From contig VGSZ01000008.1 in the NCBI GenBank assembly GCA_016874845.1, positions 1 through 54,768 of the forward strand: DNA of 54,768 nucleotides. Reading direction: 5' to 3'. The DNA is from Deltaproteobacteria bacterium. GTDB lineage: Bacteria; Myxococcota; UBA727; VGSZ01. Positions 1 to 54,768 of this stretch are shown here, piece by piece. The first letter of the stretch is position 1. The number at the start of each line of letters is the position of its first letter. Both the position numbers and the translations under genes were made by a program. The notes beneath the pieces were generated by a model. It had not been told where the DNA came from and ran no database searches. It was given only the letters and a program-made list of their open reading frames with translations.

Positions 1-56
1 CCTTCGCCCTCGCCTTCGCCTTCGCCTTCGCCTTCGCCTTCGCCTTCGCCTTCGCC
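1..56. repeat. CCTTCG hexanucleotide tandem repeat
   Basis: About nine near-perfect copies of CCTTCG run from the window edge. On the minus strand they encode the Gly-Glu repeat of the lipoprotein. The window begins inside the array, so its true length is unknown. Confidence 0.9.
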
Positions 57-137
57 GGCGTCGGTCGGGCAGGCCGAGGCCAGCCCGAGGCCGAGCAGCG
101 CGGCGGGGAGCAAGGCCAAGAATGTGATTTGCTTCAT
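1..137 (-). CDS. Lipoprotein with Gly-Glu repeats, 5' part only
   Basis: The reverse strand reads ATG at 137-135 and stays open to the left edge. The first 22 residues form a signal peptide (MKQITFLALLPAALLGLGLA) ending in a lipobox-like SAC, followed by PTDAG and then an uninterrupted Gly-Glu dipeptide repeat. GGAG lies 8 bases before the ATG. Secreted or outer-surface lipoproteins with such acidic linkers are common in Myxococcota and related groups; the functional domain would lie beyond the window. No function can be given. Confidence 0.6.
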   Translation of the reverse strand, partial: MKQITFLALLPAALLGLGLASACPTDAGEGEGEGEGEGEGEGEGE

Positions 138-495
138 GTGTGATTCTCCGTGGATGTCTACAGGCCCATCAGAAGCCGGCCAGACCAGTTGGTCATCGCT
201 GCTTCGCAAGAGGATGAGGACCATACGCCAGTTCCGTCCAGCTTCAAGCTGGACAAATAAGACTGTTCGGTTGATTGACCGGTTCCCTCACTCCGCGGCG
301 ATCAAGAAAAGCTGCAACGGCTTCAGGATTTCCGACCGACTTCGCCTCGCTGCGGTGTCCACGAACTGGCTGCCGATCCGGCCACGCGCCCGATGCCCCG
401 ACGAAGAACCATCGGCCGGGGGCTTCGTCGTCGGAGCGCTGCTGCCTTTGGTTGTGTTGCTGGCCTCGCTGTTACAGCGGCACCCAGTTGCGTTG
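138..495. other. Intergenic region between divergent lipoprotein and apbE-like genes
   Basis: This region holds no convincing gene. Bases 200-340 are visibly less GC-rich than the surroundings, as expected for promoters. A perfect short palindrome, TCCAGCTTCAAGCTGGA, lies at 237-253 (8-bp arms, 1-base centre). It has no T run, so an operator fits better than a terminator. I could not identify -35/-10 elements. Confidence 0.4.
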
Positions 496-1695
496 ATGCT
501 TCGCCGGGCTCGGGCCTGTCGACGATCTCTTCATCGCGTCCTTGACGGGTGGCAACGGTCACGCGCCGGTGGGGCTCCTCGTTCTGGTCGACATTCCGTT
601 TGCCGGGCTCGATCCACTCCATTGGTCTTCGCGGTAGGAGCGCTGCTGTCCGGTCCGGGGTGTCGCGCCGATCCGCCGTCTCCGTCGTCCTGGCCGCCGT
701 CGGCGCTGCAGCTCGAGGGCGAGATCTTCGCGAGCCGCTGGCGGGTGGTGCTGCCGGAGCGTGGGGATGACGACGAGGCAGTCATCCGGGGCGCCGTCGG
801 CGACGCGCTGGCGGCCACCGACGCCGGGTTGTCATTGTGGCGGCCGGACAGCGCGCTGCTGCGCTGCCACGCCGTGCCGGCGGGGGCGCCGTGCGCCCTC
901 GACGGGCTCACCGCCGCGGCGGTGCGGGCGGCCCTGCGCGTCGAGGCGGCCACCGACGGCGCGTTCGGCGTGGCGCTGGAGCCGTTGCTGGCGCTGTGGG
1001 GGTTGACGGCGTCAACGAAGGGCAGGGCGGCGCCGCTGCCGGGCCCCGCGGCGATCGCGGCGGCGCTGGCCCGCATCGAGCCCGGCGGCGTCGCCCTGCA
1101 GGGGGATGCGCTGGTGCGCCGTCGCGACGACGTGCGGCTGGACCTGACCGCCGTCACCGACGGCGCCGCCGCCGCCGCCGTCGCCGCGGCGCTGCGCGCG
1201 CGTGGTCATCGCGACTTCCTGGTCGACGTGGCCGGCGAGGTGGTCGTGGCCGGCCGCGCCGGCCACGACCACCTCGGTGGCCCCGGCAGGACCCACGGCG
1301 CCGCCGGTCGGCCGTGGCGCGTGGCCATCGAGGATCCTCGCGCCGCTCCCGACACCCCGCTGCGGCAGGCCGAGTTGGCGCCGCCCCCGGGACGCACGTG
1401 GGCGCTCTCTACCAGCGGCACCACCCGCGCGACGCGCACGGTGGGCGGCCGCACCGTCACCCACGTGCTCGATCCGCGGGTGGGCGAGCCCGTCGACGGC
1501 GAGCTGGTGTCCTGCACGATCACCGGCCCCGACGTGGTGGTCGTCGACGCGCTGTCCACCGCCTGCCTGGTGCTCGGCCGGACGGCGACGGCGGCGGTGC
1601 TGGCCCGCTTCGAAGGCACCCGCGGCCTGTACGTCTTCGCCGACGGCCACGTCGTCGCCGACGAGGGGTTTCCCGGGCTCCCCGCGCCAGGGTGA
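496..1695 (+). CDS. ApbE-family FAD:protein FMN transferase-like protein, divergent
   Basis: About 399 residues. ApbE proteins sit in the periplasm and attach FMN from FAD to a Thr/Ser of partner proteins. The C-terminal half carries the family signatures WRVAIEDP, LSTSG, HVLDPRVGEPVDG and the metal-binding DALSTACLVLG. The usual D-L-G-G-I-A-K-G segment is instead DLTAVTDG, so the normally conserved Lys is absent and activity is uncertain. The start is unsure: ATG 496 gives an Arg-rich leader before a lipoprotein-like segment (VFAVGALLSGPGC); TTG 622 would start directly at that signal. No flavinylation partner is visible nearby. Confidence 0.75.
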   Translation: MLRRARACRRSLHRVLDGWQRSRAGGAPRSGRHSVCRARSTPLVFAVGALLSGPGCRADPPSPSSWPPSALQLEGEIFASRWRVVLPERGDDDEAVIRGAVGDALAATDAGLSLWRPDSALLRCHAVPAGAPCALDGLTAAAVRAALRVEAATDGAFGVALEPLLALWGLTASTKGRAAPLPGPAAIAAALARIEPGGVALQGDALVRRRDDVRLDLTAVTDGAAAAAVAAALRARGHRDFLVDVAGEVVVAGRAGHDHLGGPGRTHGAAGRPWRVAIEDPRAAPDTPLRQAELAPPPGRTWALSTSGTTRATRTVGGRTVTHVLDPRVGEPVDGELVSCTITGPDVVVVDALSTACLVLGRTATAAVLARFEGTRGLYVFADGHVVADEGFPGLPAPG

Positions 1696-1732
1696 ACGAC
1701 GGCAAAGCGGAGGGCGGAGAGGTGCTGGGGAG

Positions 1733-1756
1733 AAATCCTGCACCGCTGCATGATTT
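1733..1756. promoter_or_regulatory. Candidate operator: 24-bp imperfect palindrome upstream of parA
   Basis: The sequence reads AAATCCTGCA-CCGC-TGCATGATTT: 10-bp arms with one mismatch around a 4-base centre, 124 bases before the parA ATG. Its position fits an autoregulatory ParA or ParB site, or a centromere-like site. It does not match the usual chromosomal parS (TGTTNCACGTGAAACA). A second inverted repeat (GCTCGCTT/AAGCGAGC) follows at 1810-1837. Confidence 0.35.
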
Positions 1757-1809
1757 CCTCTTCCCTCAGGATCAAAGCCTGTGAAATGCTGGAACCGCTT
1801 CAGTATTTC

Positions 1810-1837
1810 GCTCGCTTTCCGATCCACCGAAGCGAGC
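1810..1837. repeat. Inverted repeat GCTCGCTT...AAGCGAGC in the parA leader
   Basis: Two 8-bp arms (1810-1817 and 1830-1837) are separated by 12 bases, 43 bases before the parA start. It could be a second operator half-site pair or a leader hairpin; nothing else in the sequence decides between these. Confidence 0.35.
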
Positions 1838-1879
1838 CCGCGCCGCCAGCGATTCGGTGGTGCACGGAAGGAAGGCCCG

Positions 1880-2620
1880 ATGACGTCGAAGATCATCACC
1901 GTGTGCAACCAGAAGGGCGGCAGCGGCAAGACGACGACGTGTATGACGCTGGCCGCCGGGCTCGCCGCCCGCGGCTTCGCCGTCCTCGTCGTCGACGCCG
2001 ACCCGCAGGGCACGGCCACCCGCTGGGGGGCGTCGGCGCCCGAGGACGCGCCGTTCCCCGCCACCGTCATCAATCTGGCGGCGGCGAAGGCCAACGTGCA
2101 CCGGATGGTCCGCGACCACGTCGACCACTACGACGTCGTGCTGGTGGACTGCCCCCCGGCGGTGGAGTCGCCGGCGACGCAGTCGGCGCTGCTCATCTCG
2201 GATCTGGCTCTGGTGCCGGTCATCCCGCGGCCGGGCGAGCTGTGGGCGCTGGAGCGGCTGTTCCAGCTGCTTGGCGAGATGCCCGAGCTGACCGCCCGCC
2301 TGCTGCCCACCATGCTGCAGAACACGACGCTGATGGCGGATGCGCTGACGGTGCTCGGCGAGACGCCGGTGCCGCTGTTGAAGGCGTCGTTCAGCGCCCG
2401 CGTCGCCTACGCCCAGGGAATGCCCACCGGCGGCACCGCCCTGACGAGCCGCGACACCGTCGCCCGCGACGAGGTCGACGTCGCCGTGCTCGCGGTGCTC
2501 GAGCTGGTCGGCCTGCCAAAGCGCAAGGCGAGGTCGTCCACCGCGCCGGCGTCGTTGTCGTCGAAGGCGTCGCCGGCGTCGAAGCTGCCGTCGGCGTCGA
2601 AGTCCAGGATCGCGGGGTAG
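1880..2620 (+). CDS. parA: ParA-family partition ATPase
   Basis: 246 residues. ParA ATPases move or position DNA (or other cargo) with a ParB partner. The deviant Walker A KGGSGKTT lies near residues 11-18, Walker A' is VVDADPQGTATRW and Walker B is VVLVDCPP. There is no N-terminal HTH, so it is a short type Ib/Soj-like form. The last ~35 residues are Ser/Ala/Lys-rich low complexity. ATG 1880 is chosen because GGAAGGAAGG precedes it and the homology starts there. parB follows 3 bases after the stop, so the two form an operon. Chromosomal segregation, a former plasmid locus, and a cargo-positioning role next to flagellar genes are all possible. Confidence 0.9.
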   Translation: MTSKIITVCNQKGGSGKTTTCMTLAAGLAARGFAVLVVDADPQGTATRWGASAPEDAPFPATVINLAAAKANVHRMVRDHVDHYDVVLVDCPPAVESPATQSALLISDLALVPVIPRPGELWALERLFQLLGEMPELTARLLPTMLQNTTLMADALTVLGETPVPLLKASFSARVAYAQGMPTGGTALTSRDTVARDEVDVAVLAVLELVGLPKRKARSSTAPASLSSKASPASKLPSASKSRIAG

Positions 2621-2623
2621 CCC

Positions 2624-3637
2624 ATGGGAAAGAAGTCGTCGTCCCACGCCATCGACGTGAAGCGCGCCGCCCAGCTGGCGGCCTTGCGCAGATCGCTGAA
2701 CGCCGAGCGCTCCACCGTCGCCACCCAACCGCCGCCGCTCGAGTCGCGCTTCGCCCGCGCCGACGCGCTGGCGGCCAGCCACGCCGCCGCCAGCGGAGAA
2801 GGCAAAGGAGAGGGTAACGGGCAGGGGACCACCCCTACCGTGGGCCCGAGCGCTGGCGGCCTCGTCGCCGTCGCCATCGACGCTGGCTACCGGGCCCGTG
2901 GCGACGAGCTGATGCTGCTCGACGACATCGTCGCCCGCGAGAACGACCTGCGCCCGCTGCGCCCGTCGCACGTGAAGGACCTGGCGGCGTCCATCGCGAC
3001 GGTGGGCTTGATCCAGTCGCCCGCCGTCGACGTCGCCGGCCGCCTTTTGGCCGGCGAGCACCGCCGCGCGGCGCTCGAGCTGCTGCGCCTGCTGGCGAAC
3101 AAGCCCGACGCCGCCGCCGCCGAGTGGCCCGAGCTCGAGCCCGAAGACCACGCCCGCATCGCCGCCGGCTGGCGGGCCCACGGCTTCGACCGGGGTATCC
3201 CGGTGCGGCGCATGCCGTTCGACGCCGAGCAGGACCGCGCGCGGGCGCTGGCCGTCGAGGCCACCGAGAACGAGAAGCGCACCGATTTTTCCCGCCACGA
3301 GGTGCGCGAGGTCGTCGAGAAGCTGAAGGCCGCGGGCTTTCGCGCCGCGGTGGGGCGCCCGAAGAAGGGCGAGAAGGCGTTGTCGCCGCAGCTGGCGATC
3401 ATCTTTGGCAAGAGCCAGCGGCAGGTCTTCAACTACCTCGCCGAGCTGCGCGGCGACGACGGTGCTGGGGCGCCGAGGCCGAAGAAGGCGCGCGTCGAGC
3501 CGCTGGCCGACCGCCTGCAGGAGGCGCTGGGGCTGCCCGTCGTCATCCGCCGGCTGCGCGGCGGGCAGGGCAGGGTGGAGCTGGCGTTTGCGTCGGAAGA
3601 GCAGCTGGAGCAGCTGGTGGGCTCGTTGATGCGGTAG
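2624..3637 (+). CDS. parB: ParB-family partition protein
   Basis: 337 residues. The ParB/Srx (CTPase) domain is at about residues 105-220, with the RPSHVKDLAASI helix and the signature LLAGEHRRAALELL (GEHRR box). The following ATENEKRTDFSRHEV resembles the conserved ENxxRxDLxxxE segment before the HTH, and KSQRQVFNYLAELRG may be part of the HTH. The first ~100 residues are a low-complexity linker that could carry a ParA-stimulating peptide (basic start MGKKSSSHAIDVKR). It is cotranscribed with parA. No parS consensus was found nearby. Confidence 0.85.
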   Translation: MGKKSSSHAIDVKRAAQLAALRRSLNAERSTVATQPPPLESRFARADALAASHAAASGEGKGEGNGQGTTPTVGPSAGGLVAVAIDAGYRARGDELMLLDDIVARENDLRPLRPSHVKDLAASIATVGLIQSPAVDVAGRLLAGEHRRAALELLRLLANKPDAAAAEWPELEPEDHARIAAGWRAHGFDRGIPVRRMPFDAEQDRARALAVEATENEKRTDFSRHEVREVVEKLKAAGFRAAVGRPKKGEKALSPQLAIIFGKSQRQVFNYLAELRGDDGAGAPRPKKARVEPLADRLQEALGLPVVIRRLRGGQGRVELAFASEEQLEQLVGSLMR

Positions 3638-3665
3638 CGCCGGCAAGCCCGGAAGCCGCCCTCAT

Positions 3666-3710
3666 CCTCGCGCTCCCCTTCCCCCGATTTCGGGGAAGGG
3701 GAGCGCGAGG
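3666..3710. repeat. Perfect 19-bp stem-loop after parB
   Basis: The left arm 3666-3684 and right arm 3692-3710 are exact reverse complements around a 7-base loop (CGATTTC). There is no T run on either side, so this is either a strong RNA hairpin protecting or ending the parAB transcript, or a REP-type element. Confidence 0.7.
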
Positions 3711-3900
3711 GTCAAGTTCCACAGTGTCGACTGTCGACGGGATGCTCCGTGGGCGCAGCCCCTCTCTGAGGATTCCCAGGATTGGGAGAGGGGTCCGGCG
3801 ACGCCGGGGATGAGGGCTGCCGCCGTGGCGACAGCCGGCGTCGCCGGCCCACATCCCTGCACCCGCCTCGCCGTGTCGATTGCGCAGATCCGTCGGACCC

Positions 3901-3928
3901 GACCACCCGCAGGGGGTGGTCGATTTTT
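3901..3928 (+). terminator. Rho-independent terminator downstream of parB
   Basis: GACCACCC and GGGTGGTC form an 8-bp stem around a 5-base loop, followed by GATTTTT. It lies 264 bases after the parB stop and 167 bases before flagellin 1, so it insulates the filament genes from parAB transcription. Confidence 0.7.
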
Positions 3929-4094
3929 ATCGGCCCGGTGGGGCCGCGTCCGGATGTGCTGCCGGCGGCTTCGGCGGCGGATCGCGGTGGGTTGATCCGC
4001 ACGGTCGCGGGGGAACGCCCGATCGGTCCGTGTCGATCGAGTGAGGGACAGGGAACGCAACCGCCGCACGCCGCGCCACGAAGGAGAAGCCGCC

Positions 4095-5639
4095 ATGGGC
4101 ATGATTTCCACTCGCAGCAACATGAACGCGGTCACCACCGCCCGCAACCTCGGCAACGCCCAGGACAAGGTCGACGCCTCGATGCAGCGCCTGTCGACCG
4201 GCTTGCGCATCAACAAGGCCGCCGACGACGCCGCCGGTCTCGCGATCTCCGAGAAGTTGAAGTCGCAGGTTGACGGCCTGAACCAGGCCAGCCGCAACGC
4301 CAAGGACGCCATCTCGCTCGTGCAGACCGCCGAGAGCGCGCTGGGCGAGGTCGGCAACATGCTGCAGCGCATGCGCACGCTGGCCCTGCAGTCGGTGAAC
4401 GACGTCAACACCTCGAGCGAGCGCGCGTCGCTGAACAAGGAGGTCTCGGCGCTGAAGACCGAGATCACGCGCCTGGCCGGCGCGTCGGAGTTCAACGGCC
4501 AGAAGCTGCTCGACGGCTCGTTCCAGTCGAAGCGCTTCCAGGTCGGCGCCAACTCGGGCCAGGAGATCACGGTGTCCGTCGGCGCCGTCGACGCCACCAA
4601 GCTCGGCGTCAACCGCGTCAACAGCAACGGCAACATGACCGACGCCGTCACCGCGGTCGCCTCTGACACGATCAACAACGTGGACGCGCAGACGCTGACG
4701 GTCACCGGCTCAAGCGGCACCGCGACGGTGGGCGTGACTGTGGGCCAGAGCGCCCGGGCCATCGCCGAGAACATCAACCTGAAGAGCGCCAACACCGGCG
4801 TGACGGCCAGGGCCGAGACCGCGCTGGAGTTGACGGTTGCCAGTTCCGGGACGATCACCTTCACGCTGGCCGGTGACAAGACTGGCACCGCCGCCGCCGC
4901 TGCGGTGAGCGGGATCCAGGACCGGGCGACCATCACCGCGCAGGTCGCGAGCACGTCGGACCTGTCGACGCTGGCGGCGGCCATCAACGAGCAGACGGCG
5001 AAGACCGGCGTGCAGGCCCGCATCGGCGACACCAAGGCCGAGCTGATCCTGGTCTCCGACGACGGCCGCGACATCGTCATCGCTGACTTCACCGGCGCGA
5101 ACGCGACTGTGCGGGGCCTGCAGGCGAACACCGACCAGAACACGCCGGAGAACGCGTACGTCGACTCGGCGGGTGCGGCGATTTCATTGTCCGGTACCAC
5201 CGACACGACGCGCGTCGGCGGCTTCCTGAAGTTCGACTCGGCGGCGGGCCTGAGCGTGTCCTCGAACACGGCCGCCGCCGGGTTGTTCATTGGTGCGGCG
5301 AACGACTCAAATCCCTCGACTCTGTTTCAGGTAGCAAAGATCAACGTCACCGACATCGACGGCGCGTCGAGCGCCATCAGCATGCTCGACGGCGCGATCC
5401 AGCAGATCAACGACCAGCGCGCGTCGCTCGGTGCCGTGCAGAACCGCCTGCAGGCGACGATCTCGAACCTCGAGTCGTCGTCGGAGAACCTGCAGTTCTC
5501 CAACGCCCGTATCCGCGACGCCGACGTGGCCACCGAGAGCTCGGAGCTCGCCCGCGCCCAGGTGCTGATGCAGGCCGGCGTCTCGGTGCTCGCGCAGGCC
5601 AACCAGCAGCCGCAGATGGCACTGAAGTTGCTCGGTTGA
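4095..5639 (+). CDS. fliC: Flagellin 1
   Basis: 514 residues. Filament subunit exported by the flagellar type III system. The N-terminal D0/D1 region has STRSNMNAVTTARNLG, LSTGLRINKAADDAAGLAIS, LQRMRTLALQSVND and NGQKLLDGSF; the C-terminal D0 ends VSVLAQANQQPQMALKLLG. The middle holds two flagellin IN-type segments (VTVGQSARAIAENIN and LSTLAAAINEQTAKTGVQAR). It is close to flagellin 2 in the ends and more divergent in the centre. ATG 4095 is chosen for AAGGAG 8 bases upstream. No sigma-54 site is visible, unlike flagellin 2. Its product is presumably bound by FliS and capped by FliD, encoded next. Confidence 0.97.
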   Translation: MGMISTRSNMNAVTTARNLGNAQDKVDASMQRLSTGLRINKAADDAAGLAISEKLKSQVDGLNQASRNAKDAISLVQTAESALGEVGNMLQRMRTLALQSVNDVNTSSERASLNKEVSALKTEITRLAGASEFNGQKLLDGSFQSKRFQVGANSGQEITVSVGAVDATKLGVNRVNSNGNMTDAVTAVASDTINNVDAQTLTVTGSSGTATVGVTVGQSARAIAENINLKSANTGVTARAETALELTVASSGTITFTLAGDKTGTAAAAAVSGIQDRATITAQVASTSDLSTLAAAINEQTAKTGVQARIGDTKAELILVSDDGRDIVIADFTGANATVRGLQANTDQNTPENAYVDSAGAAISLSGTTDTTRVGGFLKFDSAAGLSVSSNTAAAGLFIGAANDSNPSTLFQVAKINVTDIDGASSAISMLDGAIQQINDQRASLGAVQNRLQATISNLESSSENLQFSNARIRDADVATESSELARAQVLMQAGVSVLAQANQQPQMALKLLG

Positions 5640-5649
5640 TGAGGGCAGC

Positions 5650-5675
5650 GGGATCCCCGGCCAGCCGGGGATCCC
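5650..5675 (+). terminator. Hairpin after flagellin 1
   Basis: GGGATCCCCGG and CCGGGGATCCC form a perfect 11-bp stem with a CCAG loop, 10 bases after the flagellin stop. There is no T run, so it may be a 3' end stabiliser or Rho-assisted terminator. Confidence 0.55.
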
Positions 5676-5681
5676 TCTGAC

Positions 5682-5733
5682 CTGGCAGGCTGCTGAAAAA
5701 GGCCCTCAACTGCCTTTTTCAGCAGCCTGCCAG
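5682..5733. repeat. Perfect 22-bp inverted repeat (TGCTGAAAAAGGC type)
   Basis: The left arm 5682-5703 and right arm 5712-5733 are exact complements around an 8-base loop. The arms carry an A5/T5 block (CTGCTGAAAAAGGC). It may act as a terminator in both directions or be a miniature mobile-element remnant. A related hairpin follows at 5772-5812. Confidence 0.75.
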
Positions 5734-5771
5734 ACCCAATTCGCTCTCGTCCTCGACGAGAGAAAGACCGA

Positions 5772-5812
5772 GCAGGGCGCTGAAGAACGCAAGGCGTTTT
5801 TCAGCACCCTGC
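5772..5812. repeat. Second hairpin related to the 5682 repeat
   Basis: Arms 5772-5790 and 5794-5812 match at 17 of 19 positions around AAG. The right arm (GCGTTTTTCAGCACCCTGC) resembles that of the preceding repeat at 17 of 19 positions, so the two are tandem members of one family, 39 bases apart, both upstream of fliD. Confidence 0.6.
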
Positions 5813-5823
5813 GAGCGAAGGCC

Positions 5824-5847
5824 GCGCCCCGCCTCGTCGCGGGGCGC
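5824..5847 (+). promoter_or_regulatory. Leader hairpin just before the fliD ribosome site
   Basis: GCGCCCCGC and GCGGGGCGC pair over 9 bp with a CTCGTC loop, ending 29 bases before the fliD ATG. The ribosome site AGGAG lies between the hairpin and the start. An effect on translation is possible but is not shown by sequence alone. Confidence 0.3.
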
Positions 5848-5875
5848 CGCCGCAGCCGCAGGAGCACAAGGCGCC

Positions 5876-7249
5876 ATGGGTACCTCGATCTTCACTGGCA
5901 ACAGCGGCTTCGATGTCCAGAAGGTCATCGAGGGCTTCACCAAGATCGAAGGCAGCCGCGTCGAGAAGCTGTCGAAGCAGACCGTCGACGTCACGACCCG
6001 GATGTCGACGCTGGCCTCGCTGATGGGCCAGGCCAAGGAGCTGCAGGACGCCCTGGGGGGCCTGGCCGCCGGCGCGCCGCTGGGCATCGTCGGACGCCAG
6101 CCGCTGAACGTCGCCGCCACCGTCGGCGAGAAGGCCACCGCCGGCCGCTACAACGTGCAGGTCACCGCGCTGGCGCAGCCGGCGCAGGGCTCGACGACGG
6201 TGACGGGGTCGCCCACCGGCACCTTCGCCAGCGCCAACACCCGCGTGAACGTCGGCGAGTACGCGTTCACGGTGAACAACAAGAGCTACAACTTCACGCT
6301 GACGGCGGGCGCCACCGTCTCGGACATCGCCGAGGCCATCGCCGCCACCGGCGCGCCGGTGCAGGCCGCCGTCGTCAACACCGGCAGCGGCGTCCGGCTG
6401 TCCATCGTCGGCACCGAGACCGGCTTCAGCGCCGCGGCGTCGACGCCCGAGCTGCAGATGAGCCTGGTGCCGCCGCCGGCCGACCCCGCCGAGCTCGACC
6501 CCGACAGCGTCGCGCAGTTCAGCTTCGGCCTGACGCAGCTGCCGACCAACGCCGTCGTCAAGATCAACGGCGTCGACATCTCGCGCCCGAGCAACTCGAT
6601 CAGCGACGTCATCCCCGGCGTCACGCTGACCGCCACCAACGTGGGCGCGGTGGAGACCTTCGAGATCGGGCGCGACACGACGCAGATCCCCGACAATGTG
6701 CGGGCCTTCGTCGACGCCTACAACTCGCTGCGCCGCGCGGTGAACAACCAGGTCGACGTCGCCGGCGGCACCGACACGTCGCAGCTGCTGACCAACGACC
6801 CCGTCGTGCGGCGCCTGTCGCGCCAGCTGAACGACATGCTGCGCATCGAGGGCAACAGCACGTCGGTGCGCGGGCTCGGTGAGCTCGGCGTCAACATCTC
6901 GCGCACCGGCACCCTCGAGTTCAACGAGGGCAAGCTGCGGGCGACCCTGATCGCCCGCCCGACGACGGTCACCGACTTCCTCGCTGGCCCCAAAGGCTTT
7001 GGCGCCAAGGCCGAAGACCTCATCTCGACGTTCGCGAACCCGCTGTCGGGCGCCCTGTCCAAGCGCACGTTCGAGCTGTCCGACGAGATCTCGAAGATCG
7101 AGAAGCAGAAGCTCGAGGCCCAGCGCAAGGTCGACCTGTTTCGCGAGCGCCTCGTGCGCCAGTTCGCCACCCTGCAGAGCGTCCAGTCGCAGATGAGCGG
7201 CCTGACCAACTTCCTGCGGGCCAACGACTCCGCCAGCAAGAAGGAGTGA
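5876..7249 (+). CDS. fliD: Filament cap protein FliD (HAP2)
   Basis: 457 residues, usual length. FliD forms the cap at the filament tip where flagellin folds. The N-terminal FliD domain begins GTSIFTGNSGFDVQKVIEGF; hook-associated repeats lie in the middle; the C-terminal domain includes DNVRAFVDAYNSLRRAVN and LGELGVNISRTGTLEFNEGKL. The last ~60 residues form a helical coiled coil (DEISKIEKQKLEAQRKVDLF), as in the polymerising D0 part. ATG 5876 is preceded by AGGAG. fliS normally follows directly; here about 600 bases of repeat DNA separate them. Confidence 0.95.
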   Translation: MGTSIFTGNSGFDVQKVIEGFTKIEGSRVEKLSKQTVDVTTRMSTLASLMGQAKELQDALGGLAAGAPLGIVGRQPLNVAATVGEKATAGRYNVQVTALAQPAQGSTTVTGSPTGTFASANTRVNVGEYAFTVNNKSYNFTLTAGATVSDIAEAIAATGAPVQAAVVNTGSGVRLSIVGTETGFSAAASTPELQMSLVPPPADPAELDPDSVAQFSFGLTQLPTNAVVKINGVDISRPSNSISDVIPGVTLTATNVGAVETFEIGRDTTQIPDNVRAFVDAYNSLRRAVNNQVDVAGGTDTSQLLTNDPVVRRLSRQLNDMLRIEGNSTSVRGLGELGVNISRTGTLEFNEGKLRATLIARPTTVTDFLAGPKGFGAKAEDLISTFANPLSGALSKRTFELSDEISKIEKQKLEAQRKVDLFRERLVRQFATLQSVQSQMSGLTNFLRANDSASKKE

Positions 7250-7299
7250 CGGCCGGGCGTCGTCGCTTGCTCACCGGCTGTCTTCGCCTTCGGCGGGCC

Positions 7300-7575
7300 T
7301 CCTGCCCGGGCTGCCCCCCGCTGCCGGCGTCGTCTTTGTCGTCGTCGCTTCGTTCTGCTCGCGTTGTCGCGTGTCGCTCTTTCGCCTTCGGCGGGAGTCT
7401 GCCCCGGGCTGCGCCCCGCTGCCGGCGTCGTCTTTGTCGTCGTCGTTGGTCTGCGGGCTTGTTCGCCTGGCTGTCTTCGCCTTCGGCGGGAGTCAGGGGG
7501 CGTCTGGCCACGCCCCCTGACAACCCCGGGCCTCTTCGTGAGCTCCACACCGGCGAGACGACCCGGGCTCCGCAG
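7300..7575 (+). repeat. Dispersed element, partial copy C
   Basis: It contains two left-end-like segments (GCCCGGGCTGC...CCGCTGCCGGCG near 7303 and 7397), TTCGCCTTCGGCGGGAGTC, and the family hairpin at 7493-7520 (10-bp arms TCAGGGGGCG/CGCCCCCTGA, loop TCTGGCCA) followed by CAACCCCGGGCCTC. No matching inverted right end is seen, so this copy is incomplete or rearranged. Confidence 0.7.
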
Positions 7576-7620
7576 ACGATCATCGCCGCCACTCGATTTT
7601 TTCTGGCTGCGGCGCGCGGG

Positions 7621-7716
7621 TCGTTCGCCTTCGGGCGAGGACACGGCTGGGCGGTCGTTCGCCTTCGGGCGAGGACGCGGCTGGGCGGTCGTTCGCCTTC
7701 TGGTGACGACACGGCG
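7621..7716 (+). repeat. 34-bp tandem repeat, 2.8 copies
   Basis: Units start at 7621, 7655 and 7689 with TCGTTCGCCTTCGGGCGAGG. The unit resembles the GTCGTGTGCCTTCGGGCGATG hairpin inside the larger elements at 20.9 and 30.5 kb, so it is probably an amplified piece of that family. Confidence 0.7.
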
Positions 7717-7847
7717 TCTTCCTCGGCGTGCCTCGTCGTCGACACGGACGAAGAAGGAATCACGCGGGGTCGGGGGAACGATGGCGTCTGGCGAGACGAA
7801 GTAGATAACAAGATCGAAGAGGCCGAACACGGCGCCCGGAGAAACCC

Positions 7848-8237
7848 ATGCGTGCCTACCTGCGCAACGAGATCGAGTCCGCGTCGCCTGCTCGCATCCT
7901 CGAACTGTTGTTGAACGGCGCCCTGCGCTTCATGAACGACGCCGATCGCCAGTTCGCCGAAGGGCGCAGCGTCGAGGCGCGATCGGCGGCTTCGCGGGCC
8001 GCCGACATCGTCACCGAGCTGTCGGCTACGCTGCGCATCGATCTGGCCCCTGACCTGGCCGGCGCCCTGCTGCCTATCTACGACTTCGTCATCCACCGCC
8101 TGCTGCACTGCGTGCTGAACGACGATCGCAAGGCGCTGGGCGAGGCGCTGTGCACCTTCGAGACCATCGCCGAGGCGTTCCTCGCCGCGCTGGAGAAGGC
8201 CGCCGAAGCCCAGGGCGCCCAGGCCGCCGCCCGCTGA
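7848..8237 (+). CDS. fliS: Flagellin export chaperone FliS
   Basis: 129 residues, typical for FliS, which binds the flagellin C-terminus in the cytosol and delivers it to FlhA. It shows the family start YLRNEIESASPARILELLLNGALRFM, a four-helix bundle pattern, and the IYDFVIHRLLHCVLNDDRKAL segment. GGAG precedes ATG 7848. It lies between the two flagellin genes and probably serves both. A strong terminator follows the stop. Confidence 0.9.
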   Translation: MRAYLRNEIESASPARILELLLNGALRFMNDADRQFAEGRSVEARSAASRAADIVTELSATLRIDLAPDLAGALLPIYDFVIHRLLHCVLNDDRKALGEALCTFETIAEAFLAALEKAAEAQGAQAAAR

Positions 8238-8268
8238 CCGACCCGACGGCAAGACAACGCCTGGCAAC

Positions 8269-8302
8269 GCAGCGGCCCCGCGGAAGCGGGGCCGCTGCTT
8301 TT
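8269..8302 (+). terminator. Rho-independent terminator of fliS
   Basis: A perfect 13-bp GC-rich stem (8269-8281 with 8286-8298) closes a GGAA tetraloop and is followed by TTTT. Confidence 0.9.
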
Positions 8303-8521
8303 GGGCCCTGGCCCCTCGCCCAGACCAGGCAGAGGGGCACCGCCGCAACCGGGTGAGGGCCGGCAGTGCCCGTCACGGTGGGTGGCAAAAAAATGACGGT
8401 CGTTGACCGAGGCTCGTCGGTCGCCGCCGCGATCCGTGAAGGGCCCGTCGATCGACCCGGCGGCACGTGAAGGCCTCGCCGATCGCGCGCCCCTCGCGGT
8501 TGCGATCGGCCCGGCCCGGTC

Positions 8522-8537
8522 AGGCACGGCAGTTGCC
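8522..8537 (+). promoter_or_regulatory. Sigma-54 promoter of flagellin 2
   Basis: AGGCACGGCAGTTGCC matches the -24/-12 consensus TGGCACG-N4-TTGCW at all core positions (GG at -24, GC at -12, correct spacing). Transcription would start near 8548. Confidence 0.8.
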
Positions 8538-8707
8538 TAAGCAGTGGTGTCCCCTTCGGTGGCGCTACAGGGCGCCGCCCGTCTGGTCCGGGGTGGACGT
8601 GGGCTGCCGGTCAGCCCCCGTACGCCCCGACCGTCCCACTGTGCTGCCGGCGACCTCGGTCGCGTGGAGCCCAATACGTCGCCTTTCGACGACGGCAGGA
8701 GAGTCGT

Positions 8708-10273
8708 GTGAGCATTTCCATCCGCACCAACATCAACGCGATCAGCACGGCCCGTCAGCTTGGCTCGGCCCAGGAGAAGGTTGACCTGTCGATGCAGCGG
8801 TTGTCGACTGGTTTGCGCGTGAACAGGGCCGCCGACGACGCCGCCGGCCTCGCCATCTCTGAGAAGTTGAAGTCGCAGATCAACGGCCTGAACCAGGCCG
8901 CCCGCAACGCCAAGGACGCCATCTCGCTGGTGCAGACCGCCGAGGGCGCCCTGGGCGAGCTCGGCAACATGCTGCAGCGCATGCGCACGCTGGCGCTGCA
9001 GTCGGTGAACGACGTCAACAGCGTCACCGAGCGCACGTCGCTGCAGAAGGAGGTCTCGCAGCTGCAGACGGAAATCACCCGTCTGTCGGGCGCGACGGAG
9101 TTCAACGGCCAGAAGCTGCTCGACGGATCGTTCCAGTCGCGGCGCTTCCAGGTCGGCGCCAACTCGGGCCAGGAGATCACGATGTCGATCGGCGGCGTCG
9201 ACGCCACCCGCCTCGGCGTCAACCGCGTGAACACCGCCACCGGCGCAGGCACGATGTCGGCCGCGGTGCTGTCGACGCCGGCCACGCTGACCGCCAACAA
9301 CCTCGCGGCGCAGACGCTGAACGTCACCGGCACCAACGGCACGGCGAACGTCACCCTGACCGCCGGTCAGAGCGCTCGCGCCGTCGCCGAGGCGGTGAAC
9401 CTGCAGAACGGCGCCACCAACGTCGGGGCCCGGGCCGAGACCGCGCTGCAGTTCACGCTGGGAGCGAGCTTGATTCCGGTGAACGTCAGCTTCACGCTGG
9501 CCGGCGACAAGAGCGGCGGCCAGACGACGCTGGCGAACATCACCGACCGCACGACCATCACCGCGCAGGTGGAGTCGTCGAACGACCTGTCGGCGCTCGC
9601 CGCGGCCATCAACGAGCAGACCGCCAAGACCGGCATTCAGGCCCGCATCGGCGACAACAAGAGCCAGCTGATCATCTTCGCCGACGACGGCCGCGACGTC
9701 GTGCTCAGCGGGTTCACTGGCTCCAACGCCACCGCCACGGTCAACGCCACGATCCAGGGCCTCGGCGCCAACTCGCTGGAGACGACGCCAAGCATCCCCT
9801 ACGTCAACTCGGGCGCGTCAATTGCGCTCGCCGGCAACGGTTCCGCCGCCGCGCGCGTGGGCGGGTTCCTGAAGTTCGAATCGACGAGTGGCGTGAACAT
9901 CACCACGACGGTGGCGACCTCGCTGTTCGCCGCGGCGAACGCCAACTCGACGCTGTTCGACGTAGCCAACATCTCCGTCGGCGACGTCGACGCCGCGTCC
10001 GGCGCCATCAGCATCCTCGACGGCGCCATCCAGCAGGTGAACGACCTGCGCGCGACCCTCGGCGCGACGCAGAACCGCCTGCAGTCGACCATCGCCAACC
10101 TCGAGTCGTCGTCGGAGAACCTGCAGTTCTCCAACGCCCGGATCCGCGACGTCGATGTGGCGATGGAGAGCTCCGAGCTCGCCCGCGCCCAGGTGCTCAT
10201 GCAGGCCGGCGTCTCGGTCCTGGCGCAGGCCAACCAGCAGCCGCAGATGGCGCTCAAGCTGCTCGGCGGCTGA
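8708..10273 (+). CDS. fliC: Flagellin 2
   Basis: 521 residues. Second filament subunit, with the same D0/D1 termini as flagellin 1 (ISIRTNINAISTARQLGSAQ at the start, QANQQPQMALKLLGG at the end) and two flagellin IN-type segments in a different central region. It starts at GTG 8708 behind AGGAG. It has its own sigma-54 promoter and a long leader, so the two flagellins are probably expressed differently. Ser/Thr-rich surface segments would be candidate targets for the nearby GT41 glycosyltransferase. Confidence 0.96.
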   Translation: MSISIRTNINAISTARQLGSAQEKVDLSMQRLSTGLRVNRAADDAAGLAISEKLKSQINGLNQAARNAKDAISLVQTAEGALGELGNMLQRMRTLALQSVNDVNSVTERTSLQKEVSQLQTEITRLSGATEFNGQKLLDGSFQSRRFQVGANSGQEITMSIGGVDATRLGVNRVNTATGAGTMSAAVLSTPATLTANNLAAQTLNVTGTNGTANVTLTAGQSARAVAEAVNLQNGATNVGARAETALQFTLGASLIPVNVSFTLAGDKSGGQTTLANITDRTTITAQVESSNDLSALAAAINEQTAKTGIQARIGDNKSQLIIFADDGRDVVLSGFTGSNATATVNATIQGLGANSLETTPSIPYVNSGASIALAGNGSAAARVGGFLKFESTSGVNITTTVATSLFAAANANSTLFDVANISVGDVDAASGAISILDGAIQQVNDLRATLGATQNRLQSTIANLESSSENLQFSNARIRDVDVAMESSELARAQVLMQAGVSVLAQANQQPQMALKLLGG

Positions 10274-10364
10274 GGTCTGACGATGACGAGCGCGTCGGCG
10301 ACGGTTGCCTGAGGCATGCTGCCTGAAAGCACGCCGAAGCGCTGCTCGACGTACGGAGGTCGCC

Positions 10365-10736
10365 ATGAGCCGCCCGCAAGCCCCACCGAACCCCGGACCC
10401 TCCTTCGACGACACGCCGTCGAAGGAGGATCCGGACGGGGCTCCCGCGAAGGTGCTCGCCCTGCTCGAAGACGCCTCGGCGTTCGCAGCCGACGGCGACA
10501 TGGAGAGCATCGAGCGCGTGCTGGCCGAGGTGATGGCGGTCGTCCGTCAGGCGACGCCGCCGCTGTCGACGAGCGCCTGGGACGAGGTGCGTCGACGACA
10601 GGCCCGCCTGCAGCAGGAGGTAGACGCGGCCGGTGAGCGCATCCGGTCCGAGCTCGGTCTGGCCGGCGGCGGTCGCCGAGCGGCGAACCGGTATGGTCAG
10701 CTCGCGCCGACGCCCGTCGACGAGGAGCAGGGATAG
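10365..10736 (+). CDS. Small helical protein, putative FliT/FlgN-like export chaperone
   Basis: 123 residues; no confident family. After a Pro-rich start it is mostly helical (KVLALLEDASAFAADGD, IERVLAEVMAVVRQ, ARLQQEVDAAGERIRSELG) and ends RRAANRYGQ, a layout like FliT and FlgN chaperones. Its position right after fliS and a flagellin supports this, but the assignment is inference. ATG 10365 follows CGGAGGT. Codons 10-23 are built from a large palindrome (10393-10434). Confidence 0.55.
   Translation: MSRPQAPPNPGPSFDDTPSKEDPDGAPAKVLALLEDASAFAADGDMESIERVLAEVMAVVRQATPPLSTSAWDEVRRRQARLQQEVDAAGERIRSELGLAGGGRRAANRYGQLAPTPVDEEQG
10393..10434. repeat. 18-bp-arm palindrome inside a coding sequence
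   Basis: Arms 10393-10410 and 10417-10434 pair at 17 of 18 positions around the loop ACACGC. It begins 28 bases after the start codon of the small chaperone-like gene. In mRNA it would be a very stable stem that could slow early elongation or attenuate read-through from flagellin 2. No T run follows. Confidence 0.75.
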
Positions 10737-10846
10737 ACGCGGAGGTCCGGCCGCATGCCCGAAGTGGCGCTCGATCTCGCGAGCGGCGAGGATGACGCGA
10801 CCACACGACCACGCGGTCGCCATTGAAGGCGGTGTCATGATTCAGA

Positions 10847-11992
10847 TTGTCTCGGCGACGCGCGCCTCTGCCGACGCGCTCGCGCCGGGCATTGCGACCG
10901 CGGGCAGGGCGGCCGTTGCGTATCGGCTACGTGTCACCGGATTTTCGCCAGCACGCGGTCTGTTCTTTCTTTGAGCCATTGCTGCGCAACCATGATCCGG
11001 AATTCGTCAGCCCGATTCTGTATTCGAATGCCGCGCGGCACGATCAGGCAAGCGGCCGCCTGCGCGCGGCATCGGTGGGATGGCGTGAGATCGTCGATTT
11101 GAACGACGAACAGGCCGCCGATCTGATCGAGCAGGACGGGATCGACATCCTCGTCGATCTGGCCGGCTACACCGTCGGCAATCGCATGGGCGCCTTTCAT
11201 CTGCGGCCGGCGCCGCTGCAGGTGAACTACCTAGCGACGACGGGACTTGCCCAGATGGACTACCGCTTCACCGGCGAGGACTGCGATCCCCTCGGCGAGA
11301 CCGACGCCGTCTATTCCGAGCGGCTGGTGCGCCTGCCGGGGGGCTTCTATGCGTGGAATCCCCCCGCGGACGCACCGCCGGTGGCGCGCCCCCCGGCGCT
11401 GGCGAACGGCTTCATCACCTTCGGATCGTTCAACACGCTCTCGAAGATCACCGAGGACGTCGTCGACTTGTGGTCGCGCCTGTTGAGGGAGGTGCCTGGG
11501 TCGCGGTTGGTGCTGCAGGCGGGATCGCTCGGCAACGATTGGATGCGAGCGCGAACGCTCGCGCGATTTATCGTCCGCGGAATCGATCCTGCTCGTCTCG
11601 ACCTGCTGGGCGGCATGTCGCTGTTCGAGCACCTCGATGTCTGCGGCCGGATCGACGTCGCGCTCGATCCGTTCCCGTGGGGCGGTCATACGACGACGTG
11701 CACGGCGCTGTTCATGGGGGCTCCGGTCGTCACGCTGCGCGGACGACGCATGGCGTCGCGCATGTCCGCCAGCGTGTTGCATCGGATGGGGCTCGACGCG
11801 TGGATTGCCGAGACGCCCGCGCAGTACCTGGACATCGCCCGCCGGCTCGCCCTGGACGTCGACTTGCGGGCCGAGCTGCGCAGCATGCAGCGGGCGGCGC
11901 TGCTGGCGTCCGACCTGACCGACGGCCATCGCCTCGCCCGTGTCGTCGAGGCGGCGTACCAGGCGCTCTGGGATCATCACGCGGGGATGTGA
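10847..11992 (+). CDS. GT41 (SPINDLY/OGT-like) glycosyltransferase, catalytic part
   Basis: About 381 residues. GT41 enzymes transfer a sugar from a nucleotide donor to Ser/Thr of proteins. Visible family features are RPLRIGYVSPDFRQHAV, ILVDLAGYT, FGSFNTLSKIT (the donor-contacting Lys), DPFPWGGHTTTCTALFMG, and SRMSASVLHRMGLDAWIA. The N-terminal TPR repeats of full-length members are absent. The true start is unclear: this frame opens only at TTG 10847 with an Arg-rich leader, whereas ATG 10837 in another frame gives a more natural start that would need a frameshift near 10915. Flagellin glycosylation is the likely role from position. Confidence 0.8.
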   Translation: MSRRRAPLPTRSRRALRPRAGRPLRIGYVSPDFRQHAVCSFFEPLLRNHDPEFVSPILYSNAARHDQASGRLRAASVGWREIVDLNDEQAADLIEQDGIDILVDLAGYTVGNRMGAFHLRPAPLQVNYLATTGLAQMDYRFTGEDCDPLGETDAVYSERLVRLPGGFYAWNPPADAPPVARPPALANGFITFGSFNTLSKITEDVVDLWSRLLREVPGSRLVLQAGSLGNDWMRARTLARFIVRGIDPARLDLLGGMSLFEHLDVCGRIDVALDPFPWGGHTTTCTALFMGAPVVTLRGRRMASRMSASVLHRMGLDAWIAETPAQYLDIARRLALDVDLRAELRSMQRAALLASDLTDGHRLARVVEAAYQALWDHHAGM

Positions 11993-12154
11993 CGTGGTCG
12001 GCGGCGCTCGTCGATAGCATGGTCGGTTCGCTGCGGTGCCTCGTCTTCGTCGGCTTTTTTGCCCCCTCGTCGCTCCGCTTCTACGCTAGCGATCAGGTTC
12101 GTCGCGGCTCGTCCTCGCCCGTCGATGTCGAAGAGGACGTGGCAGGGGGCGCGC

Positions 12155-13192
12155 ATGTTCGGCCGGCTCAGGGAGATCGACGGCGAGCTGGCGGACCTGC
12201 CGGAGCAGCTGGTGCCGCTCGAGAAGCAGGTGCAGCGCGGTCGCGAGGTCCTGTCGCAGTCGGAGCAGAACAACCCGATGCGCCTGTCGTTGTCAGCGCT
12301 CTTGAAGAACGCCGAGCGCGTACATGTCGAGAACCTAGGCTGGCTCGTCAGCGAGCAGACCACCGACCCCGCTGCCGTCACCATGCACGTCGCCAGATAT
12401 ATGTCGGCGGCCGTTGGCCGGCCGCACTACGGCGGTGACCTGGCACCCTACGAATCGTCCCTCGCCGAGTTCATTCGCGTCCCCGGCGGGCCGGCGATGC
12501 CAGCCGGCACGCTGGAGGGCGCCCTGCTGCGCAAGCTGTTCGGCGACTCGTGGCTCGGCGCCGACGCGAAGACGCGCGCTCATGTCATGGCGGTGTTGAA
12601 GCAGGAGTCCGAGCTGAACGAGCGTTGGCTGCCGGAGCCCAAGGCGCAGGTCTTCGACGAGGAGGGCCGCGGTGTCGTCAGCGAGGGCGCCGGCGCCTTC
12701 GGCGCGTACTTCAGCGCCGCGGCGCTGGTCACGATCGGGCTGCATTCGTTGCAGCTGTCGCTGCCGACGCGCACGTTCGCGGCCATCGGCGGCACGATGA
12801 GCCAGCTCGTCGATGATGACCACTTCCAGAAGTTCAGCAGAGGCTACGCGCTGGCGGCGTCGACGCTCGAGCGGGGCCGCACGCTGGTCGTCGTCGCCTA
12901 CGTCCACTTCATCCGCGCCATCCTGATGGGGAATTTCGAGCGGGAGCACCGCAAGATTATGGACGTGCTCGGCGACGCCGAGGTGATGCTCGAGGCGGGC
13001 AAGAAGCGGGTCGAGCGCCTGCAGACCATCCGCAGCGAGATGGTGATGCAGCTGGCGGGGACAATCGGCCTCCTCGTCACGACCCTTGGTGCGCTCGGCT
13101 TCGTCGGCTATTCGCTGCTGGTCAGCGAGCAGCCACTGAAGACGACCGAGGAGCCGCTGCCGGCGGCCGTACCGGCCCCGACGACGGAGTAA
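12155..13192 (+). CDS. Unknown membrane-anchored protein
   Basis: 345 residues; family not recognised. It has a charged helical N-terminus (LREIDGELADLPEQLVPLEK), a hydrophobic stretch around residue 175 (AYFSAAALVTIGLHSL), a helical region, and one clear C-terminal membrane segment (AGTIGLLVTTLGALGFVGYS) followed by a short Pro-rich tail. ATG 12155 is chosen for GGGGG just upstream; TTG 12059 and ATG 12125 are alternatives. It lies between the glycosyltransferase and the convergent fliJ. The anchored-tail layout suggests a cytoplasmic domain tethered to the inner membrane. Confidence 0.7.
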   Translation: MFGRLREIDGELADLPEQLVPLEKQVQRGREVLSQSEQNNPMRLSLSALLKNAERVHVENLGWLVSEQTTDPAAVTMHVARYMSAAVGRPHYGGDLAPYESSLAEFIRVPGGPAMPAGTLEGALLRKLFGDSWLGADAKTRAHVMAVLKQESELNERWLPEPKAQVFDEEGRGVVSEGAGAFGAYFSAAALVTIGLHSLQLSLPTRTFAAIGGTMSQLVDDDHFQKFSRGYALAASTLERGRTLVVVAYVHFIRAILMGNFEREHRKIMDVLGDAEVMLEAGKKRVERLQTIRSEMVMQLAGTIGLLVTTLGALGFVGYSLLVSEQPLKTTEEPLPAAVPAPTTE

Positions 13193-13268
13193 GTCTCCGC
13201 CGGCCTGCTGGCGTCGGCGGTAGAACCACGACCGGCCACGCCGCCGCCGCCGCTCTGCCGTCGGAGCT

Positions 13269-13712
13269 TCAGTCGTCGTCCTCGGCCTGCTGCTTCGACC
13301 ACATCACCAGCGCGAAGGCGTCGGCCTCGGCGCTCTCCTTGCGCCGCACCGTCTGCTTGATGCGTTCGGCGATGTTGTCATGGAAGCGCTCGAACACGCG
13401 GTGTTTCTGGTGCGCCGCGGTCGCCTTCTCTTCGGCGACGACGACCTCTTGCTGCGCCTTCTTCTCGACGTCGAAGGCCTTCTTCAGCTCGCGCCGGCGG
13501 TGCTCGTGGTCGAGATCAGCGAGCACCCAGTCGGCGCTGCACCCGGCGCCGCGGTTGTCCTCGTGCAGGCGCCGCTCGGCCTGCTGCCGCTCGGTTTCAG
13601 CGTCGTGCAGGCGCTGGTTGGTCTGCGCCAGCTCGGCGCGCGTCCTTTCGCGCGCCTCTTCAGCCATCGACAGCAGTCGCTTTGCGCGACGCTGCTTCTG
13701 CGCCTCGCTCAT
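13269..13712 (-). CDS. fliJ: Putative FliJ, export chaperone and ATPase stalk
   Basis: 147 residues, almost entirely coiled coil, with a pattern like FliJ: a basic start (EAQKQRRAKRLLSMAEEARE) and a conserved-looking C-terminal helix (HRVFERFHDNIAERIKQTVRRKE). FliJ acts as the central stalk of the FliH-FliI ATPase and recycles chaperones. It overlaps the 3' end of fliA by 53 bases and is the last gene of the flhB operon. In most genomes fliJ follows fliI; here that place is held by a MotE-like gene. The identity rests on shape and context, not on a sharp motif. Confidence 0.65.
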   Translation of the reverse strand: MSEAQKQRRAKRLLSMAEEARERTRAELAQTNQRLHDAETERQQAERRLHEDNRGAGCSADWVLADLDHEHRRRELKKAFDVEKKAQQEVVVAEEKATAAHQKHRVFERFHDNIAERIKQTVRRKESAEADAFALVMWSKQQAEDDD

Positions 13713-14427
13713 GCTCGCCTCCGCTGGAACCGACGTTGCCGACGTCGAGGCTGTGGCGCACCTGCACCAGCGCCTCCTGGATCAGGCCGTGCGCGCGCGT
13801 CTTGCTGAGCCCGAGGAGGTCGCCGACCTCTTTCACCGAGAATTCCTCGACGAAGCGCAGCTGCAGCACCAGCTGCAGCCGCTCGGGGATGCGCGTCAGC
13901 GCGTTCGCTACCGTCAGCTGGCGCGAGCTGATGATGTCCTCGAGCGGATCGGACTCGCTGGCGACGGAGTCCTCGAAGTCTTCAATGGGCAGCTGTTCGC
14001 GCGCGAGCATCTCGGTCTCCTCCACGGCGGTGGTGTCCCAGTCGAGTTCTCTCGCCAGCTCGTCGCGGGACGGGTCGCGACCGAGTTTCGCCGTCAGCGC
14101 CTGTCGGCGCTTCTCGAGCAGCACCGTGCGTGCCCGCAGGCGGCGGGGCAGGACATCGAGTCGGCGGGCCTCGTCGATCATCGCGCCCTGGATGCGGCGG
14201 TAGGCGTAGGACGGAAACGAAACTCCTTGCGTGGGATCGTATTTCTGGTGCGCCTCGAACAGCGCGACGAGCCCGACCGAGACGAAATCGTCGACGAGAT
14301 CGTCCTTGCCGATCTTGATCGACACCCGCCGCGCGGTTCGATGTACCAGCCCGCCGTGTTCCTTGAGCAGCGCGTCGCGCTCGACTGCTTCGACGTGGCG
14401 GGTGTAGCGGTCTACTACCCTGCGCAC
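13660..14427 (-). CDS. fliA: RNA polymerase sigma-28 factor FliA
   Basis: 255 residues; starts GTG. It directs transcription of late flagellar genes and is held back by FlgM, encoded at 49.5-49.8 kb. Region 2 shows VSVGLVALFEAHQKYDP and SYAYRRIQGAMIDEARRLD, region 3 is LEKRRQALTAKLGRDPSRDE, and region 4 is the HTH FVEEFSVKEVGDLLGLSKTR. The start overlaps the flhG stop by 13 bases, so translation is coupled. No perfect sigma-28 promoter was recognised in this window, so its targets may have a divergent consensus. Confidence 0.95.
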   Translation of the reverse strand: MRRVVDRYTRHVEAVERDALLKEHGGLVHRTARRVSIKIGKDDLVDDFVSVGLVALFEAHQKYDPTQGVSFPSYAYRRIQGAMIDEARRLDVLPRRLRARTVLLEKRRQALTAKLGRDPSRDELARELDWDTTAVEETEMLAREQLPIEDFEDSVASESDPLEDIISSRQLTVANALTRIPERLQLVLQLRFVEEFSVKEVGDLLGLSKTRAHGLIQEALVQVRHSLDVGNVGSSGGEHERGAEAASRKATAVDG

Positions 14428-15233
14428 ACCTGGCTCGTTGCTGGCTCGGCGACCGCATGCGCGCCGGCTTCCAGTAATTGCTCGCCGACCGTCCAGACCG
14501 CGCGCGCCGCCGGCGGGGTGAAGTTCAGGTCGAAGAGCGAGCGGCGCCGGTAGCCGGCGTCGGTGACGGCGTCGTCGTCGGGGACGCAGCCGAGCAGGCG
14601 CAGGCGCACGGGTAGGAAGCGGCCGACGACCTCGGACAGCCGCGCGAAAGCGTCGCGCGCTGATTTGTCATCGTCGATCTGGTTCATCACCATGTGGAAG
14701 TCGCGGTGGCGCCCCGTCGTCGACGCGATCTTCAGGAACGAGTACGCGTCGGCCATCGACTGCGGCTCGCGCGTCGTGACGACGACGGGTATCGTCGCCA
14801 TCTCGACGAGGAACATCACCGCCGGGTGCACGCCGGCGCCGGCGTCGATGACGACGACGTCATAGTTGCGGAAGCCCTCTTCGAGCGTCGTCGTGATCAG
14901 GTGCCGCCGCTCGGGGGTCAGGTCGGCGAGCTCGCGCACGCCGGCGCCGCCGGCGAGAATGTGCAGCCCGCTTTTGGGGTGCAGCGTGACGGCGTCGGAC
15001 AGCGTGCGCGCGCCCGACAGTACGTCGCCGAGGTGATGGCGCGGGTGCAGGCCCATCGCGACCTCGACGTTGGACAGGCCGAGGTCGCCGTCGATGAGCA
15101 GCACGCGCGGCTTCATCATCCGCGACAGCAGCGCGAGGTGCACCGAGAAGAACGTCTTGCCGACGCCTCCTTTGCCGCTGGCGACGGCGAACACCATGGG
15201 CGCGGTCGCCGGGGAACTGGTGGCCTGGCTCAT
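14415..15233 (-). CDS. flhG: Flagellar number regulator FlhG (MinD-like ATPase)
   Basis: 272 residues. FlhG is a membrane-associated ATPase that limits flagellar number, often by acting on FlhF and the master activator. Deviant Walker A GKGGVGKT is at residues 20-27, followed by VLLIDGDLGLSNVEVAMGL (Walker A'), VVVIDAGAGVH (Walker B) and MNQIDDD. ATG 15233 overlaps the flhF stop in ATGA. The gene order flhA-flhF-flhG-fliA is the classic arrangement. Confidence 0.95.
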   Translation of the reverse strand: MSQATSSPATAPMVFAVASGKGGVGKTFFSVHLALLSRMMKPRVLLIDGDLGLSNVEVAMGLHPRHHLGDVLSGARTLSDAVTLHPKSGLHILAGGAGVRELADLTPERRHLITTTLEEGFRNYDVVVIDAGAGVHPAVMFLVEMATIPVVVTTREPQSMADAYSFLKIASTTGRHRDFHMVMNQIDDDKSARDAFARLSEVVGRFLPVRLRLLGCVPDDDAVTDAGYRRRSLFDLNFTPPAARAVWTVGEQLLEAGAHAVAEPATSQVCAG

Positions 15234-16333
15234 CGATCCTCCTCGAACGGGCGAGCGTGCTGGGCAGCGTAGCCGGACGACGACGGAACGGGGAGGAGGT
15301 CCTCCGCGATGTTCTGTCCGTTCGTCGCGGCGCAGACGGGCAGGTGGACGGCCTTGCCGACGCGCTCGATGTCGTCGTGGCCGCCGCCTTCGTCGATCTT
15401 GGTGACGATCACGTCTTCGATGGGGAAGCACGAGTACTGGCTGACGGCGGCCTGCATCGCGGTCTCCGAGAACGTCGCCGGCAGCACCAGGTGCGCGCGG
15501 TGCAGGCCCAGGGCCGACGCGTACGTGGCCTGCCGGTCGAGGGCGGTGACGTCCTTGGGCGAGCGGCCGGCGGTGTCGACGAGGATCATCTCGGTGTCGT
15601 CGCGCTCGAGCACGCGGCGCATGTCGCGCGGGTTCTCGACCACGAGGGTCTCGAGGCCGAGGGCGCGGCCGTAGCTCTCGAGCTGGACGACAGCGCCGGC
15701 GCGCCAGACGTCGAGGGTGACGAGCAGCGGTCGCAGGCCGTTCAGCATCACCGCGCGCGCCGCGACCTTCACCAGCGTGGTCGTCTTGCCCGCGCCCGTC
15801 GGCCCGACGAAGACGCCGACGGTGCGTGGGCCCTTGTGGGTCCACGGCGGGTCGGCGGCGTTCTTCCACGGGCCGCGGCCGGCGGCGGGCGGCTGCGCGG
15901 CGATCTGCGCGAGCCGCTCGAAGTCACCGAGCCCGCCGCCGCCAAAGGCACCGCCGGCGAGCGCGCCGAGGCTCGCGAACTCTTGGCCGCCCAGGGATGA
16001 CGCGGGAGACGGCGGCGTTGACGGCGCCTGCGTCGTAGAGCGGTAGCGGGCGGCGGCGGCCGCTGGCGTCGGCCGGGGCGCCGCGGACGGAGCCGCCGAC
16101 GGAGCAGGGCGCGGCGGCGTCCAGGCGCGCAGCGCCGCGTCGACGGCGCGGGTGGGGCTGCCGGCGCGGGCGACGACCTCGACGCTGCCGCCGCCGCCGA
16201 GCACGCTCGGGACGGTGCGGGTCGACAGGACGACGGCGTTGTCGCCCAGGCTGGCGCGGGCGGCGGCGAGGGCCTCCCGGGCGGTGGGCGCGCGGAACAC
16301 CGAGGACTCGAGATTGTGGGCGACGGAGATCAT
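15230..16333 (-). CDS. flhF: Flagellar placement GTPase FlhF (SRP type)
   Basis: 367 residues. FlhF sets the pole or site where the flagellum is built. It has a variable N-terminal B domain, then a Pro/Ala-rich linker (about 72-115), then the NG domain with P-loop GPTGAGKTT (177-185), DVWRAGAVVQLESYG, DTAGR (253-257) and the G4 motif TKID. Overlaps of 4 bases join it to flhA and flhG. Confidence 0.96.
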   Translation of the reverse strand: MISVAHNLESSVFRAPTAREALAAARASLGDNAVVLSTRTVPSVLGGGGSVEVVARAGSPTRAVDAALRAWTPPRPAPSAAPSAAPRPTPAAAAARYRSTTQAPSTPPSPASSLGGQEFASLGALAGGAFGGGGLGDFERLAQIAAQPPAAGRGPWKNAADPPWTHKGPRTVGVFVGPTGAGKTTTLVKVAARAVMLNGLRPLLVTLDVWRAGAVVQLESYGRALGLETLVVENPRDMRRVLERDDTEMILVDTAGRSPKDVTALDRQATYASALGLHRAHLVLPATFSETAMQAAVSQYSCFPIEDVIVTKIDEGGGHDDIERVGKAVHLPVCAATNGQNIAEDLLPVPSSSGYAAQHARPFEEDR

Positions 16334-18456
16334 GCCGACTTCCTTTGCAGGTTCCTTGCCGGAAGCGCGATGGTGGTCATCGGCTCGACGGTGAAGCCCG
16401 AGGCGATCTCACGCGGCGTCACGACGTTCACCTCGGGCACGAAGCGCGATACGAACTCGAAGAAGGGGCGTCGAAGATCGGACGGTGCCACGACGACGAG
16501 CGGGATGCCCTCGGTGGTCTGCACCGCAGCGCGCTCTTGCAGCGTGTCGACGACCTTGCGGGCGATGTCGATGGCGGGGGCCAGCGTCGTCTCGCCGTCG
16601 GAGATACCGAGCGACGAGCGCAGCGCGGTCTCGAGCTCGCGGTCGAGGGTGACGACGGGGATGCGGCGGTCGGTGCCGGCGAGGCGTCCCGAGATCTGGC
16701 GCGACAGGCGGCGGCGGCACTGCTCGATGAGGAAGTTGATGTCCTTCTTGCCGGGGTGCTCGGCCACGGTCTCGAGGATGGTGCGGATGTCGCGCACCGA
16801 GATGCCCTCGCGCAGCAGGCCGCGCATGATCATCGACAGCTCGCCGAGGCTGATCATCTGCGGCACGACCTCCTCGACGATCTTGGGGTTCTCCTTGCCG
16901 AGCAGCGTCAGGAGCTCTTGAATCTCCTGGCGGCCGACGATCTCGTGCAGGTGACGGCGGATGACCTCGTCGATGTGGGTCGTCACGACCGAGGCGGGGT
17001 CGACGACGGTGAGCCCCTGGCGCTGCGCCTTGGCCTTCAGCTCGTTGGTCACCCAGCGCGCCGGCAGCCCGAACGTCGGGTCCTTGGCCGGCACGCCCTC
17101 GACGCCGGGCTCGCGGCCCGTCGGATCGAGCACCATCCAGCGGTCGGCGAAGGCCTTGCCGCTCAAGAGCTCGGCGCCGCGCAGCATCAGCCGGTACGTC
17201 GACGCGTCGATCTTCTCGGTGTCCTCGACGGTGATCACCGGCGTGATCACGCCGAGCTCCTCGGCCAGGCGACGACGCAGCGCGATCAGGCGGCCGGGCA
17301 GCTCGCCGTTTCTACGCGCGTCGATGAGCTGCGACAGGCCGAGGCCGAGCTGCAGCACCAGCTGCTCCTCGAGCAACGTGTCCTGGATGCGCTTCTGCTT
17401 CTCGGGCGCGGCGTTGGGCGACGCGTGGGGGTTGCCCGGCATCGTCTTCGCCTTGGCGGCGGCGGCTTCGGCCTTTTCCTTCTTCGTGATCGTGCGCTTC
17501 GCCAGGGCGGCGGCGCCGCCGGCCATGCCAAGGAAGATGACCGTCGGCATGCCGGGCACCAGCGCCATCAGGCCGAGCATGCCGGCGGCGACGTAGATGG
17601 CCTTGGGCTCGCTGAGCAGCTGGCCGCCCATCGCGGCGCCGAGCTCGCCGCTGGTGCCGGCGCGGGTGACGAGGATGCCGGCCGCCGTCGAGATGAGCAG
17701 CGCGGGGATCTGTGAGACGAGGCCGTCGCCGATGGTGAGGATCGTGTACGTCTTCGATGCCTGCAGCAGCGACATGCCGCCGGCCAGGCCTGAGACGAGG
17801 CCGCCGGCGATGTTGATGCCGGTGATGATCAGGCCGGCGACGGCGTCGCCGCGGACGAACTTGCTGGCGCCGTCCATGGCGCCGAAGAACTCGGTCTCCT
17901 GCTCGAGCCGCGCGCGGCGCGCCTTGGCGCCGCTTTCGTCGATGAGGCCGGCCTGCAGGTCGGCGTCGATGGACATCTGCTTGCCGGGCAGGGCGTCCAA
18001 CGTGAAGCGCGCGGCAACCTCCGAGATGCGGCCCGAGCCCTTCGTGATGACCATGAAGTTCACGACGAGCAGGATGCAGAAGACGACGGCGCCGATGACG
18101 ATGTTGCCGCCGACGGCAAACTTGCCGATGGATTCGACGACGTGGCCGGCGCCGCCCTCCTGGCCGCCGTTCAAGAGCACGAGGCGCGTCGTGGCGATGT
18201 TCAGGCCCAGCCGAAACAGCGTCAGCAGCAAGAGCAGCGACGGAAACACCGACAGCGTCAGCGCCTCGCGCACGCGCAGCGAGACGAGCAGCAAGAGCAC
18301 CGACGCGGCCAGGTTCAGGCCGAGCAGCGCGTCGAGGAGGAACGGCGGCACCGGCAGGATCAGCAGCGCCATCACGCCGAGCACGACGACGGCGAGGGCG
18401 TTGGCGGCGTCTCCCGTGTCGGCTTTGGCGGGGGCAGGGGCGGCGACGCTGACCAC
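16330..18456 (-). CDS. flhA: Flagellar export gate protein FlhA
   Basis: 708 residues. FlhA is the major export-gate component, with about eight N-terminal membrane helices and a large cytoplasmic domain that docks chaperone-substrate complexes. The FHIPEP signature appears as LFRLGLNIATTRLVL (about 82-96). The cytoplasmic part contains the family segment RWVTNELKAKAQRQGLTVVDP. It starts GTG at 18456 and sits 45 bases after flhB. Confidence 0.97.
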   Translation of the reverse strand: MVSVAAPAPAKADTGDAANALAVVVLGVMALLILPVPPFLLDALLGLNLAASVLLLLVSLRVREALTLSVFPSLLLLLTLFRLGLNIATTRLVLLNGGQEGGAGHVVESIGKFAVGGNIVIGAVVFCILLVVNFMVITKGSGRISEVAARFTLDALPGKQMSIDADLQAGLIDESGAKARRARLEQETEFFGAMDGASKFVRGDAVAGLIITGINIAGGLVSGLAGGMSLLQASKTYTILTIGDGLVSQIPALLISTAAGILVTRAGTSGELGAAMGGQLLSEPKAIYVAAGMLGLMALVPGMPTVIFLGMAGGAAALAKRTITKKEKAEAAAAKAKTMPGNPHASPNAAPEKQKRIQDTLLEEQLVLQLGLGLSQLIDARRNGELPGRLIALRRRLAEELGVITPVITVEDTEKIDASTYRLMLRGAELLSGKAFADRWMVLDPTGREPGVEGVPAKDPTFGLPARWVTNELKAKAQRQGLTVVDPASVVTTHIDEVIRRHLHEIVGRQEIQELLTLLGKENPKIVEEVVPQMISLGELSMIMRGLLREGISVRDIRTILETVAEHPGKKDINFLIEQCRRRLSRQISGRLAGTDRRIPVVTLDRELETALRSSLGISDGETTLAPAIDIARKVVDTLQERAAVQTTEGIPLVVVAPSDLRRPFFEFVSRFVPEVNVVTPREIASGFTVEPMTTIALPARNLQRKSA

Positions 18457-18501
18457 GAGGGCTCCGTTCGTTCGACCGGGGTCTCGGGTGCTGGTCTCGC
18501 C

Positions 18502-19578
18502 TTACGGGCCCGTGCCCGGGGGTCGACCGGTGATCTTCGAGACGAAGGCCAGCACCGCGGCCACTGCCTTGAAGGTCTCCATGGGCACCTCGCGCCCGAT
18601 CTCGCACTTCTTATGCAGGAGCCGCGCCAGTGGGATGTCTTTGACGATGGGGACCTGGTGCTCGCGGGCGAGGGCGCGGATGGTGTCGGCGGTGACGCCC
18701 TTGCCCTTGGCGATCACGATGGGCGCGCGGTGCTCGCCCTTGCGGTAGCGGATGGCGATGGCGATGTGGGTGGGGTTGACGATCACAGCATCGGCCTTGG
18801 GGACGGTCTGCTGCGGCGGCTTGCGCCGGGCCATCTTGCGAGCGATTTGACGTCGACGACCCTTGATGTGGGGGTCGCCTTCGTCGTTCTTCATCTCGCG
18901 CTTGACCTCCGCCTTGGTCATCTTCTTCTTCTGGAACCAGCGGTAGCGCTGGACGCCCAGGTCGAGGCCGGCCACCAGGGCGAGCACCAGGGCGCCGCGC
19001 ATGGCGATGGGCGACAGAAGGGTGGCGATGGCGCCGGCCTGGGTGTCGCTGGTCGCGAGGATCAGGCGAGTCAGCGTCACGATCTCGTCGGTGCTGGGCA
19101 GGACCGTCGCCGCCAGCACCACCGTCAGCTTGACCACCGCCAAAAAAATGTCGCTGACCCCGGCTTTCGTGAACGCGTGGGTGATCGCCTGAAACGACAT
19201 CAGCCGGCCGAAGTCGGGGGCGAGCTTGTCGGGGAAGAGCCGCCCGCCGGTCTGCCCCAGCGACGCCGCCAGCGCGCCGACGGTGCCGGCGAGGGCCAGC
19301 CCGAGCACGGGCAGCCGCAGGGTGCCCATCGAGCGGAGCATCGGCGCCGGGTCTTGCGTGCGCGTCATCGGCTCGAACGAGCGGATCGTCGTCACCAGCG
19401 CCTGCGTCAAAGACGGCAGCAGCGCGAAGATCACGATCAGGCCCAGGCACATGCTGACGACGGAGATGAAGTCGTGGCTCATCGGCAGGTCGCCCTGCTC
19501 GAACGCCTGCTCCAGACGCTGAGGACTCGGGTCCTCGGTCTTTGACTCCTCGTTCCCGTCGTCTCCGCCTTCTTCCAT
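18502..19578 (-). CDS. flhB: Flagellar export switch protein FlhB
   Basis: 358 residues. FlhB switches export from rod/hook to filament substrates after self-cleavage between Asn and Pro. The NPTH motif is intact at residues 268-271. Four membrane helices precede it, and KKKMTKAEVKREMKNDEGDP forms the usual basic linker. It is the first gene of flhB-flhA-flhF-flhG-fliA-fliJ and has a sigma-54 promoter upstream (19646-19661). Confidence 0.97.
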   Translation of the reverse strand: MEEGGDDGNEESKTEDPSPQRLEQAFEQGDLPMSHDFISVVSMCLGLIVIFALLPSLTQALVTTIRSFEPMTRTQDPAPMLRSMGTLRLPVLGLALAGTVGALAASLGQTGGRLFPDKLAPDFGRLMSFQAITHAFTKAGVSDIFLAVVKLTVVLAATVLPSTDEIVTLTRLILATSDTQAGAIATLLSPIAMRGALVLALVAGLDLGVQRYRWFQKKKMTKAEVKREMKNDEGDPHIKGRRRQIARKMARRKPPQQTVPKADAVIVNPTHIAIAIRYRKGEHRAPIVIAKGKGVTADTIRALAREHQVPIVKDIPLARLLHKKCEIGREVPMETFKAVAAVLAFVSKITGRPPGTGP

Positions 19579-19645
19579 GCACCTGCTCGGGCTGGTCTTT
19601 GCGTCGTCGTCGGCGCGGCCGGCACGGCGCGCCCGCCGGTCGCAT

Positions 19646-19661
19646 TGCAGACCCCGGGCCA
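19646..19661 (-). promoter_or_regulatory. Sigma-54 promoter of the flhB operon
   Basis: The minus strand reads TGGCCCGGGGTCTGCA: GG at -24, GC at -12, correct 16-base layout, with two deviations from TGGCACG-N4-TTGCW. It lies 68 bases before the flhB start. Confidence 0.7.
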
Positions 19662-19724
19662 GTCTTCTTCTTCTTCTTCTTCACCACTTTCGACGTCTTC
19701 GCGCTGCTCTTCACCGCTTTCCAC

Positions 19725-19790
19725 GTCGTCGCTGCCCGGGCAAGCAAGAAGCCGGAAGCGCGAAGACGAAGACGTCAGAAGCGCGAAAGA
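19725..19790 (-). repeat. Dispersed element, end fragment E
   Basis: GCCCGGGCAAGCAAGAAGCC followed by GGAAGCGCGAAGACGAAGACG is the inverted version of the DNA flanking element B on its left (30240-30300). It shows that this family also reached the flhB/flgF junction. Confidence 0.55.
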
Positions 19791-19850
19791 TGAGCGCGCG
19801 AGGGGCGGGGCAAAGCCGGAAGCACGAGAAGAAGAAGAAAGCGAAGGCGA

Positions 19851-19866
19851 TGGCACGCGCGTTGCT
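19851..19866 (+). promoter_or_regulatory. Sigma-54 promoter of flgF
   Basis: TGGCACGCGCGTTGCT is a perfect match to the -24/-12 consensus. The start would be near 19877, leaving a leader of about 20 bases before flgF. Confidence 0.9.
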
Positions 19867-19896
19867 TTTCAAGGAGGCGACCCCGCGGAGGACCCG

Positions 19897-20628
19897 ATGC
19901 CACGCCTGCACTACATCGCGATGTCTGGAGCCACGGCCCGCCTGCGCGAGCTCGACGAGCTCGCCGACGACCTCGCGAACCAGGCGACGCCGGGCTACCG
20001 CGCGGTGACCTACGCGTTCTCGACGGCCATCGACGAAGAGATCCTCGGCAACAAGCAGGCGGAGAAGGACGCGCCGATGCGGCAGGTGCTCCCGGTGGAG
20101 ACCTCGGTGGTCCGCCAGGACGGCCCCGCCGTGCGCACCGGTCGCCCTCTGGACGTGCGCCCCACCGAGGGCACGTGGCTCAGCGTGCAGCAGGCCGACG
20201 GCACCGTCACCTACACCCGCGACGGCCGCATGCAGGTCGGCGTCGACGGCTTCCTGCGCGTCGGGCACAACAAGGTGCTCGGCGTCAACGCCGAGCCCAT
20301 CGCTGTCGACCCGGGCACGGTGCCGTTCATCGACGAGCGCGGCCGCGTTTTTGCCGGCGAGCGCGAGAGCGGTCGCCTCGGCCTGTTCCAGCTGCCGGGT
20401 GAGCTGCAGCGCGTCGGCCCGGCGCAGGTCCTGCCGCGCAAGGGTCAGGCCGTGACCGTGGACGGCACCGTTACCGTCGGTGCCATCGACGGCAGCAACG
20501 CCAACGGCCTCGACTCGACCATCTCGATGATCTCGGCGCAGCGCTCGTACGAGCAGTCGCTGCAGGCGCTGCAGACCGTGCAGAAGCTCGATGACAAGGC
20601 CAACGAGATCGGGCGCCCGCGCGGCTGA
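19897..20628 (+). CDS. flgF: Flagellar proximal rod protein FlgF
   Basis: 243 residues. Rod subunit. It has the N-terminal rod motif LRELDELADDLANQATPGYR, a central TRDGRMQVGVDGFL segment, and the C-terminal rod/hook motif ISMISAQRSYEQSLQALQTV. It lacks the LEGSNV motif expected of FlgG, which supports FlgF. ATG 19897 is preceded by GGAGG. flgG normally follows within a few bases; here an 885-base spacer with a repeat element intervenes. Confidence 0.9.
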   Translation: MPRLHYIAMSGATARLRELDELADDLANQATPGYRAVTYAFSTAIDEEILGNKQAEKDAPMRQVLPVETSVVRQDGPAVRTGRPLDVRPTEGTWLSVQQADGTVTYTRDGRMQVGVDGFLRVGHNKVLGVNAEPIAVDPGTVPFIDERGRVFAGERESGRLGLFQLPGELQRVGPAQVLPRKGQAVTVDGTVTVGAIDGSNANGLDSTISMISAQRSYEQSLQALQTVQKLDDKANEIGRPRG

Positions 20629-20670
20629 GCTTCTTTTTCTTCTTCTCGCTTTCGACGTCGTCGCGCTTCT

Positions 20671-21442
20671 CTTCGTCGCGCTTCTGACCTCGTCGCTGCT
20701 CGGGCTGCGCCCCGCTGCCGGCGCTTTCTTTGTCGTCGTCGTTGTTCTGCTCGCGTTGTCGCGTGTCGACGTTTCGCCTTCGGCGGGAGTCAGGGGGCGT
20801 CTGGCCACGCCCCCTGACAACCCCGGGCCTCCTTGGGGGTGCCGGCAGCGGCACACGACCCAAGCGCCGGACCGTCGTTGTCGTCGGCGCTTTCATCCGG
20901 GCCGGCGACAGCGGGTCGTGTGCCTTCGGGCGATGACACGACGAGGCGAACATTCTCGTCGTCGACGCGACTGCGCTTCGGCGCCGTGACGCCATGGCGC
21001 CCCGGCGCCGCTTCTCGTTGTCGAGCGGGAAGCGCGCAGAGCGAGGGATGGCGCCGCTTCTCGTCGCCGACAGCGATGCGCGCAGAACAAGGGATGGCGC
21101 CGCTTCTCGTCGTCGAGCGGGAAGCGCGCAGAGCGAGGGGGGGCTGGAGGGGTGTGGGGAACCGGGGGGGCGGCAGCCCCCCTTGTTCCCCACCAGCCGC
21201 CGCGGCGCCTGAGCGGCCGCCGGGGGGCCTGGGGGCCGGGCGGGACCGGCCCCCAGGTCGCGCCGAAGGCGAAAGGTGAAAGAGCGACAACGCGAGCAGC
21301 CCGACAACGGTGACAACGAAAGCGCAAGCAGCGGGGCGCAGACCGAGCAGCGACGAGCTCGACAACGACGACAACGATGACAACGAAAGCGCAAGCAGCG
21401 GGGCGCAGCCCGAGCAGTGACGCGGTCAGAAGCGCGACGAAG
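20671..21442 (+). mobile_element. Element A: MITE-like element with long terminal inverted repeats
   Basis: Left end 20671-20718 and right end 21395-21442 are reverse complements at 46 of 48 positions; the inner 23 bases (20696-20718 against 21395-21417, beginning CTGCTCGGGCTGCGCCCCGC) match perfectly. Similarity continues inward, both arms reaching CGCCTTCGGCG, with part of the right arm duplicated. Inside are a hairpin (20790-20817), a GTCGTGT/ACACGAC hairpin near 20915, a 46-bp repeat in three copies (21006-21143), and a GC-rich hairpin near 21225-21258. No transposase is encoded. Mobility is inferred from structure and copies, not shown; I did not find target-site duplications. Confidence 0.65.
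21006..21143 (+). repeat. 46-bp tandem repeat, three copies, inside element A
   Basis: Units begin at 21006, 21052 and 21098 with CGCCGCTTCTCG. The sister element B carries one such unit near 30607, so the copy number differs between otherwise similar elements. Confidence 0.75.
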
Positions 21443-21460
21443 AAAAAGAAGGCGACGGTC

Positions 21461-21476
21461 GGGCACGGTCCTTGGA
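21461..21476 (+). promoter_or_regulatory. Sigma-54-like promoter of flgG, GG at -12
   Basis: GGGCACGGTCCTTGGA keeps the -24 element and the TTG of -12 but has G in place of the usual C. The same variant stands before fliO (50581), which makes chance less likely. It lies 38 bases before the flgG start, just outside element A. Confidence 0.5.
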
Positions 21477-21513
21477 GAGAAGGAGGGGAGAACCCGAACC
21501 GAGGACCCCGACC

Positions 21514-22302
21514 ATGATGCGCTCTCTCTACACCGCGGCCACCGGCATGATGGTCCAGGAACAGAAGATGAATGTGGTTGCGAACAACCTCGCCAACTCG
21601 TCGACGACGGGCTTCAAGCGGGCGCGGGCCGAGTTCAGCGAGCTGCTGCCCGACCGGCTGCAGGCTGCCGGCAGCGGCGTCGACACCGCCGGCAACCGCG
21701 CGCCGACGCCCATCGAGGTCGGCCTCGGCGCCCGCGTCGCCGCCGTCGCCCGCGACTTCGGTACCGGTGACCTGCTGAACACGCAGAACCCGCTCGACCT
21801 CGCCATCGAGGGCACGGGCTTTCTGCGCGTCACCCGCCCCAACGGCGACATCGGCTACACCCGCGCCGGCAACCTGCGCATCGACAGCGAAGGACGGCTG
21901 GTCACCGCCGCCGGCGACCCCCTCGACCCCGGCATCAGCATGCCGCCCGAGGCCACCGACCTGTCCATCAGCCGCGATGGCGTCGTCACCGCGCGCGTCG
22001 CCGGCCGCGACGAGGCCGTGCCCATCGGCAACCTTGAGCTGACCATCTTCCAGAACCCCGCCGGCCTCGAGTCCGTCGGCGGCAACCTGTACCGCAGCAC
22101 GACGGCGGCGGGCCTGCCGACGTCGGTGCGCCCCGGTGAGCGCGGCAGCGGCGAGCTCGCCCAGGGGTTCCTCGAGGGCAGCAACGTCAAGAGCGTCGAA
22201 GAGATGCTCGACCTCATCACGACGCAGCGCGCGTACGAGATGAACTCGAAGATCATCCAGACCGCCGACCAGATGCTGCAGAAGCTCAGCAACCTGAAGT
22301 GA
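21514..22302 (+). CDS. flgG: Flagellar distal rod protein FlgG
   Basis: 262 residues, standard for FlgG. It starts MMRSLYTAATGMMVQEQKMN with NVVANNLANSSTTGFKR, and ends with the FlgG-specific FLEGSNVKSVEEMLDLITTQ and RAYEMNSKIIQTADQML. ATG 21514 is chosen over an upstream start because the family begins there. It is the first gene of flgG-flgA-flgH-flgI-flgJ. Confidence 0.97.
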   Translation: MMRSLYTAATGMMVQEQKMNVVANNLANSSTTGFKRARAEFSELLPDRLQAAGSGVDTAGNRAPTPIEVGLGARVAAVARDFGTGDLLNTQNPLDLAIEGTGFLRVTRPNGDIGYTRAGNLRIDSEGRLVTAAGDPLDPGISMPPEATDLSISRDGVVTARVAGRDEAVPIGNLELTIFQNPAGLESVGGNLYRSTTAAGLPTSVRPGERGSGELAQGFLEGSNVKSVEEMLDLITTQRAYEMNSKIIQTADQMLQKLSNLK

Positions 22303-22319
22303 GCGAGCCGAGGCACCCC

Positions 22320-22988
22320 ATGCAGCGCGCCCTTCTTGCTCTTGCCCTCGTCGTCGTCGCCGCGCCGTCGCGCGCCGTGTCGTCGTCGGCCACCGCCCCC
22401 ACGGCGGCGACCCGCGCCGTCGCGCAGCTGCTGTCGTCGTCGGCGCCGGCGTCTTCGCGCCTGTCGGTGCAGCGCGTTGGCGGCCTGCCCGCCCACTGCG
22501 TACCCGCGAAGGCGACGCCCTTGTCGCCGCTCGACCGAAGCGGCCCCGCCGTCGTCGACGTCGAAGGCACAGGCGACGGCTGCAGCGCTCGCGTCGTCGT
22601 CGACGTCCGCATCGAGCAGCCGGTGCTGGTCGTGCAGCGGGCTGCGGCCACGGGCGCCGCGCTCGCCGACGTCACCGCCGTCGAGCTCCGCGAGATGCAG
22701 TCGCACCAGCGCGCCGTCGCCACGCTGCCCGACGGCGCCACCGCCCGCCGCGCGTTGGCGCCCGGCCGCGTGCTCGTCGACGACGACCTTGCCTTGCCCG
22801 GCCCCGCCCCGGGCGCGGCGGTGAAGGTCGTGCTGCAGGCGGGCGCCCTGCGCCTCGTCCGCACCGCCGTCGCGATGCCCTGCGCCGGCACGGTGGATCG
22901 TCGTCACCACTGCGCTCGCCTGCCCAATGGTCGCCAGGTCCACGGCGTCTTTGCCGCCGGCGCTCTGCACATCGAGGAGTCCCCATGA
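22320..22988 (+). CDS. flgA: P-ring assembly chaperone FlgA
   Basis: 222 residues with a signal peptide (MQRALLALALVVVAAPSRA). FlgA is periplasmic and helps FlgI form the P ring. The C-terminal SAF domain is visible: ATARRALAPGRVLVDDDLAL, then GAAVKVVLQAGALRLVRTA and LPNGRQVHGVF. ATG 22320 has GAGG upstream; GTG 22299, overlapping the flgG stop, is possible but would precede the signal peptide. It overlaps flgH by 4 bases. Confidence 0.88.
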   Translation: MQRALLALALVVVAAPSRAVSSSATAPTAATRAVAQLLSSSAPASSRLSVQRVGGLPAHCVPAKATPLSPLDRSGPAVVDVEGTGDGCSARVVVDVRIEQPVLVVQRAAATGAALADVTAVELREMQSHQRAVATLPDGATARRALAPGRVLVDDDLALPGPAPGAAVKVVLQAGALRLVRTAVAMPCAGTVDRRHHCARLPNGRQVHGVFAAGALHIEESP

Positions 22989-23695
22989 GCCGCGCCGTCG
23001 TCTCTTCTGTTGTCCTCGTCGTGGTCGTCGCCGTGGCCGGCGGCTGCGCCACGCCGCACGTCGCCGAGTACACGCCCAGGCGCCGCGTCGCTCCCGAGGC
23101 GCTGCCCACCGAGCAGGGCTCGGCCAGCGATGACAGCGGCTCGCTGTGGGTGGCGACGAGCAGCCGCACGTCATCGCCGTTCGCCGACCTGCGTGCGCTG
23201 AGCGTCAACGACGTCGTGATCGTCCGCGTCGAAGAGGTCGCCGATGCCCGCCGCGGCGCTGACACCCGGGTGACGAGAAACGGACGCTTCTGGAACGACC
23301 TGAGCTTCGTGCCGCTGGTGGGGCCGCTGCTCGCCGGGCTGGCCGACGCCAGCGTGCAGGCCACCGCCGGGGCCGACAGCCAGAACAGCTTCACCGGCGA
23401 GGGCCGCTCGGGCCGCAGCGAGCGCCTGCTGGCGACGGTGCCGGCGTCGGTGCGGAAGGTCTACGACAACGGCAACATGTTCATCGAGGGCCACCGCGTC
23501 GTGCTGGTGAACAACGAAGAGCAGCACCTGTACGTGTCGGGCATCGTGCGTCCCATCGACATCGACGAGCAGAACAGCATCAAGAGCTCGATGATCGCCG
23601 ACGCCGAGATCGAGTTCGTCGGCCAGGGCGCCATGACCGACGGCCAGTCGACCCCGTGGGGCACGCGGGTTGCTTCGTGGGTGTGGCCCTTCTGA
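22985..23695 (+). CDS. flgH: L-ring lipoprotein FlgH
   Basis: 236 residues. Outer-membrane ring around the rod. Signal peptide and lipobox give a lipidated Cys at residue 21 (VAGGC). Family parts are SLWVATSSRTSSPFADLRAL, NDVVIVRVEE, FTGEGRSGRSERLLATVPAS, NGNMFIEGHRVVLVNNEEQH and SGIVRPIDIDEQNSIKSS. Overlaps flgA by 4 bases. Confidence 0.96.
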   Translation: MSRAVVSSVVLVVVVAVAGGCATPHVAEYTPRRRVAPEALPTEQGSASDDSGSLWVATSSRTSSPFADLRALSVNDVVIVRVEEVADARRGADTRVTRNGRFWNDLSFVPLVGPLLAGLADASVQATAGADSQNSFTGEGRSGRSERLLATVPASVRKVYDNGNMFIEGHRVVLVNNEEQHLYVSGIVRPIDIDEQNSIKSSMIADAEIEFVGQGAMTDGQSTPWGTRVASWVWPF

Positions 23696-23754
23696 GCCGG
23701 CCCCCCTCACGGGCGGTCCGAACGGTCCTCGTATCCCTGCACCGGAGTCTCGCC

Positions 23755-24900
23755 ATGCGCCTGCCGTCGATCCTGTCCGCCCACGCGTTGCTCGCCGGGG
23801 TGCTCGTCGGGTCGCTCGCCATGTCGACGGCGGCGGCGGCGGCGCCGGTGAAGGCGCGCGAGCTCATCCACGTGCGCGGCGCCCGCGAGAATCTGCTGTA
23901 CGGCTACGGCCTCGTCGTCGGCCTCGCTGGCACCGGCGACACCGAGCAGACGCTGTTTGCGACGCAGGCCGTGTCGGGCCTGCTTGGTCGCCTGGGCGTC
24001 CGCATCGACCCGCGCGACATCCGCGTGCGCAACGTCGCCGCCGTGATCGTCACCGCCGAGCTGCCGACGTTCGTGCGGCCGGGCGGTCGCCTCGACGTGC
24101 ACATCAGCTCGCTCGGCAACGCGCGCTCGCTGCAGGGCGGCACGCTGGTGATGACGCCCTTGCAGGGCCCCGACAGCAAGACCTACGCGGTGGCGCAGGG
24201 CAGCGTGCAGGTGTCGGCGTTCCAGGTCGCCTCGGCCGGCACGATCCTGACGCGCAACCAGCCCAACAGCGGCAACATCCCAATGGGCGCCATCGTCGAG
24301 CGCGACGTCAGCCCCGAGCTCGGCCAGGGTGGGCTCGTCGTGTCGCTGCGTAAGCCCGACTTCGCCACCGCCGTGCGCCTCGCCAAGGCCATCGAGGCGG
24401 TCAGCGCCGCCGGCCAGCCGATGGAGGGCCTGATCGCCAAGGTGACGACGCTGGACGCCGCCGCCGTGAAGGTCGAGGTCGCCAACACCGCCGCCGGCCG
24501 GGTGCCCGAGATCCTCGCCGCCATCGAAGACGTCGAGGTTGAGGCGGTGCAGCGCGCCCGCGTCGTGATCAGCGACCGCACCGGCACCGTCGTCGCCGGC
24601 GAGGGCGTGCGGCTGCGGCCCGTCGCCGTCGTCTTCGGCGACCTCGAGATCAACGTGCAGTCGACGCCGCAGGTGTCGCAGCCCGGCGCCTTCAGCCAGA
24701 CCGGCACGACGGTGCGCACCGACCAGGCCAACATCACGACCCGCGAGAACACCACCGTCGCCGCGCTGCCGGCCACGACGACCCTGGGTGAGCTGGTGAA
24801 CGCCCTGAAGCTCCTCGGCGCGACGTCGCGCGAGTTGGTCGAGATCCTGCAAGCCATCCACTCGGCCGGCGCCCTGGATGCCGAGCTGGAGGTCCGGTGA
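23755..24900 (+). CDS. flgI: P-ring protein FlgI
   Basis: 381 residues with a signal peptide ending in an Ala-rich stretch (MSTAAAAAPVKAREL). It forms the periplasmic P ring. Signatures are LLYGYGLVVGLAGTGDTEQT, NVAAVIVTAELPTFVRPG, SSLGNARSLQGGTLVMTPL and the C-terminal LGELVNALKLLGATSRELVE. ATG 23755 is preceded by GGAG. Confidence 0.97.
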   Translation: MRLPSILSAHALLAGVLVGSLAMSTAAAAAPVKARELIHVRGARENLLYGYGLVVGLAGTGDTEQTLFATQAVSGLLGRLGVRIDPRDIRVRNVAAVIVTAELPTFVRPGGRLDVHISSLGNARSLQGGTLVMTPLQGPDSKTYAVAQGSVQVSAFQVASAGTILTRNQPNSGNIPMGAIVERDVSPELGQGGLVVSLRKPDFATAVRLAKAIEAVSAAGQPMEGLIAKVTTLDAAAVKVEVANTAAGRVPEILAAIEDVEVEAVQRARVVISDRTGTVVAGEGVRLRPVAVVFGDLEINVQSTPQVSQPGAFSQTGTTVRTDQANITTRENTTVAALPATTTLGELVNALKLLGATSRELVEILQAIHSAGALDAELEVR

Positions 24901-24901
24901 G

Positions 24902-26209
24902 ATGCGCCTGCAAGACCACGCTCCGCCCACGTCGCTGTCGACGTCTCCTGCTCCTTCGGGCCTGCCGAACCACACGGCGCTGAAGAAGCCGGCGTCGCCC
25001 GAGGAGAAGGCGGCGCAGGCGGCGGGCGACGCCAAGAAGGTCAAGGACGGCGTCGAGAGCATGTTCGTGCGCCAGATGCTCGAGGCCAGCCACCTGTTCG
25101 ACGGCGTCGGTGGCCACCCGATGATGAAGGGCATGATGCTCGAGAAGCTCGCCGACACCGTCGTGCAGGGCGGCAACCTTGGCGTCGGCGACGCCATCAC
25201 CGGCAAGCCGGGGGCCTCGGTCGGCCCGCCGCGCACCGTGCACGGCCCGCAGCCGCGATCCCACGCAAGCGCCGCCGTCGACGGCGCGCCCGGCGGCTAC
25301 GCCCTCGGCAGCGTCGACGAGCTGGCGCTGATGCGGTCGTCGGCAGCGTCGAAGGCGAAGGCGCCGCGTGACGGCTTCGGCCTGTCGGGCATGGACATCG
25401 GGATGGGGATGGACATGGGCATCGACCTGTCCATCGACGTAGGTGACCTCGCGCTGCCCGACGACCTGCTGCCGCAGGCGGCCGCCGACGCCGTCGCGCA
25501 GGGCCGCGTGCCGGGGCTTGCCCGCGGCGCCAGCGTCGAGCAGGCGCTGCAGCGCTCGTGGACGCCCGTCGTGGGTTCGCCGCAGGACGACACCGGCGTC
25601 ATCCCGCTGTCGCAGGCCGACAGCAACGCGACGCTCGGCACGGGCACAAAGACCATCCGTCAGGCGGGATGCCTGCTGACGTCGATGACGATGGTGTCCA
25701 ACGCGCTGACCGGCGCGCGGCGCGGCGTCGACGCCGCCAACCACGCCGTCACCGCCGCCGGCGGCTTCGACGGCAACAACATGCAGGTGCCTGCCGCCGC
25801 GCAGGCGCTCGGCCTGAAGCTCGCGTCGCGCGCGCCGTTCACCGGCGACACCCGCGCGATGGACGCCGCGCTCGCCCGCGGCCGCCCCGTCATCGTCGGC
25901 GTCGACTTCAAGGAAGGCACGTCCTCGTCGCTCGGTCGCACCGACCACTTCCTGGTCGTCACCGGCCGCGCGCCGGGCGGCGGCTACACCGCCGTCGACA
26001 CCGCCAACGGCCGCTCGCTGACGTTCGCGCGCGACGGGCAGGGCGCCCTGCGCGCCGGCAAGTACAGCCTCGCTGAGGTCGTGACGCTCGAGCTGGCGTC
26101 GTCGCCGGCGGCGACGCTGACGCCGGCGGCGCGACCGTCGTCGTCGTCGACGCGCGCCACGACCGCGCGCTGGGGCATGGACGATCTGCTCACCGGCTTC
26201 GGCGGCTGA
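24902..26209 (+). CDS. flgJ: FlgJ-like rod cap fused to a C39-type cysteine peptidase domain
   Basis: 435 residues. The N-terminal rod-binding domain is clear at about 45-100 (GVESMFVRQMLEASHLFDGV, GMMLEKLADTVVQGG), as in FlgJ. The usual C-terminal glucosaminidase (GH73) is absent. Instead residues ~215-400 resemble a papain-fold C39-type peptidase: IRQAGCLLTSMTMV (Cys257), GRTDHFLVVTG (His349) and GYTAVDTANG (Asp366) supply a plausible triad. A linker (105-210) contains a Met/Asp-rich stretch. Start ATG 24902 lies one base after the flgI stop. The second domain may open peptidoglycan by cutting peptides, or cut protein; this is inference. Confidence 0.85.
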   Translation: MRLQDHAPPTSLSTSPAPSGLPNHTALKKPASPEEKAAQAAGDAKKVKDGVESMFVRQMLEASHLFDGVGGHPMMKGMMLEKLADTVVQGGNLGVGDAITGKPGASVGPPRTVHGPQPRSHASAAVDGAPGGYALGSVDELALMRSSAASKAKAPRDGFGLSGMDIGMGMDMGIDLSIDVGDLALPDDLLPQAAADAVAQGRVPGLARGASVEQALQRSWTPVVGSPQDDTGVIPLSQADSNATLGTGTKTIRQAGCLLTSMTMVSNALTGARRGVDAANHAVTAAGGFDGNNMQVPAAAQALGLKLASRAPFTGDTRAMDAALARGRPVIVGVDFKEGTSSSLGRTDHFLVVTGRAPGGGYTAVDTANGRSLTFARDGQGALRAGKYSLAEVVTLELASSPAATLTPAARPSSSSTRATTARWGMDDLLTGFGG

Positions 26210-26399
26210 AGGGCCGCCGGCATATCGCCGAGCCGATCTTCCGTCAGCCTCTCAGAGGCCTTTCAGGGTCTGACGAAAAGCCGCGCGAGGCGAGGCGGCG
26301 GGCGAGGAGCGAAGGGAGCGCCAGACCTCGAAGACGGGATGTACGCGAGCGAGCGACGACGGCCGGCCACGAAGTCGCAGCCGAGCTGCCGTCAGCCTC
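26210..26399. other. Convergent flgJ / fliM junction
   Basis: 190 bases without a gene. It holds short repeated strings (CGTCAGCCTCTCAG near 26252 and 26388). The motif AAGTCGCAGCCGA directly beside the fliM stop also lies beside the stop of the HDOD gene (39085-39110). No clear terminator with a T run is seen. Confidence 0.45.
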
Positions 26400-27341
26400 T
26401 CAGCCGGCGTTGGGGTCGACGACGATCTGCGTGATCTTCACGGTCACCTTGCCGGTGTCGACCTGCGGCTCGCACTCGTATTTCTTGTTGTCGTTGACGA
26501 GCAGGTCGAGGGTCGCCGTCGACAGCCGGTCGAGCAGCAGCACCTCGCCGGCCTTCAGCTGCAGCCACTCCTCGAGCGAGATGTTCGCCCGGCCGAGCAC
26601 CGCGATGACGTCTACGTCGGTGTCGAGGACCATCGACTGGTAGCGCTTGCGCGACGGCAGGTCCTTGGGCACCGAGATGGGCTTGGCCTCCGACAGGGTG
26701 CGGCGCGCGAGCTCGTAGGGAAACGCGATGCAGATGTTGCCGCGCGTCTCGGGGTGGACGAAGCGGATGCACCACATCGGCGCGGCCGGCAGCGACAGTC
26801 GCAGACGCGGACCGATGGCCTCGGTCTTCAGCACCTCGAAGGGCGACGGCACGTGCAGCGCGGTGGCGAGCTTGACCAGGAAGACCTTGATGGCGCGCTC
26901 GAGCACGCGCGACTCCGAGCGCGCCAGCGGCGGCGGCACCTCGCTCTCGTTCAGCGGCGTGCGGTCGCCGAGCAGCACGCGACCGAGCTGGCGGGCCATG
27001 ACCAGGTCGATGGACAGGATGCTCGTCTCGCCGTGGGCGTTGAACACGAAGGCGACGCCGCCGCCCGACACCAGGCTGACGCGCGAGTCCTGCACCTCGG
27101 CGCCGGTCATCTCCACCAGCTCGAAGCCCTTGGCGTCGTCGCCGAACGATGTCAGGTGCTCGCGCAGCGTGCCGGTGATGATCAGGTTCATCGTCTCCAT
27201 CGACGCTGCCGCCGACGAAGCGCGCTCGGTCAGATCGATCCCGCGCACCGGGCGGATCCCCGCCCGCGGACGCCGCTCGGTGCTGTCGGTCTGCACGGCG
27301 TTGACGACAGCCTTCAGTTCTTCTTCAGACAGCTGGGTCAT
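26400..27341 (-). CDS. fliM: Flagellar motor switch protein FliM
   Basis: 313 residues. Part of the C ring, binding phosphorylated CheY and FliG. The N-terminal LSEEELKAVVNAV resembles a degenerate CheY-binding LSQxEIDALL motif. The middle domain includes ETSILSIDLVMARQLGRVLL, and the C-terminal SpoA domain has DVDVIAVLGRANISLEEWLQ and LKAGEVLLLDRLSTATLDLL. Last gene of flgD-flgE-fliL-fliM, after a 181-base gap with no visible promoter. fliN is encoded far away (50.1 kb). Confidence 0.9.
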   Translation of the reverse strand: MTQLSEEELKAVVNAVQTDSTERRPRAGIRPVRGIDLTERASSAAASMETMNLIITGTLREHLTSFGDDAKGFELVEMTGAEVQDSRVSLVSGGGVAFVFNAHGETSILSIDLVMARQLGRVLLGDRTPLNESEVPPPLARSESRVLERAIKVFLVKLATALHVPSPFEVLKTEAIGPRLRLSLPAAPMWCIRFVHPETRGNICIAFPYELARRTLSEAKPISVPKDLPSRKRYQSMVLDTDVDVIAVLGRANISLEEWLQLKAGEVLLLDRLSTATLDLLVNDNKKYECEPQVDTGKVTVKITQIVVDPNAG

Positions 27342-27522
27342 CGATGACCTCGGGGTGGCGACGGCGCGGCGCGCCACGGGAGACCAGCGCTTCTACCGCG
27401 TCTGACCATCGACGGCGACCACGTCGTTACCGCGCCGCAGAAACTGCCCGCGTCGACCAGCGTTCGCCCCCCAGCGACGAACTCGCGGACTCCTGGGCGA
27501 CGACCGGGCGACGACCGGGCGA

Positions 27523-28137
27523 CTACTGGGCGACGAACTCGGTGACGTACAACTCCTCGAATTCCGTGCCGAACAGCGCGCGGGCTTGGCGTTTCAGCTG
27601 CTTCTTCATGTCCAGCATGCCGCGTGAGCCGCGCATCTCGTCGTAACGGCGGTCGCTGGCGTAGCTGACCGCGGCCTCGCGGATGCGGTGCAGCGAGGCC
27701 TCGATGGCGGCCTTCTCGGCGGTGGCGTTGAACTCCAGGGAGAGGCTGATGCGGGCGTGGTGCTCGCGCTCGATGTCCTTCAGCCGCACGACGATGTTCG
27801 TCAGCTGGTGCACCTGCGCCGGCGGCCCGGTGCGCTTCACTGGCGCGCCGTAGTCGCTCCCGCCCGCAGCGGCGTCACCGCCTTCGTCGTGGGCCGTCGC
27901 CTCGCCGCCCGCGCCGCCCTCGCCGCCCGCGCCGCCCGCGCCGCCTTCGCCGCCTTCGCCGTCGGCGGGCTTGCTGGCGGTCGCTGGTGCCGCCGTGTTC
28001 ATCTTGTTCATCAAGAAGTAGCCGAGGCCACCGATGGCCGCCGTGTTCAGCAGCCCGGTGAACATGACGGCCAGGACGACCGTCATGTTGCCGCCGCTCT
28101 TGGGCGCTGGCTCTTCTGTCTCGGGCTTGTCGGCCAT
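27523..28137 (-). CDS. fliL: Stator-associated protein FliL
   Basis: 204 residues. Inner-membrane protein around the stator. One N-terminal membrane helix (VVLAVMFTGLLNTAAIGGLG), a Gly/Glu/Ala-rich linker at about 60-90, then the FliL domain with NIVVRLKDIEREHHARISLS and a C-terminal helix ending FEELYVTEFVAQ. It lies 5 bases after flgE. Confidence 0.9.
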   Translation of the reverse strand: MADKPETEEPAPKSGGNMTVVLAVMFTGLLNTAAIGGLGYFLMNKMNTAAPATASKPADGEGGEGGAGGAGGEGGAGGEATAHDEGGDAAAGGSDYGAPVKRTGPPAQVHQLTNIVVRLKDIEREHHARISLSLEFNATAEKAAIEASLHRIREAAVSYASDRRYDEMRGSRGMLDMKKQLKRQARALFGTEFEELYVTEFVAQ

Positions 28138-28142
28138 CGGCG

Positions 28143-29432
28143 TTACCTCTTCAGGTTGATGAGTTCACCCAGCAGCGTATCTGCCGTCGCGACAATCTTC
28201 GAATTCGCCTGGAACGCGCGCTGCGAGATGATCATCTGCACGAGCTCGTCGCCGACATCGACGTTCGAGCGCTCGAGCGCCCCGCCGATCACGCGACCGC
28301 GTCCGCCGGTGCCGGCGACGCCGATGCTCGCCTGCCCCGACTGGCCGGTCTCGCTGAACAGGTTGCTGCTCTCGCGCGACAGCTGGTCGGCGGCGGCGAA
28401 GGTGGCCACCGCGACGCGGCCGAGGGGCTGCGACACGCCGTTGCTGAAGATGCCGAGGATGGTGCCGTCGTCGTCGATGCTGATGTTGGCCAGCTCGCCC
28501 GACGTCGCGCCGTCCTGGTTTGTGAACGACACCGACGACGGCGCCGAGAACTGGGTGATACCGCCGAGGCCGGTGCCGCCCGTCGCCGTTGGATCGCCGA
28601 AGTTCAAGCTCAGCGGCTGCGGCTGCGTCGCGCCCACCGGGTTGAAGTTGTTCACGGTCTGCGTGACGTTGGAAAGGCGCCCCGTGGTGTCGAAGGTCAT
28701 CGTGCCGGCGGCGACTTCGACGTTGTTACCGGCGGTGCCGCCGTCGATGTTACTGCCGTCGGTGAGCGCGTGGTACTCCCACGCGCCGGTGGCGTTCTTG
28801 CGATAGAAGATGTCGATCTGGATCGGGTTGCCGAGCGAGTCGAACACCGTCACCGAGTTCTGGAACGTCGACGTCGCCGCCGGGTTCGCCAGATCGAAGG
28901 GCACCGCGGGGTCGGCGTCGGGAGCGGTGGCGTCGAGGTTGGCGGTCACCGACACCGACGACGTCGCCCGCGGCGGCGCCGAGATCTGGCCGACGTTCAG
29001 GTCGCCGATGTTGTTGCCGATGTTGCCGGCGCCGTCGGCAGGAAAGCCCTGCACCGGGTCGCCCGACAGAGTCACCATGCGGCCGTCCTTGTCGACGGTG
29101 AACTGGCCATCGCGGGTGTACTGCACGCCGTCGGCGGTATTGACGACGAAGAACCCGTCGCCATGCAGCGCGAGGTCGGTGGCCACGCCGGTGTTGGCCA
29201 GCGCGCCCTGGGTCAGGATGCGCTGCACCGCCTGCACGTTGACGCCGAGGCCGACGTCGCCGCCGCCGCCGCCGATCAGGCTCTCGGAGATGGCGTCTTC
29301 GAACGCGGTGCGGCTGCCCTTGAAGCCGACGGTGTTTGCGTTGGCGATGTTGTCGCCGATGACCGCGAGGTCGGTGCTCGTGGCGCGCAGGCCGCTGAGG
29401 CCGCTGAACATCGAGGTGAACAGACTCGCCAT
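28143..29432 (-). CDS. flgE: Hook protein FlgE
   Basis: 429 residues. Builds the hook. It starts MASLFTSMFSGLSGLRATST with IGDNIANANTVGFKGSRTAF, has the central GDGFFVVNTADGVQYTRDGQ, and ends ALERSNVDVGDELVQMIISQ and RAFQANSKIVATADTLLGEL. It follows flgD by 107 bases. Confidence 0.96.
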   Translation of the reverse strand: MASLFTSMFSGLSGLRATSTDLAVIGDNIANANTVGFKGSRTAFEDAISESLIGGGGGDVGLGVNVQAVQRILTQGALANTGVATDLALHGDGFFVVNTADGVQYTRDGQFTVDKDGRMVTLSGDPVQGFPADGAGNIGNNIGDLNVGQISAPPRATSSVSVTANLDATAPDADPAVPFDLANPAATSTFQNSVTVFDSLGNPIQIDIFYRKNATGAWEYHALTDGSNIDGGTAGNNVEVAAGTMTFDTTGRLSNVTQTVNNFNPVGATQPQPLSLNFGDPTATGGTGLGGITQFSAPSSVSFTNQDGATSGELANISIDDDGTILGIFSNGVSQPLGRVAVATFAAADQLSRESSNLFSETGQSGQASIGVAGTGGRGRVIGGALERSNVDVGDELVQMIISQRAFQANSKIVATADTLLGELINLKR

Positions 29433-29539
29433 GACTCGTGCTCCATGCGTCGCCGCCGACGCCTGCTGTGGGGCCTGCGCGTCGTCGTGCGCGCGGGACC
29501 CCTGGGGATTCGTCGTCAGCGTCATGCCGACGATCGCGG

Positions 29540-30199
29540 TCAGCGGACTTCGACGATCTCGTTCATCGACAGGACCCGGTCGCCGCAGCGCAGCTGTGCG
29601 ACGCCATCGACGAAGGTGACGGCATCCACGTGGAAGACCTGTTGCGGCTTCACGCCCATGTCGTCTCCGGCTTTGTTGATGGCGTTGATGCGCACCGAGT
29701 ACTTGCCTTCGGGCAGTCGGTTGCCGCTGTCGTCGCGGCCGTCCCACGACATGTCGAACTGCCCGGCCTTCTGCTGGCCGACCTTCATGTGGCGCACCTC
29801 GTTGCCGTTCTCGTCGACGATCACGACGTCGAGGGCCGAGGTCTCTTCGGGCAGCTGCATCGAGATCGGCACGGGCCCATCGCCTGCCTTCAGATCGAGG
29901 CTGTCGGACTGCGTGACCACCTGCTTGTCGATGAGCGTGATGGCCTGCTGCTGGTTCGCCGCCGCTTGAGCGACGAGCAGGGCCGACATCGTCTGCTCGG
30001 AGCGCTGCATGATCTCCAGCGTCGAGAACTGCGCCATCTGCGCGATCATCTGCTGGTTGTCCATCGGCGACGTCGGGTCCTGATTCTGCATCTGCGTCAA
30101 CATCAGACGCATGAACTGGTCCTTGCCGAGCTCTTGCGAGCCTCGGGTCGCCGGCGCCGTCGCGCCCGATGACGCGCTGCGGGTGCTTGAAACGTCCAT
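29540..30199 (-). CDS. flgD: Hook cap protein FlgD
   Basis: 219 residues. FlgD caps the growing hook. The N-terminal motif [19 protein letters not shown] and [20 protein letters not shown] are typical, as is the FlgD Ig-like/Tudor region with [23 protein letters not shown] 30199 follows GGAGG. A sigma-54 promoter (30222-30237) gives a leader of only about 12 bases. Confidence 0.95.
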
Positions 30200-30221
30200 G
30201 GACAGCCTCCGCCATCGGTGT

Positions 30222-30237
30222 TGCAGGAGCCTTGCCA
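30222..30237 (-). promoter_or_regulatory. Sigma-54 promoter of flgD-flgE-fliL-fliM
   Basis: The minus strand reads TGGCAAGGCTCCTGCA: GG and GC at the right spacing, two deviations from consensus. Confidence 0.75.
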
Positions 30238-30294
30238 CCTCTCGTCTTCGTCTTCGTCTTCGTCTTCGTCTTCGCGCTTCCGGCTTCTTGCTTG

Positions 30295-30821
30295 CCCGGG
30301 CTGCGCCCCGCCGCCGGCGCTTTCTTTGTCGTGCTCGTTGTTCTGCTCGCGTTGTCGCGTGTCGACCTTTCGCCTTCGGCGGGAGCCAGGGGGCGTCTGG
30401 CCACGCCCCCTGACAACCCCGGGCCTCCTTCGGAGTGCCCACACCGGCACACGACCCAAGCGCCGGACCGTCGTTGTCGCCGACGCTGTCCTCCGGGCCG
30501 GCGACAGCGGGTCGTGTGCCTTCGGGCGATGACACGACGAGGCGAACATCCTCGTCGTCGACGCGACTGCGCTCCGCGCACGACGCGACGATGCGATGGC
30601 GCCATGGCGCGGCTGCTCGTCGTCGAGAGCGATGCGCGCAGAACGAGGGGGGCGAGAGGGGGTCGTGGGGGAGTAGGGGGGCGTCAGCCCCCTATCCTCC
30701 CCCGCCAGCCGCCGCGGCGCCTGAGCGGCCGCCGGGGGGCCTGGGGGCCGGGCGGGACCGGCCCCCAGGTTGCGCCGAAGGCGAATGGTGAAAGAGCGCC
30801 GGCAGCGGGGCGCAGCCCGAG
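30295..30821 (+). mobile_element. Element B: sister of element A
   Basis: The left end (30295-30321, CCCGGGCTGCGCCCCGCCGC...) and right end (30795-30821) are inverted repeats. The interior follows element A closely: family hairpin 30386-30413, GTCGTGT/ACACGAC hairpin near 30510, one copy of the 46-bp unit near 30607, and a long near-identical GC-rich block (30705-30770 against 21194-21258). The right arm lacks the duplication seen in A. Confidence 0.65.
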
Positions 30822-30936
30822 GAACGACGACGAGCGAAGGGCGCGCGAAGAGAGAAGCGAGAGCGCGAAGCGAGAGAGCGAGACAGCGAGACAGCGAAGA
30901 GAGAAGCGTGAGAGCGAGGAGAGAAGAGAGAGAAGG

Positions 30937-31878
30937 TCAGGGCGAAGTGAAAGCCCCCACGAGACCATTGAGAACACCAGAGCGACGGCGGGGTGCTTCT
31001 CGAGCGTCGGAATTCTGCCGGTCCCCTGCCGGACCATCGTCGGCAGCGTCGGAGTCGCCGGTCTTCTGCAAGGGCGCCACCTCGAAGTTGCCCAGGCGAA
31101 CCCCGGCGCTCTGCAGGGCGGCAGCGAGCTCGGGCACGCGCCAGGCCATCTCGGCGGCGGCGCCGCCGCGGGCGCGGACGTCGACGACGCCGCTCTTCAG
31201 GCTGACGTCGAGCAGCATCGGGCCCGACGGGTGCGGCAGCTCCAGCCGCACGTGATTCGCGCTCGCCGCCAGCACGCGGCCGCCCTCGGGCAGCAGCCCG
31301 CGCAGGTGGTCGGTGGCCACGAGCAGCGGGCCCGGCGGGACCTCGGCCACGTCGCCGACGCGGTCGCCGCTCGACAGCGACGACAGCAGCCACGAGGGCG
31401 ACGAGGACGCCTCGCGCTGGGGCGCTGTCTCCGGCTGCGGCGCGTCGTCTTCCTCGGTGACGTTCGACGCCGGCGGGGCGACGTCTTCGCCGTCGCCCCG
31501 CCCGGCGTTCTTGCGCTTCAGCGCGTCGGCCTTGCCGCGCGCGGTGGTGCGCTCGGTCCACAGCGAGTCCTCGATGTCGTGGGCGGCTGTCGCCGGCGCC
31601 GCCGACCCTTCGGCCTTCAGCCGTGCGGCCAGCGACGAGGACAACGATGTGTGCAGCGACGACGCCAGAGCGGCTGTCTGATCGTCAGCGACGACGTCCG
31701 CGCCGGCCACGCCCGCGCCGCGGACGAGTCCGAGGCCGCGGCGGGCGCCCGCGGCGCCGAGTACGGCAGCGAAGCCGGCTTCGTCGTCGCCGTCAGCGAC
31801 GAGGCGGTCCTTGGGGCCGGCGGTTCCGCGCTGCTCGGCGGAGGGAGTCGGCGCGAGCGCGGCGAGGATGGCGTTCAC
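30937..31878 (-). CDS. fliK: Putative hook-length control protein FliK
   Basis: 313 residues, low complexity in the first two thirds and a C-terminal domain (about 200-275) resembling the FliK hook-length domain: NHVRLELPHPSGPMLLDVSL followed by VVDVRARGGAAAEMAWRVPE and LAAALQSAGVRLGNFEV. FliK measures the hook and triggers the FlhB switch. It starts GTG overlapping the previous stop (GTGA). Its place before flgD fits, though a repeat element separates the two. The N-terminal part matches nothing I recognise. Confidence 0.75.
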   Translation of the reverse strand: MNAILAALAPTPSAEQRGTAGPKDRLVADGDDEAGFAAVLGAAGARRGLGLVRGAGVAGADVVADDQTAALASSLHTSLSSSLAARLKAEGSAAPATAAHDIEDSLWTERTTARGKADALKRKNAGRGDGEDVAPPASNVTEEDDAPQPETAPQREASSSPSWLLSSLSSGDRVGDVAEVPPGPLLVATDHLRGLLPEGGRVLAASANHVRLELPHPSGPMLLDVSLKSGVVDVRARGGAAAEMAWRVPELAAALQSAGVRLGNFEVAPLQKTGDSDAADDGPAGDRQNSDAREAPRRRSGVLNGLVGAFTSP

Positions 31879-32795
31879 AGGGTCTCCTTCGACTTCGACG
31901 CAGTCGGTGTCGCCTCGGTCGCTGGCCTCTTCGTCGACGACGTCTTGGACGTCTTGTCTGAGGCCACGATCTTGGCGAGTCGCTCGGGCGACAGCGCCTC
32001 GAGCACGGCCTTGGACGTGGGCTCGTCGAGCGCCTCGAGCAGCACCCGCGCTTCGTCGACCGAGATCTCGTCCATCAGCGCCGCGATCTTCTTGGGCTTC
32101 ATCGTCCGGCTCGACATCAGCAGGCGGATCCGCCGGCGCTCCTTGTCCTTCTCGTCGTCGACGAGCGACTTGCGCGACAGCGTCTCTTCGAGCACCTCCC
32201 GCGACTTATCGAGCTCGGCGCGGGTCTTCTCGAGCTCGTCGAGCTTGTCCTGGATGATCTCCAGGTTCTGCTCGTGCATCTCGAGCATCATCTCCGCCTC
32301 GTCGCGCACCGCGCGGATGCGCTGCAGCTCGAACGCGAGGATCTGCGGCAACTCCAGATCGCAGCCCGGTCCCTTCGCCTCGCCCGGCGGCGGCAGCACC
32401 GTGACGTTGGGCGGCGGCGGCTCGCCCGCCTCGAGGCTCGAGAGAACCCCGCGCACCTCCTCGAGCATCGTCACGGTCTCCTCGCGCGCCTGCTTCACGG
32501 CGCTCTTCGTCGCGAGCTCCTGCCGCGTCTTCTGCCGCTGCTCGGCCTTCTCCGCCTCGGTGCGGGTGGGGGCGCGCGGAGCGGTCGTCGATGACGACCT
32601 CGTCCCGGTGGTCGATGGCGGCTTAACGGCCTTCGGCGCGCTGGGTGTCCTGGTGGTGTCGCTCCCGGGAATGTCATCCAGCCCACCTTCGGAGAAGCGC
32701 GAGAAGCCCGAGCGCGACTCGGTCGGCGGGGCAGCGTCGTCGTCGGCGGCGACCGGGGCGGCGGCGAGCGCGGCGGTGAAGAGCAACGGGATCAC
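31875..32795 (-). CDS. MotE/YlxF-like protein with MgtE N-like domain
   Basis: 306 residues. Signal-peptide-like start (MIPLLFTAALAAAPVAA), a Thr/Pro/Ser-rich stretch, a long coiled coil (about 130-225) and a C-terminal segment MKPKKIAALMDEISVDEARV with EALSPERLAKI, typical of the MgtE intracellular N-like domain of MotE/YlxF proteins. MotE chaperones MotC in alphaproteobacteria; homologues elsewhere are uncharacterised flagellar-operon proteins. GTG start overlaps the fliI stop by 4 bases. Confidence 0.75.
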   Translation of the reverse strand: MIPLLFTAALAAAPVAADDDAAPPTESRSGFSRFSEGGLDDIPGSDTTRTPSAPKAVKPPSTTGTRSSSTTAPRAPTRTEAEKAEQRQKTRQELATKSAVKQAREETVTMLEEVRGVLSSLEAGEPPPPNVTVLPPPGEAKGPGCDLELPQILAFELQRIRAVRDEAEMMLEMHEQNLEIIQDKLDELEKTRAELDKSREVLEETLSRKSLVDDEKDKERRRIRLLMSSRTMKPKKIAALMDEISVDEARVLLEALDEPTSKAVLEALSPERLAKIVASDKTSKTSSTKRPATEATPTASKSKETL

Positions 32796-34141
32796 GCGCG
32801 CACCTCGGCGTTCGTCGACGACAGGATCTGGGCGGCGCGGTCGAGCGCCTCGGGCAGGGTGGTGCGCTCGTCGGTGCGCTGCCGCAGGAACATGCGGATC
32901 GGGTCGACGGCCTGCACGGCGCGGTCGATGCGCGGGTTGCTGCCCTTCTGGTAGGCGCCGATCTCGATCATGTCCGACGCCTCCTTGTGGGTCGCCATCA
33001 GCTCGCGCACTGCCGTCGCCACCTTGCGGTGGTCGTCGGTGGTGATGTCGTTCATCACGCGGCTGACGCTGCCGAGTACGTCGACGGCAGGGAAGTGGCC
33101 GGCGTTGGCCAGCGCGCGCGACAGCACGACGTGACCGTCGAGGATCGAGCGCGCGTTGTCGGCGATGGGGTCGCTCAGGTCGTCACCCTCGACGAGGACC
33201 GTGTACAGGCCGGTGATGCTGCCCTGACCTTCGTCGTTGCCGGCGCGCTCGAGCAGGCGCGGCATCAGCGTGAACACCGACGGCGGGTAGCCCTTGGACG
33301 TCGGCGGCTCGCCGGCGGCCAGGCCGATCTCGCGCTGCGCCATCGACACGCGCGTCAGCGAGTCCATCATCAACAGCACGCGTTTGCCGCGCCGGCGGAA
33401 GTACTCGGCGATGGCCGTCGCCGCCGCCGCCGCGCGCACGCGGGCGACGGGCGGAGCGTCGCCGGTGGCGACGACGATCACCGATCGCGCGAGCCCCGCG
33501 GGGCCCAGATCGCGCTCGATGAACTCGCGCACCTCGCGACCGCGCTCGCCGATGAGCCCCACGACGACGACGTCAGCGTCGGCCTGGCGCGCCAGCATGC
33601 CGAGCAGCGTGCTCTTGCCGACGCCGGCGCCGGCGAAGATGCCGACGCGCTGGCCCTCGCCGAACGTCGTGAACGTGTCGAGCGAGCGTAAGCCCGTCGC
33701 CATCGGCTTGTGGATGCGCCGACGCAGCATCGCCACCGGCGGCGTCGCCCACAAGAGCGTGCGGTGCGGTAGCAGCAGCGACGGGCCGCCGTCCATTGGC
33801 TCGAGCATCGGGCCCAGCACGCGGCCGAGCATCGCGTCGCCGACGGCGATGACCGGCGAGCTGCCGATCAGCTCGACGGTGGCGCCGTCCCTGACGCCGG
33901 CGACCTCGCCGATGGGCATCAGCAGCGCCGTCGAGCCGCGAAAGCCGACGATCTCGGCGATCAGGCGACTGCCGTCGCCCAGGTGGATCGAGCAGCTCGC
34001 GCCGACGGTGCAGGCGGGCAGTGTGGCCTCGATGGACAGGCCGACGACGCGGGTGACGCGGCCGACGAAGCGGAGCTTCTCGGGCTCGTTCAACACGCCC
34101 ATCACGCGCTCACGCCAGTCGGCCACGTTCGCATGGGTCAC
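32792..34141 (-). CDS. fliI: Flagellar export ATPase FliI
   Basis: 449 residues. Hexameric ATPase that feeds substrates into the export gate. Walker A AGAGVGKST at 170-178, then VVGLIGERGREVREFIE, Walker B VLLMMDSLTR and YPPSVFTLMPRLLERAG, as in FliI/YscN. GTG start 34141 overlaps the fliH stop. Confidence 0.97.
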   Translation of the reverse strand: MTHANVADWRERVMGVLNEPEKLRFVGRVTRVVGLSIEATLPACTVGASCSIHLGDGSRLIAEIVGFRGSTALLMPIGEVAGVRDGATVELIGSSPVIAVGDAMLGRVLGPMLEPMDGGPSLLLPHRTLLWATPPVAMLRRRIHKPMATGLRSLDTFTTFGEGQRVGIFAGAGVGKSTLLGMLARQADADVVVVGLIGERGREVREFIERDLGPAGLARSVIVVATGDAPPVARVRAAAAATAIAEYFRRRGKRVLLMMDSLTRVSMAQREIGLAAGEPPTSKGYPPSVFTLMPRLLERAGNDEGQGSITGLYTVLVEGDDLSDPIADNARSILDGHVVLSRALANAGHFPAVDVLGSVSRVMNDITTDDHRKVATAVRELMATHKEASDMIEIGAYQKGSNPRIDRAVQAVDPIRMFLRQRTDERTTLPEALDRAAQILSSTNAEVRA

Positions 34142-34806
34142 TCGGCGTCTCCTCGGCCATCGAGCAGCGTGGCCAGCAGACGCTGTCGCAATTCGTGTGC
34201 CCGCACCTCGAGCCGCGCATCGACCCCGCCGCTCTCGGAGTCGAGGCGGCAGTCGCCGGGCTTCAGCGTCGGGTCGACGACGATCTTCAGCGTGTCGGGC
34301 ACCTTGCCCTTCAGCGCCTCGGCGTTGGCGGCGGCGACCCTCAGCGTCATTCCCGGGGTCAGGGGCAGGTTCTCGATGGCCTTGCCGACGGCGTTCGTGA
34401 CCGCTTCGACCGACACCGTCTCGCCGACGAAGACGCGCGCGGCCACCAGCGCCATGTCGACGATCAGCGCGCGGGTGTTGGACTCAAAGCGCTGCAGGTC
34501 GGCGTCGACCTTCTGCGCGGCGGCGGCCATCCACGCGCGCTCGGCGGCCAGCTGGGCCTCGAGCTCGGCGATCTTCGCCTTGAACGGCGCCGCGATCTGC
34601 TCGGGTGACGGCGGCGGCGGCGGCGGCGGCGACGGCGCGGCGACGACCACGTCTTCGAGCGCGTCGGGCGGCGGCGCGAGCAGGCGCACCCACGGCGGCA
34701 GGCTGACGGGCTCGCCGGGCGACAGCACGCTGCCGCGAAACGTAGTCGTCGTCGCGGGGGGCGGGGCGACGGCGGCCTTGCGGGTGAACTTCTCGAGAGG
34801 ATGCAT
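34138..34806 (-). CDS. fliH: Export ATPase regulator FliH
   Basis: 222 residues. Binds FliI and links it to the C ring. Pro-rich N-terminus (about 50-70, a run of eight Pro), a helical middle (KAKIAELEAQLAAERAWM), and a C-terminal FliH domain (ALKGKVPDTLKIVVDPTLKP, GDCRLDSESGGVDARLEV). Lies 87 bases after fliG. Confidence 0.88.
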   Translation of the reverse strand: MHPLEKFTRKAAVAPPPATTTTFRGSVLSPGEPVSLPPWVRLLAPPPDALEDVVVAAPSPPPPPPPSPEQIAAPFKAKIAELEAQLAAERAWMAAAAQKVDADLQRFESNTRALIVDMALVAARVFVGETVSVEAVTNAVGKAIENLPLTPGMTLRVAAANAEALKGKVPDTLKIVVDPTLKPGDCRLDSESGGVDARLEVRAHELRQRLLATLLDGRGDAE

Positions 34807-34893
34807 CGCCGGCTCCCTGCTCCGTCGTCGCGTCGCTGCCTCGCTGCGGCGCGGCCTTCGTCGGGCCGCGCGCGGCGCGTGCCTGGACCACGC

Positions 34894-35988
34894 TCAGCCC
34901 GGCGGGCTGATGCGCTCCTGCTCGATCATACGGATGGCGACACGCGCGATCTCGTTCTGCGACTTCTCGGTGTCCGAGGCCTTGATCTGGCCGATCGAGT
35001 CCAGGTCGTCGAGGATCGCCTCGCGCTGACGCGACGACATGTTCTCGAGGATCTGCGTACGCACCTGGGGCGAGCTGCCCTTGAGCGCGACGAGCAGCAT
35101 CTTGGTCTCGATCTCGCGCATGAGGACCTGCAGGTCGCGCATGGCCAGCCGGGCGACGTCGTCGAACATGAAGACCTTCGAGCGCAGGCGGTCGACCTTC
35201 TGCTGGTCGCGCATCTGGGCAAAGACCTTCTGCTGGTCGGGGATCGAGAACGCGCGGATGAGCTCGACCGCGAGCTTCTCGCCGTCGATGGACTCGACGC
35301 TGATGCCGCTCTTGCGTACGTCGTCGGCGAAGCCCGAGATGATCTCGCGCAGGTACTCGGCCGAGACGTTCTCGACGAAGGCGAGGTGCTCGATGATGCG
35401 CGTCCGACGCGGAGGGCTCATCTTCTGCAGGATCGACAGCGCGTGGCTCTTCTCCAGCTGCGAGATGGCGACGGCGACGGCCTGCGGTGGCTCCTCGCTG
35501 AACAGGCGCGCGAGGTCGTCGGGGGAGGCGCCGGCGAGGGTCGAGATGTCCTCGCCGACCTCTTCGAGCGTGACCTTCGACGTGCCGCTGAACAGGCGCG
35601 AGATGCGGTCTTCGCCCAGGGCGCTCTCGAGCAGCTCGCGCATGAAGACGTCGCTGGCCACGCGGGCGGACTCGTCGTCCTCCATCGCCTCGACGAAGGA
35701 GCGCAGGGCCTTGCGGCGCATGCCGCGCTCGGCGGTGCGCAGCATCTCGGCGCCGCGCACGAGCTGACCGATCTGCACCTCGTTCAGGTTCGACAGGATG
35801 ACGCCCGAGTGCGCCTTGCCGAGAGCGAGCAGCACGGCGGCGGCGGTGTCGATGCTGTGGACCTCCGGCGCGCTCGGGAAGTTGCCGTACCCGTCGGCGA
35901 CCTGCGGCGACGAGGCGCCAGGTCCTTTTGCATCGAGGGAGCCGGCAGGCAGATCGGCGAGCTCCAGGGCGTTGTTGTCAGTAGACAT
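34894..35988 (-). CDS. fliG: Motor switch protein FliG
   Basis: 364 residues. Rotor protein that contacts the stator. All three domains are present; the C-terminal torque helix region has KVFMFDDVARLAMRDLQVLM, then REIETKMLLVALKG and MSSRQREAILDDL, keeping the charged residues that interact with MotA. The first ~40 residues are an extra flexible tail. Overlaps fliF by 11 bases. Confidence 0.97.
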   Translation of the reverse strand: MSTDNNALELADLPAGSLDAKGPGASSPQVADGYGNFPSAPEVHSIDTAAAVLLALGKAHSGVILSNLNEVQIGQLVRGAEMLRTAERGMRRKALRSFVEAMEDDESARVASDVFMRELLESALGEDRISRLFSGTSKVTLEEVGEDISTLAGASPDDLARLFSEEPPQAVAVAISQLEKSHALSILQKMSPPRRTRIIEHLAFVENVSAEYLREIISGFADDVRKSGISVESIDGEKLAVELIRAFSIPDQQKVFAQMRDQQKVDRLRSKVFMFDDVARLAMRDLQVLMREIETKMLLVALKGSSPQVRTQILENMSSRQREAILDDLDSIGQIKASDTEKSQNEIARVAIRMIEQERISPPG

Positions 35989-37594
35989 TCTTGCTGCCTC
36001 GCTCCGTGGGTTCGGTGCTCAACCAGGACGAGATGATGATACGTGCCCGGTGCGGGTTCTGTGCCAGCAGCTGGCGGGCGCGCGCCAGCAGATTGTCGTC
36101 CTCGGTGACCACCGAGTACGAGCCGTCGCCGGTGTCGGCCGGGTTCTCGACCGGCGGTAGCAGCGCCTGATCGAGGGTCGCCTCCAGCTCGGCGATGGTC
36201 TTGCCCGGCATCAGCAGGCTGGTGCGCTGGGACTCGACCTCGAAGTTCTTGCGCTTGCGGCGGACGTTCAGCAGCACGAACCCGACGAGAGCGGCGAGCA
36301 GGCCGACGCCGACGATGGCGAGCACCACCTCGCTGCTGATGAAGGGCTTGTCTTCGTCCTTCTGCTGGTCGTCGTCGAGGCCCTTGGGCCGGACGAACTG
36401 CGCGCTCGAGATCTCGATGGTGTCGCCGCGGCGCAGGTCGAAGGAGACGACGTTCTTCGCGAGCTCGCTCATGCCCTTCAGCTTCTCGGGCGGCAGCGGC
36501 TTGCCGTCGGGGGCGTCGACGAGGATGGCCACCGACAGGCGCTTGATGCGCGGGCCCCGGCGCACGCTGCGGGTCTGCGTGTTCGAGATCTCCCAGGTGC
36601 GCGACTCGTCGTTGGCGTTGGCGGTGTCGACGCTGCCGCCGCCGTCGCCGGCGGCGGGGTTCGACGGGTCGCGGGGCGCGGCGCCGATCACCTGGTTCTG
36701 GCCGCCCTCGGTGCGCGCCTGGGTCCGGCGGCGCTCGCTGTTCAGGACGACGCCGTCGGGGTCGTAGACCTTCTGCACCACGTCCTCTTCGGTGTTGTCG
36801 ATCTCGAGGCCGACGCGAGTGACGATTCGGCCCTCACCGACGGAGGCGGTCAGCAGCGACGTGATGCGCTCTTCCATCTGGCGCTCGAGCTTGTGGTGCT
36901 CCGACAGCCTCGCGGTGACGTCGTCGGTGGCGCCGAGCAGCGCGCCGGTCTCATCGACAACGGAGACGGCGTCGGCCTTGAGCCCGACCATCGAGGACGA
37001 CACGAGGCGCCGGATGCCGGCGACCTGCGCGTCGGTGAGGTGTCGTCCCGGCTGCAGGTGCACGACGACGGCGGCGGAGCCGTTGGCCTGATCGCGGGCC
37101 AGCACGGCGCGCTGCGGCACCGACAGGTGGACGCGGGCCGAGCGCAGCTCGGACAGCGCGCCGATGGTGCGGGCCAGCTCGCCTTCGAGGGCGCGCTGCA
37201 GGTTCACCCGCTGCGTCATCTCGGAGACGCCGATGTCGCCCTTGTCGAAGAGCTCGAAGCCGACGCCGGCGGCGCGGGGCAGGCCGGCGTTGGCGAGCAG
37301 CATGCGCGCCTGGAAGACGTTGTCCTCGGGCACGCTGACCGCGGTGCCGCCGGAGTCGAGCTGGAACGGGATGCCCGCCTGCTGCAGCTGCGTCGCCGCG
37401 GCGGCGCCGTCTTCGGGGGTCAGGTTCGTGAAGACGTACTTTTGCGGTCTGCCCTGCGACAGGTAGACGGCGCCGATGGTGCCGCCGACGAGCGCGAGGG
37501 CCGTGACGCCGATGAGGATCTGCGCCCGCGTCGACAGCCCCTGGAACATGGAGACGAGGTTCTTCAGCTGTCCAAGGATGACCAGGGGTTCCAT
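35978..37594 (-). CDS. fliF: MS-ring protein FliF
   Basis: 538 residues. Inner-membrane ring that seeds basal-body assembly. Two membrane helices (ILIGVTALALVGGTIGAVYL near residue 26 and VVLAIVGVGLLAALVGFVLL near 428) enclose the periplasmic domain with YKVF/YscJ-type repeats (GVGFELFDKGDIGVSEMTQR). The C-terminal FliG-binding tail (LLAQNPHRARIIISSWL) is present. Confidence 0.97.
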   Translation of the reverse strand: MEPLVILGQLKNLVSMFQGLSTRAQILIGVTALALVGGTIGAVYLSQGRPQKYVFTNLTPEDGAAAATQLQQAGIPFQLDSGGTAVSVPEDNVFQARMLLANAGLPRAAGVGFELFDKGDIGVSEMTQRVNLQRALEGELARTIGALSELRSARVHLSVPQRAVLARDQANGSAAVVVHLQPGRHLTDAQVAGIRRLVSSSMVGLKADAVSVVDETGALLGATDDVTARLSEHHKLERQMEERITSLLTASVGEGRIVTRVGLEIDNTEEDVVQKVYDPDGVVLNSERRRTQARTEGGQNQVIGAAPRDPSNPAAGDGGGSVDTANANDESRTWEISNTQTRSVRRGPRIKRLSVAILVDAPDGKPLPPEKLKGMSELAKNVVSFDLRRGDTIEISSAQFVRPKGLDDDQQKDEDKPFISSEVVLAIVGVGLLAALVGFVLLNVRRKRKNFEVESQRTSLLMPGKTIAELEATLDQALLPPVENPADTGDGSYSVVTEDDNLLARARQLLAQNPHRARIIISSWLSTEPTERGSKNVY

Positions 37595-37942
37595 CGCTTC
37601 GCCTCATCCCCGGCGCAGACCGGGACCATCGGGCCCATGCAGGGTTCGGACCCGTTTGGAGGCGGCGTCGGAGCGACGAGAGCCGGGCGGCGCCGGTGTT
37701 GCGACCGTCGCTTTGTCGACGGCATCGGCGAGACCAGCGACGAAATAGTGACGCCCCGGCGAGCGGAGCCTCACGCGGCGAGCGATGACGACGCGAGGCG
37801 TCGAGTCCAGGGGGAGCGCGTGGAGAAATGCGGGCGCAGGTCGGGCGCCGGTCGCGGGGCGAGCGCTCCGTCGCTTCGTCGGCGTTGGACGCGGAGTCGA
37901 GCGAGGCGCGGTGCCGGTGGACGTGAGCGCGCGACGGGACTC
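37595..37942. other. Intergenic region fliE - fliF
   Basis: 348 bases without a recognisable gene, promoter or terminator. fliF may be reached by read-through from the flgC promoter. Confidence 0.4.
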
Positions 37943-38254
37943 TCACACCTGCATGCGCATCATCTCCTGGTAGGCCTCGACGACCTTGTTGCGCGCCTTG
38001 ACGGCGACCTTGAGCGTGACGTCGGCCTGCTCGAGCGCGAGGGCGACCTCGTGGACGTTGCCGGCTCCTTGTGCGGCCTCGACGGACTTCTGCTCGGCGA
38101 CGCGCTGGGCCTCGTCGAGGCGGTTCATCGCGTTGGTCAGCTCGGCGCCGAAGGCCGAGGGCTGCACCGGCGACGAGGGCGACGACGGCTGCACGGAGCG
38201 CATCCCGTCGATGGGCGGGATGCCGAGCTCGAGGTTGAAGTTGTTCACGCGCAT
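37943..38254 (-). CDS. fliE: MS-ring/rod junction protein FliE
   Basis: 103 residues. FliE connects FliF to the rod. The C-terminal family motif is clear: NVHEVALALEQADVTLKVAV followed by KARNKVVEAYQEMMRMQV. It is 44 bases after flgC. Confidence 0.95.
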   Translation of the reverse strand: MRVNNFNLELGIPPIDGMRSVQPSSPSSPVQPSAFGAELTNAMNRLDEAQRVAEQKSVEAAQGAGNVHEVALALEQADVTLKVAVKARNKVVEAYQEMMRMQV

Positions 38255-38298
38255 GGGGCGACCTCGTCGTCGTTAGCAGGGGAGCGTCGTCGTCGTCG

Positions 38299-38733
38299 TC
38301 AGCGAACGATGTCGAGGCCGCGCTGGATCATGGTCTTGGCGGTCTCGAAGGCGGTGGCGTTGGCGTCGTAGCCGCGCTGCGCCGTCATCAGGTTCACCAT
38401 CTCCTGCACGGGGTTCACGTTGGGCAGGCGCACGAAGCCGTTCTGGTCGGCGTCGGGGTGCGTCGGGTTGTGCACGAGCTTGCCCTCGGTGGGGTCGGCG
38501 ACGACCTTCATGACCTCGGCGCCGCGGACGCCGTCGTCGATGCCCATCGCGCTGCCGAGCGCGTCGTCGAAGGCGGCCGGCGTCACCACGGCGTCGAGCC
38601 GACGGTAGGGGCCCGAGCCGTCCTCGGCGCGCGTGGTTTGGACGTTGGCGAGGTTCGACGCCGCCAGACCGACTCGCGTGCGCTGCACCGACATGCCCGA
38701 GGCGCTGACGGTGAGGCTCTTCATGAAGTCCAT
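38299..38733 (-). CDS. flgC: Proximal rod protein FlgC
   Basis: 144 residues. Begins MDFMKSLTVSASGMSVQRTR with LAASNLANVQTTRAEDGSGP and ends VNPVQEMVNLMTAQRGYDAN, diagnostic for FlgC. First gene of its block, with a sigma-54 promoter at 38778-38793. Its normal upstream partner flgB is not here or elsewhere in the window. Confidence 0.96.
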   Translation of the reverse strand: MDFMKSLTVSASGMSVQRTRVGLAASNLANVQTTRAEDGSGPYRRLDAVVTPAAFDDALGSAMGIDDGVRGAEVMKVVADPTEGKLVHNPTHPDADQNGFVRLPNVNPVQEMVNLMTAQRGYDANATAFETAKTMIQRGLDIVR

Positions 38734-38777
38734 CGGGTGCTCCTGCCGCTGCCGATCCGGCCGCGCAGCAGACGCAA

Positions 38778-38793
38778 AGCAAGCGCCTTGCCC
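38778..38793 (-). promoter_or_regulatory. Sigma-54 promoter of the flgC-fliE-fliF block
   Basis: The minus strand reads GGGCAAGGCGCTTGCT: GG at -24 and TTGCT at -12, an excellent match. It is 45 bases before flgC. Confidence 0.85.
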
Positions 38794-38962
38794 GCGCCAG
38801 AGGCGAACACACGAGAGGCAGCCCTCACCCCCGCCCTCGGCGCGCCCAATTCTGGGCGAGGGGCTGTGGCCCGTCGTCGTCTCCCCTTCGCCCCGCATTG
38901 GCAGAAGGGATCAGGGCATGAGGGTCCAGTCCGGCGCACGCGCTGAACCGGACGAGAGGAAG

Positions 38963-38986
38963 CCCTCTCCCAGCATTGGGAGAGGG
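38963..38986. repeat. REP-like hairpin CCCTCTCCCA/TGGGAGAGGG
   Basis: Perfect 10-bp arms around GCAT, followed by GGCGAAGCC. A related string (CCCAGGATTGGGAGAGGGG followed by GGCGACGCCGGGG) lies at 3775-3807, so this is a second, short dispersed repeat type. Confidence 0.6.
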
Positions 38987-39110
38987 CAGCGGCGAAGCCG
39001 CGGGTGCGGGCCGATGGAGGGCCCCTCGCGTGGCGAGCGACCAACATACGAGCGGCGATTTCTCGACGATGCGTCGGCAAAGAAGTCGCAGCCGATGCTC
39101 CGTCGGCCAG

Positions 39111-40217
39111 TCAGAGCTTGCCGGCGGCGGCGGCGGCCTTCTTCAGCTCGAACTCGAGCTCCATCAGCTGGACCTGCGTGACGCCGAGGCGTTCGGCCAG
39201 CGAGCGCACCCGGGCGAGCAGGCCGGCGCGGTGGGCGGCGTTCGTGCGCAGCTCGTCGACGCCCGACACGAGCGCGACGATCCGCACCAGCGGCGTGTCG
39301 TGGTCGGGGGTGTGGTGGTGCTCGACGACGCCGCCGAGGTGCTCGGCGAGCTCCCAGGCGTCGGCGACCATGGCGCCGACGTCGACGTGAGCCTGCTCGA
39401 TGGCGGCGTAGACGACGGGGACGGTAGGCAACTCGCGCACGCGTCCGTTCAGGATGGCGAGCCCGAGCCCGCGCAGCGCAACGGCCTTGCCGACGTCGTG
39501 CAGCAGGCCGGCGACGTAGGCGCGCTGCACGTCCTGCGACAGCTGCAGCGCGAGCCACGCGGCGCCGCGGGCGGTGGCCACCGAGTGCCGCCACACCAGC
39601 TGCTGCTGGTACGATACGGTCTCGTGGGCCATGCGCTCCTCGGCGTCGAAGACGGCGGCGGTAGCGGCGGCGACGGCGACGCGCGAGACCTCGGCGAGGC
39701 CGATGACGCGGATGGCGTGGGGCAGCGTCTCGATGGCCGTCGGCGAGTTGTAGAAGGGTGAGTTCGCCGTGTTCAGGATCTTCGCGGCGATCACGGCGTC
39801 CTGCGTGACCAGCCGCTCGATGACGTCGGTGCGGACGTCGGCGGCCTCGAGCGCCTCGATGAGCTTGTTGGCGATCACGGGGAAGGGCGGGATCTTGTCG
39901 ATGCTCGCCAGCAGCTCCGAGATGATCGTCGACGACAGCGTGTGGACCGCCGCCTCGTCGCAGCTCAGGACCTGGCCCCGGTCCTGGTCGGTGTACTCGG
40001 CGGGCGAGGGCTTCCAGAGCTTCTCGGGGGGCTTCGGCCGTGGACGGGCGCTCTTGTCGGCGTCGCCGGCCTCGTCGGGCACGCTGGCGAACGAGACCTC
40101 GTCGGCCGACGGCGCGCTCGGCCTCGATGGCGTCGAGCGGGACGGAGCGCCGCGGGTGGTCGACGGAGTGCCGGCGCCCAGCAGAGCCAGAAGCCGATCG
40201 AACCACTGACCGAACAC
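39111..40217 (-). CDS. HDOD-domain signalling protein
   Basis: 368 residues; starts GTG. The HDOD domain (about 105-310) shows LLASIDKIPPFPVIANKLIE, TQDAVIAAKILNTANSPFYN and an HD-like YVAGLLHDVGKAVAL plus VVEHHH. HDOD proteins are regulatory modules often tied to motility or c-di-GMP signalling but usually lack proven enzymatic activity. The LLHDVGK and HHH residues look like HD-GYP-type metal ligands, so enzymatic activity cannot be excluded. It is divergent from motA and on the same strand as flgC. Confidence 0.85.
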   Translation of the reverse strand: MFGQWFDRLLALLGAGTPSTTRGAPSRSTPSRPSAPSADEVSFASVPDEAGDADKSARPRPKPPEKLWKPSPAEYTDQDRGQVLSCDEAAVHTLSSTIISELLASIDKIPPFPVIANKLIEALEAADVRTDVIERLVTQDAVIAAKILNTANSPFYNSPTAIETLPHAIRVIGLAEVSRVAVAAATAAVFDAEERMAHETVSYQQQLVWRHSVATARGAAWLALQLSQDVQRAYVAGLLHDVGKAVALRGLGLAILNGRVRELPTVPVVYAAIEQAHVDVGAMVADAWELAEHLGGVVEHHHTPDHDTPLVRIVALVSGVDELRTNAAHRAGLLARVRSLAERLGVTQVQLMELEFELKKAAAAAGKL

Positions 40218-40411
40218 CGTGCCCCCTCGACTGGTGCGCAGAGGTGCTGCGCGTCGATGATGATGATGATCACCGGAGCCGCGGCGCGCAAATTTCTGAC
40301 GCTCGTCGAGTCAGCCGTGGCCGAAAACTTCACGTTTGCATCACGGATGGCGCACACTCGAGGCGTCAGGCTCTGCCGGGGATCCGCCGGTTCCGGGGGG
40401 GCCGTCGTGGT

Positions 40412-40427
40412 TGGCACGTCTCGTGGT
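40412..40427 (+). promoter_or_regulatory. Sigma-54-like promoter of motA, GG at -12
   Basis: TGGCACGTCTCGTGGT has a perfect -24 half and a weak -12 half (GTGG instead of TTGC), 57 bases before motA. Confidence 0.4.
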
Positions 40428-40483
40428 TCTAAGGTCCGGTCGCGTCCACTCGCTCGCGATGAAGTAGGGAAGTCGGAGGCCGC

Positions 40484-41332
40484 GTGACCCTGGTTGGCAT
40501 CGTGCTGGTGTTTCTGGCCGTCGTCGGGGGGTATCTCCTCGAGGGCGGCAACATCCACCTCCTCTGGCAGCCCGTCGAGCTGCTGATTATCGGTGGCGCG
40601 GCGGCCGGCGCGTTCCTCATCTCGAACCCGATGTCGCTCGTGAAGGCCACCGCCAAGACGGTGAAGGCGACGCTGAGCAACGCGCACCACAGCAACTACG
40701 ACGAGCTCTTCGTCTGCATCTACCAGCTCCTGAACCTCATCCGGAAGGAAGGCTCGGTCGCCGTCGAGGCGCACATCGACCAGCCGCAGCAGAGCACCAT
40801 CTTCCAGGCGGCGCCGTCGGTGCTGAAGAGCAAGGCGCTGGTCGACTTCATCTGCGACAACCTGAAGGCCTTCAACTCGACGTCGATGGCCCCGCACGAG
40901 TTCGAGCAGCTGATGGACACCGACATCGCCTCGCAGAAAGAGGAGATGAGCGAGCCGGCCCACGCCATCAACCGCGTCGCTGACGCTCTGCCCGGCCTTG
41001 GTATCGTCGCCGCCGTGCTCGGCGTCGTCTTGACGATGACGAAGATCAGCGAGCCCGCCGAGGTCATCGGCCACTCCATCGGCGCCGCGCTCGTCGGCAC
41101 CTTCCTCGGCATCCTTGGCTCCTACGGCTTCGCGAGCCCCATCGCGACGCAGATCGAGTCGCGCGCGCACCACGCCGTGATGGACATGTACGTCTGCAAG
41201 GCGGCGCTGATCAGCTTCGCGATGGGGTGGCCGCCGATGCTCGCCCTCGAGCACGCCCGCCGCGTCATCCCCCCGCACGACCGCCCCGACTTCGCGTCGC
41301 TCGAGAAGATCCTGCGCGCGGCGAAGAAGTAA
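40484..41332 (+). CDS. motA: Flagellar stator protein MotA
   Basis: 282 residues; starts GTG. Proton-type stator subunit with four membrane helices (TLVGIVLVFLAVVGGYLLEG, VELLIIGGAAAGAFLISNP, and the pair LPGLGIVAAVLGVVLTM and GAALVGTFLGILGSYGFASP). The conserved Pro before the third helix is in LPGLG. Its cytoplasmic loop contacts FliG. motB follows 6 bases later. Confidence 0.96.
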   Translation: MTLVGIVLVFLAVVGGYLLEGGNIHLLWQPVELLIIGGAAAGAFLISNPMSLVKATAKTVKATLSNAHHSNYDELFVCIYQLLNLIRKEGSVAVEAHIDQPQQSTIFQAAPSVLKSKALVDFICDNLKAFNSTSMAPHEFEQLMDTDIASQKEEMSEPAHAINRVADALPGLGIVAAVLGVVLTMTKISEPAEVIGHSIGAALVGTFLGILGSYGFASPIATQIESRAHHAVMDMYVCKAALISFAMGWPPMLALEHARRVIPPHDRPDFASLEKILRAAKK

Positions 41333-41338
41333 CCCTGC

Positions 41339-42160
41339 ATGGTCTCTTCCGAACAGAAGAAGTCCATCATCATCATCAAGCGGCCCGTCGTCGTCGTCGG
41401 CGGGCACCATGGTGGCACCTGGAAGGTCGCCTATGCCGACTTCGTGACGGCGATGATGGCGTTCTTTCTGTTGATGTGGCTGCTCAACATCTCGCCGGTC
41501 GAGAAGCGCAAGCAGATCCAAGACTACTTCCGCACCTTCAGCCTGATCGAGGGCGGCGGCTCATTTGGCAGCGCGGCGTCGGACTCGCTGGCGGCCCTCG
41601 ACGGCGGCCAGAACTGCGACGAGCAGAAGCGGTTGATGGCGGCGCGGGACAAGGAAGAGCTCGCGCTCATCGAGCGCGACGCCAAGGCGTCGCTGAACCG
41701 TCGGCTCACCGGTCTTGAGGCTGGCGTCAGCGTCCACATCGTCGGCAGCGCCGTCCGCGTCGAGATGCTGCAGCAGACGCTGTTTGAGAGCGGCAGCGCG
41801 AACCTGACGCCGCTCGGCGAGAAGATCGTCACCGTCGTCGGTGAAGAGATGGCCGCCCTGCAGCGCCCGCTCGAGCTCGAGGGGCACAGCGACGGCACCC
41901 GCTTCGGCAGCGTCCGCTATTCGAACTGGGACCTGTCGGTGGACCGCGCGCTGAGCGTGCGGCGGGCCTTCGAGCTGAACAAGCTCGCCCTCGACGTCCG
42001 CCGCGTGTCGGGGTTGGCCGACCAGATGCCGCTGTACGCCGGTGACCTCACCGATCCGCGCAACCGGCGCATCACCATCGTCATTCCCATCGCACGCAAG
42101 CAGCCGACCCAGCAGGTGCTCGGTGAGCGGGGCCCCGACAGCCTGGGGAGAAATCCATGA
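41339..42160 (+). CDS. motB: Flagellar stator protein MotB
   Basis: 273 residues. Single membrane helix with the channel Asp at residue 34 (AYADFVTAMMAFFLLMWLLN), then an OmpA-like peptidoglycan-binding domain (LELEGHSDGTR, NWDLSVDRALSVRRAF, NRRITIVI). The ATG overlap at its stop couples it to the sigma-54 activator. Confidence 0.96.
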   Translation: MVSSEQKKSIIIIKRPVVVVGGHHGGTWKVAYADFVTAMMAFFLLMWLLNISPVEKRKQIQDYFRTFSLIEGGGSFGSAASDSLAALDGGQNCDEQKRLMAARDKEELALIERDAKASLNRRLTGLEAGVSVHIVGSAVRVEMLQQTLFESGSANLTPLGEKIVTVVGEEMAALQRPLELEGHSDGTRFGSVRYSNWDLSVDRALSVRRAFELNKLALDVRRVSGLADQMPLYAGDLTDPRNRRITIVIPIARKQPTQQVLGERGPDSLGRNP

Positions 42161-43854
42161 TGATCGTCAGCCCCGGCTCTCCCCTCGAGGCTATCGTCGA
42201 GGAGGCGCGCCGCTTCGCGCGCAGCGACGCCACCGTGCTCGTCACGGGCGAGACCGGCACGGGCAAGGAGGTCTTCGCCCGCCTCCTCCATGACGCGAGC
42301 ACGCGCAGCGGCCACGCCTTCGTCGCCGTCAACTGCGGCGCCATCCCCGAGTCGCTCATCGAGGCCGAGCTGTTCGGCCACGTGAAGGGCGCGTTCACCG
42401 GCGCGCACGCGGCCCGCAAGGGGCGCGTGGCGATGGCGCAGGGGGGAACGCTCTTCCTCGACGAGATCGGTGAGCTGAGTCTGCTCATGCAGGTCAAGCT
42501 GCTGCGGCTTCTGCAGCAGAAGACTTACGAGCCCGTGGGCAGCAGCGAGACGCTGAAGGCCGACTTCCGACTCGTCGCCGCCACCCACCGTGATCTGAAG
42601 GGCGAGAGCGAGGCCGGCCGCTTCCGCAGCGACCTCTACTACCGCATCTTCGTCTGTCCGCTGCACCTGCCGCCGCTGCGCGACCGTGGCCTCGGCGACC
42701 TGAAGGAGCTGTTCTTCAGCTTCTGGAACAAGCTCGGGGACAAGCGCCCCGTGGACGACGGCGTCTTCGAGGCGATGCGCAGCTATCCGTGGCCGGGCAA
42801 CGTGCGCGAGCTCGAGAACTTCGTCGAGCGCCTGTCGGTGGTCTCGCGCGGCGCAGCCATCCAGGCGAGCGACGTCCCTGACTCGTACCGGCAGCCGGTG
42901 CTGTCACGCCGGGCGCCGACGATGCTGCCGATGACGGCGTTGCCGACGCCGGCGGAGCCGGAGCCGGCCTACAGCGAGCTGTCGTGGCTCGATGCGCTGC
43001 CGGGCAGCGTGGCGTCTCCCGAGCCCCCCGCCCCTGTGGCCCGCCCACCCGCCGCACAGGCGCCCGTCGCACAGGCGCCCGCCGCACAGGCGCCCGCCGC
43101 ACAGGCGCCCGCCGCACAGGCGCCCGCCGCACAGGCGCCCGCCGCACAGGCGCCCGCCGCACAGGCGCCCGTCGCACAGGCGCCCGTCGCACAGGCACCC
43201 GTCGCACAGGCACCCGTTGCACAGGCGCTCGCGCTGGCTGCTCCCGTCGCGCCGTTTCTCGCGGCGACGGCGTCGGCTACGGCGCAGCTCGCGGTGGTCG
43301 GTGCGCCGGTCGACGCGGCGGTGCGGCTGCCCGTCGATCTGTCGGCTTACCTCGACGCCATCGAGCGTGGCTACATCGAGGCGGCGCTGCGGGCCACCGG
43401 CGGCAACAAGCAGGCGTCGGCGGACCTGCTCGGGCTGCAGCGCACGACGCTGGTGGCCAAGTGCAAGAAGCACGGGCTCGAAGACGCCGGCAAGAGCGCC
43501 GCCGACGCCTCGGGTGCGGCGGGCCTGCGCGTCGAGTTCGCCGACGATCAGCGACCGACGCTGTCGCTGCGCAGCGTCGCGTTCAAGGTCGCGGTCATCC
43601 GCGAAGAGGTCATCGAGCTCGTGCCCCTCGACAGCGCGGCGGCGACCACGACCGACACCGCGCCGGTGGCGGGCAGCTGCGTCGTCGACGGCGAGACCCT
43701 GCGGCTGTTCGGCGCGCTGCGTCCCCGGGGGGACGGCGTGGTCTTGCTCGAGCTCGCGATCCCGCTCGAGCGGACGCAGCTCGTCAACCTGCAGCGCGGT
43801 CTCGTCCGCCGTCGCCCGCGCGCGCCGGCGAAGGTGGCGGCCGCGGCGCCCTGA
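42157..43854 (+). CDS. Sigma-54 enhancer-binding activator lacking a receiver domain
   Basis: 565 residues. The AAA+ domain starts at once: Walker A GETGTGKE (31-38), the sigma-54-contacting GAFTGA (78-83), Walker B GGTLFLDEIGEL (96-107) and a sensor II region near WPGNVRELENF. There is no N-terminal receiver, GAF or FHA domain, so control must come from elsewhere. A Pro/Ala linker made of 12 15-bp repeats (43051-43230) leads to a Fis-type HTH (about 392-442, GGNKQASADLLGLQRTTLVA). A further ~115 residues after the HTH are unusual and unassigned. It overlaps motB by 4 bases. It is the obvious activator of the sigma-54 promoters in the cluster. Confidence 0.93.
   Translation: MMIVSPGSPLEAIVEEARRFARSDATVLVTGETGTGKEVFARLLHDASTRSGHAFVAVNCGAIPESLIEAELFGHVKGAFTGAHAARKGRVAMAQGGTLFLDEIGELSLLMQVKLLRLLQQKTYEPVGSSETLKADFRLVAATHRDLKGESEAGRFRSDLYYRIFVCPLHLPPLRDRGLGDLKELFFSFWNKLGDKRPVDDGVFEAMRSYPWPGNVRELENFVERLSVVSRGAAIQASDVPDSYRQPVLSRRAPTMLPMTALPTPAEPEPAYSELSWLDALPGSVASPEPPAPVARPPAAQAPVAQAPAAQAPAAQAPAAQAPAAQAPAAQAPAAQAPVAQAPVAQAPVAQAPVAQALALAAPVAPFLAATASATAQLAVVGAPVDAAVRLPVDLSAYLDAIERGYIEAALRATGGNKQASADLLGLQRTTLVAKCKKHGLEDAGKSAADASGAAGLRVEFADDQRPTLSLRSVAFKVAVIREEVIELVPLDSAAATTTDTAPVAGSCVVDGETLRLFGALRPRGDGVVLLELAIPLERTQLVNLQRGLVRRRPRAPAKVAAAAP
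43051..43230 (+). repeat. 15-bp tandem repeat, 12 copies, coding for (A/V)AQAP
   Basis: Units begin GCCGCACAGG or GTCGCACAGG and encode Ala/Val-Ala-Gln-Ala-Pro. It is in-frame and in-phase, so copy-number changes would alter linker length without frameshift. Confidence 0.9.
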
Positions 43855-44516
43855 CGAAAGAGAAGAGCAACGCGCCATCGTCAGCGTCGCCGTCGTCGCC
43901 AGCGAGCACGTTCGCGTCGCCGCCCAGGGCCTTGAGCTCGTTCCGCTCGGCGCGGACCTCCGCGAGAGTCTCCCGCACCGCAGCTCGCTCCCCCTGCGCT
44001 GCCGCCGCGACGATAGACGTCGGCAGGGGCGACACGACGGGTGCCCTCTGCACGCGCGTGGCGACAGCGGGTCGTGTGCCTTCTGGCAAGGACCCGCGCC
44101 GCCTGCTGGAAGACTCCCGGCAGCGCGTCGTCGCGCTCGAGCGCGAGCTGAACGGGGGCGTGCGTGGCTTGTTGAAGCGCACCTTCTGCCGGTAGCGGTT
44201 GCTATCGCGCTCGTCCCCCACCGCGAACTGGCGTGCCGCGCTAGTCGCACGGCTCATTGTCGTCGTTGCTTCCACAGTCGCACCCTTTCCGGCGCTTGGG
44301 TCGTGTGCCGGTGCGGGCAGCGCGCAAGAGGCCCGGGTTGTCAGGGGCGTGGCCAGACGCCCCTGACTCGCGCCGAAGGCGAAAGATCGACACGCGGTGC
44401 CGCAAGCCGCACGAGAGAGCCGCCGCCGACGACGACGTCAGCAGCGGGGCGCAGCCCGAGCAGGCGCCACGCGCGCGAAGAGCCCACGCCGCCAGCGCAA
44501 CGGAAAAGAAGGAGCC
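43855..44516. other. Spacer after the activator gene, with element fragment D
   Basis: 662 bases. The first ~300 keep high third-position GC in more than one frame (for example minus-strand RETLAEVRAERNELKALGG and plus-strand RRLLEDSRQRVVALERELNG), so a decayed gene is possible, but no intact frame has a credible start. The rest is fragment D of the dispersed elements. Confidence 0.4.
44287..44463 (-). repeat. Dispersed element, fragment D (inverted)
   Basis: On the minus strand it runs CTGCTCGGGCTGCGCCCCGC (44463 leftward), then TTTCGCCTTCGGCG, the family hairpin (44341-44366, 9-bp arms), CAACCCGGGCCTC and CACACGACCCAAGCGCCGGA. The order matches the left half of elements A and B. A separate piece of the GTCGTGTGCCTTC hairpin lies at 44067-44095. 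Confidence 0.7.
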
Positions 44517-46565
44517 TCAGCGGCGATACAGGACGGCCATCGAGACCTTGCGCAGCACCTCGGGACCCATATCGCGAGAGCTGAAGCGGCAGTTGAGCAG
44601 GTCCTGGTCGGGATCGTCGATCAGGCGCTCGCGGCCACGCACCTCAAGGGTCACCTCGAAGACCAGGCTGCGCTTCAGCTGCAGCGTGCCGACCATGACG
44701 TCGCCGCGCTTGCGCGGATCGTTGCGGGGCACGGACAGGCCGACGCCGCCGATGGAGTAGTCGACGAGGCGCGCCGTGCCGCCGTCGAAGCGGGTGAAGG
44801 TCTGCACCTCGGGGATCGCCCGCTGCCGCACCGACGAGCGCAGCTGCACGGTGGTCAGGCGGCCGCTCGTGGTCGACAGGTGCACCGTGTTGTAGTCGGT
44901 CTCCTCGATCGACAGCACGCGCGCCTCGGCCACCAGCAGGCTGCCGTTGTGCGGGTTCTTGCCAATCATCACCGTCTTCTGGTCCCAGCGGCTGACCGAG
45001 ACCGGGTCGACGCAGTCGATGGTCAGCGCGCCGTTCTCGGCGACGCCGACGAGCCGGGCCGACGTGCAGGTGGTCTCGCCGCGCAGGTTGTCGGAGCTGA
45101 GGACGAGGATGACGTTGTCGCCGAGCCCGAAGCGGTACGCCGCGCTCGGCGGCGTCGCGCGCAGCGACCCCGGCATGAGCCGTGTCCCGGCGCGGGACGG
45201 CGTCGGGGTCTTGGGCGAAGGCGCGGCGTTCGCCGCCGGCGCGTGGAGCGGGACCGACGTGGGGATGCCCCCCGGCGGTGACGACGTCGCCGGCTGCGGC
45301 GTCGGCGGTGCCGCCGCCGCAGCCGACGCAGCGTCCTCCTGGGCCTGACGGTTGGCGTCGCGCGCGACGACGGCGGCGAACGGATCGGGCTGCGCGGGCA
45401 GGGTGGATATCGGCGCCGACACCCGCGCTGGCGCAGCCGTCGGCCGCCCCGGTACGCCCGACGTCGAGAAGCGCATGCTCTCGGAGCGCAGCCGCTCGAG
45501 CTCTTGGTGCTCGGCGGCCGCCTTGGTCTCGATCTCGACGCGGGCCCTGGCCTCGGCGGCGGCGCGGGATTCGGCGGCGACGCGGGCCTTGGCCTCGGCG
45601 AGGGCGCGGGCCTCGGCGTCGCTGAAGCGCCGGCTCTCGGCGAGGGCGCGGGCCTCGCCGGCCTCGGCGAGCTGCTTGGCGGCCTCGGCCTCGGCGCGCA
45701 GGCGCGCGAGCTCGACCTCGGTGCGGGCGCGGATCTCGGCCTCGGCGAGCTGCTTGGCGGCCTCGGCCTCGGCGCGCACGCGGGCGAGCTCGGCCTCGGC
45801 GCGGGTGCGGACCTCGGCCTCGACCTTCTGGCGCACGGCCTCGAGGGCGGCCTGCTGCCGGACCATCTCGGCCTCGAGCAGCGCGCGGGCCTCCGCCTCG
45901 GCGCGGGCCTTGGCCTCGGTGGCCTCCTCGATGGTGCGCCGGAAGCGCATGCTCTCGGCGCGGGCGGCCTCGGCCTCGGCGCGCAGGCGGGCGACCTCGC
46001 GCTCGGCCTTGGCCTTGGCCTCGGCGGCCTCGGCCTCGGCGCGCGCGGCGCGGGCCATCATGTCCATCGCGTCCAGCGAGAACGCGCCGTCGTCAGCCTT
46101 GCTCGCCGTGGGCGGCGGCGCGGGCGGCGGCGCCGTCGGCAGCGAGCTGACCTGGAAGATGCCCGTGGGCTCGGGAGCTTCTTCTTGCGCGCTGGCTGCG
46201 CCCCGGGCGCTGAGCTCGTGCTTGAACTTGAAGCTCGTGTTGCAGATGGTGACGACGTCGTTGTGGCGCAGCGGCTGGGCGACCCCCTTGGGGATGCGCG
46301 CGCCGTTGACGACGGTGCCGTTGCTGCTCTTGTCGAGGATTGTGTAGTAGATCCCCTCGGTGCGGATCTCGGCGTGGGCGCGCGACGCGCCGACCTCGTG
46401 GTCGAGGTTGACGTCGCTGGAACTCAGGCGCCCGAACGTGAAGGGCGTCCGCTGGATCAACCACTCGTGGTTGTTGAACAGGCCCCCCACGCCCACCAGA
46501 CGGCCGCCGCTGGCCGCAGGGATGGCGACCGCCGTCGTCTTTGGGGGCGGGGGGACGTCGGTCAT
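44517..46565 (-). CDS. FHA - coiled coil - YcgR/PilZ fusion protein
   Basis: 682 residues. An N-terminal FHA domain (about 25-115) has GR at 45-46, Ser61/His64 and NGT plus NG (82-88), the phosphothreonine-binding pattern. A long Ala/Glu/Arg coiled coil covers about 165-365. A Pro/Ala linker follows. From 477 comes a YcgR-like N domain ([11 protein letters not shown]), then a PilZ domain with RxxxR at 576-580 and DYSIGG (DxSxxG) at 602-607, the c-di-GMP-binding motifs. YcgR brakes the flagellar motor when c-di-GMP is high. It lies 25 bases after flgL in the flgM-flgN-flgK-flgL operon. A brake or assembly role is inference from domains and place. Confidence 0.88.
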
Positions 46566-46590
46566 CGGGGTGGGTCAACGCTTCTGTTCT

Positions 46591-47556
46591 TCAACGTACG
46601 ATATCCAGCAGCGACAGCGAAAAACCCTTCGCGCTGGCTTGCAGGGCGGCCTCCAGGGAGCGCTGGGCGAACTGCAGCTCGCTGAAGGCGGCGATGCTGT
46701 CGGCGTCTTCGGTGCGGGCGCGGCTCTCGTTGGTCGAGTCCCGCACGGTGGTGGCGACGTTCTTCGCGCCCTCCAGGGCGATCTGCTGGGCGCCGACCTC
46801 GGCGCGGGCGTCGGCGAACTTGCCGATGTAGCGTGACAGCGGGCTGACGAGCGCGCGGATGGTCGCGCTGTCGTTGGTGTTCATCGCGTTGCGCAGGTTC
46901 TCGAGCGCCTGGAACATCGACACCTGCGTCGTCGTCGGCGTGTCACCGACGCCGTCGCCGTCGCTGTCGAACAGGTTGTTCGGGTCGTCGAAGGTGATCG
47001 TCGGATCGTTGGTCGTCAAGTCGACGCGGTGCTGCACGACCTGGGTGACGCCGGGGGCGGTCTCGATGGAGCGCAGGTTCGTGTCGCCGAGGAAGGCGCC
47101 CGGCGGCGTCGAGTTCGGATCGAACGCGGGGCCATCTTCGCGCGCGCCGGCGAACAGCGTGCGGTTGTCGAACTTGCGGTTGACGTTCTCGAACAGCAGC
47201 CCGCGCAGGTTGTCGAACTGGGCGAGCATCGTCGTGCGTTCGGCGGCGGTGACGGTGTCGGTGCCGAGCTGGATCGCCAGCTCGTACACCGACTGCAGCG
47301 TGTTGCCGGCGTCGCTGAGCGCGAGCTCGGCGGCCTGCGTCGTGTCGACGGCGCTGCCGAGCGTGTCGATGAACGACTGGGCGCGGATCTCGTCGGCGCG
47401 GGCGCGGCTGACGAAGGCGGCGCCGGCGGGGTCGTCGGCGGCGTCGCGGATGCGCAGGCCGGTGCTGGCGGTCTCGGTGGCCTCGTCGACGCGGGCGCGG
47501 ACCTGCTGGCTGCGCAGGCTGGCTCCGTCGAAGATCTGTCGTTCGGAGATGCGCAT
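46591..47556 (-). CDS. flgL: Hook-filament junction protein FlgL (HAP3)
   Basis: 321 residues. Begins MRISERQIFDGASLRSQQVR and contains TASTGLRIRDAADDPAGAAF, the flagellin-like D0/D1 start typical of FlgL; ends FSELQFAQRSLEAALQASAK. It is 13 bases after flgK. Confidence 0.95.
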   Translation of the reverse strand: MRISERQIFDGASLRSQQVRARVDEATETASTGLRIRDAADDPAGAAFVSRARADEIRAQSFIDTLGSAVDTTQAAELALSDAGNTLQSVYELAIQLGTDTVTAAERTTMLAQFDNLRGLLFENVNRKFDNRTLFAGAREDGPAFDPNSTPPGAFLGDTNLRSIETAPGVTQVVQHRVDLTTNDPTITFDDPNNLFDSDGDGVGDTPTTTQVSMFQALENLRNAMNTNDSATIRALVSPLSRYIGKFADARAEVGAQQIALEGAKNVATTVRDSTNESRARTEDADSIAAFSELQFAQRSLEAALQASAKGFSLSLLDIVR

Positions 47557-47569
47557 CGGATCCTCGCTT

Positions 47570-48985
47570 CTACGGCTTCAGGCTGAGCAGCGTGCTGAGC
47601 ATGTCGTCGACGACCTTGATCACCTTCGAGACGGCCTCGAAGGCGCGCTGCGATCGCATCAACTCTACCATCTCCTCGTCGACGGAGACCCCCGACGCCT
47701 GCTCGCGCAGGGTGGTCAGGTGGTCGAACCGCAGGCCGTTGGCCTCGGATTCGGTCCGGGCGGTGGCGATGGAGTTGCCGAGATCAGCGACGAGCGTCGA
47801 GGCCGCCACCGCCGGGGGCGTGCCCCCGGGCAGCGGGGAGCGCTCGATGGCGAGCAGGGCCAGCGTGTTGCGGCCGTCGCCGGCGGTGGGCAGGCCGGTC
47901 ACCGCGTCGACCGCGCTCGCCGCCTGCAGCGCCGCCGGGTTGTTGATCACGGCGGGGTCGACGGCGAAGTTCAGCGCGGTGCCCGGCGCGGTGGCGCCGA
48001 CGGCGAAGATCGGACGCCCCGTCGAGCCGTCGGGGGCGAAGCCGGCGGCGTGGGCGGCGTTGACGGCGTTGGCGAATTCGAAGGCGACGGTGTCGAGGCG
48101 GGCGGAGGCGGTGGCGATGTCGAGTTCGCGGGCGTCGATCAGGCCGCGCAGCGAACCGCCCAGATCGTTGCGCGTCAGCGTGAGGGTGCCGTTGCCGTCG
48201 CTCTTCGTCAGCACCAGCGCGATGCGGCCGTTGTTGGCGGGGTCGGGCTGGCTCGACAGCCGGGCGGCGCCGGCGACGCTGACGAGGGCGGCGCCGCTGG
48301 GCAAGGACAGCGTGACTTCGCCGGTGGAGGTGGTCAGCGGGATGATGCCGGTCAGCTCGCTGAGCTCGTCGACGGCGCGCTGGCGCTGGTCGAGCAGCTC
48401 GTTGGGCGTCCCCTGCGCCGAGGCCTCGCGGATGGCCTTGTTCAGGCGCACGACGCTGGCAGCCAGATCGTTGATGCGCGGCAGGCTGTCGACGAGGCGT
48501 CGGTCGATGGCGTTGGCGGCGTCGTTGAGCGTCTGGGCGTCGCGGCGGATGCTCTGGCTCAGCCGCTGCGCCTCGCTGAGGACGGCCTGTCGGACCGAAG
48601 AGTCGCTGGGGTTCGTGCTCAGCTGGCGCAGCGAACCGAAGAACGCCGCCATGCGCGAGGCCACCGAGTCGGGCGAGCTCGGCTCCTGCAGCGCGAGGGA
48701 GCTCAGGCCGTCGGCGCGGCTCTGGGCGGCGTAGCGGTCGGAGCGGGCCTGGGGCAGCTGGCGCTCGATGAACGCGTCGCGCAGCTGCTGGACGGTGCGC
48801 AGGTGGACGCCGCCGCCGAGGATCGAGCCGCGGTACGGCGTGCCTTCGACGGCGACGAGGTCGGCGCGCTGCCGGGCGTAGCCAGGGGTGTTGACGTTCT
48901 GCAGGTTCGTCGACGCGGTGTTGCTCGCGCTGCGGTGCGCGGCGAGGCCGACGGCGCCCTGCTGCAAGGTGCCAAGGAGGCTCAT
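47570..48985 (-). CDS. flgK: Hook-filament junction protein FlgK (HAP1)
   Basis: 471 residues. Starts MSLLGTLQQGAVGLAAHRSA, SNTASTNLQNVNTPGYARQR, and ends GVSVDEEMVELMRSQRAFEA with VIKVVDDMLSTLLSL, classic FlgK ends. ATG 48985 overlaps the flgN stop (ATGA) and is preferred to starts further upstream that would run into flgN. Confidence 0.96.
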   Translation of the reverse strand: MSLLGTLQQGAVGLAAHRSASNTASTNLQNVNTPGYARQRADLVAVEGTPYRGSILGGGVHLRTVQQLRDAFIERQLPQARSDRYAAQSRADGLSSLALQEPSSPDSVASRMAAFFGSLRQLSTNPSDSSVRQAVLSEAQRLSQSIRRDAQTLNDAANAIDRRLVDSLPRINDLAASVVRLNKAIREASAQGTPNELLDQRQRAVDELSELTGIIPLTTSTGEVTLSLPSGAALVSVAGAARLSSQPDPANNGRIALVLTKSDGNGTLTLTRNDLGGSLRGLIDARELDIATASARLDTVAFEFANAVNAAHAAGFAPDGSTGRPIFAVGATAPGTALNFAVDPAVINNPAALQAASAVDAVTGLPTAGDGRNTLALLAIERSPLPGGTPPAVAASTLVADLGNSIATARTESEANGLRFDHLTTLREQASGVSVDEEMVELMRSQRAFEAVSKVIKVVDDMLSTLLSLKP

Positions 48986-49410
48986 CGGCTGCCTCCGTAG
49001 CGGGCGACGCCGAAGCCGCGACGCTCGGGCTCGCCGCCGAGGCTGCGGGTCATGCCCTGGACGGTCTGGGTGAGCAGCTCGGCGGCGCGCTCGTTGCGCT
49101 TCTGCTTGCGCTGGATGATCGCGGTGCGGGCCCGCAGGTCGCTCAGGGCGGCGACGACGCGGGGCCGCAGGTCCGAGGGCAGCGCGTCGACGCGCGGGGA
49201 GCCGCCGGACAGGAGCGCGAAGGTCTCCAGGGCGAAGCGCTCGGCCAGACCGACGGCGTCGAGCTTCTCGGCGCACAGGGCCGTGAGCTCCATCAGCGGC
49301 TCGGCCTTGGCGGTGCGCAGGGCCTGGAACTGTCCTTCCAGAGCGGTCTCGGCGTCGGTCAGGGCCTGGCGGACAGCGTCGAGGGCGGCGACGAGTTCAG
49401 TGCTGCTCAT
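48982..49410 (-). CDS. flgN: FlgK/FlgL export chaperone FlgN
   Basis: 142 residues, helical throughout; LVAALDAVRQALTDAETALE, then a middle helix and ERAAELLTQTVQGMTRSLGG, ending in the Gly/Tyr-rich tail FGVARYGG typical of FlgN. It keeps FlgK and FlgL soluble before export; directly coupled to flgK. Confidence 0.85.
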   Translation of the reverse strand: MSSTELVAALDAVRQALTDAETALEGQFQALRTAKAEPLMELTALCAEKLDAVGLAERFALETFALLSGGSPRVDALPSDLRPRVVAALSDLRARTAIIQRKQKRNERAAELLTQTVQGMTRSLGGEPERRGFGVARYGGSR

Positions 49411-49531
49411 GGCAAACCTCGGACGGCGAACGCGGCGCGTTCGAACGAGAAGCGGGCGATGCAGGGAAAAGGCACAACGAAGCCGTGCCGCTCCAGCGGC
49501 CGGGCTTGTCGTCGGGGCGGGGAAAAGGCGG

Positions 49532-49834
49532 CTACTGCCGGATCAGGGCGTCGGCGATCCGCATGATGTCCACCGAGTACCGGCCGCTCTGCAGCGCCAT
49601 GGCCACGCTCATCAGCCGCGCGGCGTGCTCGGACTCGGCGGTGGTCATCGCGCTCTTCTTCAGGGCGTCGAGCTTCGTATCGGCGATCGCGGCTTCTTCG
49701 GGCGGGGGCGGCGGGGCTTCGACCTCCGCCTGCCGGGCGACCTCGGCCTTCACGGCCTTCGGTGACGAGGCGTCGGTCGATCGCGAAGCGATCTCCGTTT
49801 GCCTCAACAGCTCCGATGGCGACGTGATCTTCAT
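49532..49834 (-). CDS. flgM: Anti-sigma-28 factor FlgM
   Basis: 100 residues, the usual size. FlgM binds FliA until it is exported through the finished hook. The C-terminal half (ESEHAARLMSVAMALQSGRY, SVDIMRIADALI) matches the sigma-binding helices; the N-terminus is disordered with a five-Pro run. First gene of flgM-flgN-flgK-flgL. Sigma-54 promoter at 49941-49956. Confidence 0.88.
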   Translation of the reverse strand: MKITSPSELLRQTEIASRSTDASSPKAVKAEVARQAEVEAPPPPPEEAAIADTKLDALKKSAMTTAESEHAARLMSVAMALQSGRYSVDIMRIADALIRQ

Positions 49835-49940
49835 GGCGTCCGTACTCCCTCAGCCTTTGGATCGACACGTTCGACCTCCTCGTTCCCTCCGGATCCCCAC
49901 GCTGATCGCGGCGATCGCGGAACCTGGTCGGTCAGGACAA

Positions 49941-49956
49941 AGCCGGATCCGTGCCA
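49941..49956 (-). promoter_or_regulatory. Sigma-54 promoter of flgM operon
   Basis: The minus strand reads TGGCACGGATCCGGCT: perfect -24 half and conserved GC at -12, with CG for TT. It would give a leader of about 96 bases. Confidence 0.7.
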
Positions 49957-50027
49957 GTCGCGAAAAGCCACCAGAGGCCCAAAGAACGGCATTGCCATGC
50001 GTCGTCGTCTTCGTGGGCCCCAAGAGC

Positions 50028-50068
50028 GACGGCGTCCGACGCAAGCTCGTCGGACGCCGTCATTTTTT
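50028..50068 (+). terminator. Orphan Rho-independent terminator, plus strand
   Basis: A perfect 13-bp stem (50028-50040 with 50049-50061) around GCAAGCTC, then A and six T. All neighbouring genes here are on the minus strand, so it may end an unannotated plus-strand small RNA. Confidence 0.75.
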
Positions 50069-50134
50069 CGTCGCTCGGGTCGCGGGGGGCGCCACGCGGG
50101 CGGCGGCCGCCTGTCCGGCTTTCCCGTCTGCTCT

Positions 50135-50431
50135 TCAGAGCACCCGGCGCAGGCGCTCGTCGGGGCTCAGGATGTCGGTCAGGCGGACGCCGAAGCGGTC
50201 GCCGGAGACGACGGCCTCGCCGCGGGCGACAGGCTGGCCGTTCAACAGCACGTCCAGGGGCTCGCCGGCGAACTTCTGCAGCTCGACCACCGAGCCCTGG
50301 TCGAGGCTCAGGACCTTCTCCAGCGTCATCCGGGTCCGGCCGAGCTCCACCGTCACCTCGAGGTTGACGTCGAGCAGCGCGCGCAGCCGGGGCGGAAGGG
50401 TGTCGATCGCTGCGTCTTTGGGGCTCTTCAT
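50135..50431 (-). CDS. fliN: Motor switch protein FliN
   Basis: 98 residues. C-ring base protein. The SpoA domain is complete: LLDVNLEVTVELGRTRMTLE, VLSLDQGSVVELQKFAGEPL, VLLNGQPVARGEAVVSGDRF and GVRLTDILSPDERL. It stands alone, divergent from fliO, instead of following fliM. Confidence 0.95.
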   Translation of the reverse strand: MKSPKDAAIDTLPPRLRALLDVNLEVTVELGRTRMTLEKVLSLDQGSVVELQKFAGEPLDVLLNGQPVARGEAVVSGDRFGVRLTDILSPDERLRRVL

Positions 50432-50541
50432 CCTTGCTCCACCACGGGGCGCGGCTGCGCATCAGGCGGCAGGCGCCAGACCCTTTGAAAGCATAGAGCG
50501 GGCCCGCGACTTCGGCATCCCCCCGCTCGGGCCGCCGTCTT

Positions 50542-50575
50542 CGATAACAATGATTATGTCAACAAAGTGTGATCG
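50542..50575. promoter_or_regulatory. AT-rich island between fliN and fliO
   Basis: GATAACAATGATTATGTCAA and its flanks are strikingly AT-rich in a ~70% GC setting. On the minus strand it contains TTGACA and CATAAT, though not at ideal spacing. It may serve fliN transcription or be an operator; a match to a Fur-like site is only partial. Confidence 0.35.
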
Positions 50576-50580
50576 CGAAC

Positions 50581-50596
50581 GGGCACGGCCCTTGGA
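50581..50596 (+). promoter_or_regulatory. Sigma-54-like promoter of fliO-fliP-fliQ-fliR, GG at -12
   Basis: GGGCACGGCCCTTGGA, nearly identical to the motif before flgG. The start would be near 50607, 14 bases before fliO. Confidence 0.5.
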
Positions 50597-50620
50597 TTGA
50601 GGAGGCGCAGCGGAGGAAGC

Positions 50621-51826
50621 ATGCGCACCCCGATCCTGCTCTCGATGATGGCCCTGGCGACCGCCCCCGCGGCGCTGGCCGACACCACGCCCGCCGCCGA
50701 GAGCTGCGTGTTGAAGGTGCCGCTGAAGGCCACGCGCCCCGGCGGCATGGCCCAGTGGGAGACGCTGTCGTCGGGCATCGCGCTGTCGCTGGTGAGCAAG
50801 AAGCCCGACTGGAGCCGCGTCCGCCACGGCGACACCGTGCACATCGTGGCGACGGCCCAGCTCGCCCAGGTCTGCGGCGCCGTCGAGCCGACGCCCGCGC
50901 CCGCCGCCGAGAGCGCCAAGCCCGCACCCGCCGTCGTCGTCGCCGAGGCGAAGGCCGAGGCCGCACCCGCCGTCGTCGTCGCCGAGGCGAAGGCCGAGGC
51001 CGCGCCCGCCGTCGTCGTCGCCGAGGCGAAGGCCGAGGCCGCGCCCGCCGTCGTCGTCGCCGAGGCGAAGGCCGAGGCCGCGCCCGCCGCCGAGGCGAAG
51101 GCCGAGACGCCGAAGGCGATCGCGGCGGCGACGACGAAGAAGACCGAGGCGCAGCCGGCCGAGGCGAAGAAGGCGAAGACGGAGCTGCTGCCGTCGCAGC
51201 CGTCGTCGGGGCAGCTGTTCGTGCTCGGTCTGCTGCTGCTCGGCGCCGTCTTCACCGGGGTGTTCCTGCGCCGCCGCGCCGTCGTCGAGCAGAGCCACCT
51301 CGACGTCGTTGCCACCCGCACGCTGGGCCGCGGCAAGCAGCTCGTGATCGTGAACGCCGGCGAGGCCCGCCTGCTGCTCGGCGTCACCGAGCAGGGCATC
51401 ACGCTGCTGTCGTCGACGCCGGCCTCCGAGGGGCAGTCCGAGGCGCCGTCGGAGCGCTCGTCGCTGCGTGCGTCGGACCGGTCGTCGGAGTGGTCGTCGG
51501 AGCGCTCGTCGGAGCGGGCGAAGTCGAAGCCGTCGCTGCTGACCGAGGAGGAGGAGGCCGCGACGGCGTCGCCGGCTCGCAGCTTCCTCAAGGGTCTGGG
51601 CGCGAAGGTCGGCAACCTGTGGGGCCGTCCGCCGGCGGGCCCGCCGGCCGAGTGGGACAACTTCGATCGCATCCTCGCCTCCGCCGTCCCGGAGTCATCG
51701 GTGGATGACGAGCCGCCGGCGAAGCCTCGCCGGTCGTCCGAGCGCGCCTCGTCGGGCGGCGGCGCCGCCGACATCGCCGACCTGGCGCGCGAGCTGCAGA
51801 GGCACGGGGCGCGGAGGACGGCGTGA
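50621..51826 (+). CDS. fliO: Export apparatus protein FliO with repeat-containing extension
   Basis: 401 residues, much longer than typical FliO (~100-150). Signal peptide (MRTPILLSMMALATAPAALA), a periplasmic domain (about 25-95), a linker of four 13-residue repeats (PAVVVAEAKAEAA), a membrane helix (GQLFVLGLLLLGAVFTGVFL) and the FliO core SHLDVVATRTLGRGKQLVIV. The cytoplasmic tail is Ser/Arg-rich. FliO helps FliP fold. ATG 50621 follows GGAGG. Overlaps fliP by 4 bases. Confidence 0.9.
   Translation: MRTPILLSMMALATAPAALADTTPAAESCVLKVPLKATRPGGMAQWETLSSGIALSLVSKKPDWSRVRHGDTVHIVATAQLAQVCGAVEPTPAPAAESAKPAPAVVVAEAKAEAAPAVVVAEAKAEAAPAVVVAEAKAEAAPAVVVAEAKAEAAPAAEAKAETPKAIAAATTKKTEAQPAEAKKAKTELLPSQPSSGQLFVLGLLLLGAVFTGVFLRRRAVVEQSHLDVVATRTLGRGKQLVIVNAGEARLLLGVTEQGITLLSSTPASEGQSEAPSERSSLRASDRSSEWSSERSSERAKSKPSLLTEEEEAATASPARSFLKGLGAKVGNLWGRPPAGPPAEWDNFDRILASAVPESSVDDEPPAKPRRSSERASSGGGAADIADLARELQRHGARRTA
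50927..51082 (+). repeat. 39-bp tandem repeat, four copies, in fliO
   Basis: Units start at 50927, 50966, 51005 and 51044 and are almost identical in DNA, encoding PAVVVAEAKAEAA. The near-identity points to recent expansion. Confidence 0.9.
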
Positions 51827-52488
51827 ACCCACTGATGGACGTCATCAACGAAGGACCCTCGACGATGGCGGCCGTCCGCCTCGTCACCCTGTTCACGGTC
51901 CTGTCGTTCCTACCGGCGCTGATCCTCTGCGCGACGTCCTTCACCCGCTCGATCATCGTCCTGTCGTTCCTGCGCCAGTCCATCGGCGCGCCGCAGCTGC
52001 CGCCGAATCCGGTGCTCATCGCCCTGGCCTTCGCCATCACCTTTTTCGTCATGGGCGACACCGCCGCCCAGGCCTGGAAGGACGGCGTCTCGCCCTACCT
52101 CGACGGCAAGCTGACCCAGATCGAGGCCGGCGAGCGCACCTACGAACCCTTCCGCGTCTTCATGAGCCAGCAGGTCCGCCGCTCCGAGCTCGACGTCATG
52201 CTGCAGGCGGCGCACCTGCCCGTCGACACCGCTCTCGAGGACCTGCCGGCGCGCGTGCTCCTGCCGGCGTACCTGCTGTCCGAGCTGACGACGGCGTTCA
52301 CCATCGGGATGTACGTGATGGTGCCGTTCCTGCTCATCGATCTGATGGTGGCGACGCTCTTGATGTCGATGGGCATGGCGATGGTGCCGCCGACGGTGGT
52401 GGCACTGCCCTTGAAAGTAGGCGTCTTCGTGCTGGCGGATGGATGGACGCTGGTGGTGCGCGGGCTCATCTCGAGCTTCGGCGTCTGA
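51823..52488 (+). CDS. fliP: Export gate protein FliP
   Basis: 221 residues; GTG start in GTGA overlap with fliO. Channel-forming gate subunit. Signatures: LFTVLSFLPALILCATSFTR, SIIVLSFLRQSIGAPQLPPN and LLIDLMVATLLMSMGMAMVP. No extra signal peptide is seen, unlike some FliP proteins. Confidence 0.97.
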   Translation: MNPLMDVINEGPSTMAAVRLVTLFTVLSFLPALILCATSFTRSIIVLSFLRQSIGAPQLPPNPVLIALAFAITFFVMGDTAAQAWKDGVSPYLDGKLTQIEAGERTYEPFRVFMSQQVRRSELDVMLQAAHLPVDTALEDLPARVLLPAYLLSELTTAFTIGMYVMVPFLLIDLMVATLLMSMGMAMVPPTVVALPLKVGVFVLADGWTLVVRGLISSFGV

Positions 52489-52542
52489 CCCCTGCCCTGG
52501 TCCCTTGAGCTCGTCCCCTGACCTGCCGCCGGGAGTGCCGAT

Positions 52543-52803
52543 GTGAACGACATGCTCACCTTCATCCACGACCAGACGGTGGCCACGGCGGTCGCGGTCG
52601 GCCCGCTGTTCGTGCTGATGCTCGTGCTCGGCCTCGTGATCGGCGTGCTGCAGGCGGCGACGCAGGTGAACGACGCCGCCGTCGGCTTCCTGCCCAAGGT
52701 CTTCGTCGGCGGCTTCGCCTGTCTGCTGATCGGGCCGTGGATGCTCGAGCAGTTCGTCTACATCCTGCGCGCGGCGTTCGAGAAGATCGGAGCCGGCCCG
52801 TGA
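52543..52803 (+). CDS. fliQ: Export gate protein FliQ
   Basis: 86 residues with two membrane helices (VGPLFVLMLVLGLVIGVLQA and VFVGGFACLLIGPWMLEQF) and the loop TQVNDAAVGFLPKV, as in FliQ. GTG start 52543. Confidence 0.95.
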   Translation: MNDMLTFIHDQTVATAVAVGPLFVLMLVLGLVIGVLQAATQVNDAAVGFLPKVFVGGFACLLIGPWMLEQFVYILRAAFEKIGAGP

Positions 52804-53540
52804 CCGACCTCGTCCCGCAGCTCGTCGCGTTCCTCGCCATCGCGGCGCGGGCGACGGTGCTGTTGTCGACGGCGCCGTTGTTGTCGATGACGGCGGTACC
52901 GGCGCGCGTGCGGCTGGCCATCGCGCTCACCATCAGCTTCGTCGCTCTCGGCAGCCTCGAGACCCCGCTGCCTGTGGTGACCGGCCTCAGCGACCTCATC
53001 GCCCTCGTCAGCTCCGAGTCGCTGATCGGGATCTCGATTGGTCTCGTTACCCGCGTCACCTTCGAGGCGCTGTCGGCGGCGGCGCAGATGGTCGGTCTGT
53101 CGGCGGGCCTTGGCTACGGCGGCATGGTCGACCCGTTCTACGGTGGCCAGTCGACGGCGCTGTCGCAGCTGCTCGTGATCGTCGCCGGCATGCTGATGAT
53201 CGAGATGAACATCCACGGCGACCTGATCGCGTGGCTCGTCGACTCATACCGCCGCTGGCCGCCGGGCACGCCGCCCGACCCGTCGATCTTCGCGCAGGCG
53301 CTCATCGAGCAGACGCTGTCGTCGTTCCTGCTCACGGTGCGCCTCGCCATCCCGCTGGCCGTCGTCGGCGCCGTCGGCACGGTGCTGCTTGGCGTCTGCG
53401 GGCGCATCGTGCCTAAGCTCGGCCTGCAGAACGTGGGCTTCACCGTCTCGCTGCTTGGTGGTCTGTGGGCGTTGTCCGAGGCGGGTCCGGGCATGGCGAC
53501 CATCACGGTAAACGCCATCTCCGAGGTGATCCATGGTTGA
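52800..53540 (+). CDS. fliR: Export gate protein FliR
   Basis: 246 residues with about six membrane helices. Family segments: VGLSAGLGYGGMVDPFYGGQ and LAIPLAVVGAVGTVLLGVCG. GTG 52800 overlaps the fliQ stop by 4 bases. Confidence 0.95.
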   Translation: MTDLVPQLVAFLAIAARATVLLSTAPLLSMTAVPARVRLAIALTISFVALGSLETPLPVVTGLSDLIALVSSESLIGISIGLVTRVTFEALSAAAQMVGLSAGLGYGGMVDPFYGGQSTALSQLLVIVAGMLMIEMNIHGDLIAWLVDSYRRWPPGTPPDPSIFAQALIEQTLSSFLLTVRLAIPLAVVGAVGTVLLGVCGRIVPKLGLQNVGFTVSLLGGLWALSEAGPGMATITVNAISEVIHG

Positions 53541-54768
53541 GCGCGGTCGATCCTCGTCCATCGACACGAACTCTCGCCAGGGCACGCGGCGCTCGCGTGC
53601 GCGCGGTGCATGGTCGGCGCGCGGCGCCGGGCTGTGCCTCGCTCTGGCGCTGGTCTTGTCGACGTCGTCGCAGGCAGTCCCCGAGGACAGCGCCCGCGAG
53701 GACCCGGCGAAGGCCCGCGCGCGAGCCGAGACCGCGGCGCAGGTCCGCAAGGAGAAGCAGGAGCGCGAGAAGGCCGCGGCGAAGAAGAAGGCGCAGGAGC
53801 GACAGAAGGAGACCGAGCTCGCGAAGGCGAAGGCGAAGGCCATCGCGAAGGCGAAGGCGGCGGCCCAGCAGCGCGCGAAGGCGCGGGGCCAGACGTCGAT
53901 GACCGCCAAGGAGCAGGAGACGGCGTCGGTGACGGCGATCCCGCTGCTCCTCACCTACGACCCGACGCTGCTCGGCATCGGCGGCCCCTGCCCCGGCGAC
54001 AACGAGATCTCGCGCGGCGAGTGCGCGCTGGCCGCTCGTGAGCTCGAGGTCGCCCGCGAGTACTTCCTCGACGCGTGGAACGCGCAGCGCTCGCCGTTTG
54101 CGGCGATGCGGCTCGGCGACCTCGCCTGGTTGACCGGCGAGCTGGCGACAGCGCTGCAGTGGTTCGAGCAGGTGAATGGCTCGACGATGATGCAGCGCAT
54201 GGCCAACCTGCGGCGCTGCGAGCTCGAGCCGGGCTGTGGCGTCACCGGTCGCAACGTCCCGTCGGTCGAGACCTTCAGTGGCCCGTTCGGCGATGAGGCG
54301 CTCTTGCGCACGGCCCGCATCTTCGCCCGCAGCGGGTTCCCCGAGCTGGCGGCGGCGCTGCTCGTGCAGGGCGACGGCCGCGGCTGCGCCCTGGCGCTGC
54401 CGACGTGCCAGCAGGTCGCCGCCCTCGCGCTCCAGCAGAGCACGACCACCGAGACCCTCGCGCTGTCGCTGGCGATGCGGCGCATCGACGACGCCCAGGA
54501 CGAGGCGCGGGCGATCGCCGCCCGACACCTCGGCTACCCGTTCCTTACCGAGGACCTCGAGGCCACCGCCCGCGGCGAGATCCCCGAACACCGCGTGACC
54601 CCCCGCGAAGAGGCCGTCGCCGCCCGTGCCGCGGCGAAGAAGGCCGCCAAGGCCAGCGCCGCCAGCCAGAAGACCGACCAGAAGACCGACCAGAAGACCG
54701 ACCAGAAGACCGACCAGAAGACCGACCAGAAGACCGACCAGAAGACCGACCAGAAGACCGACCAGAAG
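53533..54768 (+). CDS. Unknown secreted protein downstream of fliR, 3' end missing
   Basis: ATG 53533 overlaps the fliR stop by 8 bases and the frame stays open to the window edge (412 codons). A signal-peptide-like segment (GLCLALALVLSTSSQAVPED) follows a 30-residue basic start; then a Lys/Ala/Glu coiled coil (about 60-125), and a Cys-containing helical repeat region (LGDLAWLTGELATALQWFEQ, then ARIFARSGFPELAAALLVQG) like TPR/Sel1-type repeats. The end is a Gln-Lys-Thr-Asp repeat. Translationally coupled to the export-gate operon, so a flagellar role is possible, but the family is not recognised. Confidence 0.8.
   Translation, partial: MVERGRSSSIDTNSRQGTRRSRARGAWSARGAGLCLALALVLSTSSQAVPEDSAREDPAKARARAETAAQVRKEKQEREKAAAKKKAQERQKETELAKAKAKAIAKAKAAAQQRAKARGQTSMTAKEQETASVTAIPLLLTYDPTLLGIGGPCPGDNEISRGECALAARELEVAREYFLDAWNAQRSPFAAMRLGDLAWLTGELATALQWFEQVNGSTMMQRMANLRRCELEPGCGVTGRNVPSVETFSGPFGDEALLRTARIFARSGFPELAAALLVQGDGRGCALALPTCQQVAALALQQSTTTETLALSLAMRRIDDAQDEARAIAARHLGYPFLTEDLEATARGEIPEHRVTPREEAVAARAAAKKAAKASAASQKTDQKTDQKTDQKTDQKTDQKTDQKTDQKTDQK
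54667..54768 (+). repeat. 12-bp tandem repeat CAGAAGACCGAC, 8.5 copies
   Basis: In-frame repeat encoding Gln-Lys-Thr-Asp, running into the window edge. Confidence 0.95.

Follow-up and report, generated by a model that had tools for sequence, protein, structure and literature searches.

Organization of the flgF–flgG spacer

The window analysed here (the whole stretch of 54,768 nucleotides) corresponds to contig C8 in a draft genome assembly (G000) that totals 5.6 Mb in 532 contigs and is 95% complete. Two flagellar genes on its forward strand, flgF and flgG, are separated by an element at positions 20630–21451, which consists of two head-to-head copies of a modular unit (A-B-C-D) of about 250 bases. 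The identities of both genes, as given in a preliminary description of this DNA, agree with Pfam; the best named match of FlgG is a protein from a deltaproteobacterial MAG (47%). The features of the spacer and its flanks are as follows:

19897–20628, + strand: flgF, FlgE/F/G C-terminal domain (Pfam)
20630–21451, no strand: whole element, from the flgF stop to the putative flgG promoter; two convergent structured units and a spacer
20630–20642, + strand: left terminal 13-bp inverted repeat, CTTCTTTTTCTTC, perfect pair with the right end
20671–20718, + strand: left 48-nt arm, matching 21395–21442 at 46 of 48 positions
20698–20722, + strand: module A, GCTCGGGCTGCGCCCCGCTGCCGGC, present in most copies
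20775–20785, + strand: module B hairpin, CGCCTTCGGCG
20789–20818, + strand: module C hairpin; 12-bp stem (20789–20800/20807–20818) and 6-nt loop CTGGCC (20801–20806)
20819–20829, + strand: module C linker and tail; C-rich linker AACCCC (20819–20824) and tail GGGCC (20825–20829), which pairs with the loop (pseudoknot)
20850–20924, + strand: module D, long hairpin; outer stem (20850–20861/20913–20924), inner stem and variable apical loop
21004–21144, + strand: three 46-bp tandem repeats, mid-element
21154–21193, + strand: central GC-rich hairpin
21207–21276, − strand: right unit in opposite orientation; B' (21261–21271), C' stem (21228–21239/21246–21257) and loop (21240–21245), linker' (21222–21227) and tail' (21217–21221), with the third loop/tail letter set CCGCC/GGCGG
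21302–21427, no strand: 59-nt direct duplication in the right arm; copies 21302–21360 and 21369–21427, 67 nt apart
21395–21442, − strand: right 48-nt arm, pairing with 20671–20718
21439–21451, − strand: right terminal 13-bp inverted repeat, perfect pair with the left end
21462–21475, + strand: sigma-54-like −24/−12 site, GGCACGGTCCTTGG, upstream of flgG and just outside the right end of the element
21514–22302, + strand: flgG (Pfam)

The preliminary description named the two 48-nt arms as terminal inverted repeats. The match itself was confirmed: 46 of 48 positions are complementary, with an unbroken run of 23, while the spacer, Markov-shuffled 60 times, gave at most 35 for a 48-nt inverted match. 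Similarity also continues inward (80% over 114-nt arms and 84% over 90-nt arms), and the duplication reported on the right arm was found. The inverted ends arise, though, because two units stand head to head, and the element is slightly longer than first described since a perfect 13-bp pair lies at its extreme ends. The 48-nt arms are the outer, least conserved portion; what recurs throughout the genome are the interior modules. The interior, with its hairpins and tandem repeats, is gene-free as had been stated: it holds only overlapping mechanical ORFs, none of which passed a GC3-based gene caller. Upstream of flgF, at 19667–19800, lies a relative of the element that consists of the arms alone, pyrimidine-rich on the left and purine-rich on the right, without modules B, C and D.

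That flgF and flgG are normally adjacent proved correct in four genomes of the same order or phylum, in which the gap between the two genes, measured between tblastn match ends, is about 33–60 bases. These short gaps correspond to the empty sites that were to be looked for; the comparison reaches no closer than order or phylum, because flgG was absent from the two same-genus genomes and the one same-family genome searched (G001, G002, and G003; each more than 90% complete). The flagellum is thus patchy within the genus. No target duplication flanks 20630–21451.

A separate promoter of flgG, also proposed in the preliminary description, is supported, without being proven, by the sigma-54-like site just beyond the right end. 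Exact matches to GGCACGNNNNTTGS occur at 8523, 19852 (before flgF), 21462 (before flgG), 23660, and 50582, and all five are located on the + strand, upstream of genes that are likewise on the + strand of this flagellar contig. The number of GGCACGNNNNTTGS matches with one mismatch is not above chance. The site at 21462 carries TTGG instead of TTGC at −12.

Copies of the unit in the genome

The expected dispersed copies were present: a search of the genome with the spacer gave at least 87 BLAST matches, and at least about 45 structured units were recognised. A covariance model (R1) built from nine units, all from this genome, yielded at least 61 matches at E ≤ 0.01, of which about 42 reached E ≤ 1e-6. 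Among the weaker matches, some represent the same D hairpin on the opposite strand. All copy counts for this genome are lower bounds. Three further copies lie within the window:

7302–7653, + strand: copy in the fliD–fliS intergenic region, unit 7473–7636
30240–30900, + strand: second full paired copy, units 30366–30527 (+) and 30719–30788 (−), 75% identical to the flgF–flgG element
44060–44463, − strand: another copy, unit 44237–44386

Read across the aligned copies, the unit is a series of hairpins of about 160–250 bp in a constant order: a pyrimidine-rich lead with A (CGGGCTGCGCCCCGCTG), the B hairpin (CGCCTTCGGCG), C (a hairpin followed by a C-rich linker and a tail), and D (a long hairpin). 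The majority of copies consist of one unit; a second, opposite unit is found in the flgF–flgG copy, in that at 30240–30900, and in a few others. The outer ends are of low complexity and vary from copy to copy, trinucleotide-like tracts lie beside many copies, and several copies are located at contig ends. Copy-to-copy identity is often 70–85%, and the copies are old.

Secondary structure and covariation

In an alignment of 50 distinct rows, 93.9% of the helix cells are paired and compensatory changes on both sides are seen in 23 of 34 pairs, compared with 15.7 in shuffles; when the partner registers are slid, pairing falls to about 40%. Since this alignment was fitted to the model, these helix statistics lean towards structure, while the loop/tail and length counts given below are independent of the alignment.

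In module C, the loop of the hairpin pairs with the tail just past the stem, giving an H-type pseudoknot. Among 34 module-C copies in G000, the loop/tail pairs are GCGCC/GGCGC (17 copies), GGCC/GGGCC (12) and CCGCC/GGCGG (3), with two copies broken. The linker between stem and tail varies with the stem: it is 5 nt long with all four 11-bp stems, 6 nt (13 copies) or 7 nt (3 copies) with 12-bp stems, and 7 nt with all thirteen 13-bp stems. Two of these stems were corrected by hand, a mismatch near the base having shortened the automatic reading. This pseudoknot with its covarying loop, tail, and linker did not appear in the preliminary description and is the more informative feature of the element.

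The covariance models of Rfam gave no match at the gathering score to the window or to copies from either of the two species that carry the family; at E ≤ 1, only weak matches of miRNA or lncRNA type were obtained, far under their gathering scores.

A second sub-family in a species of the same genus

Model R1 found one weak match (E 0.0016; locus L169) in G002, a species of the same genus. The architecture of this locus is the same and its letters differ: B is CGCCTCCGGCG, the C stem is TCCAAAGGGGCT, the loop includes AGGGCA, and the tail is TGCCCT. It also has a second, convergent unit. BLAST with L169 returned at least 83 matches in G002; G000, G001, and G003 gave none. About 40 units of this sub-family were read, and a joint model (R2, E ≤ 0.5) had at least 47 matches in G000 and at least 37 in G002.

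The loop and tail of the G002 units form a fourth letter set, AGGGCA/TGCCCT. Stems of 10 bp go with 5-nt linkers (8 units) and stems of 11 bp with 6-nt linkers (13 units); a few further units are broken or unparsable. Loop–tail pairing and the length rule therefore hold in a second sub-family that BLAST does not link to the first, and in both species linker length follows stem length one for one. A scan for this structural signature gave 18 hits in unit-bearing stretches of G000 and 16 in those of G002, none in 796 kb of other G002 sequence, and 0–2 in shuffles. What evolution has conserved is the fold, not the sequence letters.

The C loop of many G002 units, including L196, L198, L204–L206, and L208, is enlarged by a near-identical insertion (ACCTGGTGGTGGCGAAGCGCT, about 21 nt) and retains the pairing letters AGGGCA. 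The apical region of G002 module D is near constant in length (55–57 nt) and variable in its letters, and the stems of this module are near-invariant.

One related locus (L319, G005:C18:711151–712091), apparently single-copy, was found in G005, a member of another family of the order. Its C module has an 11-bp stem, a 6-nt loop CCGGCC, and a tail GGCC, with inverted flanking modules. The locus lies about 10 kb from flgG of G005, which may or may not be a coincidence. De novo repeat searches did not find the family in 400 kb of G003 or in 131 kb of G001, the latter sample being too small to decide. Matches of R2 in G003, G022, G030, G032, G034, and G035 were chance-like (E 0.1–0.5) and were discarded. 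The family spans two species and probably has a wider range.

Possible pairing of the linker with the stem

The linker may also contact the stem. Counted over 36 distinct stem/linker types, allowed antiparallel triplets (G.GC, A.AT, T.AT) with the stem purines are possible at 189 of the 226 linker positions in one fixed register. Other registers gave 87–152 of 226, and permutation of linkers of equal length gave 158 ± 4.4, with none of 20000 permutations reaching 189, though this statistic is inflated by sub-family ancestry and both code and register were picked after viewing the same copies. A simple forward-strand triplex code (C.G/T.A) was rejected, as it accounts for 148 of 226 positions against 189 for the reverse-strand code. 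These counts are suggestive of a triple helix that the linker could form with the stem.

Genomic placement and search for a mobilising enzyme

In both species the units are intergenic. About a dozen genes flanking units in G000 have an ortholog in 1.2 Mb of G002, and none of these orthologs was seen with a unit on the same side; the two families therefore seem to have amplified at different places. Plasmid sequences had no matches to the family, and viral contigs had no exact matches to one conserved D motif.

Y1 and RVT families were searched for a mobilising enzyme in G000 and G002, and no partner was found. Mobilisation of the RAYT/IS200 type was rejected: the Y1 transposase (PF01797) is absent from both genomes, while an E. 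coli control was positive. Mobilisation by a reverse transcriptase was rejected as well, each genome having one such gene, in differing contexts and in neither case near a unit. The gene in G000 (L315, G000:C82) follows an FGE-sulfatase-like ORF, an arrangement which we take to resemble a diversity-generating retroelement. A terminator or 3'-UTR reading was likewise abandoned, the orientation of the units being inconsistent.

Nature of the element

On balance, the spacer is probably one member of a new family of BOX/REPIN-like elements, which are dispersed between genes, non-autonomous, and defined by a pseudoknot fold. The unit would be recognised as a folded single strand, acting either as RNA or as single-stranded DNA. 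An enzyme of the host or of the element would recognise the fold and so multiply the element, as proposed for REPINs and BOX; such a factor would spread or maintain the units. A copy may have landed between flgF and flgG in an ancestor of the present species and split the two genes into separate transcription units, the second of which, flgG, would be transcribed from the sigma-54-type promoter at 21462. Several observations weigh against this reading: no mobilising enzyme was found in the Y1 and RVT families, the flgF–flgG copy has no target duplication, the empty sites are those of the order or phylum, and the copies are old yet have stems far better conserved than their apical loops, a pattern hard to square with simple decay after insertion. 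A bolder proposal, which we consider tentative and rather doubtful, is that the units represent a new class of nucleic-acid element: a pseudoknot, carried at about 40 loci in each genome, in which linker and stem are joined in an in-register triple helix. Its letters would have been replaced from one species to the next, while selection or fold-dependent copying would have preserved the fold at every locus.

The units could instead be a functional structured RNA of the host, such as a 3'-UTR stabiliser, an attenuator, or a small RNA, under selection at each site and with a core of pseudoknot and triple helix as in folds of the SAM-II/SAM-V type. The strong covariation and the retention of the pseudoknot with replaced letters in two species agree with this, as does the finding that each of the two strands has a more stable fold than its shuffles (z −4.9 and −4.1). 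The D stems of G002 are 96% identical compared with 68% for the apical region, with a similar pattern in G000, and this conservation of stems beside diverged apical loops suggests continuing selection per site rather than decay after transposition. Many units also start at a set range past a same-strand stop codon (26–75 nt in G002, about 110–190 nt in G000). Against these points, crude gene calls place the G002 units almost evenly in the two orientations to their neighbouring genes (16 same, 17 opposite), and those of G000 show no more than a bias (A side towards a gene end in 29 cases and towards a gene start in 16). In addition, A.C exceeds G.T among non-standard cells on the A-to-D strand, which weakly points to the reverse strand as the folded one, and the letters have been replaced wholesale between species. 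We therefore judge a host RNA unlikely.

A site acting at the level of chromosomal DNA, comparable to the protein-binding BIME/REP arrays of enterobacteria, would be cruciform- or triplex-prone DNA bound by a host protein. Intergenic location in either orientation would suit such a site, as would the frequent convergent pairs, the occurrence of mirror and inverted repeats within one short stretch, and the preference for convergent over divergent gene pairs in G000 (14 to 3, by crude gene calls). By itself, however, it leaves the loop–tail pseudoknot with its matched lengths and the species-wide replacement of letters unexplained, and we think it improbable.

The preliminary description had proposed a MITE-like element. 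This stands insofar as the element is dispersed, non-coding, and structured. A classical MITE derives from a DDE-type insertion sequence, is non-autonomous, and is marked by terminal inverted repeats and by target duplications. Such an element would account for the inverted ends, the lack of a gene, the high copy number, and the empty sites in relatives. It is nevertheless very improbable: most copies are single units in which the second end is missing, the outer ends are of low complexity and differ between copies, the flgF–flgG copy has no target duplication, and the conserved part is internal and folded. An artefact of GC-rich low-complexity sequence or of assembly, to which the trinucleotide-like tracts and the copies at contig ends might point, has a negligible probability, given arms that match at 46 of 48 positions against at most 35 in shuffles, an architecture that recurs in a sister genome assembled independently, and a structural signature missing from shuffles and other sequence.

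Comparison with known repeats

BOX elements of Streptococcus pneumoniae have a modular boxA-boxB-boxC structure, are intergenic, strongly folded, and present in many copies, and are thought to be slow-moving, non-autonomous parasites (PMC3049150). The units described here are likewise intergenic, modular, numerous, and rich in secondary structure, a resemblance in manner of working for which no sequence relation is claimed. They differ from BOX in forming head-to-head pairs and in their core, an H-type pseudoknot that covaries and whose linker is matched in length; no insertion sequence with matching ends was found for them in the Y1 and RVT families, the only ones searched. REP and REPIN elements, associated with RAYT transposases, are intergenic, palindromic, high-copy and species-specific, and occur singly or as inverted pairs (PMC3116915, PMC2817692). 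The present units share all these properties; unlike REP and REPIN, they are multi-hairpin units of about 250 bp rather than imperfect palindromes of about 20–40 bp, and their carriers G000 and G002 have no Y1 (PF01797) transposase.

Prokaryotic MITEs are gene-free, dispersed, and bounded by inverted arms (reviewed in PMC10969869). The family is dispersed too, and its flgF–flgG copy is gene-free with 13-bp perfect ends and 48-nt inverted arms; unlike MITEs, its copies are mostly one-armed with a conserved internal fold, and the flgF–flgG copy lacks a target duplication. The reverse strand of module C shares its topology with the cores of the SAM-II, SAM-V, and guanidine-III riboswitches (PMC6061858), a comparison of working principle only. 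The units differ from these cores in having no Rfam match, dozens of copies, and no link to a metabolic gene class that we could see, and the triplets predicted for them belong to the antiparallel G.GC/T.AT type. Because the carriers lack a RAYT and the flgF–flgG copy lacks the target duplication expected of a MITE, we file the family among interspersed structured repeats, outside every named family. No intergenic repeat with a pseudoknot was found described in the open-access literature, and the family appears to be previously undescribed.

Most often, dispersed repeats of bacteria are identified from their letters, and simple palindromes serve to explain them. In the present case, two congeneric species carry families that BLAST cannot join and that have a common knotted fold, and loop, tail, linker length, and linker letters change together across them. 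The two families form a natural experiment on what gets copied or selected, and the defined fold offers a handle for finding the enzyme or binding protein. The case also indicates that genes as regularly adjacent as flgF and flgG can become separated, the second probably gaining a promoter of its own.

A second dispersed repeat family is present in the window from about 38832 onward, and at L129, L132, and L138. Its pattern is CCCTCACCC...CCCAATTCTGGG(A/C)GAGGG with an inverted partner.
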